Shown piece after piece: positions 1 to 53,286 of a DNA stretch of 53,286 nucleotides. The position numbers were made by a program, and so were the translations under genes. Within the stretch, counting starts at the first letter, position 1. The number at the start of each line of letters is the position of its first letter. The notes under the pieces were generated by a model. The model searched no databases. It saw only the letters and a program-made list of their open reading frames with translations, and was not told the DNA's origin. The stretch is from Candidatus Pacearchaeota archaeon. Lineage in GTDB: Archaea > Nanobdellota > Nanobdellia > Pacearchaeales > GW2011-AR1. The stretch covers positions 1 through 53,286 of the forward strand of contig JAGLQO010000013.1 of NCBI GenBank assembly GCA_023136775.1. The letters are read 5' to 3'.

Positions 1-102
1 GACGAGGTAGGCATATAATTCCTAAATCTGTGAGCAAAAATTGTCTTCCTGTTCCCTGTATTAAATCCATTAAATCACCAAAATCCGCGAGCCAATTTGT
101 CT

Positions 103-312
103 TCAATATTTTTTCTTCCCCTTTGCCTTTCTCTTACTCAAATTACTTTTATCCTTAATCAAATTTCCCATCTTATCTCTTCGTTCTTCACTACTAACCT
201 CATCAACACTACTAGATCTAAATTGCCCACCACGTTTGTAAACTCGATTCTTAGCCTTTCGTTTCAAGTCCCCTTTCGTCCGCCGCTTATCGCATCCACC
301 AAAATCCATCAT
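103..312 (-). CDS. small basic hypothetical protein
   Basis: 69 aa ORF whose start overlaps the stop of the upstream gene (309-312, ATGA-type coupling); Lys/Arg-rich. Confidence 0.4.
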   Translation of the reverse strand: MMDFGGCDKRRTKGDLKRKAKNRVYKRGGQFRSSSVDEVSSEERRDKMGNLIKDKSNLSKRKAKGKKKY

Positions 313-884
313 AACTTTACCACACTAAATTTATCACCAATCTTTTTTATCAAATATTTTCTTTCAAATTCATAATTAAATCCTAATGGAAAATTAACTC
401 TAGTACTATCCTTAACTCTCATAAAATAATTTTTAGAAATTTTATTCCTTACAAAAATAAATTCACCCTCAATAAACTCAGACTTAATCCTCGGATAAAT
501 TCCATTTTCAATTAAACTAATATCCTTAGATCTTTCCATAATCTCAACACCATCAATTGATAAATTACTAAATAAAAATTCTTTCATATAATCATCGCCA
601 AAAACTCCAGCAACAAAATTTCTACGAAAAGAATCATGAAACTCGTCACTTCCAAAATCTCCTACTGAAGATTCCAACGAATTAATAATCAAGACAACTT
701 CCTTTCCTTCAAAAATTTCCAAAGCATCTCTCTCATTCAAAATATTCATAGGAGAAACTACAGAATTGTGAATACTATGCTGATTAACATAAAAAAGTCC
801 AATAACTGCCCCCATCATAACTATCGCAATCGGAACCATCCATAAAGAAAATATCTGCCCTCTTTTATTTTTTATCATACTCAA
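309..884 (-). CDS. prepilin-like membrane protein
   Basis: N-terminal NKRGQ followed by a hydrophobic helix (class III signal peptide-like); in overlapping gene run. Confidence 0.75.
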   Translation of the reverse strand: MSMIKNKRGQIFSLWMVPIAIVMMGAVIGLFYVNQHSIHNSVVSPMNILNERDALEIFEGKEVVLIINSLESSVGDFGSDEFHDSFRRNFVAGVFGDDYMKEFLFSNLSIDGVEIMERSKDISLIENGIYPRIKSEFIEGEFIFVRNKISKNYFMRVKDSTRVNFPLGFNYEFERKYLIKKIGDKFSVVKL

Positions 885-1149
885 CCCCTAACAAAGCTTC
901 ATCCAAAGATAAATCCTCATCTACCCTAGACCTAGCATCAACCAATTTAATATAATTCTCCATATATCCCGCACCACTTTCTAGTCCCAACGAATCCTCT
1001 TTAAAAACAGATTCTCCCGTATCAAGTCCAATAACCGATCTAAGAAAAGATGCAGAGAATGTAAATATAAGTATTAAAATAGCAATAACGATTGTCGCTA
1101 CAAATGTCGCTGTAAAATTCCCAGTTGTAGCCTTCTTATTATTCATCAT
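865..1149 (-). CDS. small membrane protein, prepilin-like
   Basis: NNKKATTGNF + TM helix; overlaps both neighbours. Confidence 0.7.
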   Translation of the reverse strand: MMNNKKATTGNFTATFVATIVIAILILIFTFSASFLRSVIGLDTGESVFKEDSLGLESGAGYMENYIKLVDARSRVDEDLSLDEALLGVEYDKK

Positions 1150-1645
1150 GTTTTATAATAACCTCTACAAGCATATTCCTCTTTAAAATTTCTCCATCTT
1201 TCAAAACATTAACAGAAAATTCTCCATTAAAATAACCCGGTTCATATTTATCTATACTTTTCGTCTTAAGCTTACTCGTATAAATTTTCTTAACCCAAAG
1301 TAATTCCTCGTTTCCTGTAGCAATTTTATCTACGCTATTTTCACCATCAAAAATCTCTAATGAAACAAAAACCTTTTCATTTATTTGAGAATTAAATCCA
1401 CAAAAAGCAAATATATCCTCCCTATCTTCCTCACTTAAAGAATCAATATCGAAAACTCCATCAGATATAACACAATCCATGACAGTCCTAGCTATAAGCA
1501 TACTTTCACTATCTCTGGTATTAACAGTATAATCATAAAACATTCCAGAAACCCCAAGTATAACAAACGCAACAAACGTTACGAAAATAATTTGATACAT
1601 CATAAGCATGGTTTCTCCCATAGCCTCTCCTTTTTTCTTCATCAT
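1139..1645 (-). CDS. prepilin-like membrane protein
   Basis: MMKKKGEAMGE + TM helix; overlaps neighbours. Confidence 0.75.
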   Translation of the reverse strand: MMKKKGEAMGETMLMMYQIIFVTFVAFVILGVSGMFYDYTVNTRDSESMLIARTVMDCVISDGVFDIDSLSEEDREDIFAFCGFNSQINEKVFVSLEIFDGENSVDKIATGNEELLWVKKIYTSKLKTKSIDKYEPGYFNGEFSVNVLKDGEILKRNMLVEVIIKHDE

Positions 1646-2037
1646 GAAATAACCACCAAAAATTTACCTTTCTCGTCGATAACTTTTACATCATATCTAG
1701 AAAAATAAGAATGCCCCTCAAACGAACTAAGCCCATCTATAGAAATAAATATTTTTCCGCCCTCAATATTAACTTTATTAATAATACCATTAACATTTAT
1801 TTTGGAAATCTCAAAACTCATTCCAGGAACACCTGCCTCAATAGCCATGGCAATTTGAGACTCAATTATATCCTGACGAACCCCTCTTCCATCAATCTTT
1901 TTTGCGGTAACTCCAAGGAACATTGTAAAAACAAGCACAACTAAAATTATCTGAACGAGAATACTCTTATCAACATCTCCTCTTTTATTTTTCATTTTAT
2001 GCAGGAATAGACTCCCAATCGCTACAAACTCTAACAC
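1642..2037 (-). CDS. prepilin-like membrane protein
   Basis: MKNKRGDVDKS + TM helix; true start probably the internal Met of MKNKRG. Confidence 0.7.
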   Translation of the reverse strand: MLEFVAIGSLFLHKMKNKRGDVDKSILVQIILVVLVFTMFLGVTAKKIDGRGVRQDIIESQIAMAIEAGVPGMSFEISKINVNGIINKVNIEGGKIFISIDGLSSFEGHSYFSRYDVKVIDEKGKFLVVIS

Positions 2038-2902
2038 TATTTTGAGGAGTAATAAATTCAGCTAACAAGTTAAGCCCACCTGTATCTATCGGAGACAAAG
2101 ACGATATCCAAACTTCACCAAACATATCCAAATCATCTTCTTGTAGAAAAAACATATATGGATCTATAGATCTTTCATCACTTGCAAAACCTTCTTTTAT
2201 AGGCTCTGAATAAGCAAAAAACAAATCGCCTCGCTCTGGAAGAAAATATTTCGGGAATGAAAATGCAGTCTTATCTGTATAAACCTTACTCCAAGAAATA
2301 TCCAAAATTTTATCAACACTAAATCCAGTATCATTCCACCCCTTAATATAATTAAATGCTGTAGGTCCTCTACTTGGATTTAAATAATCCCAAATAGAAA
2401 CATCATAACCATCTAATTTATTATTCAATGCTCTCTTTAAATTAATTCTATTTTCCTCTTCAGAATAAAATTCTCTTACTTCGCTATCCATATGAATCCT
2501 AGAACAAACTATGCAGGGAGTCGCTTTGTCTTTGAGATAACCATTAATTCCTCCAACTCCCGGAAAAACCTTATACCCTCCTCGACCAACCATATACCAA
2601 CAACTACTAATTGTTTCCCCAATTATTTTTTCAGCTTTCTCTTTATTTTTATAATCAATTGTAATAACTTGTGTTTTACATTTTAAATCAAGACCCCCCT
2701 TAGTACTTATCATAACTCCCAAATCTTTTTCAGGAAGAGAATTTCTCATTATCAACGACTCTCTACAAATTTCCCAATCAATATCCTCCGCAGTAAAATA
2801 TGCATTAAACAACCAATAAAAAACTATTACCAAAACTATAAGACCAACTATCAACGACTTAATAATATCATAATCCATCCCTCTTTTATTATATAAACCC
2901 AT
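1997..2902 (-). CDS. prepilin-like membrane protein
   Basis: YNKRGMDYD + TM helix, 301 aa, large extracellular domain with several Cys. Confidence 0.75.
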   Translation of the reverse strand: MGLYNKRGMDYDIIKSLIVGLIVLVIVFYWLFNAYFTAEDIDWEICRESLIMRNSLPEKDLGVMISTKGGLDLKCKTQVITIDYKNKEKAEKIIGETISSCWYMVGRGGYKVFPGVGGINGYLKDKATPCIVCSRIHMDSEVREFYSEEENRINLKRALNNKLDGYDVSIWDYLNPSRGPTAFNYIKGWNDTGFSVDKILDISWSKVYTDKTAFSFPKYFLPERGDLFFAYSEPIKEGFASDERSIDPYMFFLQEDDLDMFGEVWISSLSPIDTGGLNLLAEFITPQNSVRVCSDWESIPA

Positions 2903-3060
2903 ATTAATTCATACCAAATTAACTTAATAAAACTAACTCTAAAAATAATTATTTTCTAATGGCGATTTATAGAAGCTCTTTCGAGCTTCAATTATTTAAT
3001 GAAGTTCGTTTCACTCACGACGCCATAACTCAATCGCTTCGCTCCTATGCTACAAAAAAT

Positions 3061-3171
3061 TTAACCTAACTTAAGAAAAATATTCCTAAATGCAAATGCC
3101 GCCGCCGCTAAAAGACCCAATATCATTATCCATTTCAAAACCTCATCTGTACCAGCAGCTACTTTATTCAT
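3061..3171 (-). CDS. 36-aa single-TM micropeptide (not in ORF track)
   Basis: MNKVAAGTDEVLKWIMILGLLAAAAFAFRNIFLKLG read from the minus strand; overlaps the stop of 3164-3676. Confidence 0.55.
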   Translation of the reverse strand: MNKVAAGTDEVLKWIMILGLLAAAAFAFRNIFLKLG

Positions 3172-3676
3172 CCTTAACGACCTTACTAATTTTATATTCT
3201 TCTTCTTCTCTTATTATATGAATTTTATCTCCAGTTGAAATCGCCCACTGCCCATAATCACCATCATAATTAACAGGTCTATCAAACGATGCACAATTTT
3301 CTTTCTTACAAGCATCCTCCTCACCATCCCAGAAACATACACAAATAGAATTTTTATTATTCATAGAAACAAACCTTCTATCTCCAATATTAAAAGTATA
3401 CTTATCGCCAAAATAGATTAAAAAAACATCTCTCTCGCCTTTATCGTCCATACGTTGCCACATAATAAATTCGCCAATATTTCCCTCGTTCGCCTTAGCG
3501 ACTTCTTTCTCAAATGTTTTAAAATAAGCATCACTAGATTCCTCTACATTCCCAGACCCAAGAGATGAAAAGATCGCTCCCTTAAACACCATTATTAAAA
3601 TAATAAACACCGCAACTCCAATAATGAGTCCTATCATTTCATTAGTCTCAAGACTTCCTTTTTTTACTCTCCACAT
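3164..3676 (-). CDS. prepilin-like membrane protein
   Basis: VKKGSLETNEMIG + TM; overlaps neighbour at 3664-3676. Confidence 0.75.
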   Translation of the reverse strand: MWRVKKGSLETNEMIGLIIGVAVFIILIMVFKGAIFSSLGSGNVEESSDAYFKTFEKEVAKANEGNIGEFIMWQRMDDKGERDVFLIYFGDKYTFNIGDRRFVSMNNKNSICVCFWDGEEDACKKENCASFDRPVNYDGDYGQWAISTGDKIHIIREEEEYKISKVVKDE

Positions 3677-5259
3677 TTTTCCACCAAGTATTCATTTATC
3701 TCATTTATCTTCAAAAAATCTTCCCAATCTCCATCTTCCAAGCTAACCCAATCACCAACAATAGACCTTATACTCTTTTTCTCAACTTCTGGAGTATTAT
3801 AATTTCCATAATACGACGGACTACTCGTAGCCGTAGTGCCCCCATATCCAAACTCATCAATAACTTCTGTTTCTTTTTTAGGACTTTCAAAACTTAAAAC
3901 AAATTTACCATCTTCAAAAAATACTCCAAATCTCTCATTTTTATTAGTTTTATTAGTTTCAAAATAAATCACAACTCTTGATCTATCAACATCTTCAAAA
4001 CTATCAACTTCAACATCAAACATCTCCCCTCTTAATTCTACTTGGATATCTTCAGAGTAATCTAAAAAATCCTCAAGCAACTCACTTTGATTTTTCACAT
4101 TATCAGAAAATCCCTTCTCCATTCCCTTAAACCATTTTTCAAATCTGTCTTTAGCCACCTCCTCATTTCTAGAAATTATTCTATGATTACTTACAGGAGT
4201 ATATTCTGCTATTTTTGTATCATTATACCAAAACATCTCAGCACCTTTATTATGTGCTTCGAAAATCTCCTCTAAAACTTTATCCTCAGTAATTTCATTA
4301 AATAATCCAATAAAATTATTTTTCCTCCATTCGCCTTTCCATTCGCCATTTATCTCATAATTTGCATAAGTATAGATTGTATTGATAAACCTGTCTTCAA
4401 TCTCTATGTAAAACATAGCTTTATCCTGATTTATTGCAACATTAATATCACTTCTTCGAGAACCCAACCATCCAATAAATTGATCTTCAGAATATCTCTC
4501 CTCCCTATACTTCTCATTAAAATCTGAAATTGGAATATTAGATTTTCCATCTCCTACATAATTCCAATAGACACTATATCCAAGAACATAAGATTCAAGA
4601 ACATAATCAAGAACATCCTCTTGACTCACTTCATAAGAAACATCATCATATTCAGAAGAATAAGTCCTTAACCAACTCTCACCATCCCAATCATAAACTG
4701 TTGTCCCTTTGTCAACCCCAACTGTAATTCTAAAATAAGCCGAAGAATCAAATTCTAATGGTTTAAAAAATTCCTCTTTAGATTTTTTACTCAAACTCTT
4801 ATCATAAAAATCATTAACAATTTCCATCAATCTATCATATGCATCCTTATGTAATTCTGATATATCAACAGCATTCCCAAAAGCATCCATATTAACAAAC
4901 TTCTCACTTCCAACTTTCAAAGCCGAATGTCCACCAGAAGTAAACATAAATTCCTCATACCCTAAAAGTTCATCAGGCTCATGAAGAATAAATACACATT
5001 TATCTCGACAAGCTTTACTCTCACCAATAACTCCATCGATTTCTCCAATAACTGGCCTAATATAACAACCAACATCTGTTGTAGCATTTCCCCCACCGAA
5101 ACGACCAATGAGCAAAGCAACCCTATCTATTCCCCCTTCAAGATCCTCATATAAAGGACGAAGCCACCCAGAAGTATGTCCCCAAATCAATAAAACAACA
5201 AGTAATACTGTAGTCAACAAATAAACAAGTTTATTTATAGTCATCTCCATTTTATCCAA
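3664..5259 (-). CDS. large membrane-anchored protein of the pilin-like cluster
   Basis: 531 aa with one N-terminal TM; embedded in overlapping gene run. Confidence 0.75.
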   Translation of the reverse strand: MDKMEMTINKLVYLLTTVLLVVLLIWGHTSGWLRPLYEDLEGGIDRVALLIGRFGGGNATTDVGCYIRPVIGEIDGVIGESKACRDKCVFILHEPDELLGYEEFMFTSGGHSALKVGSEKFVNMDAFGNAVDISELHKDAYDRLMEIVNDFYDKSLSKKSKEEFFKPLEFDSSAYFRITVGVDKGTTVYDWDGESWLRTYSSEYDDVSYEVSQEDVLDYVLESYVLGYSVYWNYVGDGKSNIPISDFNEKYREERYSEDQFIGWLGSRRSDINVAINQDKAMFYIEIEDRFINTIYTYANYEINGEWKGEWRKNNFIGLFNEITEDKVLEEIFEAHNKGAEMFWYNDTKIAEYTPVSNHRIISRNEEVAKDRFEKWFKGMEKGFSDNVKNQSELLEDFLDYSEDIQVELRGEMFDVEVDSFEDVDRSRVVIYFETNKTNKNERFGVFFEDGKFVLSFESPKKETEVIDEFGYGGTTATSSPSYYGNYNTPEVEKKSIRSIVGDWVSLEDGDWEDFLKINEINEYLVEKCGE

Positions 5260-5389
5260 GCCTCATTCCACGACGCATAGAATCCAAAAGTTCTCCACCA
5301 CGTCCCTTAAATAAATAAATAACGGATCCAATTACTACTACTAAAACTACAATAAAAACAATTATCTTTCCTATCTCCTCAATTTCCAT
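5252..5389 (-). CDS. 45-aa single-TM micropeptide (not in ORF track)
   Basis: MEIEEIGKIIVFIVVLVVVIGSVIYLFKGRGGELLDSMRRGMRLG; overlaps the start of 3664-5259. Confidence 0.55.
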   Translation of the reverse strand: MEIEEIGKIIVFIVVLVVVIGSVIYLFKGRGGELLDSMRRGMRLG

Positions 5390-5472
5390 TTTATACAATC
5401 GCAAAAAGAAAATACATATCCCCCTTCACAAATAATAGACACTAAATCAATTAATAAATATTCCGAAAATCT

Positions 5473-5799
5473 CTAACAGATATCACAAGAAACAGAAAGA
5501 TTCCCTTCTTCATATAACTCCTTACATGAGCCTTCCGCATTTGGCTTCCCAGAATCCTTTCCGAACTTAAGAATTCTATTTTTCTCACAATAATCATAAA
5601 CATTGTTAGAAGCACAAGCAACCTCGCAACCTCTTGCGATATTGTCAACATTAGAATCTCCACTAGCTAACGGATCGAGAACTCCTCTAAACGCATTCCA
5701 CTGAGTACTAAAACCATAAATCAAAAAAACCAAAAGAGCAACACCAAGTGTAATCGCAATAATTGTCCCAATAGTCATCTCAGCACCCTTCTTATTCAT
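5473..5799 (-). CDS. prepilin-like protein
   Basis: MNKKGAEMTIGTIIAITLGVALLVFLIYGFS, class III signal-like; six Cys in the C-terminal part. Confidence 0.75.
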   Translation of the reverse strand: MNKKGAEMTIGTIIAITLGVALLVFLIYGFSTQWNAFRGVLDPLASGDSNVDNIARGCEVACASNNVYDYCEKNRILKFGKDSGKPNAEGSCKELYEEGNLSVSCDIC

Positions 5800-5851
5800 A
5801 TCATATTTAAAGCCTTTTTATTTATAAAACTTGTTATCAACATCTTTGACT

Positions 5852-6420
5852 TTGTAAAAAATCGTTGACAAATTTTTCGTAAGAAAAATTTAGATTCTAA
5901 ACCACTTACCGACTTCGTCGCAGATGGTTTAATATAATTCCTTTAGAGAAACTAACGTTTCTCATATTTATTCGCTCACTCGGACATAGCCCTTTCCACT
6001 CCACTCCAATTCGTCTCATCGACTTGTCCATTCAATCACGAATTAACATTCACTCCAATAACAAACCTCCATGAGAAATCACCGGCGTTTTTTCCAAAGG
6101 AAAAATCGCTATGAGGGCCTGCCCCAACCAAATTAAATATAGTTACGTGAGGATATTTTTTATGGAAGAGTACTCCCAATTAAAAATAACAAAAGCTACC
6201 AAGCATGTTGGAGCGGAAATTATTTCCGCGATTGAACAGCCAAGTTGGCAGTCTGTGTATTTTTAGGACGGATGTCCGTTAAAAAAATGCCAGCTGCAAA
6301 ATATGAGAATCGAAGATTCTCCAAATGAATTAAATCAAACCATCTGCGACGCTAGTCGGTAAGGGGTTTGGAATCCAAAATCCTGTGTGGATTTTCCCTG
6401 ACGATTTTTTTCACCAGAAA
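5852..6420. repeat. pair of ~125 bp inverted, hairpin-bearing repeats around a ~300 bp core (family C)
   Basis: reverse complement of 6290-6420 aligns to 5852-5985 across AAACC.CTTACCGACT..CGTCGCAGATGGTTT. Confidence 0.8.
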
Positions 6421-6426
6421 AAAATG

Positions 6427-8616
6427 TCAATTAGCCATTCCCGCCAACGCCACTGAACCAATTAAAGACAATCCAATTATTGAAGCAGTCGCAACAATAA
6501 CATAAAGAGTAATTGACTTCTTTAAATTCTTCCCAGTCTCTGCCGTAGTCTGCAAAGGATCTCGCCCAGCCTTAATCGTAACAAGAGTCGAAGTCAAAAT
6601 AAAAGTAATCTCAACCAAATAAATTCCAATAATAATCTGCAACCAATACGGAGGAATCATCACAGCAACATCAAACATCTGAAGAAGACTTCCAACATTT
6701 CCCATCCCGCCAAGTCCACCCTCGCCACCACCTGCAAACATCGCCCCAAGATTACTAAGAATCCCTGTAATCATAGCCGCAAGTCCGATAATAATACCAG
6801 ATAAAAGTGGCGCCAAAAATGTCATATTAGATTTCATATCCGAAATAATTTCAGCCAACAAATCATTCAACCTGTCATTAATCTTCTTAATATTTTTCAC
6901 ATAATCACTTATCGCAATCAAAGACCGAGCAGCAACCTGCAAACCCTTCTTAACCGACTCAACCAAAATTCTCATAGAAGTAGAAACAATCTGCGACGGA
7001 TAAAAAATAACTGCCCCCCGTCTCGGATCAAAAAGTGCCCTCTCTAAACTCATGCCCAACTGCTGAATATTTTCATTAACAACCCTAAAAAATCCCTCAG
7101 TAGAAGTTCCCCTAGTTGATTCTAACGTTTTAGCAAATGCAATCTCCGCAGGAAGTCCGTCCCCAACCCTATTCCCCAATTGAAATAACGACGAAGTAAA
7201 TTCTTTCTCAACTTCCTTATACTGATCTCGCGTAGCTATAATATCTTTTGTCCTTTCCCTTGACGCATATATGACAACCATCGCAATAGAAATTGGAATA
7301 AAAAGACTCAAAAGCAAAGCACCCGCCCCAAACGGACCAACAACCTTTCCAGCTTCCGTAGTTATAATTCCGAATACTCCTCCACTCCCCATAAAGCCCA
7401 TCCCTATACTCGCCCAAGTATAATCTCGCGTAGTTCCAAGCAATGTCGGAATAGGAGTATATCTCCAAAGAAGAGGAATAATTCCAAGAATAAACAAAGG
7501 CAACGCCATTAATGCTCCCTTCTTATAAGCTGCATTACTTTTATACCGAGGATACAAAGGATTCTTTTCCAGTAAATCACTCTCTCCATATCCACCAGGT
7601 CTACCTGCCATAGCCTTATCGGTCAAATACATAACCATAAACGGAACCAGAATATTATACACCAAAAGAACCTGATACCATTTTATAGCCCCACCCATCA
7701 TCGTCGACGCCAAAGGCATAATCGCCATAGATAACGTCGGAAGAATAACTCCCAACATATAAACATTAGTAAGTGGCGCCTTCACATCATGAGTATACTT
7801 AAGCATCTTATCATAAACACCATCTAAAATAACCTCTAAAGATTTCTCCAAAATTGTAACCCTCCTAGCCTCACTTGGCTCATATAAACTTGATTCAATC
7901 AAATGAAACGCCTCAACAAATTCTAAACTATAATCTTTCCAACCAAGCAAATAATTATCAAGACTTTCTTTTATCGTAGAATATTTTCCAACCTCAACAT
8001 CCCAAAAAATCTTTCTAAAATCAGAAGACAAAGGTGGCTGCAAATGTTGACTAGCAAACGAAATCGCCTTTTCAAAATTACTAGTATGCTTCATATAAAT
8101 CACAACATACAAAATAGCAGGAACCATCTGCGAACTAGCCTTAAGTCTCCACCTCATCGCTAAATTTTCCGGCATCTTATTTGCATAAAAAAACAAAAAA
8201 ATTCCAAGCATAAAAATCAAAAATAAAAACATCAAAGAAAAAGCTCCAGTCAAAAGCCAAACAGCAGCCGTGAATAAAACTCCGCCAAAAAGAGTAATCA
8301 ACATAAGCATTGTAGAAAAAACCATGACTTCTGACGGAGTAACATTCAAATGAGCAACTTCAATCGCCCTAGAAATTCTCTTCTCATCTTTTTCACCAAC
8401 CTTCATGGTGAACGAATTTCCAAAAGTCTTACACCACCTCTCATAACGACTAAACTCAGGGAGCATAGAATCCTTAAATTTTTCATAACTCTGAGAAAAA
8501 TCCTGACCATTCGCAACTGCACTATTATAATTACCCATCTGAGACTCAATCTTAGCCCCATACTTTTTCAAAACTTCGTCAGTCGTCGGTTTACGCTGAT
8601 TATTATTACGCCCCAT
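6427..8616 (-). CDS. TadC/FlaJ-like type IV pilus assembly membrane protein (two T2SSF-like halves)
   Basis: 729 aa, two repeated helical/TM blocks typical of T2SSF; near a TadA-like ATPase. Confidence 0.85.
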   Translation of the reverse strand: MGRNNNQRKPTTDEVLKKYGAKIESQMGNYNSAVANGQDFSQSYEKFKDSMLPEFSRYERWCKTFGNSFTMKVGEKDEKRISRAIEVAHLNVTPSEVMVFSTMLMLITLFGGVLFTAAVWLLTGAFSLMFLFLIFMLGIFLFFYANKMPENLAMRWRLKASSQMVPAILYVVIYMKHTSNFEKAISFASQHLQPPLSSDFRKIFWDVEVGKYSTIKESLDNYLLGWKDYSLEFVEAFHLIESSLYEPSEARRVTILEKSLEVILDGVYDKMLKYTHDVKAPLTNVYMLGVILPTLSMAIMPLASTMMGGAIKWYQVLLVYNILVPFMVMYLTDKAMAGRPGGYGESDLLEKNPLYPRYKSNAAYKKGALMALPLFILGIIPLLWRYTPIPTLLGTTRDYTWASIGMGFMGSGGVFGIITTEAGKVVGPFGAGALLLSLFIPISIAMVVIYASRERTKDIIATRDQYKEVEKEFTSSLFQLGNRVGDGLPAEIAFAKTLESTRGTSTEGFFRVVNENIQQLGMSLERALFDPRRGAVIFYPSQIVSTSMRILVESVKKGLQVAARSLIAISDYVKNIKKINDRLNDLLAEIISDMKSNMTFLAPLLSGIIIGLAAMITGILSNLGAMFAGGGEGGLGGMGNVGSLLQMFDVAVMIPPYWLQIIIGIYLVEITFILTSTLVTIKAGRDPLQTTAETGKNLKKSITLYVIVATASIIGLSLIGSVALAGMAN

Positions 8617-8724
8617 ACTTCACACCTCTAAAATTAAACTTACTCATATAATCACCTAATTAAAACAGGAAAATTAATTATATAAAACTTACTTGAATGC
8701 TAGAGTCAACTTTCTAACTTCATA

Positions 8725-9681
8725 TTAAAATCTTTCTTTTAATTCTTTTATTTTAGAATCAACTTCTTTAGCATTATTCTCATTAAATGAAGCATATTTT
8801 TCATAGTCAATTAAAGCTTTTTTATTTATTTTTAATTTTTCATAATTAGGCAAAAAACTATTTTTCTTCACAATTTTTTCATATGCAAAAGCACGGGCAA
8901 AATATACCCCATCTAAATTTGGGCCTATTTTTATAGCTTTACTGAAATCTAAAATAGATTCTTCATTCATTCCCAATTGAAGTAAAAGAAATCCTCTATT
9001 TTTATACGCTGATATATTTTCAGGATCTAAAATTAATGATTTATCAAGTATCTCACAAGCTTCTATATATTTTTCACTAGCATTTTCATCATCATTTTCA
9101 AGTTTAAATTTATATGCCTGATTCTGAAGACAAATTCCTATATTGCATGCAACAATAGAGGCCAAATCGTTATTCTTTAATCTTTCTCTCTTTGATATAA
9201 ACCCATATCCATTTGGATCTGTGGTTTCTATTGATACATATTTCCCATTTATTTTTGCTTCAAGAGATATGTGTTCTTTAAAATGAATAGCTCTCGTTCG
9301 GATTCCTTTAGATTCTAATAAATAATTAATAACCTGTGGTAGTCCCACGCAATCTCCAATTTTATTCGCTTCACGAAGAATTCTTTCGCAACAATCATAA
9401 AAAGATTTTTGAGAAAAATCGTCTTCAAATCTTGGTTCCATATAAGTACTTATGAACGGAATTTCTAAACTCGAATGAACAAACTCTATTGCTTTTCTCG
9501 CGATATATTCTTCATTCATTACAATAGGCATAGGATTTTTATTTTCGTCATTAACTAAATATCCTTCAAATTTCTCACGAACCAAATGAGGAATTTTTAA
9601 ATTCTCCCCTTCGTTAACTGGATCAATATAAATTAATTTTCGAGCAAGTTCATCGGCTTTATCATGATCATTATTTTTCAT
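8725..9681 (-). CDS. transglutaminase-like (SirB1-type) + TPR protein
   Basis: GDCVG ... EHISLEA ... ETTDPNGYG (Cys/His/Asp candidates) then TPR-like helices. Confidence 0.75.
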   Translation of the reverse strand: MKNNDHDKADELARKLIYIDPVNEGENLKIPHLVREKFEGYLVNDENKNPMPIVMNEEYIARKAIEFVHSSLEIPFISTYMEPRFEDDFSQKSFYDCCERILREANKIGDCVGLPQVINYLLESKGIRTRAIHFKEHISLEAKINGKYVSIETTDPNGYGFISKRERLKNNDLASIVACNIGICLQNQAYKFKLENDDENASEKYIEACEILDKSLILDPENISAYKNRGFLLLQLGMNEESILDFSKAIKIGPNLDGVYFARAFAYEKIVKKNSFLPNYEKLKINKKALIDYEKYASFNENNAKEVDSKIKELKERF

Positions 9682-9682
9682 C

Positions 9683-10651
9683 TTAACTAGTCTTTTTTGA
9701 TTTATTTTTTAAATATTTTATAGCATATTTAACTTCCTTTGCATTATCCTCACTAAATGAAGCATATTTTTTAAAGTCCGATAAGGCTTTACTATACCTA
9801 CTAAAAGCCTTTAATCTAATTGCGCGAGTAAAATAGGCATCTTCGAATTCAGAATTTAGTTCTATTGTTTTTGAATAATCTAATATCGCATCTTCAAATC
9901 TTTTTAATCTAGAAAAATAACCTCCACGATTATGATAAGCAACTTCGTTGTTAGGACTTATCTTTATAGCTTTGGTACAAGCATCTATAGCTTTTACATA
10001 ATTTCTTTCTTCACTATATGCACATGCCAAATTAGATAAAATTATTGAAGTCAAAGCCACATCATTTAATCTTTTCCTTTTGCTTTTATAGTTATAACCT
10101 CTTGGTAATGTCGTCTCCAAAAGTATAAACTCTTCATTATTACTGACTTCAAGACAAACATGATTTCCATAACTTACAGCCCTTGATGAAATTCCCTTAG
10201 CTTTTAATAAAAATTTATCAATCGAAGTAAAACCCAAACAATCTGCAACTTCTTTTTCTTTTGAAAGAATTCTTGTTAAGGAATCGTAAAAAGAATTTGG
10301 GGAAAAGTAATCTGCAACTTCTTTTTCTTTTGAAAGAAGTTTTTCTAAGGAATAAGAAAAAGGATCTGAAGAGGAACTATCTTCAGACGCGCCTTTCATA
10401 TATGCGCTCTTAAAAGGAATTCCCACACCAGAATGAGTAAACTCTAATACCTTCTTTTCTATATACTCATTAGTCATTACAATAGGAATAAGATTACCAT
10501 CTTTATCTGTGTTTAAATATTCTTCAAAATTTTTTAATACAATGTTTGCAGATTGTAAGCTCTTCCCTTTATTCTTAGGCTCTATGTCAATTAATTCTCG
10601 GGCGAGACTTCTGGCATTAATGATATCATAGATATTTCCTTTATTTCGCAT
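9683..10651 (-). CDS. transglutaminase-like + TPR paralog, probably degenerate
   Basis: paralogous to the adjacent gene; ADCLG and NHVCLEV kept, ETTLPRGYN replaces ETTDPNGYG; internal 23-aa duplication. Confidence 0.75.
   Translation of the reverse strand: MRNKGNIYDIINARSLARELIDIEPKNKGKSLQSANIVLKNFEEYLNTDKDGNLIPIVMTNEYIEKKVLEFTHSGVGIPFKSAYMKGASEDSSSSDPFSYSLEKLLSKEKEVADYFSPNSFYDSLTRILSKEKEVADCLGFTSIDKFLLKAKGISSRAVSYGNHVCLEVSNNEEFILLETTLPRGYNYKSKRKRLNDVALTSIILSNLACAYSEERNYVKAIDACTKAIKISPNNEVAYHNRGGYFSRLKRFEDAILDYSKTIELNSEFEDAYFTRAIRLKAFSRYSKALSDFKKYASFSEDNAKEVKYAIKYLKNKSKKTS
10242..10379 (-). repeat. 69 bp tandem duplication inside a CDS
   Basis: tctgcaacttctttttcttttgaaagaa at 10242 and 10311, offset exactly 69 bp. 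Confidence 0.9.
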
Positions 10652-10745
10652 AAAAATTCTAAATAAAAACAGTTTATTAAAAAATATGTACTCAAAAATA
10701 TATCTTCAATCTCAATCAATCAATAACCAAAGCCCCACGGCAGAA

Positions 10746-10850
10746 ATTGCAGATTTAGCAGGTGAGTTCGCAGTGTAAAATTTTGTGTAGCGTGCTAACA
10801 CACGTAAACAAAATTTTACCAAGAAATCACCGCTAAAGCTGCAATTTCTT
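10746..10850 (-). repeat. ~100 bp long hairpin at the ATPase gene 3' end (family F)
   Basis: AGAAATTGCAG...CTGCAATTTCT and TAAAATTTTGT...ACAAAATTTTA arms. Confidence 0.85.
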
Positions 10851-13124
10851 CGCTTCTTTTTCTAACCACCGCTTCCACCTTGGAAAAACAAATTCACTAG
10901 TTGGAAGTCCAACTTCCTCTGTTGCCTCATTACTAATCTGATGAAATGCATTGTTTGACTTAACCGTAAACTCAGCCTCTAGAATATCTTCATTTTTAAT
11001 TCTGTCACTAAATTTAACAGTCTCTTCTTTAATCTTTTGACGAAGCAAAACATTATCCCAAACAGCATCCCAATTTCCAGCCCAACCCTTAACATTCGAT
11101 GCAATACTTTTCATAATATCACTATCTCCATTCATCAAATCATCCGTCGGTTGTAATTCATCAGACTCCACATCATATTTCATCAAATCAACAAAACCGT
11201 TTTCTTTCTCAGGATCATGAGTCCAATGTTTCCGACATTCCGCAATCTGCAAAACCCTTCTCCAAGAATGAAGCCCATCAGCCGACTTAATCGGATTCGT
11301 AACCACAATTATATCTGTCGCCTTAAAACTCGTCGCTGGAACCTCTAAATCATTAACAACTCTATCGAAAACCCCATAAGGACTGGCTCCATGAATTGTC
11401 CCCGCAACAACATTTGCCAAAGCTCCAACCCTCATCGCCTCATACAAAGCCTTTGCCTCACCCGAACGAATTTCCCCAACAATCAAAGCCGAATCCCCCA
11501 AACGAAGAGAAGCTCGAATACCATCTTCCGCCGCAACCTCAGTAGACTCTCCACCAAGAGCTGATCGAACCTTCATAGACAAAATATCATAATCAAGTCG
11601 TCGCATAGCAGAAACTGGAAGCTCAAGCGTGTCTTCAATAGTGATAATACGATGACTTGGCATAATTTCCAACAACAAACTCCCAAGCAAAGACGTCTTA
11701 CCAGATGAACGAGTCCCAGCAACAAGCATTGTCCGAGCTCCATCAATCATAAAACTAAGAAGTCCAGCACCAAGTCCATTAATGGCACGATTTTTTAAAA
11801 ATAATGGTAAAGTCCACGGCTTATCTCGATGACGCCTCAAAGTATAAGCAAGTCCCCCAGAAGACAATGGCTTTTGAATAATCGCAACCCTAGCATGAAT
11901 ATTATTTAAAGTTAAACTTGTATCAAGAATAGGATTAGCCTCATCCAACGCCCGACCCGAAGACATTCTAAATTTCGCAGCCCAAGAATCGGCATCCTCT
12001 TGACTCGGAATTAAATTTGATGCACATTCTCCATAATCATTATGTTTCACAAAAATAGGAGAAAGTGAAACAGGAGCATTAACCATAATGTCTTGTAAAT
12101 TTTCATCCTCCAATAAAACCTCCAAAATTCCAAACCCAATAGTATGACGAACCAAAATATTAGCAAGTTTCTTCATCTCCGAAAAACCAAGATTAATATT
12201 TTTACTTGCAGCCAAATCACTAAGCAAATCTTTAGCAACATTAAAAAAAACTTGACGAGTCCTTTCTGGATCATTAAACTCGTCGGACGTCGGACGATGT
12301 TCAATTAAAACATTACGAGCTAAATTAAGAAGCATATGCTGTTCTTCTTCTAATAAATACTCAGGAGGAGACAAGTGATAAACAAGCTTAGCCTTATTCG
12401 GTCTTTTAAAAATTGTAACAACACTCTCGTCACTCCCTCTAGCAATCGTATACTGTTTAATTATTTCAGCATCACCAGGCACTCTTGCAATCATTCGAGT
12501 AAAAGTAAAATTAGGCATAATGTCCGCCCTAAAAACCTCCAAATAAATATCCCTATCCCCAGAACGATAAATATCAAAAGAATCTTTAAGTTTTCTAACA
12601 AGTTCCAACTCATCAAAAAGATAAACAACTCTTTCTAAAATTCGAACGTAAGAACTAACCTCCATATGTAATGCGCCCGAAGAAGCAGTAGTGTTCAAAG
12701 CTGCCTTCTTAGAAAATAACATTCCCTTAAGCTCACGATAAGCACTAATTGGATCAACAGATAACAACTCATTAATAATTCTATTCAAGAAAGAATAAGC
12801 CTCAGGATAAGTATTTCCAAGGTGAGATAATTTTTCTGGCGTTACAATTTTTTCTTGCTTGATTAAAAAATCAAAAAGTGTGGCAACTTCTAGGAGTATT
12901 TTAACTTGGGGGAAATCATGAGAATAATTTCTCTGTTGAACAAAAACGACTCTGGAAATATTAGGATCCTCACGAAGATTATCAATTGTTCTTCCCATAA
13001 CTTCAGCAGAATGAGTCAAAGACGGAACCGTGGCAGCACCAAGATAATTTGTATACATCACATTCTCCCCACTTTCACGCACAACCTCATAAGAATAAAG
13101 CGGCGTATCTGGTCTAAACATCAT
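10833..13124 (-). CDS. TadA/FlaI/GspE-like secretion ATPase
   Basis: Walker A AGTRSSGKTSLLG, ITIEDTLELP, GEIRSGEAKALYEAMRVGALANVVAGTIHG. Confidence 0.93.
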   Translation of the reverse strand: MMFRPDTPLYSYEVVRESGENVMYTNYLGAATVPSLTHSAEVMGRTIDNLREDPNISRVVFVQQRNYSHDFPQVKILLEVATLFDFLIKQEKIVTPEKLSHLGNTYPEAYSFLNRIINELLSVDPISAYRELKGMLFSKKAALNTTASSGALHMEVSSYVRILERVVYLFDELELVRKLKDSFDIYRSGDRDIYLEVFRADIMPNFTFTRMIARVPGDAEIIKQYTIARGSDESVVTIFKRPNKAKLVYHLSPPEYLLEEEQHMLLNLARNVLIEHRPTSDEFNDPERTRQVFFNVAKDLLSDLAASKNINLGFSEMKKLANILVRHTIGFGILEVLLEDENLQDIMVNAPVSLSPIFVKHNDYGECASNLIPSQEDADSWAAKFRMSSGRALDEANPILDTSLTLNNIHARVAIIQKPLSSGGLAYTLRRHRDKPWTLPLFLKNRAINGLGAGLLSFMIDGARTMLVAGTRSSGKTSLLGSLLLEIMPSHRIITIEDTLELPVSAMRRLDYDILSMKVRSALGGESTEVAAEDGIRASLRLGDSALIVGEIRSGEAKALYEAMRVGALANVVAGTIHGASPYGVFDRVVNDLEVPATSFKATDIIVVTNPIKSADGLHSWRRVLQIAECRKHWTHDPEKENGFVDLMKYDVESDELQPTDDLMNGDSDIMKSIASNVKGWAGNWDAVWDNVLLRQKIKEETVKFSDRIKNEDILEAEFTVKSNNAFHQISNEATEEVGLPTSEFVFPRWKRWLEKEAKKLQL

Positions 13125-13339
13125 CTTTTATTTACCATCCTCTAATCTAACAATTAAAACAAAATCTAATATTAAAATATATGTGTAATAAAAATCCACA
13201 TAAAATTTCAACCTTCTAAAAACAAAAAGCTCAACAAGCTAATTGCCTCACATCTATTAAATCCGCGAGCCATTCCTGTTTTCAATTAGCAAATACATAT
13301 TATCTAAACAATTATAAAATAACATTACCTAAGAAATAT

Positions 13340-13732
13340 ATGGCTCAAGAACCTCCTCAAGAACAACCGCAACTATCCGATTTCAACACAAGACTTCGAG
13401 ACATTGATGAAAGAAGCAGACTAATAAGAGAAAGAGTTTTGCTTCTTGGAAAAAATCTCATCTCATCTAGACAAGATGTCGATAACGAGCTAAAGGAAAT
13501 AAGAAAGGAAAATCAAGAAATAAAAAAAGACTTGATAAAAATAAAAAAAGTAACGAACTCACTTTTAACCGAATTTAACAAATTTGTAAAAAGAGAAGAA
13601 CTAACCGTTGTCGAAAGAATGTTAAAGGATTTCGAACCACTAGAATTCATGAGAAGAAAAGATGTCGAAGAATTAATTGAAGAAAAACTACATGCTAAGA
13701 AAGAAATAAAAACTAAGGAGCACTCTAAATAA
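13340..13732 (+). CDS. coiled-coil protein, pilus-associated by context
   Basis: charged heptad-rich 130 aa; divergent from the ATPase. Confidence 0.7.
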   Translation: MAQEPPQEQPQLSDFNTRLRDIDERSRLIRERVLLLGKNLISSRQDVDNELKEIRKENQEIKKDLIKIKKVTNSLLTEFNKFVKREELTVVERMLKDFEPLEFMRRKDVEELIEEKLHAKKEIKTKEHSK

Positions 13733-13776
13733 TATGACACGAAGATCCAAAAATAAATTATGGAGCAATCTATAGC

Positions 13777-14583
13777 ATGACAACTCTTGACAAAATAATA
13801 CAAATGCAACAACAAGGAATGCCAGATGCAACCATAATTTCTCAGCTACAAAACGAAGGAATATCGCCAGCAGAGATAAATGATTCTATAAATCAAGCTA
13901 AAATTAAAAATGCAGTTTCACCTCCAGACATCTCTGCGGCACCAGCAACCCCACAAGGAATGGCTCCTTCTATGACACAAGATCCAAATGCAATTCCAAT
14001 TCCCAACGCCCCAGCAACTCCTAGTCCAGAAGTTTATCCACCCCAAGCTCCAATTCAATCAGCAATGCCCGCTCCTGGAATACCTGCAGGAGATCCATAT
14101 GCCGCACAAGCCCCTCAAGCTCCAGTAGCTGACCCATACGCAGGACAAGCATATCCACCCCAAGACCAATATGCTCCACAAGATCCATATGCCGCACAAG
14201 CCCCTCAAGACAATTATTACCAACAAACCCCACAAGGATATTCAGACCAAGAATACTACGGAGGCGGAGGTGCTGCCAGCACTGAAACAATTTCCGAAAT
14301 AGCAGAGCAAGTTACAACGGAAAAATTAAATGCATATAAAAAGAAAGTCGGAGACATTGCATCTTTCAAAAATACAATTCAAGATAAAGTAGCCGACATC
14401 GATGATAGATTGAAAAGAATTGAATCAACTATAGACAAACTTCAACAAGCAATCATCGGAAAAATTGGAGAATTCGGAGAATCAAACGCAATGATTCACA
14501 AAGATTTAGAAAACCTCCACGGAACAGTTGGGAAATTAATGAATCCATTAGTAGATACATATAATGAATTGAAAAAGAAGTAA
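13777..14583 (+). CDS. Pro/Ala/Gln-rich linker + coiled-coil protein
   Basis: helical N-terminus, AQAPQ/DPYA low-complexity repeats, coiled-coil C-terminus. Confidence 0.75.
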   Translation: MTTLDKIIQMQQQGMPDATIISQLQNEGISPAEINDSINQAKIKNAVSPPDISAAPATPQGMAPSMTQDPNAIPIPNAPATPSPEVYPPQAPIQSAMPAPGIPAGDPYAAQAPQAPVADPYAGQAYPPQDQYAPQDPYAAQAPQDNYYQQTPQGYSDQEYYGGGGAASTETISEIAEQVTTEKLNAYKKKVGDIASFKNTIQDKVADIDDRLKRIESTIDKLQQAIIGKIGEFGESNAMIHKDLENLHGTVGKLMNPLVDTYNELKKK

Positions 14584-14705
14584 ACAATTCTAACGAAGAG
14601 CGAACGAATCGCACAACAATGTATTCTCCCGTCACCTGCTACCTCAGACCCGTTACCCCTTGACAAAGTCAAGCAGATACATATAATGAGTTAAAGAAAA
14701 AGTAA
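14551..14705 (+). repeat. duplicated gene 3' end (14551-14583 and 14673-14705) flanking a small insert
   Basis: both copies encode DTYNELKKK*, four of five differences are synonymous. Confidence 0.85.
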
Positions 14706-14732
14706 TTCTAAGTTACATAACAAAAACCAGCA

Positions 14733-14835
14733 ATTTTAATTTTAGACAGATTTAGTCAAGGCGGAAGGTTGCGTAGCGTACATTGTACGCAAGTGTTCTT
14801 CCAACGCAGAATAAATCGTATAAAATTAAAATTAT
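14733..14835 (-). repeat. long hairpin downstream of a stop codon (family F-like)
   Basis: AATTTTAATTTTA ... TAAAATTAAAATT arms; inner GCGTACATTGTACGC. Confidence 0.7.
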
Positions 14836-15305
14836 TATTTTTTAAGTTGCCAGGCGACTACACCCGCTATTATTAATAAGAGTATCATACCAAACCAATC
14901 TGTTGACATCCAGGTTCTGACTAATGCCCAATTAATTGCAGTATTGAAAACATGTCCAGCAGATAAGACAAACAAAAGAATCATTATTCCAAATACTGCC
15001 CATCCAATCCACTTACTGTCCTTGAAAATACTCGGAGCATCACCTGGCAAAAAAGCCATTATTACAAATATAAAAAATAATACAACAACTCCAACACTAA
15101 ACCATGCAGATGAAAATTGAATAAATTCTACCAACTTTGCTTGAACAATAAAAAAACTAGCTAAAACAAACGAAATCAATAGCATAACAAATTCATTGCC
15201 ACCCAAAATTTCAGACTTCTTCAACAAAGCATAAACCACAACAAGCACTAATAAAAATGCAAAAATAGGAAGAAAATACCCAATCGTTGAAATTACTACA
15301 GCCAT
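14835..15305 (-). CDS. multi-TM membrane protein, paralog 1 of 3
   Basis: LPIFAFLLVLVVVYALLKKSEILGG; paralogous with the next two ORFs. Confidence 0.75.
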   Translation of the reverse strand: MAVVISTIGYFLPIFAFLLVLVVVYALLKKSEILGGNEFVMLLISFVLASFFIVQAKLVEFIQFSSAWFSVGVVVLFFIFVIMAFLPGDAPSIFKDSKWIGWAVFGIMILLFVLSAGHVFNTAINWALVRTWMSTDWFGMILLLIIAGVVAWQLKK

Positions 15306-15349
15306 AATTGACTAAGAAAAATATTGTTTATATATTTATTGAATAGAAA

Positions 15350-15859
15350 TTATTCAGAATTCTTTCCCTTAACAACCAAAACAACTGCCACAACTATTCC
15401 CACAATGACTATCGCCCAAATATATTCTACAAACCATCCACCAAAACCACTAGCTCCGCTCCAACTTCCCCATGAGCTAAGTGCCCAAATAATTACACCA
15501 GCCAAAATAGCCCATCCAAACCACACATGTTTTCCTTCTGGATTCCCAGCCGGTAAAAAAAATCCAATGAAAATCATAAATACTAATAATAAAGAAAGAC
15601 CTATCCCAAACCTAGGAAATATTACTGCAAAAAATTCTGAAACAAAATCAAATTGTAAAGAAAGCAATGATACAGAAACTGCAATTATAGCAGTTATCCC
15701 TTTGTTGTTTACAAATTTATCCCCTTCTTTGCTAGCCAATAATTTTGTTTTTTCAAGAATAGCATATACAATAGCGAAAATTAATAAAAATGGCAAGACA
15801 TATGAGAACACCCCCATCTGATTCCAAGTGTTCATAATATCTGTAATTGTCACAACCAT
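15350..15859 (-). CDS. multi-TM membrane protein, paralog 2 of 3
   Basis: LPFLLIFAIVYAILEKTKLLA motif. Confidence 0.75.
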   Translation of the reverse strand: MVVTITDIMNTWNQMGVFSYVLPFLLIFAIVYAILEKTKLLASKEGDKFVNNKGITAIIAVSVSLLSLQFDFVSEFFAVIFPRFGIGLSLLLVFMIFIGFFLPAGNPEGKHVWFGWAILAGVIIWALSSWGSWSGASGFGGWFVEYIWAIVIVGIVVAVVLVVKGKNSE

Positions 15860-15898
15860 AACTTATCAAGATAAATATTATTTATATATGTTTGGAAA

Positions 15899-16393
15899 TT
15901 ATTTATCACTGCCCTTTTTCTTCCCACCAACAATCGCAACGATAACAGCTCCAATAACCAACCCAACCATAATTATATTCATTAAAAGAGTACCTCCAGA
16001 ATTTCCACTAAACGTTTCAACGATTTTACTACCGAGTCCAGTTACAAACAGCACAACTCCAAATGTAAATACTCCAGCCAATCCCCCAAACACTGGCTTC
16101 ATCCATTTATGCTTTGATGCATCAGACAAATCTCCAGCAACAAATCCATATAAAATTAAAAATACTAAAATCACAGCAATACCAACTGCCATCCACGGCA
16201 TAATACCAACAATAATACCTCGAGGACCAGGAAGTGCAATCAATAAAAGTCCAACAACAAATCCAACAATCGCATCAATCTGAGCCTTACCATCACCTAA
16301 GATTTTAGACTTTTGTAAAATAGCAAATGTCACGACGAACACCAGTAAGAACGGCAAAAGCATTTCGGTAAAAAATGGGTGTTCAAATATCAT
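15899..16393 (-). CDS. multi-TM membrane protein, paralog 3 of 3
   Basis: LPFLLVFVVTFAILQKSKILGDGKAQIDAIVGFVVG motif. Confidence 0.75.
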   Translation of the reverse strand: MIFEHPFFTEMLLPFLLVFVVTFAILQKSKILGDGKAQIDAIVGFVVGLLLIALPGPRGIIVGIMPWMAVGIAVILVFLILYGFVAGDLSDASKHKWMKPVFGGLAGVFTFGVVLFVTGLGSKIVETFSGNSGGTLLMNIIMVGLVIGAVIVAIVGGKKKGSDK

Positions 16394-16473
16394 AGTTTAA
16401 CAAATCAAATAGCTTATATAAATATTTTGAAACTAAAATCACACACTCTGCTTCCTCACCCACTCCAAATCCT

Positions 16474-16588
16474 CAAGCGCAGATTTAATTTTAGACGAGG
16501 GATTTCGCAGCGTTAAAGATTTTGCAGCGTACTGCAGTACGTAAAAAATTTTTAACCAAGAAATCACCGTATAAAATTAAATCAGCTC
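16474..16588 (-). repeat. long hairpin at a gene 3' end (family F)
   Basis: TAAAATTAAATC arm complementary to the gene end GATTTAATTTTA; core CGGTGATTTCTTGGTTAAAA shared with 10.8 kb. Confidence 0.85.
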
Positions 16589-16873
16589 GTCTTCTAGGGG
16601 GAGCATGTCTTCTTCCACATCTTGTGGAATTGGAACTGCATTCCTATTAATAATTATAATGTCGCCCATTGCTTTGATAAATTGATGTGGTACTATTATC
16701 CCTCTAGCTCCACCAAGAACATTTACCATTCCTGATTCTCTTGAAACTACGATTCTCCAACCATCAATTTTATTATCAATTAGATTAACTTCTTCAATCG
16801 TTCCGAATAAATCTCCAGAATCTGTATAAACTCGCTTCCCTATCGTCTCACTTAATTTCTTTATTTTTAACAT
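16577..16873 (-). CDS. PRC-barrel domain protein
   Basis: SETIGKRVYTDSGDLFGTIEEVNL...VPHQFIKAMGDIIII. Confidence 0.85.
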   Translation of the reverse strand: MLKIKKLSETIGKRVYTDSGDLFGTIEEVNLIDNKIDGWRIVVSRESGMVNVLGGARGIIVPHQFIKAMGDIIIINRNAVPIPQDVEEDMLPLEDELI

Positions 16874-17068
16874 AATTCAACAACTCGAGCTTCATTTAAA
16901 TAGATTTCTATGCTCCAGAAGATGTTGAAAAAATCATGTAACGACAATCAAAGGACATCACAAGAACTCTTTCCCCAGAAGGTAAACAATGAAGTCAAAC
17001 ACTCTAAGTTTATAAAAATATAGCAACTCCGTAGCAAGTTTTATAAAAAATATTGTACTATATCTATT

Positions 17069-17695
17069 ATGGAAATTGGAAATAATAAAAAAGAAATAAT
17101 AACTATAGCTCTAGCAGCAATCATTCTAGCAATAACTGTATCATTCAAGGACCTCTCAATTTTTTATAAAGCCCTATTAAGTTTCCTAATAATAATTACC
17201 GCAAATGTAATAATAAAAAAACTAATCGGATATCATTTTGAAATTAAAATTAATACAAAAATTTGGACATTGTATCAATTTGGATTCAAGAAAAAACAAC
17301 ACTTCAAAAAACCTATGCCAATGGCATGGCTTCCATTTGTAATGGCATTTTTTTCAAGAGGATATATTTTCTGGTTAGGAATATTAGAATTTGACGCTAA
17401 CCCTCTTCCAGAAAGAGCTTCTAGAAGACACGGACTTTACAGATTTACTGAAATAACAGAAAGACACATGGGATGGATTGCATTCTGGGGAGTTGTGACA
17501 AATTTAATCATGGGAATCATTGGTTATATAATTGGATTTGAACTTTTCGCAAAACTTAATTTCCATTTTGCAATGTGGTCGATAATTCCAATAGCAAGAT
17601 TTGACGGAACAAAAATATTTTTCGCCAATCGAATACTTTGGGTAATCATAACATCAATAGCCTCACTATTATTCTTCCTAAGTTTCGGAATCTAA
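17069..17695 (+). CDS. site-2 protease (M50)-like membrane protein lacking HExxH
   Basis: TM layout and IIPIARFDGTKIFF resemble the archaeal S2P C-terminal motif; no HExxH in the ORF. Confidence 0.55.
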   Translation: MEIGNNKKEIITIALAAIILAITVSFKDLSIFYKALLSFLIIITANVIIKKLIGYHFEIKINTKIWTLYQFGFKKKQHFKKPMPMAWLPFVMAFFSRGYIFWLGILEFDANPLPERASRRHGLYRFTEITERHMGWIAFWGVVTNLIMGIIGYIIGFELFAKLNFHFAMWSIIPIARFDGTKIFFANRILWVIITSIASLLFFLSFGI

Positions 17696-17790
17696 TCTAA
17701 ACAAAATTTAATTCATAAGACCTCATACTCATCAACCTATTTTTAAATTAGTGAATTGTTTAATACAAATAACAAATAAAATTCCAAGGC

Positions 17791-17844
17791 CAAATGGCTC
17801 ACGGATTTACACAGACTCTTCTTTCGAAAAGTTCACGGATCCAA
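17791..17844 (-). repeat. dispersed repeat family A, reverse copy
   Basis: rc: ATCCGTGAACTTTTCGAAAGAAGAGTCTGTGTAAATCCGTGAGCC. Confidence 0.85.
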
Positions 17845-17880
17845 GACGCTAGCTCGTATATTACTTTTGTTTATTAAGTT

Positions 17881-17955
17881 CTGCCTTGAATCCGTGAATG
17901 AGGAACTCATCCGTGTAAATCCGTGAGCAAAAATTGCCCCCTTCCCCTGTCTTGA
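17881..17955 (+). repeat. dispersed repeat family A
   Basis: CTTGAATCCGTGAATGAGGAACTCATCCGTGTAAATCCGTGAGCAAAAATTGCC. Confidence 0.9.
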
Positions 17956-17959
17956 ATTG

Positions 17960-18060
17960 GCATGCCGGGGACTACCAAGGTCTGGGAGCTAGCAAGGTCG
18001 TCCCTAATTGGGGATCGTTTGAGACTAACCAAATTAAAATTTAAATAGTGAGAGTGTCGC
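17960..18060 (+). repeat. dispersed repeat family B
   Basis: ATCGTTTGAGACTAACCAAATTAAAATTTAAATAGTGAGAGTGTC; related sequence at 19343 and 48929. Confidence 0.7.
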
Positions 18061-18096
18061 AAGCTATTTGTTTTGAAAAATATTACTCAAAAAAAA

Positions 18097-18384
18097 TTAA
18101 TCTAAAGTTGGAATTTTTTTAACTTTCTTCCTAATTACTTTCTTTTTAGAAATCACCCTTTTCTTAATTATAACTTTTTTGTCAACACTATAAAAATTAA
18201 CTTTATTCAAAAAGAAAATATAAAGAATCGGTAAAATCCCAAAAGTATTCAAAATAAAAAATGCAACAAACCAAGACAAATGTCCTTTCCGGGCTGCCTT
18301 CCAAGCAGCAATTCCTTTCCAAATAATCGTCCAAAATAAAACAGGATAAAACCAAATAGGAAGTGCAGAATAATCAATCACCAT
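18097..18384 (-). CDS. DUF5652-like small membrane protein
   Basis: FWTIIWKGIAAWKAARKGHLSWFVAFFILNTFGILPILYIFFLNK. Confidence 0.8.
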   Translation of the reverse strand: MVIDYSALPIWFYPVLFWTIIWKGIAAWKAARKGHLSWFVAFFILNTFGILPILYIFFLNKVNFYSVDKKVIIKKRVISKKKVIRKKVKKIPTLD

Positions 18385-18720
18385 ATATTTTAAAGTAATT
18401 TAAAATTTATAAATATATTGGGAAAATGAAAAAATAAGGAAAATACTATGCGAAATAATAACGAGATACTACATCAGGAATTAAATCTAAATTGTTACTA
18501 ACTAAAAAGTTATTCAAATAAAATATAGTTCCCTCAGTCACTTCGTTCTTCCACTTACCTACCCAAAGCCCAACCCAGGGTCGACGCTCAAATAAATTAT
18601 ATTTTTATCCAGAAATTCCAATGAATTTATATATATTAAAGTCCTTCATAGGCTATAACTTACAGTTGTTCAGAGTGTAACGTAGAAATTCTGAAAAAAA
18701 AGATAATTATTCTAGTTTTT

Positions 18721-19293
18721 TTAATCAACTTGCTCATATGTTATTATAACCCATCCTCTATTCATTCCAAGATCTTCGAGGCTAGCAGCGTCAAGACCAT
18801 CGAAATTAGCATTGTCAAAATATCCACCAGTTGTTCTTACTAAAGAAATATCTGTAGATGTACCAAACATTCGATCTGAACCAGTTGAACCAAAATCATA
18901 ATAACCGAGACCAGCATCATTTATTATAATAGCACTAATTCCCCTTATTCTGGATAATATAATATCATGATTTACATTAATATACCTTGTAGTATCCATG
19001 TTCCAAGATCCAATTTCAACGGTTTTTGTTTTTAGCACAACATCATCTGTGGGTATTTCTTCAGCCATATCCACACAAGTCCAGTCAGCTCCACTCATTT
19101 GTAAAATCTGTCCGTCTGAACAGGGTTGAAGTTCTAAAAGGGAATGCCCAGGATTAGGAATTGTCCCTGCTATAGCATAAACTCCTACGCTAATTATCAT
19201 TAAAGCTCCTATTACAATAAAAGTATAAAACCAACGATTTGTAAAATTTATTTTTATATTAATTAGTGTGGAAAATTTCCTTTTCATTATCAA
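18721..19293 (-). CDS. secreted/membrane-anchored hypothetical protein
   Basis: N-terminal TM; PNPGHSLLELQPCSDGQILQMSGADWTCVD motif. Confidence 0.7.
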   Translation of the reverse strand: MIMKRKFSTLINIKINFTNRWFYTFIVIGALMIISVGVYAIAGTIPNPGHSLLELQPCSDGQILQMSGADWTCVDMAEEIPTDDVVLKTKTVEIGSWNMDTTRYINVNHDIILSRIRGISAIIINDAGLGYYDFGSTGSDRMFGTSTDISLVRTTGGYFDNANFDGLDAASLEDLGMNRGWVIITYEQVD

Positions 19294-19446
19294 TATAATA
19301 AATAAGTATTATTTAAATATTTCTAAAACTTATAAATATATTGGGAATCGTTTAAGACCAACCAATTTAAATTTAATATCAGCGAGGCAAAGATTACACA
19401 AAAATGTCAATATTAATTTTATAAACTTGACTGAACATATATTAAA

Positions 19447-21006
19447 ATGGAAAAAATAAAAGAACTAAAAATGGAGCCTCGAGAATACCAAGCTGCTATT
19501 TTTGAAACATGCAAAGAAAAAGATTGTTTGGTAGTTTTACCAACAGGAACTGGAAAAACATTAATTGCATTAATGATGGCAATTGATAGATTTAAATCCA
19601 ATCCACTTCAAAAAATTTTAATCCTAGCGCCAACCCGTCCTTTAATCGAACAACATTTTGAATCTTTCAAAAAATCCTTACCAGAAAATTGGGCAGATAT
19701 GCAATTATTCACAGGAAAAACACCCTCCAATAAACGAAAAGAAATCTGGGAAACAGCTGAATTTATTTTCTCAACACCTCAATGTATTACAAACGACCTA
19801 AACAAAATGCTCTACAAATTAAACGAAGTTTCACTTCTCGTAGTAGACGAATGTCACAGGTGCCTAAAAAATTATGCATACAACCATGTAGCCAGCAAAT
19901 ATAAACTCCAAGGAGAAAACAAAAGAGTCTTAGCCCTAACAGCTTCTCCAGGAAGTGACAGACAAACAATCCAAGACGTCTGCGACAACCTCGGAATCAA
20001 AGCCGTAGAAATCAGGACAAGGGATTCCTCAGACGTTGCACCTTATTTACAAGAATTAGAATTTGAAAAAATTGACGTTGATTTTCCCCCAGAATTTTTA
20101 GAAATCAAAATATTATTAGAAGAAATCTATGACAAAAAAATTGCAGAATTAAAACACAGAGGAGTTTTTTTCGGATACCCCTCAAAAACAATGCTACTAA
20201 AAACTCAAGGAAGATTAATGGGAGAATTAAAAAAAGGAAAAAAAGAATTAAACACAATGCTCGCAGTTTCAGCAACAGCTACTGCCCTAAAAATTTCTCA
20301 TGCCCTAACACTTTTAGAAACCCAAACAATGTCCTCATTCATCGCATATATGAAAGATTTATTTGACCAAGCGGCTGCTGGAAAATCTCGTGGAGTTCAG
20401 CGATTAGTAAAAGCTCCAAGCTTCACAAAAGCTTACACTCTAGCAACAGCCCTTGGAAAAGAACATCCAAAAATACAAGTATTAAAAGAAATAATAGAAA
20501 AGCAATTCTCAATAGAACCAAATTCAAAAATAATTATATTCGCTCAATTCAGAGAAACCGTAAGAACAATCTCCGAAGAATTAAATAAAATCCCAGGAAT
20601 ATCCGCAGACAATTTTGTAGGTCAGGCAATCAAAGATCATGGAAAAGGAAAAACAACTGGATTAAAACAACGAGAGCAAAAAGCAATGATTGAAAAATTC
20701 AAGTCTGGAGAAATAAATATTTTAGTAGCAACTTCAATAGCCGAAGAAGGTCTAGATATTCCAGAAGTAAACGAAGTAATTTTCTACGAACCAATTCCCT
20801 CAGCCATTCGCTCAATCCAACGACGTGGACGAACCGCAAGACTCTCAAAAGGAAATTTAAAAATTCTAGTAACAAAAAATACACTGGATGAAACTTTCCA
20901 CTACGTAGCAGAAAACAAAGAAAGAAGAATGATTAGAGCAATTGACAAAATCAAAAAAGACTTCGACTCTGGAGTAAGACGAGAATATCAAGAAACTTTA
21001 TTGTAA
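19447..21006 (+). CDS. Hef-like SF2 helicase (helicase part only)
   Basis: PTGTGKT, DECHR, LTASPG, SIAEEGLDIPEVNEVIFYEPIPSAIRSIQRRGRTAR. Confidence 0.93.
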   Translation: MEKIKELKMEPREYQAAIFETCKEKDCLVVLPTGTGKTLIALMMAIDRFKSNPLQKILILAPTRPLIEQHFESFKKSLPENWADMQLFTGKTPSNKRKEIWETAEFIFSTPQCITNDLNKMLYKLNEVSLLVVDECHRCLKNYAYNHVASKYKLQGENKRVLALTASPGSDRQTIQDVCDNLGIKAVEIRTRDSSDVAPYLQELEFEKIDVDFPPEFLEIKILLEEIYDKKIAELKHRGVFFGYPSKTMLLKTQGRLMGELKKGKKELNTMLAVSATATALKISHALTLLETQTMSSFIAYMKDLFDQAAAGKSRGVQRLVKAPSFTKAYTLATALGKEHPKIQVLKEIIEKQFSIEPNSKIIIFAQFRETVRTISEELNKIPGISADNFVGQAIKDHGKGKTTGLKQREQKAMIEKFKSGEINILVATSIAEEGLDIPEVNEVIFYEPIPSAIRSIQRRGRTARLSKGNLKILVTKNTLDETFHYVAENKERRMIRAIDKIKKDFDSGVRREYQETLL

Positions 21007-22086
21007 TTATTTAATAAATCTAATTTGAAAATTTAAATTCATAAAAAACTTTCCATTTTCCTTGTATATATTACCAAAATTATGGCGAGAAGTACTTGCT
21101 GTATCTAATTTTGTATTATTTAAAAGATAATCCCCGAATTGATCCCTATTGTAAACATGATAACATAGGACATCTCCATTTTCTTTCACTATTATATACC
21201 CACCAGTAGCATCAAACTGATCATCCCAAACCTTAGATAGGGTCATTCCTAATGCAACATTTATTAAAAAATTTTTAATTTTAATTTTATAAAATTTATG
21301 AGAATTATTTTGATTAAATTCGCAAGGATTATTATCTGTAATTTTCAAAATTAAATCCGATATTTTACTTATTCCAAATTCATAAAAATACCTAATCAAT
21401 TCCGAAGCTATAATTGGAAACTGACTATCTATAACTTGTAAATTTAATTCAAAATTAGGCTCTCTCATCTTTCTGTATTTTAAAATTCCGCCATTGGATT
21501 TTATTTTTTCAATTTTTTCTTTAATAAATTGAAAACTATTTATATCTTCTATTTCTTTATCATCCAAAACTACCCCCTCTAATTCATAAATAAAATTCGT
21601 TGTCTTCCCTGCATTTAGTAAAGTTGATGGACTTCCAAGTCTAGACTTAATACTAAAACCAAGTTCTGGATTATAACCCGCTTGGGGATCATGCACTATC
21701 ATTGATATATCTCTCTTCTTGCTAGATTTAGACTTTATTTTTGAAATTCTTATTTTCTTCAAAAAACCTTCAATACCCTCGATAGAAAAAGACCCTTTTG
21801 ATTCTTTTATTTTTTCCAATAGAAACTCTGCTTTTTCTTTAAATTCTAAAACAGGAATCTCCTCCAACAATTCTCCATTAGAAGATTTAATTTTAATTAT
21901 TGAATCATAATAGTATTCTTTATTTTCACAGGAATCTTCTCTAAGAATTTTTATAATATCATAATAAATATTATTTAATTTATTTAATTTTGAATCTGCC
22001 GCATAAAGTTTACCTTCGGATAACAATTTTAAAAATACCAATAATTCACTCCACTCTCCCCTATTTCCTTTATTCATTTTTATCAA
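21007..22086 (-). CDS. HpaII-family type II restriction endonuclease (predicted)
   Basis: NKGNRGEWSELLVFLKLLSEGKLYAAD N-terminus; overlaps a C5-MTase gene by 17 bp. Confidence 0.75.
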   Translation of the reverse strand: MIKMNKGNRGEWSELLVFLKLLSEGKLYAADSKLNKLNNIYYDIIKILREDSCENKEYYYDSIIKIKSSNGELLEEIPVLEFKEKAEFLLEKIKESKGSFSIEGIEGFLKKIRISKIKSKSSKKRDISMIVHDPQAGYNPELGFSIKSRLGSPSTLLNAGKTTNFIYELEGVVLDDKEIEDINSFQFIKEKIEKIKSNGGILKYRKMREPNFELNLQVIDSQFPIIASELIRYFYEFGISKISDLILKITDNNPCEFNQNNSHKFYKIKIKNFLINVALGMTLSKVWDDQFDATGGYIIVKENGDVLCYHVYNRDQFGDYLLNNTKLDTASTSRHNFGNIYKENGKFFMNLNFQIRFIK

Positions 22087-23071
22087 CCGATTTTAATGAT
22101 TTAATTAATTCCTTAGCTGTTGCATATATTGCAGAAACTGCAACTGAATTCCCAAATTGCTTATACGCTTGAGCATCCGAAACTAAAATTTTAAATGAGT
22201 CAGGAAACCCTTGAAGTCTTGCCCATTCTCTAGGTGTCATTTTTCTAACACCTTTTCTATTTATGGGACCCTTGATATGAGTAGTAGGAATTAAATTTTT
22301 CTGCCTTTTATCTATTATTAAATTTCTTTCTTTTCCCATTCCTCCTACAAGGATTGCATTCGCCACTCCCTTCTTATCAATAATTTGAAACCCGAATCCA
22401 TTTCCTTTTTTAGAATGCCTTTCTTTATGTCTTTTTAATGTGTTTAAATAAACATCGGATAAATAATATTTTGCTGGAACTGGGTCTTTTTCCATCACAT
22501 CTTCAAATGAAATTGTTTTTTTGTTTTTTTTAGGATAACTAAAAGAATTAATACCTAAATCGTTTCTAAATCCCACAATAAAAATTCTTTCCCTATTTTG
22601 AGCTAAGCCAAAATCTTTTGCATTCATTATCTGAGGATCTGTAACATAATAGCCCAAATCGTTTCTCAGAACATTAAGAATAGTAGAAAGAGTCCTTCCT
22701 TTATCATGGTTCATTAGACCCTTGACATTCTCTAAAAAAATAGCTTTAGGTCTTTTTTCCTTTATTATTCTAGCCACTTCAAAAAACAAAGTTCCTCGAA
22801 TATCTCCAAAACCTTTTCTTTTACCCGCTATAGAAAACGCCTGACAGGGAAACCCTCCGCACAAAATATCATGATCTGGGACATCTTTTTCATCTATTTT
22901 TGTAATATCACCTAATGGGATTTCTCCAAAATTTTCATTATATGTTTCTTGAGCAAATCTATCTATCTCTGAACTCATAACACATTTTCCACCAACTTTC
23001 TCAAATGCTAATCTAATTCCACCAATTCCAGAAAATAAATCAATGAAAGTAAACCCTCCTCCTTTCTTCAT
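22070..23071 (-). CDS. DNA (cytosine-5)-methyltransferase
   Basis: DLFSGIGGIRLAFE, GGFPCQAFSIAG, FLENVKG, QNRERIFIVGF, QFGNSVAV. Confidence 0.95.
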   Translation of the reverse strand: MKKGGGFTFIDLFSGIGGIRLAFEKVGGKCVMSSEIDRFAQETYNENFGEIPLGDITKIDEKDVPDHDILCGGFPCQAFSIAGKRKGFGDIRGTLFFEVARIIKEKRPKAIFLENVKGLMNHDKGRTLSTILNVLRNDLGYYVTDPQIMNAKDFGLAQNRERIFIVGFRNDLGINSFSYPKKNKKTISFEDVMEKDPVPAKYYLSDVYLNTLKRHKERHSKKGNGFGFQIIDKKGVANAILVGGMGKERNLIIDKRQKNLIPTTHIKGPINRKGVRKMTPREWARLQGFPDSFKILVSDAQAYKQFGNSVAVSAIYATAKELIKSLKSVDKNE

Positions 23072-23246
23072 ATAACTATATATTTTTTCAGTTTTTATAA
23101 CTTGCTTATTCTAATGTTTATTTGTTGAATCTTCGATTCAATTATTTAATATCGTTCCTCCCTTTACGGCATCCGCCTATTATTCAACCAATCGCTCATT
23201 CATTCCACTGAAGTTCCATTCATTCACTCCAACGAGCTTACGAACT

Positions 23247-23312
23247 AATTGCCTTGATCCGTGAATACCGAAGGTATCTGTGAAAATCCGTGAGCAAAAA
23301 AATTGCCTTTCT
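23247..23312 (+). repeat. dispersed repeat family A
   Basis: GATCCGTGAATACCGAAGGTATCTGTGAAAATCCGTGAGC. Confidence 0.9.
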
Positions 23313-23328
23313 ATCCTCTCTCCCAAAA

Positions 23329-24771
23329 TTATCTTTTCTTTATTATCGCTCTTTCTAATTTCGACGCTATAATTTTATGCGGAAAATATTCTTTCAAAAT
23401 TTCCAAATTATTATCAACCATTTTATGCCGAAGTTTTTTACTAGCCAAAAATTTCAAAGTCTCACTCAAAACATCATCTTCAACTTCAAATTTATCTAAA
23501 GCCAAAAGAGAAAAATTAAACTTCTCGATATCCTTTTTGAAAACTGGATATTTGTAAACAACTGGAATCAACCCCGACGCTAAAACTTCCAATAAATTAT
23601 TTCCAAATCCCTCAACCTCGCTAAAGTAAGTAGAAAAACCTCCAAGCCTAGCAAAAATTCGAGGATACTCATCAAACGACAATTTAGTTTTATCATAATA
23701 ATCCTCAGCAAAAATCAAAAATACTCGTTTCCCAGTTTCCTTCGCTAATTTTTTATTCAACTTAATTAACTCTCTTTTATATTTAGCACCAGTAACATCC
23801 GCCTGCCCAGAAACCAAAAAATACAACGCTTTCTTTTTGGATTTTTCAAGTAACTCGTAACAATACTTCAAAGCAAAATCAATTCGCTTCCTCTCAACAA
23901 TTCGAGTATGCTGCAAACAAAACAAAGTATCTTTCAACCTTAACCCCTCTCGTCCTAAAAACCCCTTAATATCAAAATCTCGAATAAACCGCTTAACTCG
24001 AGTTCCATTGTCCATCGCATCAATATCCCTAAACGAATTAATAAAAGTCCCAGTCGTATTATACGCGACATTATGATTCGACAAAATTTTCTTATAAAAT
24101 CCCTTATACTTTTTATCAATCTCTAAAAAATATTTCTTAACACTTCTAAGTTGTAAATTATTAATAAAAATAATATACTCTACAAATCGACCAGGAACTC
24201 CTTCCAACAAATATTTCCTAACATCATTTGACGGCCGACTAAAATGCTCTCTCTCCAAATGAGAATCGTGCCACCATAAAATATACTTAGGAGTTTTTCT
24301 CCCTCTGGCAATAGCGTCCCTATAATATCTAGAAAGCGCAACTGAACTAATAAAATTCACAGGATGCGAAGAATTATGAACAATCAAAATATCTATTTTA
24401 TTTTCTTTAACCCAATTTTCAATTCTAATCTTTGCCTTCAAAATCGAAGCCTCAATCCTTTCGCTCAAATGTCCACCATACCCACTCTCAAAATTACCAA
24501 GCATTTTTCTATTCACTTTATGCCTATCCCACAAAACCTCATCCTCAGTAATTCTTAATTCTTTCTTAGATGTCTTTCCAACAAGATAGAAAATATTTTC
24601 TTTTGGAACTTTCAAATTTTCCCTCATCACATTTTCAACCTGCTCCATAACAATAGAAACTCCATCTGAAAATCCAACCTGAGAATGCACAACTCCATAC
24701 TTCAATTTAGGAATGTCCTTCTTAGAAATCTCCCTCAACTTTTTATTACCAACTCCCGTTTTTCGGCACAT
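23329..24771 (-). CDS. glycosyltransferase, GT-B/GT4-like
   Basis: FSDGVSIVMEQ near the N-terminus; YFSEVEGFGNNLLEVLASGLIPVVYKYPVFK donor-site motif. Confidence 0.75.
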   Translation of the reverse strand: MCRKTGVGNKKLREISKKDIPKLKYGVVHSQVGFSDGVSIVMEQVENVMRENLKVPKENIFYLVGKTSKKELRITEDEVLWDRHKVNRKMLGNFESGYGGHLSERIEASILKAKIRIENWVKENKIDILIVHNSSHPVNFISSVALSRYYRDAIARGRKTPKYILWWHDSHLEREHFSRPSNDVRKYLLEGVPGRFVEYIIFINNLQLRSVKKYFLEIDKKYKGFYKKILSNHNVAYNTTGTFINSFRDIDAMDNGTRVKRFIRDFDIKGFLGREGLRLKDTLFCLQHTRIVERKRIDFALKYCYELLEKSKKKALYFLVSGQADVTGAKYKRELIKLNKKLAKETGKRVFLIFAEDYYDKTKLSFDEYPRIFARLGGFSTYFSEVEGFGNNLLEVLASGLIPVVYKYPVFKKDIEKFNFSLLALDKFEVEDDVLSETLKFLASKKLRHKMVDNNLEILKEYFPHKIIASKLERAIIKKR

Positions 24772-24834
24772 CTTTTCTTCAATGATAAAAACTTTAAAAG
24801 TTTATCCTAAGGTCCAACAAATAAATTATTATAC

Positions 24835-25542
24835 TTGTATATCCTTAATAAATACATGAAAGAAATAGAAAATATTTTTTCAAAATCTCCAACAATAAAA
24901 GAAGTCCCTTGTCCAAATCCAAAAATCCCAATAGTCGTCGACACCCGAGAAAAACAATCATTAATAGCCGCAAATCTTCTAGAAAGAAAAGCAAATATCT
25001 CTTTTGAAAAATTAGATATTGGAGATTATTTAATTGAAGAAACATGTATTGAAAGAAAAACTTTTTCAGATTTCGTAAGCTCGATGTTAAACAAAAGACT
25101 TCATGAACAATTAATCAACCTAAAAAAATACAATAAATATTTCTTATTAATAGAAGGATTTTATTATAATTACAATAAATTTAATATTCACGAAAACGCA
25201 ATCAGAGGGATGCTTCTTTCAATCGCAAACGATTTTCAAATCCCAATAGTTTACACAGAAAATGAAAAAGATACTTCAAAATTTTTAATAACCCTAGCAA
25301 AACGTTTTGAAAAACCAAAATCTTCTTCCTCAATAAGACACTCAAAAAACAATAAAACACTAGAAGAACAGAAACAATTTATCTTAGAAGGCTTCCCAGG
25401 AATCGGACCAGTAGCAGCCTCAACCCTTCTAACAGAATTCGGAACCCTAAAAAATATATTTAGAACATTGCCAGAAGAATTACACAAAATAAAATTAGAC
25501 GAAAAACAAATTGGGAAATTCTTTAGCTTGCTTAATGATTAA
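24835..25542 (+). CDS. ERCC4/XPF-type nuclease with HhH (Hef nuclease part only)
   Basis: VVDTREKQ, GDYLIEETCIERKTFSDF, EGFPGIGPVAASTLL. Confidence 0.92.
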   Translation: MYILNKYMKEIENIFSKSPTIKEVPCPNPKIPIVVDTREKQSLIAANLLERKANISFEKLDIGDYLIEETCIERKTFSDFVSSMLNKRLHEQLINLKKYNKYFLLIEGFYYNYNKFNIHENAIRGMLLSIANDFQIPIVYTENEKDTSKFLITLAKRFEKPKSSSSIRHSKNNKTLEEQKQFILEGFPGIGPVAASTLLTEFGTLKNIFRTLPEELHKIKLDEKQIGKFFSLLND

Positions 25543-25817
25543 TCTTCGTATTTTACAAAATAAAAATACGCCAAGTCCGACCTAATTGCCAAGCATGCGA
25601 AACAAAATTTGGGCGATTGTTGTCCTCTGGACAGGAGCGTAAAGAAATTTTATTTCGCCTTATATTATTTAATTTAATTTCAATTTTTAATAAAAAATTG
25701 AAATTAAATTAAAACTAACTAAGGGGGTACACAGCGAAGGGGGATATCCCCCTTCGCTAAATAAAATTGGACGAAAAACAAATAGGAAAATTCTTTAGTT
25801 TACTTAATGATTAATCT
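25487..25817 (+). repeat. duplicated gene 3' end (25487-25545 and 25759-25817) flanking a 213 bp hairpin-rich insert
   Basis: five differences within the coding part, all third-position synonymous; insert ends in a 26 bp perfect palindrome 25733-25758. Confidence 0.9.
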
Positions 25818-26959
25818 TTCTTTTGAAATTCATAAATACCTTTAATTTCCTCATCAGATAAATCTCTATTATATACCATAACATCATCAAGTGAAGCCTC
25901 TATACAATTTGTTCCTCCAGCAGTACATCCTATCCTAATAGAATTACTAGTAGTATCTGCTACAAGGTTTACCGCTCTATCTTGAACCAACTCTCCATCA
26001 ATATAAAATTTAATTGCCTTATCTCCATCATAAGTAAATACTGCATGATTCCATTCGTTAAGAACAAGCCCAGTTCCCGTAGTCTGATGGGCATCGTTGC
26101 ACCAAAATGCCATAGAAAGTTGACTATTGTTTTTTATAGATAACATTGAACCATGGGCATCACATCCGCCCCCATATGCTACAACTCTATTATATGTAGC
26201 CGTAGAATAAGAAACAGGTTTGACCCAAGCCATCATCGTCCTGGGACTATTCCCCAAAGGAGCATTATTAAAAACATCTTTTTTTACATAATCTCCAACC
26301 CCGTCTAAAACCAAAACATCTCCATTAATATTCGCATTTCCAAATATTGCCAAATCATTACTCCCAACACTATCCATCACATCACCGTCAAATTTCCACC
26401 AACTAACCAAACCAGTCATAGGCATTTCATAAATATAATCTCGTCCAATTTCATAAACAATTCCAGAACTACTTATCCCACTCGACGGCAACTCAACATC
26501 CGAAGTAGCATCCCCTTCCTTTTCTCTATTCCCCACCGCAAAAATCGGAGCAACACTAACCGAATCTGGCTCACCAATTCCATTCATATCAAAATAATAA
26601 ACCTTAGTATTCCCACTCGCAGGAGCAACAACCGAACTAGAATGACTATTTCCCTCGACGTTAAAAGTAATTTTTATCCTATTCATAACACCCTCATCAA
26701 CATCTCGCTTAACCTGAACCATCGCAATTTCCTTAACAGAATCATAAGCAGTATAACCCTTATTTAAAACACTAACTCGTCCAGACAATGAAGAAAAATC
26801 CAAGCTATCTTGAATCATCGGAATAATCGCAACCCAAACAATTCCAACAGCAGCAACAGTAATCAAAATTATCATCACCGTCGCAATAATAGCACTAATC
26901 CCTCTTTTATTATACATAATAAAATTAAGAAAATATATTATATAAAAGTTGGGAATCAA
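25811..26959 (-). CDS. archaeal type IV pilin with C-terminal LamG-like domain, copy 1
   Basis: MYNKRGISAIIATVMIILITVAAVGIVWVAIIPMI; GLVSWWKFDGD ... DVMVYNRDLSDEEI. Confidence 0.85.
   Translation of the reverse strand: MIPNFYIIYFLNFIMYNKRGISAIIATVMIILITVAAVGIVWVAIIPMIQDSLDFSSLSGRVSVLNKGYTAYDSVKEIAMVQVKRDVDEGVMNRIKITFNVEGNSHSSSVVAPASGNTKVYYFDMNGIGEPDSVSVAPIFAVGNREKEGDATSDVELPSSGISSSGIVYEIGRDYIYEMPMTGLVSWWKFDGDVMDSVGSNDLAIFGNANINGDVLVLDGVGDYVKKDVFNNAPLGNSPRTMMAWVKPVSYSTATYNRVVAYGGGCDAHGSMLSIKNNSQLSMAFWCNDAHQTTGTGLVLNEWNHAVFTYDGDKAIKFYIDGELVQDRAVNLVADTTSNSIRIGCTAGGTNCIEASLDDVMVYNRDLSDEEIKGIYEFQKKD
26351..26959 (-). repeat. near-identical ~608 bp block shared with 28394-29002
   Basis: direct visual comparison; few substitutions. 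Confidence 0.9.
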
Positions 26960-27022
26960 ATCGCCCGCTCAGTTTCTTCGCTCACTCCAAACCCTAGAGC
27001 AATTTTAATTTTAACCAAGAAA

Positions 27023-27763
27023 TTACTGCATAAATTCAGAAATTATTTTGGCACAAATTTTTATTGTTCTCATATCAAACAATTTATCCTTCGAAGGAAT
27101 AGCCTCGACAATATCCATAGCCTTCAAACTTTTAATCCTAAAAATCCTCTTCAACAAATAAAGCAATTCCTTAGAAGTCATTCCACCAACCTCTGGATAA
27201 CTTACCGCAGGAGCAAACGCAGGGTCAATAACATCAATATCAACCGAAACATAAACATCCCGCCCATTAGCTTTCTCAGTAATATAGTCCGCCGCAGCCT
27301 CCATATCATTAATCTCCGAAAAAACCTTAACATTTTTTTCAATCAAAAATCTCTCTTCTTCTGGCTCAATTTTTCTAGCCCCAACCAAAATAACATTCTC
27401 TGGATTAAACCCATCCTCAATTATCGCTCGAAGAAATTCTTCATGAGTAGGCTCTTTCATTGGAGGCATACAGTCAGCATGAGCATCAAACACAATCAAA
27501 AAAGCATTTTTATAATTTTCCCGGAAAGCCTTAAATATTGGATAAGTTATCGAATGGTCTCCCCCAACAAAACAAACTTTCTCCTGATTAGATAAAACCC
27601 CTCTAGCCTTATCTAAAATTTGTTCTTCAGACTTCTCAATATCGCTATTATCAACTTCTAATATCTCAAAATCTCGCTTAAGTTCCTTACCAATAGCCTT
27701 ACTCATATCTTCAGGACCCTTATGCCCAAGTGCATTAATACGCGGAACTCCAATAATTTTCAT
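27023..27763 (-). CDS. agmatinase/arginase-family ureohydrolase
   Basis: GGDHS, FDAHADC, SVDIDVIDPAFAPA. Confidence 0.92.
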   Translation of the reverse strand: MKIIGVPRINALGHKGPEDMSKAIGKELKRDFEILEVDNSDIEKSEEQILDKARGVLSNQEKVCFVGGDHSITYPIFKAFRENYKNAFLIVFDAHADCMPPMKEPTHEEFLRAIIEDGFNPENVILVGARKIEPEEERFLIEKNVKVFSEINDMEAAADYITEKANGRDVYVSVDIDVIDPAFAPAVSYPEVGGMTSKELLYLLKRIFRIKSLKAMDIVEAIPSKDKLFDMRTIKICAKIISEFMQ

Positions 27764-27793
27764 AACAATAAAAAATAAAACAAGATTTTAAGT

Positions 27794-29056
27794 TTATTCA
27801 TTCTTTTGAAATTCATAAATAGATTTCACCTCATTTTCAGATAAAGCCCTGTTGTAAATCATAGCATCATCAATCATTCCGTCCATCTCGCCCCATGAGG
27901 CACCTATTTGATATTGACTATTCATATTAAGAACTCCGTTCACAACAGAAGACTTGCTAACTATTAATTCGCCATCTACGTAAATATACATCATAGATTC
28001 CGCCCTATCTAACACATATGCAATATGCTTCCATTCTTCTAAAGATACAATGTCAACAGGAGTACCAATAGAAAAAGAACTTGCGTCTCCATATCCTCTA
28101 CCTCCGAAAACAATCCTCCCATCTGAATGAATACCTCCCACAACCCAAACACAAGAATCTGTAGTAGACCAAGCTGAACAATAATTACTTTGTTGTATAA
28201 ATCTTATATAATCGCCACGAGATATAGAACTAAAACTTCTGGGATATACCCATAGTGAATAAGAATAGCTTTCTCCATCTGGACTCAAATCTTGACCTGG
28301 AGAATAATATACATAACTATTATCAACACCACTCAAGTCAATCCCACTCCTTTCATCTACAGAATTAAAATTTACTCCACCAGATGCCTCTACCAAATCA
28401 TTACTCCCAACACTATCCGTAGCATCCCCGTCAAATTTCCACCAACTAACCAAACCAGTCATAGGCATTTCATAAATATAATCTCGTCCAATTTCATAAA
28501 CAATTCCAGAACTGCTTATCCCACTCGACGGCAACTCAACATCCGAAGTAGCATCCCCTTCCCTTTCTCTATTCCCCACCGCAAAAATCGGAGCAACACT
28601 AACCGAATCTGGCTCACCAATTCCATTCATATCAAAATAATAAACCTTAGTATTTCCACTCGCAGGAGCAACAACCGAACTAGAATGACTATTTCCCTGA
28701 ACATCAAAAGTAATTTTTATCCTATCCATAACTCCTTCATCAACATCTCGCTTAACCTGAACCATCGCAATTTCCTTAACAGAATCATAAGCAGTATAAC
28801 CCTTATTCAAAACACTAACTCGTCCAGACAATGAGGAAAAATCCAAGCTATCTTGAATCATCGGAATAATCGCAACCCAAACAATTCCAACGGCAGCAAC
28901 AGTAATCAAAATTATCATCACCGTCGCAATGATAGCACTAATCCCCCTTTTATTATACATAATGGAATTAAGAAAATATATTATATAAAAGTTGGGAATC
29001 AATCGCTCGAAGCTCCGCTTCTCACTCCAAAAATCCATCCTCACTCCTAAAATCAT
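27794..29056 (-). CDS. archaeal type IV pilin with C-terminal LamG-like domain, copy 2
   Basis: same N-terminal ~190 aa as copy 1, divergent LamG; likely start at MYNKRG. Confidence 0.85.
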   Translation of the reverse strand: MILGVRMDFWSEKRSFERLIPNFYIIYFLNSIMYNKRGISAIIATVMIILITVAAVGIVWVAIIPMIQDSLDFSSLSGRVSVLNKGYTAYDSVKEIAMVQVKRDVDEGVMDRIKITFDVQGNSHSSSVVAPASGNTKVYYFDMNGIGEPDSVSVAPIFAVGNREREGDATSDVELPSSGISSSGIVYEIGRDYIYEMPMTGLVSWWKFDGDATDSVGSNDLVEASGGVNFNSVDERSGIDLSGVDNSYVYYSPGQDLSPDGESYSYSLWVYPRSFSSISRGDYIRFIQQSNYCSAWSTTDSCVWVVGGIHSDGRIVFGGRGYGDASSFSIGTPVDIVSLEEWKHIAYVLDRAESMMYIYVDGELIVSKSSVVNGVLNMNSQYQIGASWGEMDGMIDDAMIYNRALSENEVKSIYEFQKNE

Positions 29057-29063
29057 AACCCCC

Positions 29064-29137
29064 CCGTCCGTGAATACCGAATGTATCCATGTAAATCCGT
29101 GAGCAAAATTACCTTCCTTCCCCTGTCTTAGATTCCA
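29064..29137 (+). repeat. dispersed repeat family A
   Basis: GTCCGTGAATACCGAATGTATCCATGTAAATCCGTGAGC. Confidence 0.85.
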
Positions 29138-29186
29138 AACTAAACATTCTCAAAAAAATAAAAATCACAATATAAAATCAAAATTA

Positions 29187-30377
29187 TTAAGGACCCAGGC
29201 TAAAAATAGAATATTCCTTTATCTTTGCCAACTCTCGAACCTCTTCTAAAGTTACAGCATTAATATTTTTCTCATAATCATAATAATCCTCAGCCTTCCC
29301 GGAAATTTCTTCCATCACTAAACTCACTGCCGTGTCATTAGAACCCTCCGACTCAACATTTCGATTTCCAATAACTTGAACTTTAGCAGTAGCTAATTCT
29401 TTATTAGTAACTTGCGACATCTTAGAAAATTCCTCCAAAGAAATATCAATAACCTGGGATTTTTTTTCAGGATCAGTCCCTGCCCAAATTATCATATATC
29501 CATATTTTTTACCTAAATCCAAATCAGTCTTAACTCCGTAAACAAGTCCCCGCTTTTCTCGAACCTCACTAAACAATTTAGAAGACATCCCCTGCCCAAG
29601 AATAGTAGAAAAAATTTCAGCAGCATATCTTTCTTTATCTGACGAACATGGAAAATGAAATCCAATTGCCAAATTAGTTTGATGGATACCTTCTCGCTGC
29701 TCTTGACTCTTAGCTATTTTTTTTACAACCTCGGGAATTTCTGCACCAACACTTCCTTGTTCAATATTCATGGATTCAGCAATCTTTACAACTTCATCAA
29801 ACTCATTATTCCCAACAACACATAAAATAGAATTACTAGGAACATACATTCTCTTATGTTTTTCAAAAAGTATTTCTCTATTCATCCCTCGAACATTCTC
29901 TTGAGACCCAGCAATAAAATCACCAAACGGACTCTCATACAAATTACTCTTAATGTTCTCAATCGTATGCATATGTGGATTATCTCTATACATTTTAATC
30001 TCCTCGCAAATAACACTAGCTTCTTTCTTAACTTCTTCTTCTGGAAAAGTAGCATTAAAAAAAATATCAAAAATAACATCCATAGCTATATTCAAATGCT
30101 CAGACGGCAACTTAACATGATAAGCAGTAACCTCCTCATGAGTAAACGCATTCAAATCTCCGCCAACCTTTTCAACTTCATCAACAATTTCCTTAACAGT
30201 TCTTTTAGAAGTTCCCTTAAAACATAAATGCTCCATAAAATGAGCCATTCCCTTTTCTTCCTGACTTTCATACGCCGCCCCATATTTAGCCGCAAGCATA
30301 ACTGTAGTAACTGGAACATCTCTCTTCTCAAACAAAACAGTCAACCCATTTTTCAAAACTTTTTTCTTAAATTCCAT
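29187..30377 (-). CDS. M16 family zinc peptidase
   Basis: HFMEHLCFKGT (HxxEH), C-terminal M16 half REKRGLVYGV. Confidence 0.93.
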   Translation of the reverse strand: MEFKKKVLKNGLTVLFEKRDVPVTTVMLAAKYGAAYESQEEKGMAHFMEHLCFKGTSKRTVKEIVDEVEKVGGDLNAFTHEEVTAYHVKLPSEHLNIAMDVIFDIFFNATFPEEEVKKEASVICEEIKMYRDNPHMHTIENIKSNLYESPFGDFIAGSQENVRGMNREILFEKHKRMYVPSNSILCVVGNNEFDEVVKIAESMNIEQGSVGAEIPEVVKKIAKSQEQREGIHQTNLAIGFHFPCSSDKERYAAEIFSTILGQGMSSKLFSEVREKRGLVYGVKTDLDLGKKYGYMIIWAGTDPEKKSQVIDISLEEFSKMSQVTNKELATAKVQVIGNRNVESEGSNDTAVSLVMEEISGKAEDYYDYEKNINAVTLEEVRELAKIKEYSIFSLGP

Positions 30378-30469
30378 ATTATCTTTTACACAATTGTCTT
30401 TTTAACCATTATGGAAATAAAATTATATATTCATAACTCAATGTTAACATTAGTCTATATATTAAATTT

Positions 30470-30535
30470 CCCCTTGTCTTAAATCCGTGAACACCGAAGG
30501 TGTCTGTGTAAATCCGTGAGCAAAATTGCCTTCCC
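30470..30535 (+). repeat. dispersed repeat family A
   Basis: AAATCCGTGAACACCGAAGGTGTCTGTGTAAATCCGTGAGCAAAATTGCC. Confidence 0.9.
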
Positions 30536-31314
30536 TATTTCTTAACCTTAACAACCAAAATTCTTTCACCATCTTTCTTAAAATCCTTCTTGACAGAAAA
30601 ATTCTCCTCAAGATAATCAACAATCCACTTTCGCTGAACAGTAAATTTCTTCCGACCACCGAGACTTTCCGTAGGCAAACTAACAACTATCCACTCACAT
30701 TCTTTAGAAATTTCAGTTATAAATTTCTTAGAAAAATCCCTTTCCAAATTTTCCAAAGCATCCACAACCTGAAACAAAAACACACATCTATCTTTATTTT
30801 GCCGTTTCAAAACATCCACAATTTTTTCAAACTCAAATAAATCCATACATTCAGCCCTAGCTAAAAACATCTTTTCTTCAAAATACTTATTCATGCCGTC
30901 TACCAATTGACCAGCAGCCTCAATCCCTACATAATCAACACTTCCAAGTTCTTCTTTTATCTTACCATAAGAAAATCCATTCGCTCCACAACCAAGATCA
31001 ATAACAGAATGAATCCCCTTTATATCTTTGGGGCCACCAGAGTCATCCCTTGGGGAAAAAATTTCCTTATAAAATTCTTCATAATTTCTCTTCTTGCTAG
31101 ACATATGATTTTCAAGCATTTCTTTTTCATCCCCCTTAGCCTTCAAAACCTTATTTGTCAAAAAAACTCCAAAATATTTTCTAAGTAAAGCCCGAGCCCC
31201 CTTAACCTCTCCGCCACTTTTCTGAACAGCCCTTTGCACAATAGAATCAGGCAAACCACTAAGTTCTCTTTTTTTCTTAACCTCTTTTATCAAACTCATA
31301 GCTATACAATTCAC
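30535..31314 (-). CDS. FmrO/ArmA-like 16S rRNA (m7G1405-type) methyltransferase homolog
   Basis: helical N-terminus, VIDLGCGANGFSY, WIVVSLPTESLGGRKKF resemble the Arm/Rmt/FmrO family. Confidence 0.7.
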   Translation of the reverse strand: MNCIAMSLIKEVKKKRELSGLPDSIVQRAVQKSGGEVKGARALLRKYFGVFLTNKVLKAKGDEKEMLENHMSSKKRNYEEFYKEIFSPRDDSGGPKDIKGIHSVIDLGCGANGFSYGKIKEELGSVDYVGIEAAGQLVDGMNKYFEEKMFLARAECMDLFEFEKIVDVLKRQNKDRCVFLFQVVDALENLERDFSKKFITEISKECEWIVVSLPTESLGGRKKFTVQRKWIVDYLEENFSVKKDFKKDGERILVVKVKK

Positions 31315-31361
31315 TCAAAGTTTAAAACAATTTCGAAACTTATATCTTCTAAAACTTCCAT

Positions 31362-31406
31362 AAGAAATAGTAGCGTCCGCAGATGCTACGATTTCTTATG
31401 GAATAA
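31362..31406. repeat. perfect-arm hairpin (family E)
   Basis: TCCATAAGAAATaGTAGCGTCcgcaGATGCTACgATTTCTTATGGA. Confidence 0.8.
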
Positions 31407-31511
31407 ATAATCTACATTCCTAAAAATAAAATAACAAACACTCCCCAAAACGGAAATTTCTCCTTCGTTGATTCGTAGCTGGGCGCGTCAAATGACCACC
31501 AGAAAAAAATA

Positions 31512-33395
31512 TCAACTGAACCATATTTTCAAAATACCACGAATCTTCTCTATCCTTTTTATCAACATCTCAACTTCCTTAATCTCTCGAGGAACTACTA
31601 CCAAAAAACATTCCGCATAATCCTTATCAATCATTTTAATATTAGCTTCCTTTATAACAAAACCACCTCGAGAAACAGTATTTAAAATGTCTGATAAAAT
31701 CCCAGACCTCTCATTCACTTTCAACTTAATTTTAATTGGACGATTAAATGTCTCCTTCCAATTTACATGTATCTGAGATTTTGTTGAATGATCAATTCTA
31801 TTACAATTCTTTTTATGAACAAGAATTTTCCTATAAGATTTTATCACCCCTACAATCTCATCAAGTGGAAGTGGATTACAACATCTTGCCAAATTATATT
31901 TATGATTCGGAAACTCTTCACTTATCACTAAATCTTCAAAATCTAATTTTCGATCCTTAACAGTCGGAAATAATCTTACAACCTTTACATCCTCATATCT
32001 CTTAACACCTTTCTTAATATGAGATTTTGCCCTAGAAGTAACTACAAATTTTAACCAAGCTCTTCTCGGTCTTTGAAATTTATTCGTAACAATTTCGACA
32101 ACATCTCCCGATGTCAATTCTTTTTTTAACGATGAGAAATTTCCGTTAATCCTCCCCCCAGTTGCCAAGTCCCCAACCTTACCATGAATCCTATATGCAA
32201 AATCCAGAATTGTAGAATTCTTAGGAAAATCAAAAACATCACCCTTCGGAGTATAACAATAAATTCTATCCTCAAATAAATTCAACTTCAAAGATTCTAA
32301 AAAATCTTTATCCTCTCCACCCTTCTGTAATTCAAAAATTTCTTTCAACCATGCAGTCTTTTTTTCAAAACCAATATCTGTCTTTAGTTTTTTATAAGAC
32401 CAATGAGCAGCCACTCCTTCTTCCGCAACCTCATCCATCTCAACAGTTCTTATCTGAACCTCCAAAATCTTACTATCCAAAAGTTCCAAACAAGTATGAA
32501 TTGATTGATAGCCATTTTCTTTTGGACAAGAAATATAATCTTTCAAAGTACCTGGAATAACTTTATAATTCTCATGCAAAACACCAAGACAATCATAACA
32601 ACTCTTTTCATTTTCCACAATAATCCTAATCGCCAAATGATCCCTTTGCGTCTCCAGCGGCTTTTTCAAATCTTTCATCTTTTTATAAATACTATAAATC
32701 TGCTTTTGACGACCCTTAATTTTCACGGACTTGCCTTTCAAAAAATTCTCAAATTCTTTTATTATTTTTTCTAAATACAATTGCCTCTCCTCATAAGTTT
32801 CTTTCAAAAAATTCTCAATCTCTCTATACTTTCGAGGATTAATAACCCTAAAAGAAACCTGAATAATTTTCTGTTTTAATTTCTCAGCCCCAAGTCGACC
32901 AGCCAACGGAGCATAAAACTCCACAGCGTCTTCAGCCAATCTCTTCTGCTCTTTTTCCGCAAAAGATTCCATGGTCTCTAAATTAACAAGTTTAGAAGCA
33001 AGCCGAACGAAAACAACTCGAATATCATAAAGCGTTGTAAAAAATATTTGACGCATCAAATCCGCCGAAGCTGATTTTGACTTCTCTTTTATTTCTTTTA
33101 ATTTTAATTGTTCAAAAACCAAATTAACAACTTCTCCATCAAAAAATTCCTTCAAATTTTCTTTAGAAATTTTATTTTCAAGACCATACAAAAATCCAGC
33201 AACAACAACGCTTCTTGACATCTTAGATTCAATCAAATATTTAGCAATTTTCAAATTATAAAAATAAACTGATTCCCCATTCAATCTTTTTTCAGAAAAC
33301 AAATATTTCTTAGAAAAATCCAAAGCATGCTTAAAACTATTAATATCTTCCTTTGAATAATTTTTCTCCTTACATAATAACTCTAAATTTTCCAT
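31512..33395 (-). CDS. long RelA/SpoT homolog: degenerate HD, synthetase, TGS, ACT
   Basis: GRQKQIYSIYKKM, RDHLAIRIIV, LKDYISCPKENGYQSIHT, LEVQIRTVEMDEVAEEGVAAHWSYK, TGS and ACT regions. Confidence 0.93.
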   Translation of the reverse strand: MENLELLCKEKNYSKEDINSFKHALDFSKKYLFSEKRLNGESVYFYNLKIAKYLIESKMSRSVVVAGFLYGLENKISKENLKEFFDGEVVNLVFEQLKLKEIKEKSKSASADLMRQIFFTTLYDIRVVFVRLASKLVNLETMESFAEKEQKRLAEDAVEFYAPLAGRLGAEKLKQKIIQVSFRVINPRKYREIENFLKETYEERQLYLEKIIKEFENFLKGKSVKIKGRQKQIYSIYKKMKDLKKPLETQRDHLAIRIIVENEKSCYDCLGVLHENYKVIPGTLKDYISCPKENGYQSIHTCLELLDSKILEVQIRTVEMDEVAEEGVAAHWSYKKLKTDIGFEKKTAWLKEIFELQKGGEDKDFLESLKLNLFEDRIYCYTPKGDVFDFPKNSTILDFAYRIHGKVGDLATGGRINGNFSSLKKELTSGDVVEIVTNKFQRPRRAWLKFVVTSRAKSHIKKGVKRYEDVKVVRLFPTVKDRKLDFEDLVISEEFPNHKYNLARCCNPLPLDEIVGVIKSYRKILVHKKNCNRIDHSTKSQIHVNWKETFNRPIKIKLKVNERSGILSDILNTVSRGGFVIKEANIKMIDKDYAECFLVVVPREIKEVEMLIKRIEKIRGILKIWFS

Positions 33396-33429
33396 ATTGA
33401 TTAAAATTAAAAATAATTTCTCCTGTTAT

Positions 33430-33957
33430 TTACAAGTTAATGAAATTTAAAATCATTTCCCTATTCCGAACTTCGGGATGAAAAAGCGTTCCATAAATTT
33501 GCTTCTCCTTATGCTTAACAGCTTGAGCAACTTTACCTTCAGAAAAAACCTCAAAATCATCATTGAATTTAACATAATTATTATGCAAATGATAAACCTC
33601 TAAATCTCCCTCAAGCTCCAAAAATTCCTTATCAAAGTTTTCATGAAAATATCCAATCTCCAAATTCTTCTTTAATCCACCACCAAAGACAAGTCCAATT
33701 AATTGAAACCCTGCACAAATACCAAGCAATGGTTTCTCAAAATTCTTTATCCAATTAAACTTTTCAACATCTTCCAAAAAAGAATTATCTTTCAAACTAG
33801 TACCACAAATAATTACCTTATCACATCCATCAAAATCCTCTTCAGTTAACTCCAAATAATACTTAGTAAAAAAATCCCCCTCCAAAATATCCTCAATAGG
33901 TTTTACAAATTCTAAATAATGAAGTTTTTCTTTACATAGATTAATAATTAAAATCAT
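33430..33957 (-). CDS. class I glutamine amidotransferase (GuaA GATase-like)
   Basis: PLLGICAGFQLIG nucleophile region; GTLFHPEVRN. Confidence 0.85.
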   Translation of the reverse strand: MILIINLCKEKLHYLEFVKPIEDILEGDFFTKYYLELTEEDFDGCDKVIICGTSLKDNSFLEDVEKFNWIKNFEKPLLGICAGFQLIGLVFGGGLKKNLEIGYFHENFDKEFLELEGDLEVYHLHNNYVKFNDDFEVFSEGKVAQAVKHKEKQIYGTLFHPEVRNREMILNFINL

Positions 33958-34139
33958 GAATTAAGACCTCCATCTTGAAAAGAACAAGCACGAAAGAATC
34001 GTGCAACAATGTATTCTTCCCGTAACCCCCGTCCTGTTAGCTCTCCGAAAGAGTGCCTGTTACCTCGCGGGATACGCGCGGGTTTTACAAATTCTAAATA
34101 ATGAAGTTTTTCTTTACATAGATTAATAATTAAAATCAT
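33899..34139. repeat. 59 bp perfect direct repeat (33899-33957, 34081-34139) flanking a 123 bp insert
   Basis: ggttttacaaattctaaataatgaagtttttctttacatagattaataattaaaatcat occurs twice exactly. Confidence 0.95.
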
Positions 34140-34675
34140 AACACTACCTCCTCAAGTTTTTCACGAATAACTTTAATTAATTTTTTATGGACTTCAGTTA
34201 ATTCTCTTTTTTCCTCAACCACTTTCAAAATTTCTTCAGTTTCTTTTTTATATTTTTTAGCAAATTTAATATCCATCGTAATTAAATCACTAACATTATC
34301 AAGCCTATCTGCAAGCTTAATCACAAGTGCCCAATTTCCAAGAGCATTCTCACTTGAAAGTTTATGTGCCAAATATGCTGTTTTGCCCACTTTCGAACAA
34401 GAAAATTTATCCGTCGTCAACTCAACAACCAACAAAGCAACTAAGTAACCAAAATTCTCACTCAACTCATAAACTCCCGTATCTGTCTCCTCTAATGTAT
34501 CATGCAAATAAGCAGCCGCAACTAAATCATCAATCTTATGACTTTTCTTAAATTTTGAAACAATATCAGCAACTCGTATAGGATGATTAACATAAGGACT
34601 TCCATCTTTTCTAGTCTGTCCTTTATGTTTTTTTATCGCAAACTCTTTCGCCCTAATTATCAAATCACTTTCCAT
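34136..34675 (-). CDS. stand-alone HD hydrolase of SpoT/Mesh1 type (putative small alarmone hydrolase)
   Basis: HKGQTRKDGSPYVNHP, AAYLHDTLEETDT, VIKLADRLDNVSDL. Confidence 0.9.
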   Translation of the reverse strand: MESDLIIRAKEFAIKKHKGQTRKDGSPYVNHPIRVADIVSKFKKSHKIDDLVAAAYLHDTLEETDTGVYELSENFGYLVALLVVELTTDKFSCSKVGKTAYLAHKLSSENALGNWALVIKLADRLDNVSDLITMDIKFAKKYKKETEEILKVVEEKRELTEVHKKLIKVIREKLEEVVL

Positions 34676-35357
34676 TCTTTAAATTTAATTCCCTCCTCCA
34701 AGAATGCCCCTCTCCAAAATCTTCGAAACTCTTTACTTTCAATCCAGATTTAAACAAAGGACAATTTATTGTAAAACTTTCAAACTCTCCACCCTCACCA
34801 GCTGGATTAATCTTATATTTATTCCACAAAACTTCCATTTCTTCAATAAATTTTTTATCAATTTTTCGTCCTAAAAAATTTTCATCTAAAGGATAAGCCA
34901 TAACTCCAACAACAATTATTTCAAACTTCTCATCAATTAAAGTTTGCAAAATATCAAATTGCCCTCGCTGCCAAAGCGGATTAAAACACTCAATATTTAA
35001 TTTATTACAAATTTTTTGAACCCTAGTGGCCTGATAAACAGACTCAACAGCCCCCGTAACAACCCCTTCAATTTTATATTTCTTCATAGCTTCCAAAATA
35101 GCCCTCTCCAAGTCTTCCAACTCTTTTTCCTTTTCCCCTTCAGTCTCAACAACAATCAAAGGCAAATCCATTTTCTCTGCCTGCTCTTTAACTCTAGAAA
35201 TCGAAGGCGTATGAAACATAAAACTTTCCTTATTTTTAGAATCAATTGTAATCAAACAAGAAATCTCATATCCATCTTTTTTAGCAAGCCAAGCTGCTAA
35301 GGCAGAATCCTTTCCCCCACTAAACAAAACTCCTAACTTCATAAAACAATAACACAA
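34665..35357 (-). CDS. dph6: diphthine--ammonia ligase
   Basis: LFSGGKDSALAAWLA PP-loop; GAVESVYQATRVQKIC; NPAGEGGEFESF. Confidence 0.92.
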   Translation of the reverse strand: MCYCFMKLGVLFSGGKDSALAAWLAKKDGYEISCLITIDSKNKESFMFHTPSISRVKEQAEKMDLPLIVVETEGEKEKELEDLERAILEAMKKYKIEGVVTGAVESVYQATRVQKICNKLNIECFNPLWQRGQFDILQTLIDEKFEIIVVGVMAYPLDENFLGRKIDKKFIEEMEVLWNKYKINPAGEGGEFESFTINCPLFKSGLKVKSFEDFGEGHSWRRELNLKNGK

Positions 35358-35412
35358 TTTCGATTTAACAATCTTTTGACTAAAAATTAATTAAAAATAT
35401 TTATCATAATCC

Positions 35413-35754
35413 TTACTGTTTTATTAGCTTAGGTTTTTTCCATCTAACATCCGGACCAGCAGCCAATTTATACAAAAAATAAATTACAATCAATAAAACC
35501 AAAAATCCAAACCCAAGTGCTAAATAAAATTCCTTCGTATACTTAGTAATAGCTATACCCTTATCCCTACTTCCATATACTACAGCATCTTCATTAGAAG
35601 CATCTTCCGAAACACCTTCTTCTGTTACAACCTCCTCCGAAGTTCCTTCATCAGTATTAATATCACCAAATCCAGCCTCTACAAAAGCACCCAAAAAAAG
35701 GAACAAAAACACGAATAACCCCATCAATACCTTTTTCATAGACTTCATAAACAT
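35413..35754 (-). CDS. small secreted/membrane protein
   Basis: signal peptide, acidic linker, C-terminal TM. Confidence 0.6.
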   Translation of the reverse strand: MFMKSMKKVLMGLFVFLFLFLGAFVEAGFGDINTDEGTSEEVVTEEGVSEDASNEDAVVYGSRDKGIAITKYTKEFYLALGFGFLVLLIVIYFLYKLAAGPDVRWKKPKLIKQ

Positions 35755-35856
35755 TTTTTATTTAAAAAATGTTCCATAACAAAAACCTAAAAAATAAAAA
35801 TTTTTAAAAAAAATTATCTTCCAATCTTTACTAAAAACATCAACACTCTAAAAATC

Positions 35857-35985
35857 CCTGCCTTGAATCCGTGGGTATCCGTGTAAATCCGTGGATAAAA
35901 TTGCCTTCTTTTCCCTGCCTTGAATCCGTGGGTACCGAAGGTATCCGTGTAATCCGTGAGCTAAAAATTCGTCTTCCCTCCCCTC
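35857..35985 (+). repeat. two tandem family A copies
   Basis: CCTTGAATCCGTGGGTATCCGTGTAAATCCGTGG...; ...GTGGGTACCGAAGGTATCCGTG. Confidence 0.9.
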
Positions 35986-36062
35986 CTCAAATCCACTAAC
36001 CTAAAAATCCACTAACAAAAATCAGCCAAAATCTTATTAAATTAACTTCAACTAATAATTTT

Positions 36063-36977
36063 ATGGCATCTACTAATCAATCACCATTCTATCAAAGAGC
36101 AGAACAAGAATACCACGAAGCAACCACCGACGAAGAAAGAATCGCATGTTTAGAAATAATGATGAAAGAAGTTCCAAAACACAAATCTTCTGAAAATATG
36201 CGGAAAAATTTAACTAACCGTTATAAAAAATTAAAACAAAATGTTGTCAAGCAAAAAAAATCCGGAAGAGGAGGAGCTGCAGGAATTAAAAAAGCTGACA
36301 TGCAAGTAGTCTTAACGGGATTCACAAATACAGGTAAATCAACGTTATTTTATACTCTAACAAATATGAACGCAAGAATTTCCGAGCACCAATTCACAAC
36401 ATTTAAACCACAACTCGGAACCTTCATGTTCGAAGACGCACAAATCCAAATAGTAGACATCCCATCTTTACCAAAACACGATAAATCCCTAATCAATTCC
36501 ACAGATACTCTACTCTTAGTTATAGATAACATAAACCAAATAGAAAAAGCAGAAAAATATATTTACAGAACAAAAGCAAAAATAATTTTAGTTTTCAACA
36601 AAGAAGATATACTATCTATAAATGAAAAACGAAAAATTGAAGCAACTCTAAAATCAAAATACAAAAATTATGATTATATTTTCTTTTCAGCCTCCCCAAC
36701 AAAAACAAAATTAAAAGAATTAACAAAAAAAATATTTGAAACTTTTCCAATAATTAGAATCTACACAAAAGAACCAAAAAAACCAGCGAGCAAAGACCCC
36801 ATGATTCTAAAAACTGGATCAACATTCAAAGAAGCCACAGAGAAAATCCTAAAGGGAATGTCTAAAAAAATCAAACAAGCAAAAGTTTGGGGACCCTCAA
36901 GCAAATTTGGCGGACAAGTAATAGGACTAGACCATATCTTAAAAGATAAAGATATAATAGAATTTAGAACTAAATGA
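36063..36977 (+). CDS. DRG/Obg-like GTPase with TGS domain
   Basis: GFTNTGKST, DIPS, NKED; C-terminal TGS. Confidence 0.9.
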   Translation: MASTNQSPFYQRAEQEYHEATTDEERIACLEIMMKEVPKHKSSENMRKNLTNRYKKLKQNVVKQKKSGRGGAAGIKKADMQVVLTGFTNTGKSTLFYTLTNMNARISEHQFTTFKPQLGTFMFEDAQIQIVDIPSLPKHDKSLINSTDTLLLVIDNINQIEKAEKYIYRTKAKIILVFNKEDILSINEKRKIEATLKSKYKNYDYIFFSASPTKTKLKELTKKIFETFPIIRIYTKEPKKPASKDPMILKTGSTFKEATEKILKGMSKKIKQAKVWGPSSKFGGQVIGLDHILKDKDIIEFRTK

Positions 36978-37252
36978 ACTCCAAAAAAAAATATTTTATC
37001 CTAACACTTCTAGGAATTTTAACATTAATGCTCCTCGGAAATTTCAAAGAATCTCAAACAGGAACTATTCAAGAAATTAAAACCTCAGCAAAAAAAACAA
37101 CGATTCTTTTACAAGAAAACGACATAGAACTAATCATCTTTAATTCAAATATCAACTTACAAAAAGGAAACATAATAAAATTCTATGGAAAACAAGACAC
37201 CTACAAAAACAAAGAACAAATAATAATAGACAAAATATGGAAAACCAAATAA
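36974..37252 (+). CDS. membrane-anchored small OB-fold-like protein
   Basis: N-terminal TM then beta-rich GTIQEIKTS..LQKGNIIKFYGK; overlaps the upstream gene stop. Confidence 0.55.
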   Translation: MNSKKKYFILTLLGILTLMLLGNFKESQTGTIQEIKTSAKKTTILLQENDIELIIFNSNINLQKGNIIKFYGKQDTYKNKEQIIIDKIWKTK

Positions 37253-37264
37253 AACCACCTACAA

Positions 37265-37440
37265 AATCATTGCCTCCAATCAGTGAGAATCCGTGTTAAT
37301 CCGTGGATAAATTTGTATTCTTGACTTGAATCCGTGAACGCGATAGCGTCCGTGTGAATCCGTGAGCCAAATTGTCTTCCTTCCCCTGTCTTGAATCCAC
37401 ATAATCAAAAAAATCCGTGGCTAAAATTGTATTCTTGCCT
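37265..37440 (+). repeat. cluster of family A copies/fragments
   Basis: GAATCCGTGAACGCGATAGCGTCCGTGTGAATCCGTGAGCC plus flanking partial copies. Confidence 0.85.
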
Positions 37441-37994
37441 CACCTTTTAAAATATTGAAACTTCAAAAACAATTTAACCGTTTTCGTATAATACCATACC
37501 ACCAAAGCTATCAAAGATGCAATAAACCCAATAAGAAAAGATAACAAAACCAAATTTAACACATTCTTAACTAAAGACAACAAAACATTTACCGACAATA
37601 AAACCCCAATCATCAAAGGAATTAACGCAGAAGAAATCACTGACGCCAACACAACACTAAGAGAAACTTTTTTCGTAACAATTTTGAAAAAGAAAAACAT
37701 AAGCTCGAAAACAGCAGCAAATAAAACTAAAGTAATTAATTTATTAAAACCAGTAATTCCCAAATCTCCAAAACCAAATGTTAACAATGCAAAAACAAAT
37801 GAAAACAAAATTGCAAACCCAGATTTTGAAACAATGCAAAATGAAACAGATAATAAAAGAACAAACAAAAACAACGAAACAATATAAGACATCTGAAAAT
37901 CCAAAAAGGCAGAAGACAAAAAACTAAAAATAGCACAAATAGCCGAGGCTATCAAAACCAAAACAAAATCACGAATCTTAACTTTATTCTTCAT
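37440..37994 (-). CDS. multi-TM hypothetical membrane protein
   Basis: hydrophobic 184 aa; ends adjacent to next gene. Confidence 0.65.
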   Translation of the reverse strand: MKNKVKIRDFVLVLIASAICAIFSFLSSAFLDFQMSYIVSLFLFVLLLSVSFCIVSKSGFAILFSFVFALLTFGFGDLGITGFNKLITLVLFAAVFELMFFFFKIVTKKVSLSVVLASVISSALIPLMIGVLLSVNVLLSLVKNVLNLVLLSFLIGFIASLIALVVWYYTKTVKLFLKFQYFKR

Positions 37995-37995
37995 C

Positions 37996-38982
37996 CTACA
38001 CCTTCAACCCAATAGTTTTATTAGCATTCTTATTTTTAATCTTACTTTCTTGTCCTAAAACTTTCTCAAGTATTTTTATTTCATTTTGTATCTTAACCAT
38101 ATTTTCCTTATACCTTTTTTCCCGAAGTCTATAAGTTGCCGTTGTTATAGTCTTCGCATTAAAACAATTCTCCTGTGCTTGCTTAAGTAATTCCCTAGTA
38201 GAAACTAATTCAATCCTGAAATTAGATAACTTCTTCTCCTTAAGATACCTATTTACTTTTTTAGTTATTGGAACCGATATCCCCCCGAGGAATAAAAGCA
38301 CCAAAAGAATCTGCCACCAATATCGAACAAGAAACCCTTGAGTTGCCTTAATAGCAGATTTAATTCTTTGGCTTTCCGCAGCTGCTTGAGTTAATTCTAA
38401 ATTAGCATCACCAAGAATAAGTTCCGCATCATCATATCTCTCTCCCTCAAACGCAACCTTCGCCTCTTCAAAAATAACACGAGCATCATCAGTAATTACG
38501 CCATCTTTTTTATACTGTGCTTCTTTTTCTTCAAATAAAGAAATCTCGTCAAGAATTCTATAAGCCTGGTCCCTTCGCTGAACAATAACATAAGCAAGTT
38601 TCGCGGACTGAAAATAATCTTGAGTTTTTCTCTCGTAAGAAGGTGTTTCTTCTCCAATAACAATTAAATCCTCAAGATAAACTCCTTTAGGTCCATCTAT
38701 TTCTAATTTAAACAACTCAGTCAAATCCGAAGGAGTCATTCCAATAAAGTATCTCTTGGCTTCCAATAAAGTATCTTTAACAAAAAAACTAGAGAATCCC
38801 TCGGCCTCCATCTCGCTCACAAGACCTTCTGCTTTCATCAACCCACCCAACGCCTCTCCATAATTAACTTCCCGAACCTCATCATAAGACTGCGCAACAA
38901 CAAAACAAAAATTCATAACTAAAAACACAACTAAAACAGTCACCCCACATCCATTCTTTTTCGCATTCCAAATTCTATTCAT
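37996..38982 (-). CDS. membrane coiled-coil partner protein, module copy 1
   Basis: signal peptide, helical domain, RYWWQILLV TM, coiled-coil tail; ATGA overlap with giant gene; paralog of 49406-50344. Confidence 0.85.
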   Translation of the reverse strand: MNRIWNAKKNGCGVTVLVVFLVMNFCFVVAQSYDEVREVNYGEALGGLMKAEGLVSEMEAEGFSSFFVKDTLLEAKRYFIGMTPSDLTELFKLEIDGPKGVYLEDLIVIGEETPSYERKTQDYFQSAKLAYVIVQRRDQAYRILDEISLFEEKEAQYKKDGVITDDARVIFEEAKVAFEGERYDDAELILGDANLELTQAAAESQRIKSAIKATQGFLVRYWWQILLVLLFLGGISVPITKKVNRYLKEKKLSNFRIELVSTRELLKQAQENCFNAKTITTATYRLREKRYKENMVKIQNEIKILEKVLGQESKIKNKNANKTIGLKV

Positions 38983-41900
38983 TTTCGCATTGTCCTCTCT
39001 AAAAAAATTTTTACCTTATCACTCATATCATTCAAAAACTTAAGAAGCTTATATTTTTTTGTGTTTTTTTCTTTTCTATGTTTTTCTTCAAGTATAATTT
39101 TTTCTTCATCTAATTCCGATAGTCTTTCCTTCTCAAGATTATACAACCTCTTAAATTTCCTCTCCGTCAACTTCTCCTTATTAAAATAATCTTCTTGAGT
39201 TTTCACCATCATCTCATTTAACTCCCTCTTCTCCTTAACTAAATTCTTTATCTCTTGGTCAGTTCTCAAAATTCCAATACGCTTATTTCTAAGTTTAATC
39301 CTCAAATGTTTAAGATCATCCAATCTATTCTCATATTGAACTATAGCCTGCTTATATCTCTCTGGAGAAAAAGAACCCTTAGATAAATAACTAGTCTGCG
39401 ATTCTTCCATTAAGGTATTTATAGATTTCTCCTCTTTATCCAACCCCTTAAGTCTTTGATTAATAATAAATATCGTACTATGCTTATAACTCAAAAAAAG
39501 AACAATCAACAAAATAATCATAGAAATTATAATCAACCACCAATAGTTCACAATAACCCAAAGCAAATCAAACTTTCCCTTCGTCTCCAAAATTAACGCC
39601 AACTGAGCATCCTTAGCCCTATCCATTGCAGCCTCGAAATCCTCTCTCTCAAAAGCTTTTATAGCCAAAATTAAATTATTTTCAGTTTCGCTAACATCAA
39701 GCCATCTCAATTTTGCCTTCTCAACTTCACCTTGAATTTCTTTAATTAATAAATCCGCCTCGAATGCAGTTTTTGCAAGTGCCAAAATACGGTCAGTAAA
39801 TTCAAGCGTCAACTCATAATTCAAGTTCCCAAAAGCACTAGTTGCCTGTCTCAATAAATCCTCAATACTCCCTACAGGAAATCCAGCATCCCTCATCAAT
39901 AAAAGACTCTTTTTAGCATCATCTAACCCTTTTATAGCCTCATCACTACTTTTCTCAATCAATCCAAAAATAAGTGTTCTATATTCCAAAAAAGGCTTAG
40001 ACATAAATCCTGCAGCTTCACTATCCAAGGCAACAATGTCAGCACTAATTTCCAAAGTAATTTCATAATCTTGCTTCTCCAAATAAGGCGGAGCAAAAAT
40101 CTCAAAAGTATAATTCCTACTTTCTAAGAAATACAATCTTGCTTCTTCAGCAGGTCCCAATTTATGAATCCAAATTTGTGCAATCCCATTAGTTATGTCC
40201 CATAAAGTTATAGCAGAATCATTCACCCCGTCGCCATCCAAATCAATATTCTTAGATTCCTTCAGATCCAAACTCATATTAATAGGATTTGAGGAAATAA
40301 TAAAATATGCAGAATCTCCTCTAAGTTCCGACAACAAAACAGAATGTCCTCCCAGCTCTGTCAGATTAAACGGCAAACTTCCGCCCTGACCTGATAATCT
40401 TAAATTTCTACTTTCAACATAAACAAGTTTTTCAGGATCAAAGTCAAAAGATATCTTAACATATTGTGTCAAAAATCCCTGCATTTCTAAGTCCAAATTC
40501 TCAAAAACCGCATTCTCATAAAAATTGGTAATGGTAATTGGTAAAAACTCCGTAGTCCCTCTAACCAAAGAAAGCTTCTCAGTGGTATAAATCGTCTCGC
40601 TATCACTCTCAACCTTCTTTCCACTGGATACCTCAGTTGAAGTTGATGGTGGACTAGGAGTATCTCCTCCTCCAGAATCAGAATATTTAGAACTTGCCTG
40701 AACGCTCACAGTTACAGTATCGGCAAAAATCAATCCTAACTCTGTTAAATTCGCACCAGAAGCATTAATCGCAGTTGTACTAACAGTTACCACATAATCT
40801 CCAACAGGAGTATCTGTAGGAATCGTCACCTCTATATTATTCTCCGAACTATCCTCTGGGAAAAATTCTCCTTCAAAAGTTATGCTCTCAGACCCAAAAG
40901 TAACAACCCAATCCTCTGGTAAATCATAAAAGAACATAGTATCGTATGCGTCACCCTCTCCGATGTTTTCCAACTCTGCATTAAACTGCACCCCCGTAGC
41001 CCCTTGAATTACGACCAAACTTCCAGTACTTGGATTTAAAAATCTATTAACAAGAACGGGTTGATTCGGCGCAACAACAATAGATCCAGTAATTATTTTT
41101 GAAGAAGGCTCTGCATCTAACGTAGAACTACTAATATTTAATGTAACAACTTTTACTCCCGCCTGAGTTGCAGTATCATTTATAGACAAAACCTTGACCG
41201 CACCAGGGGATAAATTAAAATTTTCACTTTCATTATAAATAGTCTCATTAGAATCACTAGTTATATCAAAATCTAATGCAAAATCTCCAGCATTATTAAT
41301 AACAAAATCTTCAAAAGTTATATCCTCTAACAAACTTACACTTATAGGATCAAAAGACACAGGAGGCTCAGTTATCCAAGTATGATCGAATTCTATAGTT
41401 CTATTAATAACACCGCTAAAATCAGAATTGCCCACAGAATCATTTGCAAACAATCTTAAATTATAAATTCCGGGAACAGTCGTATTTAAAATACTAACAT
41501 AAAAACCTGAAGAATCATTAAACACCATACTAATGTTTGTATAATCAGTTGTATTCGTTAATTTATACTGGAAAATAACTGCCTCCAAAGAAGTATCATC
41601 TTCAGTTACATTAGCATTCACAGTTATATTTACACCCGGATCTAATCCATCAATCGAATTAGGATCCGTCGCTAAACTAATAAAATCAGGAGCAATATTA
41701 TCTATCGTAAAAACTCTTGTCTCGCTTAAATCTGAATTTCCTGAAGCATCCAAACAATTAATCGTCCAATTATATGTTCCATGAGGAAACTCACCAACAT
41801 CAAATACAGTAGGAACATTATTAACAACCATAGAATTGGTTTGATTCAATAAAGAATTTATCAAAACAGAACAATCAAGAGTAGAATCATAATTATCAAT

Positions 41901-44900
41901 CACAGTAAAATTAAGGTAGATACTTGAATTCATTACATTAGACAAATTAAAATTATTAATTGGAAGAATTAAAGTAACATCAGGATTTATTACATCGCCA
42001 ACACCAAATAAACTTTCATTTGTTTCACTGTTTCCACTTGTGTCATTTGCAAACCAACCAACATCATATTGTCCTGTCATAACAGTATCTGAAAAAGTAA
42101 AATAATAATTATCAGTTATATTGTTCACCCCAGCAAGAACAGCAGTTCCATTTGGATAGGTTATATTCGCTAAAACAGTACTTATTCCAATATCATCGCT
42201 CACACTAACATTACAAATAACACCCTGGCTTAAATTTGAATTTTCAGGACTACACCCCAAGTTCAACAAAACAGGAAGAGCAATATCATTGACATTAAAA
42301 TTATTAACTTCGGTTGAATTTAAATTTCCGCTTGTGTCGTTCGCAATAATTACCACATCATAAGACCCAGGCAAAGCTGGAGCGATGAATGAATTATTAT
42401 ATTTATCTCCGACGGTGTTGGTTAGGGTTAGTTGGATAACGGTTGAGTTTGGGTAGGTTATATTAGCTAAAACAATATTTACATTAAAGTCGTCAATTAC
42501 GTCAGTAGAAATTTCAATAATATCTGAAATGTTGTAATCGCTATTCGCTATTGGAGAAATTGAAGTTACATCGGGGTTCACTACATCATTGACATTAAAA
42601 TTATTAACTTCGGTTGAATTTAAATTTCCGCTTGTGTCGTTCGCAATAATTACCACATCATAAGACCCAGGCAAAGCTGGAGCGATGAATGAATTATTAT
42701 ATTTATCTCCGACGGTGTTGGTTAGGGTTAGTTGGATAACGGTTGAGTTTGGGTAGGTTATATTAGCTAAAACAACGTTTACATTAAAGTCGTCAATTAC
42801 GTCAGTAGAAATTTCAATAATATCTGAAATGTTGTAATCGCTATTCGCTATTGGAGAAATTGAAGTTACATCGGGGTTCACTACATCATTGACATTAAAT
42901 AAACTTTCATTTGTTTCACTGTTCCCACTCGTATCATTAGCAAACCAACTAACATTATATTGCCCAGTTAAAGAAGTTTCACTAAAAGAAAAATAATAAT
43001 TGTCAGTTACATTCGAAACAGCAACGGTAACCGAAGTTCCATTCGAATAAGTTACATCCGCCAAAACAGTACCAATACCAATATCATCAACAACCGTAAC
43101 ATTACAAACAACACTCTGACTTAAATTTAAATTTTCAGGACTACATCCAAGATTCAACAAGACAGGAGAAACAATATCCTCGACGCTAAAATTATTAACT
43201 TCGCTATCATTAATATTCCCACTAGAATCCCTAGCAATAATCTTTATCTCATAGGACCCAGGTAATGCTGGGGCGACAAAAGAATTATTATATTTGTTTC
43301 CAACAGTATTGGTTAAAGTTAGTTGGATAACAGTTGAGTTTGGGTAGGTTATATTTGCTAAAACAGTACTAATTAAATTACTATCAGTCACATCAGCTGC
43401 AACCTCAATAGTATTTGAAACATTATAAATTTCATTTTGTATTGGAAATAGCGCGGCAACATCAGGATTCACAGTATCAACATTAAATGTAAAATTAGAA
43501 ACCGCAAATATTTCATTACTAGAAATATCTTCAACCAAACAATTCCAAATATAATTTCCATCCACAATATTATTTATTATAAAATTACTTTCGTTTGAAA
43601 CCCCAGAAACATTTTGGGTTTCATTAATTCCAAAAGGCTGACCAATATTATGGTAAAAAGATATACTGCTCAAACCCGTATCATCCGTCGAATTACAAGT
43701 AAAAGTTATATCATTTAATTTTAAATTGGCATTATTTACAGGAGATATTAAATTGACCAAAGGCGAGTTACTCTCCTGAATACTAAAGCTTCTAACCTCA
43801 CTATCATTTAAATTATCACTTGTATCATTTGCAAATATCTCAATCTGATAAATTCCAGTCTCATTAACATTGCTAAAAGTAACATTATAAATTCCATCAA
43901 AATTACTATCTGTTAACTGAAGTCTAACAACAGTTAAATTTGGAAGAGTAAAATTAGCATAAACATATGAAACATTTATTTCATCACTCACATTAACAGT
44001 TAAACTAATATTTGCTAATTGTAAAAAATTACTTCCAATAGTTGGAGTCAATATTTCCACATCAGGGTTCATTATATCATTAACATTGAAATTACTAACC
44101 TCGGTTGAATTTAAATTCCCGCTTGTGTCGTTTGCAATTATTACCACATCATAAGATCCGAGTAAGGCTGGGGCAATAAAAGAATTATTATATTTATCTC
44201 CGACAGAATTGGTTAGGGTTAATTGGATAACAGTTGAGTTTGGGTAGGTTATATTGGCTAAAACAAAATCAACTTCTAAGTCATCGGTCACGTCAGTAGA
44301 AATTTCAATAATATCTGAAATGTTGTAATCGCTATTCGCTGTTGGGAAAACTGAAGTAACATCAGGGTTCATTATATCATTGACATTAAAATTACTAATC
44401 TCGGTTGAATTTAAATTTCCACTTGTGTCGTTTGCAATTATTACTATATCATAAGATCCGAGTAAGGCTGGGGCAATAAAAGAATTATTATATTTATCTC
44501 CGACAGAATTGGTTAGGGTTAATTGGATAACAGTTGAGTTTGGGTAGGTTATATTGGCTAAAACAAAATCAACTTCTAAGTCATCGGTCACGTCAGTAGA
44601 AATTTCAATAATATCTGAAATGTTGTAATCGCTATTCGCTGTTGGATTAATTGAAGTTACATCAGGGTTCATTACATCATTGACATTGAAATTACTCTCA
44701 CTCGTCTTAATATTCTCACCAGTATCATTTGCAAACCAACTAACATTATACTGTCCCGTCATAACAGTATTTGAAAAAGTAAAATAATAATTACTATCTA
44801 TATTATTCACTCCCATCAAGACAACTGTTCCATTAGGGTAAGTTACATTAGCCAAAACCAAACTAATGCCAATATCATCAACAACCGTAACATTACAAAC

Positions 44901-47900
44901 AACACTCTGACTTAAATTTAAATTACTAGGAACACATCCCAGATTTGTCAAAGTCAACGCAACATCCTCGACGCTAAAATTATTTATTTCACTTGAGTTT
45001 ACATTCCCACTAGAGTCATTTGCAATAATTTTTACCTCATAAGACCCAGACAAAGCTGGGGCGACAAAAGAATTATTATATTTATTATCAATAGAATTAC
45101 TTAAGGTTAATTGAACAACAGTTGAGTTTGGGTAGGTTATATTGGCTAAAACAAAATCAACCCCTAAGTCATCAGTCACATTAGCAGAAATCTCAATATT
45201 ATCTGTTACATTGTAGGCATCGTCCTCAATCGGAAGTACCCCAATTACAACTGGATTCAAAATATCCGAAACACTAAAATTGCTCACCTCTGTATCATTC
45301 AAATTCCCACTCGTGTCATTCGCAATAATTACTATATCATAAGATCCAAGTAAAGCTGGGGAAGTGAATGAATTATTATATTTATCTCCAACAGCGTTGG
45401 TTAAAATTAGTTGGATAACAGTTGAGTTTGGGTAGGTTATATTGGCTAAAACATCATCAATTAAATTATCATCAATTACGTCCGCTGCAATTTCAATAGT
45501 TTCACCAATACCAAAATCACTATTCAAAACAGGAACAACCGAAGTAACATTGGGACTAGTATACTCAGCTATAACAAAACTCACCACCTCACTTGAATTT
45601 ACATTTTGATAAAGACTCGTATCATTAACAACAATCCTGATAACATAATTACCATACATAATTGTATCCGTAAAAATTAAATTATAAACTGAAGTCACAT
45701 TAGTCATACCATACCCAATAGTTGTTCCATTAGGATAAGTTACATTAGCAAATACACTATCAAGCTCAATATTGTCAGTTATATTTACCGTAACATTCAC
45801 CGTATCTGAAATGTTATACATTTCTCCATCTACCAAAACAAGATCTTCAACAAGAGGTGTTGGGTCATAACGATACCAATCAAACATTGCATTTTCCTGT
45901 TTTCCATTTAAAACAGTAGTTGTTCCCTCAATAGGAGATGTAGCAATAGTTTGGAAAGAAGAACCATCCCATCTAATAAGACTTACATCCTCAAGTAAAT
46001 CCATCGCAACAACCATTATTTCATCCGTCGTCGGATGTTGAGAAAATCTAAGGCTTTTTATATCATCGCTTCCGAACACTGTAGTAATTGAAGTAAAGGT
46101 TAAATCCGCAGTGCTCCAAACATTCGGTTTTGTAAAATTAAAATAATCCATAGAAAGTGCATTTCTATCAACAAAACCAAATAACGCCCTAGTCCCTTCA
46201 TTGTTCCATGTACAATCAACATTAGCATTATTCGCCCCATTCAATTCAACAGAAGCATCCTCTACAGGTTCTCCTGCAAGAATAGTACTCCCATCCCACA
46301 TCCTTGCTTGCACATCTGATCCAGAATCTATCCAAATTATACCAATATAATCTGAATTTTTATCACTACACATCCTAACTGCACCAATTCCACCATCCCC
46401 AACATCTACAGTATTTTCTGCGCCCCAACTCCCCGTCGAATGAGTATAAGTTCTATAAGCCCAATTGCTTAAACTACCATAAGATACAATACCATCATTA
46501 CTTAACTCCTCCCAAGCAAACGTAAAATGCTCCTTAATATTTGAAATCATTCCAGTAAATAAAACATCTTTCGTACTATCAAAAGCTGTCCCATTCCAAG
46601 GTATCACATACAAACTACTTAAACTGTCATGCGCCAAAAGCATAATATCATTTGTCCCAGTTTTAGAAACCAACGAAACCCAATGAACAGTATTAGAAAA
46701 AGGAGTTGTTAATATCTGCTCACTAGAATAACCAGTTCCATTCCAAAGTCGATAAGCCAAATTAGAATCAGCAACGCTAGAACTCTCATAAACAATCAAA
46801 GCATTTCCAGAAATTCCCTCATATTCAATATCAAAAGCCCTATATGCTGAATTGGGAACACCCGTACTAACTTCCAACAAATTACCCCAACTCCCATCAT
46901 AAATCTGAACATTAACATCATTGGCATTATCTAACATCCCAACAATTACTTCATCTCTCTCATGACTCGCCTTCGTTACCGTCCAAATAATATTTGCTCC
47001 AACAGAATTTGCATCAACCAGCTCAGCACTAAAAACATTACTTTCATTCCAAGTCCTATACCTTGGAGTCTGAACATTTAATTCCTCATAAGCAATAAAA
47101 CCATCAGCCTGAGTAAAAGTGATATAATCATCATGGATATAATCAAACTCCAAAAAAGAATTAACATCAGGGTCAGCACTCGAAGAATTATCAGGGTCAT
47201 CATAATGAACTTTTCTAATCTTAAAATCAAACACACTAGTAGGCTCCGTTAAATTATCCACAATTATATACAAAAGATCCTCCCTATTAGAAATTCCAGA
47301 TTTTCCAACATGTTGTCCTGTCTCAGTTTCATAAATATCAAAATAAGCCAAAGTATCATTACTCCGAACATAAACATCAATAACTCTTCCATTGGTCAAA
47401 TTAGATTCAAACCAAACCCTAACAGACTCTCCCGCATAAATAGCTTCACTCCAAACACCGTCGGTAACCGAAACGTCATCAAAAATATTAGAAATCTCAA
47501 CTCCATTCTCGTCCAAATGAATAGCATCAATTGCAATAATTTCAACAAGGTCATAAACCTGAACTGACAAATGCGGAACAACCCACTCGATATAATCAGC
47601 ATAATTATCCCCATCAAAATCGTAAGGAATAAAGTCAACTTCCACACGAATCCCTTTAGCTTTATTTTTCCCATCCATCATCTCCATAACTTCAGCATCA
47701 ATATCCTCATCTTCTTCCGACTCACCTCCTACCTGTTGCCCGTCACCCCCGATATCAGCGTACCAATACAACTTAAATTCAATCTCATCCATTTTCATAT
47801 CCATATCTTCCACCACGCTGTACGCCAAAATATCACTATAATTCAATTCACTCGGAGCCGAAACAATAATCCTCTTACCATTCAATACCGAAGTCTCATT

Positions 47901-48740
47901 CGCAACAGGCGCTTCAGTATAATATTCAACCGCAACCCTTTCCTCCTGTTCGACGATATCCGCAACTTCTATAATCACAGCGTCGTCAGTTACAATAATA
48001 TTCTCCGAAATATCTTCCTCTAATATAACCTGTCCCGTAATCGTAAAGCTCGTCAACCAATCCCAAAACCTAGTCAAAATACCTCCCCCTTCTCTAATAT
48101 CCAAAGCAACATTCCCAGTTAAAACATTTTTTTTAACAATATCTTTTCTATCACTTTTCTCAACAATTTTATCATATTTCTTTATATCCTCGACGGCGGC
48201 AGTAATTTCCTCATCAATTAAAATAGAAATATCCTCCGCCCCCTTCGGCAACTTAACGTCTACCTTTTTATCACTAACATTAACTATCTTAATCCATTTC
48301 ACCGGACGACCAATTACCGCCCTATATTGTAAAGTAGAAACACTAGATTCATCAACCACAGTCGAAGAAACATCTAAAACAGACTCCTCAGCTTCTTGAG
48401 AAATGTTCTCTACTTCATCAACATGACTTTGATTAGTTAAATTATTCTGAAGAGTTTCTTCTGTAACGTTAAAAAGTTCAGTTTCATTTAATGTTTCAGT
48501 CACATTTTCAATAGACAAATTTTCAAAAACATCAGAAGAAACATTCTCAAGACTTTCATTCGTATAATTTAACGTTTCATTTGCTGCCGAAACCAGCAAA
48601 ATAGACGCGAAAAAAATACTTGCAATTATCGTCAGAAATGAAAAAATAAATTTTTTATTAACATTAATTGTCTTCAATGCCACCATACCTCCTGATTCGG
48701 ACAAAACAAACATCCCTAGAGATATCCATACTAACAGCAA
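38979..48740 (-). CDS. giant (~3250 aa) Ig/cadherin-like repeat surface protein with C-terminal TM and cytosolic coiled coil
   Basis: N-terminal signal, many ~100-aa NPDVTS..PNSTVIQLTLTN..NDTSGNLNSTE repeats, VNYWWLIIIS TM. Confidence 0.92.
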   Translation of the reverse strand: MLLVWISLGMFVLSESGGMVALKTINVNKKFIFSFLTIIASIFFASILLVSAANETLNYTNESLENVSSDVFENLSIENVTETLNETELFNVTEETLQNNLTNQSHVDEVENISQEAEESVLDVSSTVVDESSVSTLQYRAVIGRPVKWIKIVNVSDKKVDVKLPKGAEDISILIDEEITAAVEDIKKYDKIVEKSDRKDIVKKNVLTGNVALDIREGGGILTRFWDWLTSFTITGQVILEEDISENIIVTDDAVIIEVADIVEQEERVAVEYYTEAPVANETSVLNGKRIIVSAPSELNYSDILAYSVVEDMDMKMDEIEFKLYWYADIGGDGQQVGGESEEDEDIDAEVMEMMDGKNKAKGIRVEVDFIPYDFDGDNYADYIEWVVPHLSVQVYDLVEIIAIDAIHLDENGVEISNIFDDVSVTDGVWSEAIYAGESVRVWFESNLTNGRVIDVYVRSNDTLAYFDIYETETGQHVGKSGISNREDLLYIIVDNLTEPTSVFDFKIRKVHYDDPDNSSSADPDVNSFLEFDYIHDDYITFTQADGFIAYEELNVQTPRYRTWNESNVFSAELVDANSVGANIIWTVTKASHERDEVIVGMLDNANDVNVQIYDGSWGNLLEVSTGVPNSAYRAFDIEYEGISGNALIVYESSSVADSNLAYRLWNGTGYSSEQILTTPFSNTVHWVSLVSKTGTNDIMLLAHDSLSSLYVIPWNGTAFDSTKDVLFTGMISNIKEHFTFAWEELSNDGIVSYGSLSNWAYRTYTHSTGSWGAENTVDVGDGGIGAVRMCSDKNSDYIGIIWIDSGSDVQARMWDGSTILAGEPVEDASVELNGANNANVDCTWNNEGTRALFGFVDRNALSMDYFNFTKPNVWSTADLTFTSITTVFGSDDIKSLRFSQHPTTDEIMVVAMDLLEDVSLIRWDGSSFQTIATSPIEGTTTVLNGKQENAMFDWYRYDPTPLVEDLVLVDGEMYNISDTVNVTVNITDNIELDSVFANVTYPNGTTIGYGMTNVTSVYNLIFTDTIMYGNYVIRIVVNDTSLYQNVNSSEVVSFVIAEYTSPNVTSVVPVLNSDFGIGETIEIAADVIDDNLIDDVLANITYPNSTVIQLILTNAVGDKYNNSFTSPALLGSYDIVIIANDTSGNLNDTEVSNFSVSDILNPVVIGVLPIEDDAYNVTDNIEISANVTDDLGVDFVLANITYPNSTVVQLTLSNSIDNKYNNSFVAPALSGSYEVKIIANDSSGNVNSSEINNFSVEDVALTLTNLGCVPSNLNLSQSVVCNVTVVDDIGISLVLANVTYPNGTVVLMGVNNIDSNYYFTFSNTVMTGQYNVSWFANDTGENIKTSESNFNVNDVMNPDVTSINPTANSDYNISDIIEISTDVTDDLEVDFVLANITYPNSTVIQLTLTNSVGDKYNNSFIAPALLGSYDIVIIANDTSGNLNSTEISNFNVNDIMNPDVTSVFPTANSDYNISDIIEISTDVTDDLEVDFVLANITYPNSTVIQLTLTNSVGDKYNNSFIAPALLGSYDVVIIANDTSGNLNSTEVSNFNVNDIMNPDVEILTPTIGSNFLQLANISLTVNVSDEINVSYVYANFTLPNLTVVRLQLTDSNFDGIYNVTFSNVNETGIYQIEIFANDTSDNLNDSEVRSFSIQESNSPLVNLISPVNNANLKLNDITFTCNSTDDTGLSSISFYHNIGQPFGINETQNVSGVSNESNFIINNIVDGNYIWNCLVEDISSNEIFAVSNFTFNVDTVNPDVAALFPIQNEIYNVSNTIEVAADVTDSNLISTVLANITYPNSTVIQLTLTNTVGNKYNNSFVAPALPGSYEIKIIARDSSGNINDSEVNNFSVEDIVSPVLLNLGCSPENLNLSQSVVCNVTVVDDIGIGTVLADVTYSNGTSVTVAVSNVTDNYYFSFSETSLTGQYNVSWFANDTSGNSETNESLFNVNDVVNPDVTSISPIANSDYNISDIIEISTDVIDDFNVNVVLANITYPNSTVIQLTLTNTVGDKYNNSFIAPALPGSYDVVIIANDTSGNLNSTEVNNFNVNDVVNPDVTSISPIANSDYNISDIIEISTDVIDDFNVNIVLANITYPNSTVIQLTLTNTVGDKYNNSFIAPALPGSYDVVIIANDTSGNLNSTEVNNFNVNDIALPVLLNLGCSPENSNLSQGVICNVSVSDDIGISTVLANITYPNGTAVLAGVNNITDNYYFTFSDTVMTGQYDVGWFANDTSGNSETNESLFGVGDVINPDVTLILPINNFNLSNVMNSSIYLNFTVIDNYDSTLDCSVLINSLLNQTNSMVVNNVPTVFDVGEFPHGTYNWTINCLDASGNSDLSETRVFTIDNIAPDFISLATDPNSIDGLDPGVNITVNANVTEDDTSLEAVIFQYKLTNTTDYTNISMVFNDSSGFYVSILNTTVPGIYNLRLFANDSVGNSDFSGVINRTIEFDHTWITEPPVSFDPISVSLLEDITFEDFVINNAGDFALDFDITSDSNETIYNESENFNLSPGAVKVLSINDTATQAGVKVVTLNISSSTLDAEPSSKIITGSIVVAPNQPVLVNRFLNPSTGSLVVIQGATGVQFNAELENIGEGDAYDTMFFYDLPEDWVVTFGSESITFEGEFFPEDSSENNIEVTIPTDTPVGDYVVTVSTTAINASGANLTELGLIFADTVTVSVQASSKYSDSGGGDTPSPPSTSTEVSSGKKVESDSETIYTTEKLSLVRGTTEFLPITITNFYENAVFENLDLEMQGFLTQYVKISFDFDPEKLVYVESRNLRLSGQGGSLPFNLTELGGHSVLLSELRGDSAYFIISSNPINMSLDLKESKNIDLDGDGVNDSAITLWDITNGIAQIWIHKLGPAEEARLYFLESRNYTFEIFAPPYLEKQDYEITLEISADIVALDSEAAGFMSKPFLEYRTLIFGLIEKSSDEAIKGLDDAKKSLLLMRDAGFPVGSIEDLLRQATSAFGNLNYELTLEFTDRILALAKTAFEADLLIKEIQGEVEKAKLRWLDVSETENNLILAIKAFEREDFEAAMDRAKDAQLALILETKGKFDLLWVIVNYWWLIIISMIILLIVLFLSYKHSTIFIINQRLKGLDKEEKSINTLMEESQTSYLSKGSFSPERYKQAIVQYENRLDDLKHLRIKLRNKRIGILRTDQEIKNLVKEKRELNEMMVKTQEDYFNKEKLTERKFKRLYNLEKERLSELDEEKIILEEKHRKEKNTKKYKLLKFLNDMSDKVKIFLERTMRK
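42289..42888 (-). repeat. two near-identical 300 bp tandem units inside the giant gene
   Basis: exact 300 bp offset; only a few substitutions seen. Confidence 0.93.
44090..44689 (-). repeat. second pair of 300 bp tandem units inside the giant gene
   Basis: CATCAGGGTTCATTATATCAT recurs at exact 300 bp offset. Confidence 0.9.
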
Positions 48741-48994
48741 GAACTTCCCTTATGCAAAATAGCAAAACAAGCCAAACTAAACAAACCTTTCTCATAGATA
48801 AAGACACCAAATAAAACTCAAATACTTCTACGCGAACATATTCCAGCTCTTTTTTATTCAAACTCACCCCAAAATCCCCGTCTTAGATTCCAAAAAATTA
48901 GAATGCCCCAAAAGCTTGCCCGGGGCCAGCAGGGTCATGTCGTTTGAGACCAACCAATCATAGTTAAAATCAGTGATGGTGTCAACAAACAAAA

Positions 48995-49053
48995 AACTCC
49001 ATGAGAAATTGTGGCGTTTTTTCCGAAGGAAAAATTGCTATAATTTCTCATGG
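48995..49053. repeat. hairpin family E copy
   Basis: CTCCATGAGAAATTgtgGCGTTTTTTCCgaaGGAAAAATTGCtataATTTCTCATGG; related to 6066-6116. Confidence 0.8.
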
Positions 49054-49109
49054 AAGAAAATTCCAAAAACAAAAACCCACTTCCAAAATCATTGCCCCAA
49101 TCCGTGACA

Positions 49110-49172
49110 TCCTCCCCACCCTAAAGGATTGCCCTACGGGCAACTTTTTGCTACGCAAAAAGTGGGGCTTCC
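49110..49172. mobile_element. possible solo IS200/IS605-type terminal palindrome (no transposase)
   Basis: GTGACATCCTCCCCACCC...ACTTTTTGCtacGCAAAAAGTGGGGCTTCCC. Confidence 0.45.
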
Positions 49173-49192
49173 CGGACTGGCATTAACTAACC

Positions 49193-49253
49193 GTCTGTCT
49201 CGAATCCATCAAATCCGCGAAATCCGCGAGCAAAATTGCCTTCCTGCCTTTTG
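49193..49253 (+). repeat. family A fragment
   Basis: CGAATCCATCAAATCCGCGAAATCCGCGAGCAAAATTGCCTTCC. Confidence 0.75.
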
Positions 49254-49405
49254 TATTTATCTTAAATATATTTCCGTAACTAAAAAACTAATCGCATTCC
49301 TATACACATTGAAATATGTAGCTTCCTGCTCCAAAGAAGTGAGCAATTTGCCTTCCTGCCCTGCCTTAAATATTCAATCACTCGAACAAGTTCTCATTCC
49401 AAAAA

Positions 49406-50344
49406 TCATCGCACAATCTTCAACCCAACAGCCTTAGCCCCATTCACTTCCTCAACAGCCTTACTTATACCCAAAATCTTCTCAAGAATCTTAATCTTAT
49501 TCTCAATAGTAACCATATTATCTTTATACCTCTTCTCCCTAATTCGATAAGTCTCCAGCGTAATAGTCTTGGCATTAAAACAATTCTCCTGCGCCCTCTT
49601 CAAAAGATCCTTAGTAGTAGAAAGTTTAACCTTCAGTCCACCCAACTGTCTTTCCTTAAGCTTCTTAGATATTCTCTTATAAGCAGGTATGGCAATCGCA
49701 ATCAAACCCGCCAAAACCAAAAGACTCTGCCACCAATACCGAATAAAAAAACCCTGCGTAGCCCGAATAGCCGAACCAATCTTTTGCTTCTCCACAAACA
49801 ACTCATTCAACTTAAGATTCGCATCTTCCAAAAATTTCTCAGCATCGTCATATCGCTCTCCCTCAAAAGCCACCTTAACATTCTCAACTATAACCAAAGC
49901 GTCCTCAGTCAAAACCCCTTCATCCCTATACTGAATCGCCTTCTCCTCGAACAAAGAAACCCCATCAAGAATCCGATAAGCCTGTTCTCTTCTCTGTACA
50001 ATAACATCGGTAAGCCTCAAAACTTCACTATAATCTTGAACCTGTCTTTCATAAGAAGGAAAATTCTCACCAACAATAATTAAATCTTCAAGATAATCCT
50101 TACGTGCCTCATCACTCTCCGAATTAACATTCTCCACCAAATCAGAAGAATTAAGTCCAATAAAAAACTTCTTAGCCTCAAGCAAACTATCCCGAATAAA
50201 AAAAACAGAAAAACCCTCACTCTCCATTTCAAACAAAACATTATCAGCAGTAATCAATCCATCCAAAGCCTCATAATAAGAACCCTCGGCCAAAACCCCG
50301 CTCAAGACAAAAACCAACAAAACAGCTAAACAAACCCTCCTCAT
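49406..50344 (-). CDS. membrane coiled-coil partner protein, module copy 2
   Basis: 312 aa paralog of 37996-38982 with the same architecture; ATGA overlap with upstream gene. Confidence 0.85.
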   Translation of the reverse strand: MRRVCLAVLLVFVLSGVLAEGSYYEALDGLITADNVLFEMESEGFSVFFIRDSLLEAKKFFIGLNSSDLVENVNSESDEARKDYLEDLIIVGENFPSYERQVQDYSEVLRLTDVIVQRREQAYRILDGVSLFEEKAIQYRDEGVLTEDALVIVENVKVAFEGERYDDAEKFLEDANLKLNELFVEKQKIGSAIRATQGFFIRYWWQSLLVLAGLIAIAIPAYKRISKKLKERQLGGLKVKLSTTKDLLKRAQENCFNAKTITLETYRIREKRYKDNMVTIENKIKILEKILGISKAVEEVNGAKAVGLKIVR

Positions 50345-53286
50345 TTTCGCCTCACCATCTTTTTAAAAAACTTTTTCGTTTTATTATTAACCCCGTTCAA
50401 AATCATCAACAACTTATATTTTACCGTGCCCTTCTCTTGGATGCACTTTTCTTCTAATATCATTTTCTCCTCATCCAACTCAGCTAACCTTTCTTTCTCA
50501 AGATTATGTAAACTCTTAAACTTCCTCTCAGTCAACTTCTCTTTCTTAAAATAATCAGTCTGCGTCTTCTTCATTAACTCCTCAAGATCACTCCTTTCCT
50601 TACTTAAATTCAAAAGCTCCTGATCCGTCCTCAAAATCCCAACACGCTTATTCCGAAGACTAACCCTCAAATGCCGAATCTCATTAAGCCGCTCCTCATA
50701 CTGCGCAATCGCCCGCTTATATCTATCAGTAGAAAGCGACCCCTTCATCAAATAACAAACCTGAGCCTCCTCCATCAAAACATTAATAGAAGACTCTTCC
50801 TTGGTCAAAAGCTTAAGCCTCTGATTAAGAATAAACATATAACTATATTTATAACTCACAAAAAGAAGAAATGATAAAATCATAGACCCAACAATAATCG
50901 CCCACCAATAATTAACCAAAACCCATAGCAAATCAAACCTACCCTTAGTCTCCAAAATCAAAGCCAACTGTGCATCCTTAGCTCGAACCAAAGCAGTCCT
51001 ATAGTCTCCCCTCTCAAAAGCCTTAACCGCCAAAACCAAACTATTCTCAGTCTGAATAGTCTCAAGCCACCTCTCCTTAGCATTATCAATTTCACCCTGA
51101 ATTTCCTTAATCAAAACGTCCGCCTCAAATGAAATCTCCCCAAGTTCCAAAATCTTATTCACAAATTCAAGAACAGCCTCATAATCTAATAACTCAAAGG
51201 AATCCTCAGCTTGAGCTAACAGTCCCTTAATTTTCTCAACGGGGAAACCAGCTTCGCTCATCAAAAAAATAACCGCCTTAGCATCTGCCAATCCCAAAAC
51301 AGCCTCATCGCTACTCTTCTCAATTAAAGCAAAAGTTATTTTCCTATGCTCCAAAAAAGACTTAGACTCAAACCCTGCAGCAACACTGTCCAAAGCCACA
51401 AGGTCAGCACTAATTTCCAAAGTAACTTCATAATCTTGCTTCTCCAAATAAGGCGGAGCAAAAACCTCAAAAGTATAATCTCTGCTTTCCAAGAAATACA
51501 ACCTATCCTCTTCAGCAGACCCTAACTTATGCATCCAAATCTGTGCAACTCCATCAGTTATATCCCACAAAGTTATAGCAGAATCGCTCACCCCGTCGCC
51601 ATCCAAATCCACATTTTGAGACTCCTTAATATCCAAGCTAACATTAATCGGATTTGAAGAAATAACAAAATCAGCAGAGTCATTCCTTATTTCAAAAAGA
51701 GTAACAGAATGACTACCCATCTCAGTAAAATTAAAACCATAACTAGCTCCCTGACCAAACAACTTTATATTCTTACTTTCAATATAAACAAGTTTATCAG
51801 GATCAAATTCATAAGATATCTTAACATATTGAGTCAAGAAACCCTGCAAATTCAAATTCAAATTTTCAAAAACCGCATTCTCATAAAGATTAGTTATAGT
51901 AATAGGTAAAAACTCAGTCGTCCCCCTAATCACAGAAAACTTCTCAGTGGTATAAATAGTTTCACTGTCTCCCCCATCAATTTTCTTCCCACTTGAACTT
52001 GAGTCAGAACTAGAAGGAGCAGGAGAACTTGGAGTAGTCGTATCCCCACCACCGGAACTACCAACCGAACTAGCACTCTCCTGAACAGTCACGATAACAA
52101 CATCATCAAAAATAAGCCCAGCACTACCCAAATCAAACCCAGAAGAATTAACGGCACTAACTTTAACTTTAACCTCATAATCTCCGACAGAAGCGTCAGA
52201 AGGAACCGTAATCTCTACAACATTTTCAGCAGTATCCCCAACATAAAACTCATCCTCAAACTCAATGCTAGACGAACCAAAAGTAATTGTCCAATTGGCC
52301 GGGAACTCATAAAAAAATGTAGTATTATAAGCGTCCCCCTCTCCAATATTCTCTAGCTCCGCAACAAATTGAACCCCAGAAGCTCCCTGAGAAACAGTCA
52401 AAGCCCCAGTGCTAGGAGTCAAAAATCTCGTAACAAGCGCTGGCTGATTAGGGGCAACAACAATTGCACCAGTAATAACTTTCGAAGAAACACTTTCATT
52501 AGAACCAGCAATAAAACTATCAACATCAAAGGAAATCATTTTAACACCAGCCAAAGTAGCAGTATCATTTATAGACAAAACTTTAATCTCGCCAGGAGCC
52601 AAACTAAAATTTTCACTTTCATTATAAATCGTCTCAGCAGAATCACTTGTTATATTAAAATCCAAAGCAAAATCTCCAGTATTACTAACAACAAATTCTC
52701 CAAAAGTTATATCATCAGAAAAATTAGCATTAACAGGAGCAAACGAATTGGCAGGATTAGTAGTCCAAGAATAATCAAATTCAATCGTCCGATTAACCAC
52801 ATTACTAAAAACTCCATTACCCACAGAATCATTGGCAAACAACCTCAAATTATAAATCCCAGAATCGCTCACATTCAAAACATCCTCATAGAATCCAGAA
52901 GTTCCATTAAAACTCATACTAGAATTAACATAACTACTTTCATTAAACATTTTATACTGAAGCAAAACAGAATCAACAGAGGTCAAAGCCTCCGAGACAT
53001 CTGCTAAAACCGTTATATTGACATTCGGATCCAGCCCATCAATAGAATTAGGATTAGTAATCAAACTAACAAAACTAGGAGCACTATTGTCTATCTTAAA
53101 AAATCTCACCATACTCTCATTGGAATTCCCCGAAGAATCCGTACAGTTAACCGTCCAATTATGATCCCCTTCGGAAAAAATTGCAACACTAAACAAAGTA
53201 AACACTCCACTCAAAACACTAGAATTACTATCCTCCAAAACAGAATCAACAAAAATAGAACAATTCAAAGTAGCATCATAATTATC
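50341..53286 (-). CDS. C-terminal part of a second giant repeat surface protein (truncated by window edge)
   Basis: strong paralogy to the C-terminus of 38979-48740; reading frame open to the window end (DNYDATLNCS matches DNYDSTLDCS). Confidence 0.88.
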   Translation of the reverse strand, partial: DNYDATLNCSIFVDSVLEDSNSSVLSGVFTLFSVAIFSEGDHNWTVNCTDSSGNSNESMVRFFKIDNSAPSFVSLITNPNSIDGLDPNVNITVLADVSEALTSVDSVLLQYKMFNESSYVNSSMSFNGTSGFYEDVLNVSDSGIYNLRLFANDSVGNGVFSNVVNRTIEFDYSWTTNPANSFAPVNANFSDDITFGEFVVSNTGDFALDFNITSDSAETIYNESENFSLAPGEIKVLSINDTATLAGVKMISFDVDSFIAGSNESVSSKVITGAIVVAPNQPALVTRFLTPSTGALTVSQGASGVQFVAELENIGEGDAYNTTFFYEFPANWTITFGSSSIEFEDEFYVGDTAENVVEITVPSDASVGDYEVKVKVSAVNSSGFDLGSAGLIFDDVVIVTVQESASSVGSSGGGDTTTPSSPAPSSSDSSSSGKKIDGGDSETIYTTEKFSVIRGTTEFLPITITNLYENAVFENLNLNLQGFLTQYVKISYEFDPDKLVYIESKNIKLFGQGASYGFNFTEMGSHSVTLFEIRNDSADFVISSNPINVSLDIKESQNVDLDGDGVSDSAITLWDITDGVAQIWMHKLGSAEEDRLYFLESRDYTFEVFAPPYLEKQDYEVTLEISADLVALDSVAAGFESKSFLEHRKITFALIEKSSDEAVLGLADAKAVIFLMSEAGFPVEKIKGLLAQAEDSFELLDYEAVLEFVNKILELGEISFEADVLIKEIQGEIDNAKERWLETIQTENSLVLAVKAFERGDYRTALVRAKDAQLALILETKGRFDLLWVLVNYWWAIIVGSMILSFLLFVSYKYSYMFILNQRLKLLTKEESSINVLMEEAQVCYLMKGSLSTDRYKRAIAQYEERLNEIRHLRVSLRNKRVGILRTDQELLNLSKERSDLEELMKKTQTDYFKKEKLTERKFKSLHNLEKERLAELDEEKMILEEKCIQEKGTVKYKLLMILNGVNNKTKKFFKKMVRRK

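Follow-up and report, generated by a model that had tools for sequence, protein, structure and literature searches.

The window, by which we mean the whole stretch of 53,286 nucleotides that was analysed, belongs to a genome of 1.2 Mb in 38 contigs and carries on its minus strand a gene for a T2SSE/type IV secretion ATPase whose end forms one side of a hairpin (copy A, Table 1). Read on the minus strand, the gene finishes AAG AAA TTG CAG CTT TAG and passes directly into CGGTGATTTCTTGGT; its last four codons and stop (KLQL-stop) constitute the gene-side arm, and the far arm pairs with this coding end and stop codon (AAATTGCAGCTTTAG). An inverted repeat search finds outer arms of 18 nt that are 94% complementary, with one mismatch and 72 nt between them, together with an inner pair at 10775-10789/10805-10819. 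A preliminary description of this DNA had read the outer arm as an inverted copy of the end and stop codon of the ATPase gene, which these 18-bp arms confirm; the hairpin it had placed at 10746-10850 is also present, but the stem spans 10742-10849. Copy A folds strongly both as RNA (-52.3 kcal/mol, z -8.1 against shuffles) and as DNA (-32.7, z -9.3 against shuffles). An orthologue of the ATPase in G122, which is free of the element, ends ...EKEVKKFDL* at the same place (DNA end GAAGAAATTTGATTTGTAG), and since it closes on KKFDL-stop without any hairpin, copy A has a native gene-side arm, and its far arm is the derived one.

The core of copy A was said to be shared with a site at 16.5 kb, and the exact core CGGTGATTTCTTGGT does recur there, at 16555. 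It is found four times genome-wide and not at all in a reversed-pattern control, each copy lying after a stop codon and having outer arms matched to its own locus (AGAAATTGCAGCTTTAGC; GATTTAATTTTA; AATTTTTATTTTA; AGTTGATATTTTAGGC). Copy B adjoins the 3' side of a PRC-barrel gene (16577-16873), and a third copy in the window lies directly after the stop of the open reading frame 14835-15305, with the only exact GTTATRTAAC of the window behind it. A probable remnant near 27.0 kb sits after an arginase-family gene. Covariance models bring the number of copies in this genome to about 24.

Table 1. Features of the hairpin element and its neighbourhood in the window
Feature	Position	Strand	Evidence
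T2SSE/type IV secretion ATPase gene, 763 aa	10833..13124	(-)	Pfam PF00437, E 3.2e-14
Copy A, outer arm on the gene side (left), AGAAATTGCAGCTTTAGC, native and coding	10832..10849	(-)	Inverted repeat search, orthologue comparison
Copy A, 72-nt conserved core, type 1, internal loops TTG/GCTGC	10760..10831	(-)	Covariance models R1-R3
Copy A, right outer arm GCTAAATCTGCAATTTCT, inverted gene-end copy, 17/18	10742..10759	(-)	Inverted repeat search, family-wide statistics
Copy A, right tail, GTTAT at +17	10723..10741	(-)	Tail-motif search
Third window copy, type 2 core (TTCTGCGTTGGAAGAAC...)	14732..14833	(-)	Covariance-model match
Tail motif GTTATGTAAC of third window copy	14712..14721	(-)	Motif search
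Copy B, entire hairpin with type 1 core at 16497-16568	16481..16584	(-)	Arms TGATTTAATTTTATAC / GTCTAAAATTAAATCT
Probable remnant CAGTAATTTCTTGGTTAAAATTAAAATTGC, left core joined to right arm	26999..27028	(-)	Judged from sequence

The window also harbors a second repeat family, GCTCACGGATTTACACGGAT..ATCCACGGATTCAAGGC, at 17800-17925, 23276, 29085, 30502, 35867-35893 and 37279-37364. Nine of its ten matches are on the minus strand, as the hairpins are, several follow closely behind gene ends, and the pair at 17.8-17.9 kb can form a hairpin of about 130 nt. A separate open frame of 3253 aa, whose internal repeats measure about 300 nt, occupies 38979-48740.

The hairpin family was searched for with a covariance model of the four exact-core copies and then with a model of 52 copies. 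Copies are present in 13-14 of the 16 genomes of the genus (R1/R2 models; 13 with the 52-copy model), G129, G136 and G138 being those without it, and the 52-copy model places further copies in five genomes outside the genus within a family sample of 138. Archaeal SSU and LSU rRNA in genomes of the genus, together with genes for EF-1alpha, Rad51/RadA and L24e, identify these relatives as archaea. The unit is about 104 nt long, also across genera, and comprises the 72-nt core, conserved internal loops and 16-bp outer arms in an almost ungapped alignment. In this alignment 93.8% of cells are paired and double changes number 339, against 98 in shuffles, while shifting the register along the alignment destroys the pairing. 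The core occurs in subtypes, such as TTCTTGGTAAAA..TTTTACGCTGCGAA and CTTCGTTGGAAGAAC..CAACCTTCCGCC, which have in common the apex CTYRYGTRC..GYACRC and the conserved internal loops. A core-only model retrieves essentially the same copies, and practically every core match was already known with its arm, so the arms are not an artefact of ascertainment. Single copies harbor an extra insert near the apex (L055 1346-1488, G000 C30), beside the left loop (L151, G142 C97) or within the right arm (L123, RadA of G147). Rfam has no family whose match spans the hairpin at the gathering score, a relaxed threshold giving only sub-cutoff chance matches, and an exact-pattern search of IMG/VR with three subtypes found nothing. 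The equivalent scan of GTDB genomes returned a single match, in a receiver-domain gene, which was judged to be chance. Within the family, a fixed sequence pattern that allowed a single mismatch failed to pick up any of the relatives, which were detected by the covariance model alone. Searches of an open-access literature library turned up no account of an element of this kind.

The element is addressed to gene ends. Behind protein genes, counted as open reading frames of 60 codons or more, there are 98 copies, and for all 98 the distance from the hairpin foot to the end of the stop codon falls within -17 to +18 nt, with offsets of +2 in 45 copies, +8 in 14 and +15 in 7. The 3' ends of RNA genes are also occupied, namely those of a tRNA (L161) and of 16S rRNA (L163, L170), and at L174 and L066 these 16S and tRNA ends were recognised by eye from their sequences. 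Copies stand one at a time behind housekeeping genes dispersed over the genome, and the hosts include EF-1alpha, S7, S10, L24e, SecY, Rad51/RadA, an RPA-like protein, GAPDH, ProRS, GyrA, HerA and T2SSE/T2SSF proteins. A Group I intron (Rfam RF00028) is located just upstream of the hairpin-bearing tRNA-like end, at L066 1111-1314. In three species, similar sequence precedes copies at L053 (near 1330), L063 (near 1380) and L077 (near 1356); no long co-oriented open reading frame ends at these three loci and they have no Rfam match, and the sequence is possibly a non-coding RNA gene of a new kind.

Whether the distal arm always mirrors the local gene end was checked on about 110 copies, and it does. 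Over the 16 positions outward from the core, pairing of a copy's own arms ranges from 0.71 to 0.98 per position, compared with 0.27 to 0.97 when arms are swapped between copies, and own-arm pairing exceeds the swap at every one of the 16, by a narrow margin in the case of the most conserved position. The arms had been called gene-specific, and this is clearest where they overlap coding sequence, but most copies have arms that resemble an AT-rich family consensus, AATTTTNATTYTTAGC. In 28 copies the left arm shares 5 nt or more with coding sequence, and of the 286 coding positions involved 236 (0.83) are mirrored in the far arm, against 0.49-0.57 in swaps and a maximum of 0.63 in 5000. Departures of the left arm from the consensus are matched in the right arm in 133 of 203 cases overall and in 50 of 68 within coding parts. 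Individual arms mirrored at 16/16 positions include AATTTAGTTTCTTAGC in G140 and AGTATGAATTCTTAGC in G088, and the wholly coding arm AAAACAGATTCTCAAT of this genome is mirrored at 15/16.

The mirroring also has a sharp limit. In 92 copies, self pairing is 0.92 at position 16 and drops to 0.34 at position 17, where swapped arms give 0.18, and to 0.20, which is chance, at position 18; both values are at chance beyond, and no mirroring outside the arm exceeds the swapped-pair controls. In this genome the hairpin is followed by a tail, GTTGGTTTTTGTTATGTAACTT; of the 24 copies, 15 have GTTAT no more than 24 nt away, compared with 3% of controls. The motif lies mostly at +10 or +11, whereas that of copy A is out of register. 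Since the right arm is specific to its locus yet stands between a shared core and a shared tail, it must have been rewritten at or after dispersal. The suggestion that an element or a template switch had copied the local gene end in inverted orientation stands in that the arms mirror the native gene end, but the copying is not open-ended: it stops at 16-17 nt. This limit, together with the near-constant length, means that a template switch alone is insufficient and that a structural ruler, or selection for a DNA hairpin of fixed length, is also required. The pairing of the arms could be held by selection rather than by copying.

The nature of the mismatches distinguishes pairing as DNA from pairing as RNA. 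In the arms, G.T mismatches number 27 and A.C mismatches 33, whereas tRNA acceptor stems of the same genomes have 33 and 1, a control that is somewhat generous because the tRNA finder itself favours pairable stems. With G.T no commoner than A.C, the arms pair as DNA and not as RNA. The core helices, unlike the arms, have 74 G.T and 23 A.C, mostly owing to one conserved G.T column. Intrinsic terminators are characterised by a T-run directly after the stem, and only 15% of copies have one, against 8% of controls.

Orientation is equally constrained. In each of the 19 contigs with more than one copy, as counted from matches of the 52-copy model, all copies are co-oriented and none is discordant. 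Wherever skew was measured (GC skew 0.17-0.47) they are always on the G-rich strand, from which, rather than from a mapped origin, the leading strand is assigned here. Gene co-orientation in these contigs is only 60-87%, and for 42 copies in seven contigs to show no exception has P = 4e-7 given the gene orientations. Of the EF-1alpha, RadA and S10 orthologues, 12 of the 35 on the leading strand and none of the 6 on the lagging strand carry the element, a preference that is suggestive only. The single orientation could be due in part to the location of highly expressed genes on the leading strand. In sampled stretches pooled per contig, G140 C1/C3/C4 and G122 C1 (both within L087-L106) and the window have very strong GC skew, of 0.34-0.47, with an opposite AT skew.

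Orthologous gene ends differ in whether they carry the element. In some species it is found between the stop codon of EF-1alpha and a conserved GGTC..GACC hairpin (G000; as a GGGC..GCCC variant in G143), so that the gene keeps its own hairpin and T-tract downstream of the element, and in other species the element is absent and the stop abuts the GGTC..GACC hairpin. On a three-protein species tree, which is too weakly supported to date gains, EF-1alpha, RadA and S10 have a patchy presence that corresponds to 4, 3 and 2 changes, respectively. The same gene ends are used recurrently by different cores: over 21 orthologous gene-end groups, core identity is 0.54 for the same gene across species, 0.51 for non-orthologous genes and 0.59 within a genome, and the nearest core belongs to an orthologue in only 5 of 62 copies. 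To judge from these identities, either the same gene ends have been re-invaded or cores have been exchanged within genomes. Direct repeats of at least 10 nt flank 4.4% of copies, compared with 2.7% of swapped pairs, and there is no systematic target duplication. At the EF-1alpha end of G035 (L186), the gene end AAACTTTAA is repeated after the element, directly before GGTC..GACC; this is possibly one direct target duplication, the sole case seen.

Taken together, the evidence points to an undescribed, strand-specific element that acts at the level of DNA. Our preferred reading, to which we give somewhat less than an even chance, is that of a dispersed single-stranded DNA hairpin of one archaeal genus, with a far arm rewritten to match each gene end and a foot at fixed length. 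The unit is the 72-nt core with, in this genome, the right tail, and it lies where leading-strand genes finish. In the mechanism that we propose, the sense strand, serving as template for lagging-strand synthesis, would fold into the hairpin as single-stranded DNA. Once the core had been placed at a gene end, the 3' side of the hairpin would be extended or corrected with the gene-side strand as template, and snap-back or template-switch copying would make the right arm a Watson-Crick mirror of the gene end. A putative protein bound to the conserved internal loops would measure about 16 bp, thereby fixing the foot of the stem and holding the arm length. We infer this copying step, the ruler protein and the single-stranded mobility. 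A more specific version is mobile DNA of a new type, in which the hairpin core would travel in single-stranded form on the lagging-strand template, be addressed to gene 3' ends and, through snap-back synthesis governed by the protein ruler, write a fixed 16-nt inverted copy of its target on arrival, a mirror target duplication; this is in our estimation unlikely. The search for a trans-acting enzyme found none, Y1 transposases, the only family tested, not tracking the element, and the search for a long autonomous form or parent with the exact left-half pattern gave matches that all fell at known hairpin copies. If the right arm is written by fixed-length copying, it would represent a chemistry of insertion or maintenance not known before. 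If template switching alone is responsible, the family is a natural record of it, since strand, gene and boundary are known for more than 100 copies and the stem-perfecting step can be measured in them. The element in addition provides reduced archaeal genomes with a mark at gene ends that is specific to one strand.

A purely mutational origin is rather improbable. The family would then be a dispersed imperfect palindrome at leading-strand genes with high transcription, where template switching during replication (quasipalindrome correction) makes the arms alike again and again, without a protein that recognises the hairpin. Template switching creates and maintains perfect stems with a strand bias (PMC8794818, PMC7202029), quasipalindrome mutations in yeast require high transcription and depend on the direction of replication (PMC3820800), and the process explains both the Watson-Crick-only arms and the copied gene ends. 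On its own, however, it leaves unexplained the placement at gene ends and the dispersal of the core, and it is at odds with the sharp stop of the mirroring in 92 copies, the length of about 104 nt across genera and the conservation of internal loops and apex. A role in RNA, whereby mRNA, tRNA and rRNA would be terminated, protected or processed at their 3' ends through a hairpin in the transcript, and selection for RNA pairing would keep the arms complementary, is to be doubted a little more. The exact placement at stop codons and at mature tRNA and 16S ends, the many core-gene hosts (EF-1alpha, S7, S10, L24e, SecY, RadA, GAPDH and ProRS) and the strong RNA fold of copy A would all suit it. 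Selection for RNA pairing does not fit, however, because of the G.T data, which contrast with those of tRNA stems even though the G- and T-rich mutation bias of the strand is expected to raise G.T, and because of the strand rule that confines the element to leading-strand genes. The scarcity of T-runs after the hairpin, the retention by EF-1alpha of its own hairpin and T-tract, and the lack of an Rfam match also count against it. Chance or an assembly artefact is scarcely credible: AT-rich arms inflate chance pairing, and nothing further favours it, whereas the element recurs in thirteen genome assemblies and at orthologous gene ends and withstands the shuffle and swap controls.

Membership of a known single-stranded DNA hairpin system, either REP/RAYT or one resembling integron attC, is very improbable. 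The hairpins are, as such a system would have them, folded, strand-specific and intergenic after genes, and they follow the lagging-strand-template logic of IS200/IS605 and REP (PMC6006769, PMC3733652). REP and REPIN sequences are repeated palindromes that are dispersed, lie for the most part 3' of coding regions, fold as single-stranded DNA, are mobilised by RAYT (TnpAREP, a Y1 HUH enzyme) and are tied to lagging-strand-template chemistry (PMC3733652, PMC6006769). The hairpin family is likewise dispersed, palindromic and downstream of genes, but it is about 104 nt long, against only 20-40 bp for REPs (PMC3733652). It further differs in an arm sequence set by the neighbouring gene, in one orientation per contig and in the lack of a Y1 gene in most carriers. 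The REP foot tetranucleotide (GTAG/GTGG or CGTC) is at background 5' of the hairpin foot, in 1 of 110 copies against 2.5%. The Y1 transposase was considered as the driver and rejected, PF01797 being found in 6 of the 16 genomes and absent from the copy-rich G140, G122, G035, G139 and G146. Integron attC sites are conserved in structure rather than sequence, lie right after a stop codon and are relevant on one strand. The hairpins resemble them in being strand-specific and just behind stop codons, but are scattered behind housekeeping genes and 16S rRNA, form no cassette array and are of constant length; the attC boxes RYYYAAC and GTTRRRY (R'/R'') are present at both feet in 0 of 110 copies.

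Like MITEs, ERIC, RUP and BOX elements, the hairpins are small, non-coding, dispersed and palindromic, but unlike them they were found with no target-site duplication, conserved terminal-arm sequence or long parent. Among common dispersed palindromes, we know of none that takes a host gene end as its outer arm and pairs by DNA rules. Quasipalindrome correction is a mutational process and not an element, and predicts no 16-bp limit, conserved loops or gene-end addressing. It nevertheless shares with the hairpin family the copying of one arm into the other, the strand bias and the association with highly transcribed DNA (PMC8794818, PMC3820800, PMC7202029), and the arms of the family have its hallmark, Watson-Crick identity that extends to locus-specific sequence.

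Follow-up and report, generated by a model that had tools for sequence, protein, structure and literature searches.

RelA/SpoT homologues (RSHs) are typically bacterial proteins. The 2011 survey of Atkinson recorded RSH genes in archaea and found no long RSH there (available text of PMC3153485). The long enzymes closest to the one described below are of two kinds. Bifunctional Rel[HS] proteins such as B. subtilis Rel have a working hydrolase site in addition to the synthetase, while the RelA[hS] of beta- and gamma-proteobacteria, exemplified by E. coli RelA, combines a dead HD domain with an active-type synthetase, TGS, zinc finger and ACT modules and leaves hydrolysis to SpoT, a second long RSH. 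Members of the Mesh1/SAH family (human MESH1, P. aeruginosa SAH, C. glutamicum RelH) consist of a single HD_4 domain of ~180 aa with its metal ligands. For DPANN archaea, RelA/SpoT proteins of predicted bacterial origin have been reported in 19-69% of several phyla, with Woese-, Pace- and Nanoarchaeota and Diapherotrites already among the groups named (available text of PMC8407392). As of 2021, no detection of (p)ppGpp had been recorded for any archaeon (PMC8646023).

The window analysed here, a stretch of 53,286 nucleotides from a Candidatus Pacearchaeota archaeon (contig JAGLQO010000013.1), carries on its minus strand genes for a 627-aa long RSH (31512..33395) and for a 179-aa stand-alone small alarmone hydrolase (SAH) of the Mesh1 type (34136..34675). 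A sequence-only reading of the same DNA had proposed the gene order dph6, HD protein, GATase, long RSH, in a tight run. All four ORFs are indeed found in this order on the minus strand, dph6 at 34665..35357 and the gene of a 175-aa class I GATase at 33430..33957; dph6, whose product is the archaeal diphthine-ammonia ligase, a PP-loop ATPase, scores above the NCBIfam Dph6_archaeal cut-off. The run is only partly tight: dph6 and the SAH gene overlap by 11 bp and 34 bp separate the GATase and RSH genes, but 178 bp lie between SAH and GATase. This gap is filled by a 182-bp insertion (33958..34139) in which the first 59 bp of the GATase gene are present a second time, together with ~123 bp of a dispersed, GC-rich repeat. 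We consider it reasonably probable that (p)ppGpp turnover in this DPANN-type archaeon is split between the two proteins, a synthetase-only RSH and a hydrolase SAH.

The RSH has the same architecture as bifunctional Rel[HS] proteins, both B. subtilis Rel and those archaeal RSHs of the phylum that have an intact HD site. Pfam searches, with NCBIfam in agreement, detected all the domains suspected from the sequence: HD_4 (8.2e-24; degenerate, residues ~24-170), RelA_SpoT (5.7e-36; synthetase, 228-336), TGS (3.6e-18; 378-437) and ACT_4 (1.9e-6; 553-624), with a zinc-finger-like CC/H/C set at 505-531. The best PDB sequence match is B. subtilis Rel itself (6yxa, 4.7e-102); a structure model of the RSH (pTM 0.46) is usable at the domain level only. 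In an alignment to B. subtilis Rel, with residues in RelSeq numbering, none of the four HD metal ligands is kept (H53, H77, D78 and D144 are replaced by Y, Y, G and S), and E81/D82 have become N/K. The claim that all canonical HD positions are replaced went somewhat too far, since R44 and N148 remain. That the synthetase motifs are retained was confirmed in full: R241, K243, D264, R269, K304, Y308, H312, E323, Q325 and H341 are all present (10/10). Given the loss of the metal site, no hydrolysis is expected from the RSH, and its HD domain, with the fold kept, probably has only a structural or regulatory role.

The window RSH thus lacks the metal ligands of a bifunctional Rel[HS], this hydrolase site being lost in its clade, and would work like a RelA-type [hS] protein, with a dead HD domain, an intact synthetase and a retained TGS and zinc finger. 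The ribosome/tRNA module is recognizable from FAYRIH in the TGS domain and from the ARCC...H...C zinc-finger-like set. Because TGS, zinc-finger and ACT modules have been kept, the RSH is probably a sensor of ribosome-bound uncharged tRNA. As in E. coli, hydrolysis would be left to another protein, here a predicted one-domain SAH instead of a second long RSH. A further difference is the loop before the synthetase motif, which is of the KD type (LKDYI) in the window RSH and DD in RelA.

The sequence-only reading had noted that archaea are generally considered to lack long RSHs. This view is out of date: of 380 genomes from the phylum, which we take to be a DPANN group, 151 have RelA_SpoT and ~122 of these the long type, counted among the matches listed, in agreement with the DPANN counts published in 2021 (available text of PMC8407392). 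Long RSHs are therefore not rare in this phylum, and DPANN RelA/SpoT proteins of bacterial origin are already part of the literature. What looks new is a clade of ~53 archaeal RSHs, including the window protein, all of them HD-degenerate and synthetase-intact. Neither an HD-dead archaeal clade nor a long-RSH/SAH pair is described in the available text of PMC3153485 or PMC8407392.

The survey behind this clade comprised 115 extracted long RSH rows, 59 HD-intact (one repeating the same gene) and 56 HD-degraded. Among the latter, G381 is truncated so that most of the HD site is missing, and G206 is a contig-edge artefact; G206 had been a candidate for an HD-less RSH, and was left out as an RSH cut by contig ends whose HD half clusters with G326. 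Two rows with K304R apart, all 115 have an intact synthetase site. With contig-edge cases left out, more than 50 archaeal RSHs combine HD decay with an untouched synthetase site, and for this reason the pattern is more than chance. A tree built from synthetase and TGS columns only, with HD columns excluded (quick method, SH-aLRT support, no bootstrap), placed the window RSH in a clade of 53 rows, all HD-degenerate (SH-aLRT 89), with a 46-row core (99) and with the window protein joined to genus g6 (96). The clade spans the window's own family (f1) and families f15, f17, f10, f11 and f55; further HD losses were seen in f29 and f20, and a separate one in E. coli RelA. Since the window RSH falls inside the archaeal RSHs, away from the RelA subgroup proper, and E. 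coli RelA lies elsewhere in the tree, the HD site was lost independently. One genome (G055; L274, L275) encodes a pair of long RSHs, of which one is HD-dead and the other HD-intact, an arrangement that recalls the E. coli RelA/SpoT pair and may reflect contamination.

The two catalytic domains have also diverged at different rates. The ratio of HD to synthetase pairwise identity is 1.04 in HD-intact archaeal RSHs and falls to 0.82 in f17, 0.75 in f15 and 0.60 in f1. Synthetase identity is undiminished in the HD-degenerate groups, and synthetase plus TGS identity is as high as in the HD-intact groups. The HD domain thus evolves faster than the synthetase across the clade, and most so in f1, as expected if one domain has lost its function.

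The SAH, like other members of the Mesh1/SAH family, has HD_4 (1.4e-13) as its single domain within 179 aa, and the metal-ligand motifs NHP, LHD and KLADRLDN are present. It had been credited with the full HD set; this holds for the metal ligands, but the ED pair is E-E. The motif is EE in the window and mostly EN in the g6 relatives, with ED also occurring in the clade, and an EE pair is also present in several otherwise intact archaeal RSHs. An AlphaFold model of the SAH (pLDDT 84) gave human MESH1 as the best PDB match (TM 0.79). The SAH probably hydrolyses the alarmone; the altered ED motif speaks against this, as does the use of a D66K variant of MESH1 for the ligand complex in PDB 9chy.

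In phylogenies that included bacterial RSHs and the Mesh1/SAH proteins, the long protein fell among archaeal RSHs and the SAH did not. The window SAH and nine relatives from genera g1 and g6 form one archaeal clade of their own (support 100/98), which groups with Mesh1 and bacterial SAHs (96/84) and not with the HD domains of archaeal long RSHs. The hydrolase was therefore acquired from outside and not split from an RSH, which rules out gene fission as its origin. A scan of viral contigs found no SAH in them.

The distribution of the two genes is also informative. A window-type SAH occurs in 10 of the 20 long-RSH genomes of the family and in none of the 165 without a long RSH (Fisher 2e-11; kinship ignored), and within the genus in both long-RSH genomes and in none of the 14 others (p 0.008; kinship ignored). 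As this co-occurrence rests on two genera (g1 and g6), the independent events are few. Across the wider set, a count by hand gave small SAH-like proteins in 16 of the 55 genomes with a degraded HD site and in 5 of the 58 with an intact one (p 0.007, kinship uncorrected). No SAH was detected in most of the f17 and f15 genomes with HD-dead RSHs. A partner hydrolase is therefore not strictly required, and the SAH is a weak candidate for a phylum-wide compensation for HD loss.

Among the genomes compared, the RSH stands beside the SAH in this one only, and an operon in the sense of a conserved unit is therefore not supported. In one genus mate (G485) the SAH lies between dph6 and GATase as in the window, with the RSH on another contig; in g6 the SAH is ~5 kb away from dph6, with the RSH at a different place. 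RSH and window-type SAH are both missing from four genus mates (G489, G347, G455 and G487) in which dph6, GATase and, directly after GATase, a methyltransferase gene are consecutive, and a fifth (G452) has dph6 and the methyltransferase, with GATase missing. In the window, the RSH is placed between GATase and the methyltransferase gene (30535..31314, minus strand). Judged by gene order, the locus looks like a resident dph6-GATase-methyltransferase set to which two genes have been added, an arrangement that would tie the GATase to dph6 and not to the alarmone. This bears on the suggestion that a GuaA-like GATase links the locus to purine supply, in which case the four genes would be a purine and alarmone operon with the GATase feeding GMP synthesis. 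The position of the GATase between SAH and RSH fits such an operon, as does its best NCBIfam match, GMP synthase subunit A, but its scores fall far short of the GuaA cut-offs (58.8 bits against 198, and 50.3 against 172), the GMP synthetase ATPPase domain (GMP_synt_C, PF00958) was found in 0/12 family genomes (75-90% complete) and in 14/14 controls, and the resident set exists in the four genus mates without either alarmone gene. We therefore regard a purine operon as most improbable. In some archaea Dph6, an ammonia-dependent PP-loop ATPase, carries a fused glutamine amidotransferase domain (PMC3541065), which makes a Dph6 glutaminase, possibly a subunit of the diphthamide ligase, the better guess and more likely than GuaA. 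The same synteny argues against a contaminated or chimeric assembly in which a bacterial RSH was joined to an archaeal contig. RSHs being typically bacterial (available text of PMC3153485), such an artefact deserved attention; yet the RSH groups with relatives from the same archaeal family, both flanks (the GATase side and the methyltransferase/M16 side) follow the gene order of genus mates, and bin contamination is 0.69%, so that an artefact of this kind is no more credible than the purine operon.

Two other explanations concern the activities themselves. The long RSH might no longer make alarmone, being a decaying acquired gene or a non-catalytic ribosome-binding protein. The HD decay and the bacterial acquisition predicted for DPANN RelA/SpoT proteins (available text of PMC8407392) are in line with this, but decay would not leave one domain untouched throughout a clade, and over ~50 genomes the synthetase site is invariant with synthetase and TGS identity as in the HD-intact groups; we think an inactive RSH very improbable. 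The more serious alternative is that the RSH works as a synthetase while the SAH is not its dedicated partner, hydrolysing NADPH, (p)ppApp or a similar compound, with the adjacency a coincidence. SAHs of the Mesh1 group are promiscuous (available text of PMC7644958 and PMC9765508), the adjacency is confined to one genome, and the SAH is missing from most HD-dead relatives. The altered ED motif, with E as its second acid in the window and N in most g6 relatives, also favours this alternative and, like the separation of RSH and SAH in the genus mate and in g6, counts against the split system. The lack, as of 2021, of any record of archaeal (p)ppGpp (PMC8646023) counts against it too. On the other side, no member of the SAH subfamily was seen apart from a long RSH among the 185 family genomes, and the subfamily tracks RSH presence within the genus, and its hosts have the most decayed HD domains. 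A SAH without a dedicated role beside the RSH thus appears unlikely, although clearly less so than the other alternatives. The division into a synthetase-only RSH and a hydrolase-only neighbour, as first proposed, still agrees best with the residues, the relaxed constraint confined to the HD domain, the clade pattern and the co-occurrence.

In a split turnover system of this kind, uncharged tRNA on the ribosome would activate the RSH through its TGS domain and zinc finger. The RSH would then move pyrophosphate from ATP to GTP or GDP, producing pppGpp or ppGpp, and the separately acquired SAH would remove the 3'-pyrophosphate from the same alarmone and so reset the signal. A wider proposal, which we put forward tentatively and hold to be rather less likely than not to apply in full, is that synthetase-only long RSHs sustain a genuine stringent response, on archaeal ribosomes, in a large clade of archaea. 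The off-switch of one family would then be an independently acquired Mesh1-type SAH, and most of the clade would remove the alarmone without an HD-type enzyme, through another hydrolase or by export or dilution. Long RSHs have long been said to be missing from archaea (available text of PMC3153485), and the clade pattern makes alarmone production in DPANN directly testable. Equally open to test are the working of a bacterial-type sensor on an archaeal ribosome and the removal of the signal where the usual hydrolase is absent; the window offers a compact RSH/SAH pair for a first reconstitution.

Several other features of these genomes came to light. In seven g6 genomes (L032-L037, L196) a 130-aa Nudix-like protein with a degenerate Nudix box is encoded directly upstream of the RSH, and NDK, Csl4-like and RadA-like genes (named by eye) are also near the g6 RSH. 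The GATase gene is directly beside dph6 in several genus mates (dph6 loci L221-L225). The methyltransferase, a distant Rmt/FmrO-like rRNA methyltransferase homologue, scores 57 bits to the Rmt-type 16S rRNA family (cut-off 250), and its gene adjoins the dph6 set across the genus. Elsewhere in the phylum, RelA_SpoT proteins of ~360 aa (L170, L171, L174-L176) match PDB entries 7ztb/9erv (2.9e-44), a RelA/SpoT family protein which we take to be CapRel, and PADLOC PDC-S33 (~390 bits); they are candidates for CapRel-like fused toxin-antitoxin proteins. The window also encodes a 3253-aa repetitive surface-type protein at 38979-48740.

The dispersed repeat between SAH and GATase is GC-rich (50% vs 34%) and recurs in this genome as some ten partial copies or more, with no significant copy in 25 relatives. 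Rfam gave nothing above threshold, only a chance-level hit in the 33958-34139 insert. Copies lie in the window at 33958-34139 and 14601-14636, and elsewhere in the genome (G000) at C10:28741 and C24:713 and on C11, C3 and C19 (L308-L315). At four of ten sites examined the repeat is flanked by direct repeats of host sequence, 30-59 bp long and 85-100% identical; in two cases, the GATase gene and a MinD/ParA-like gene on C10, the direct repeat is the start of the gene.
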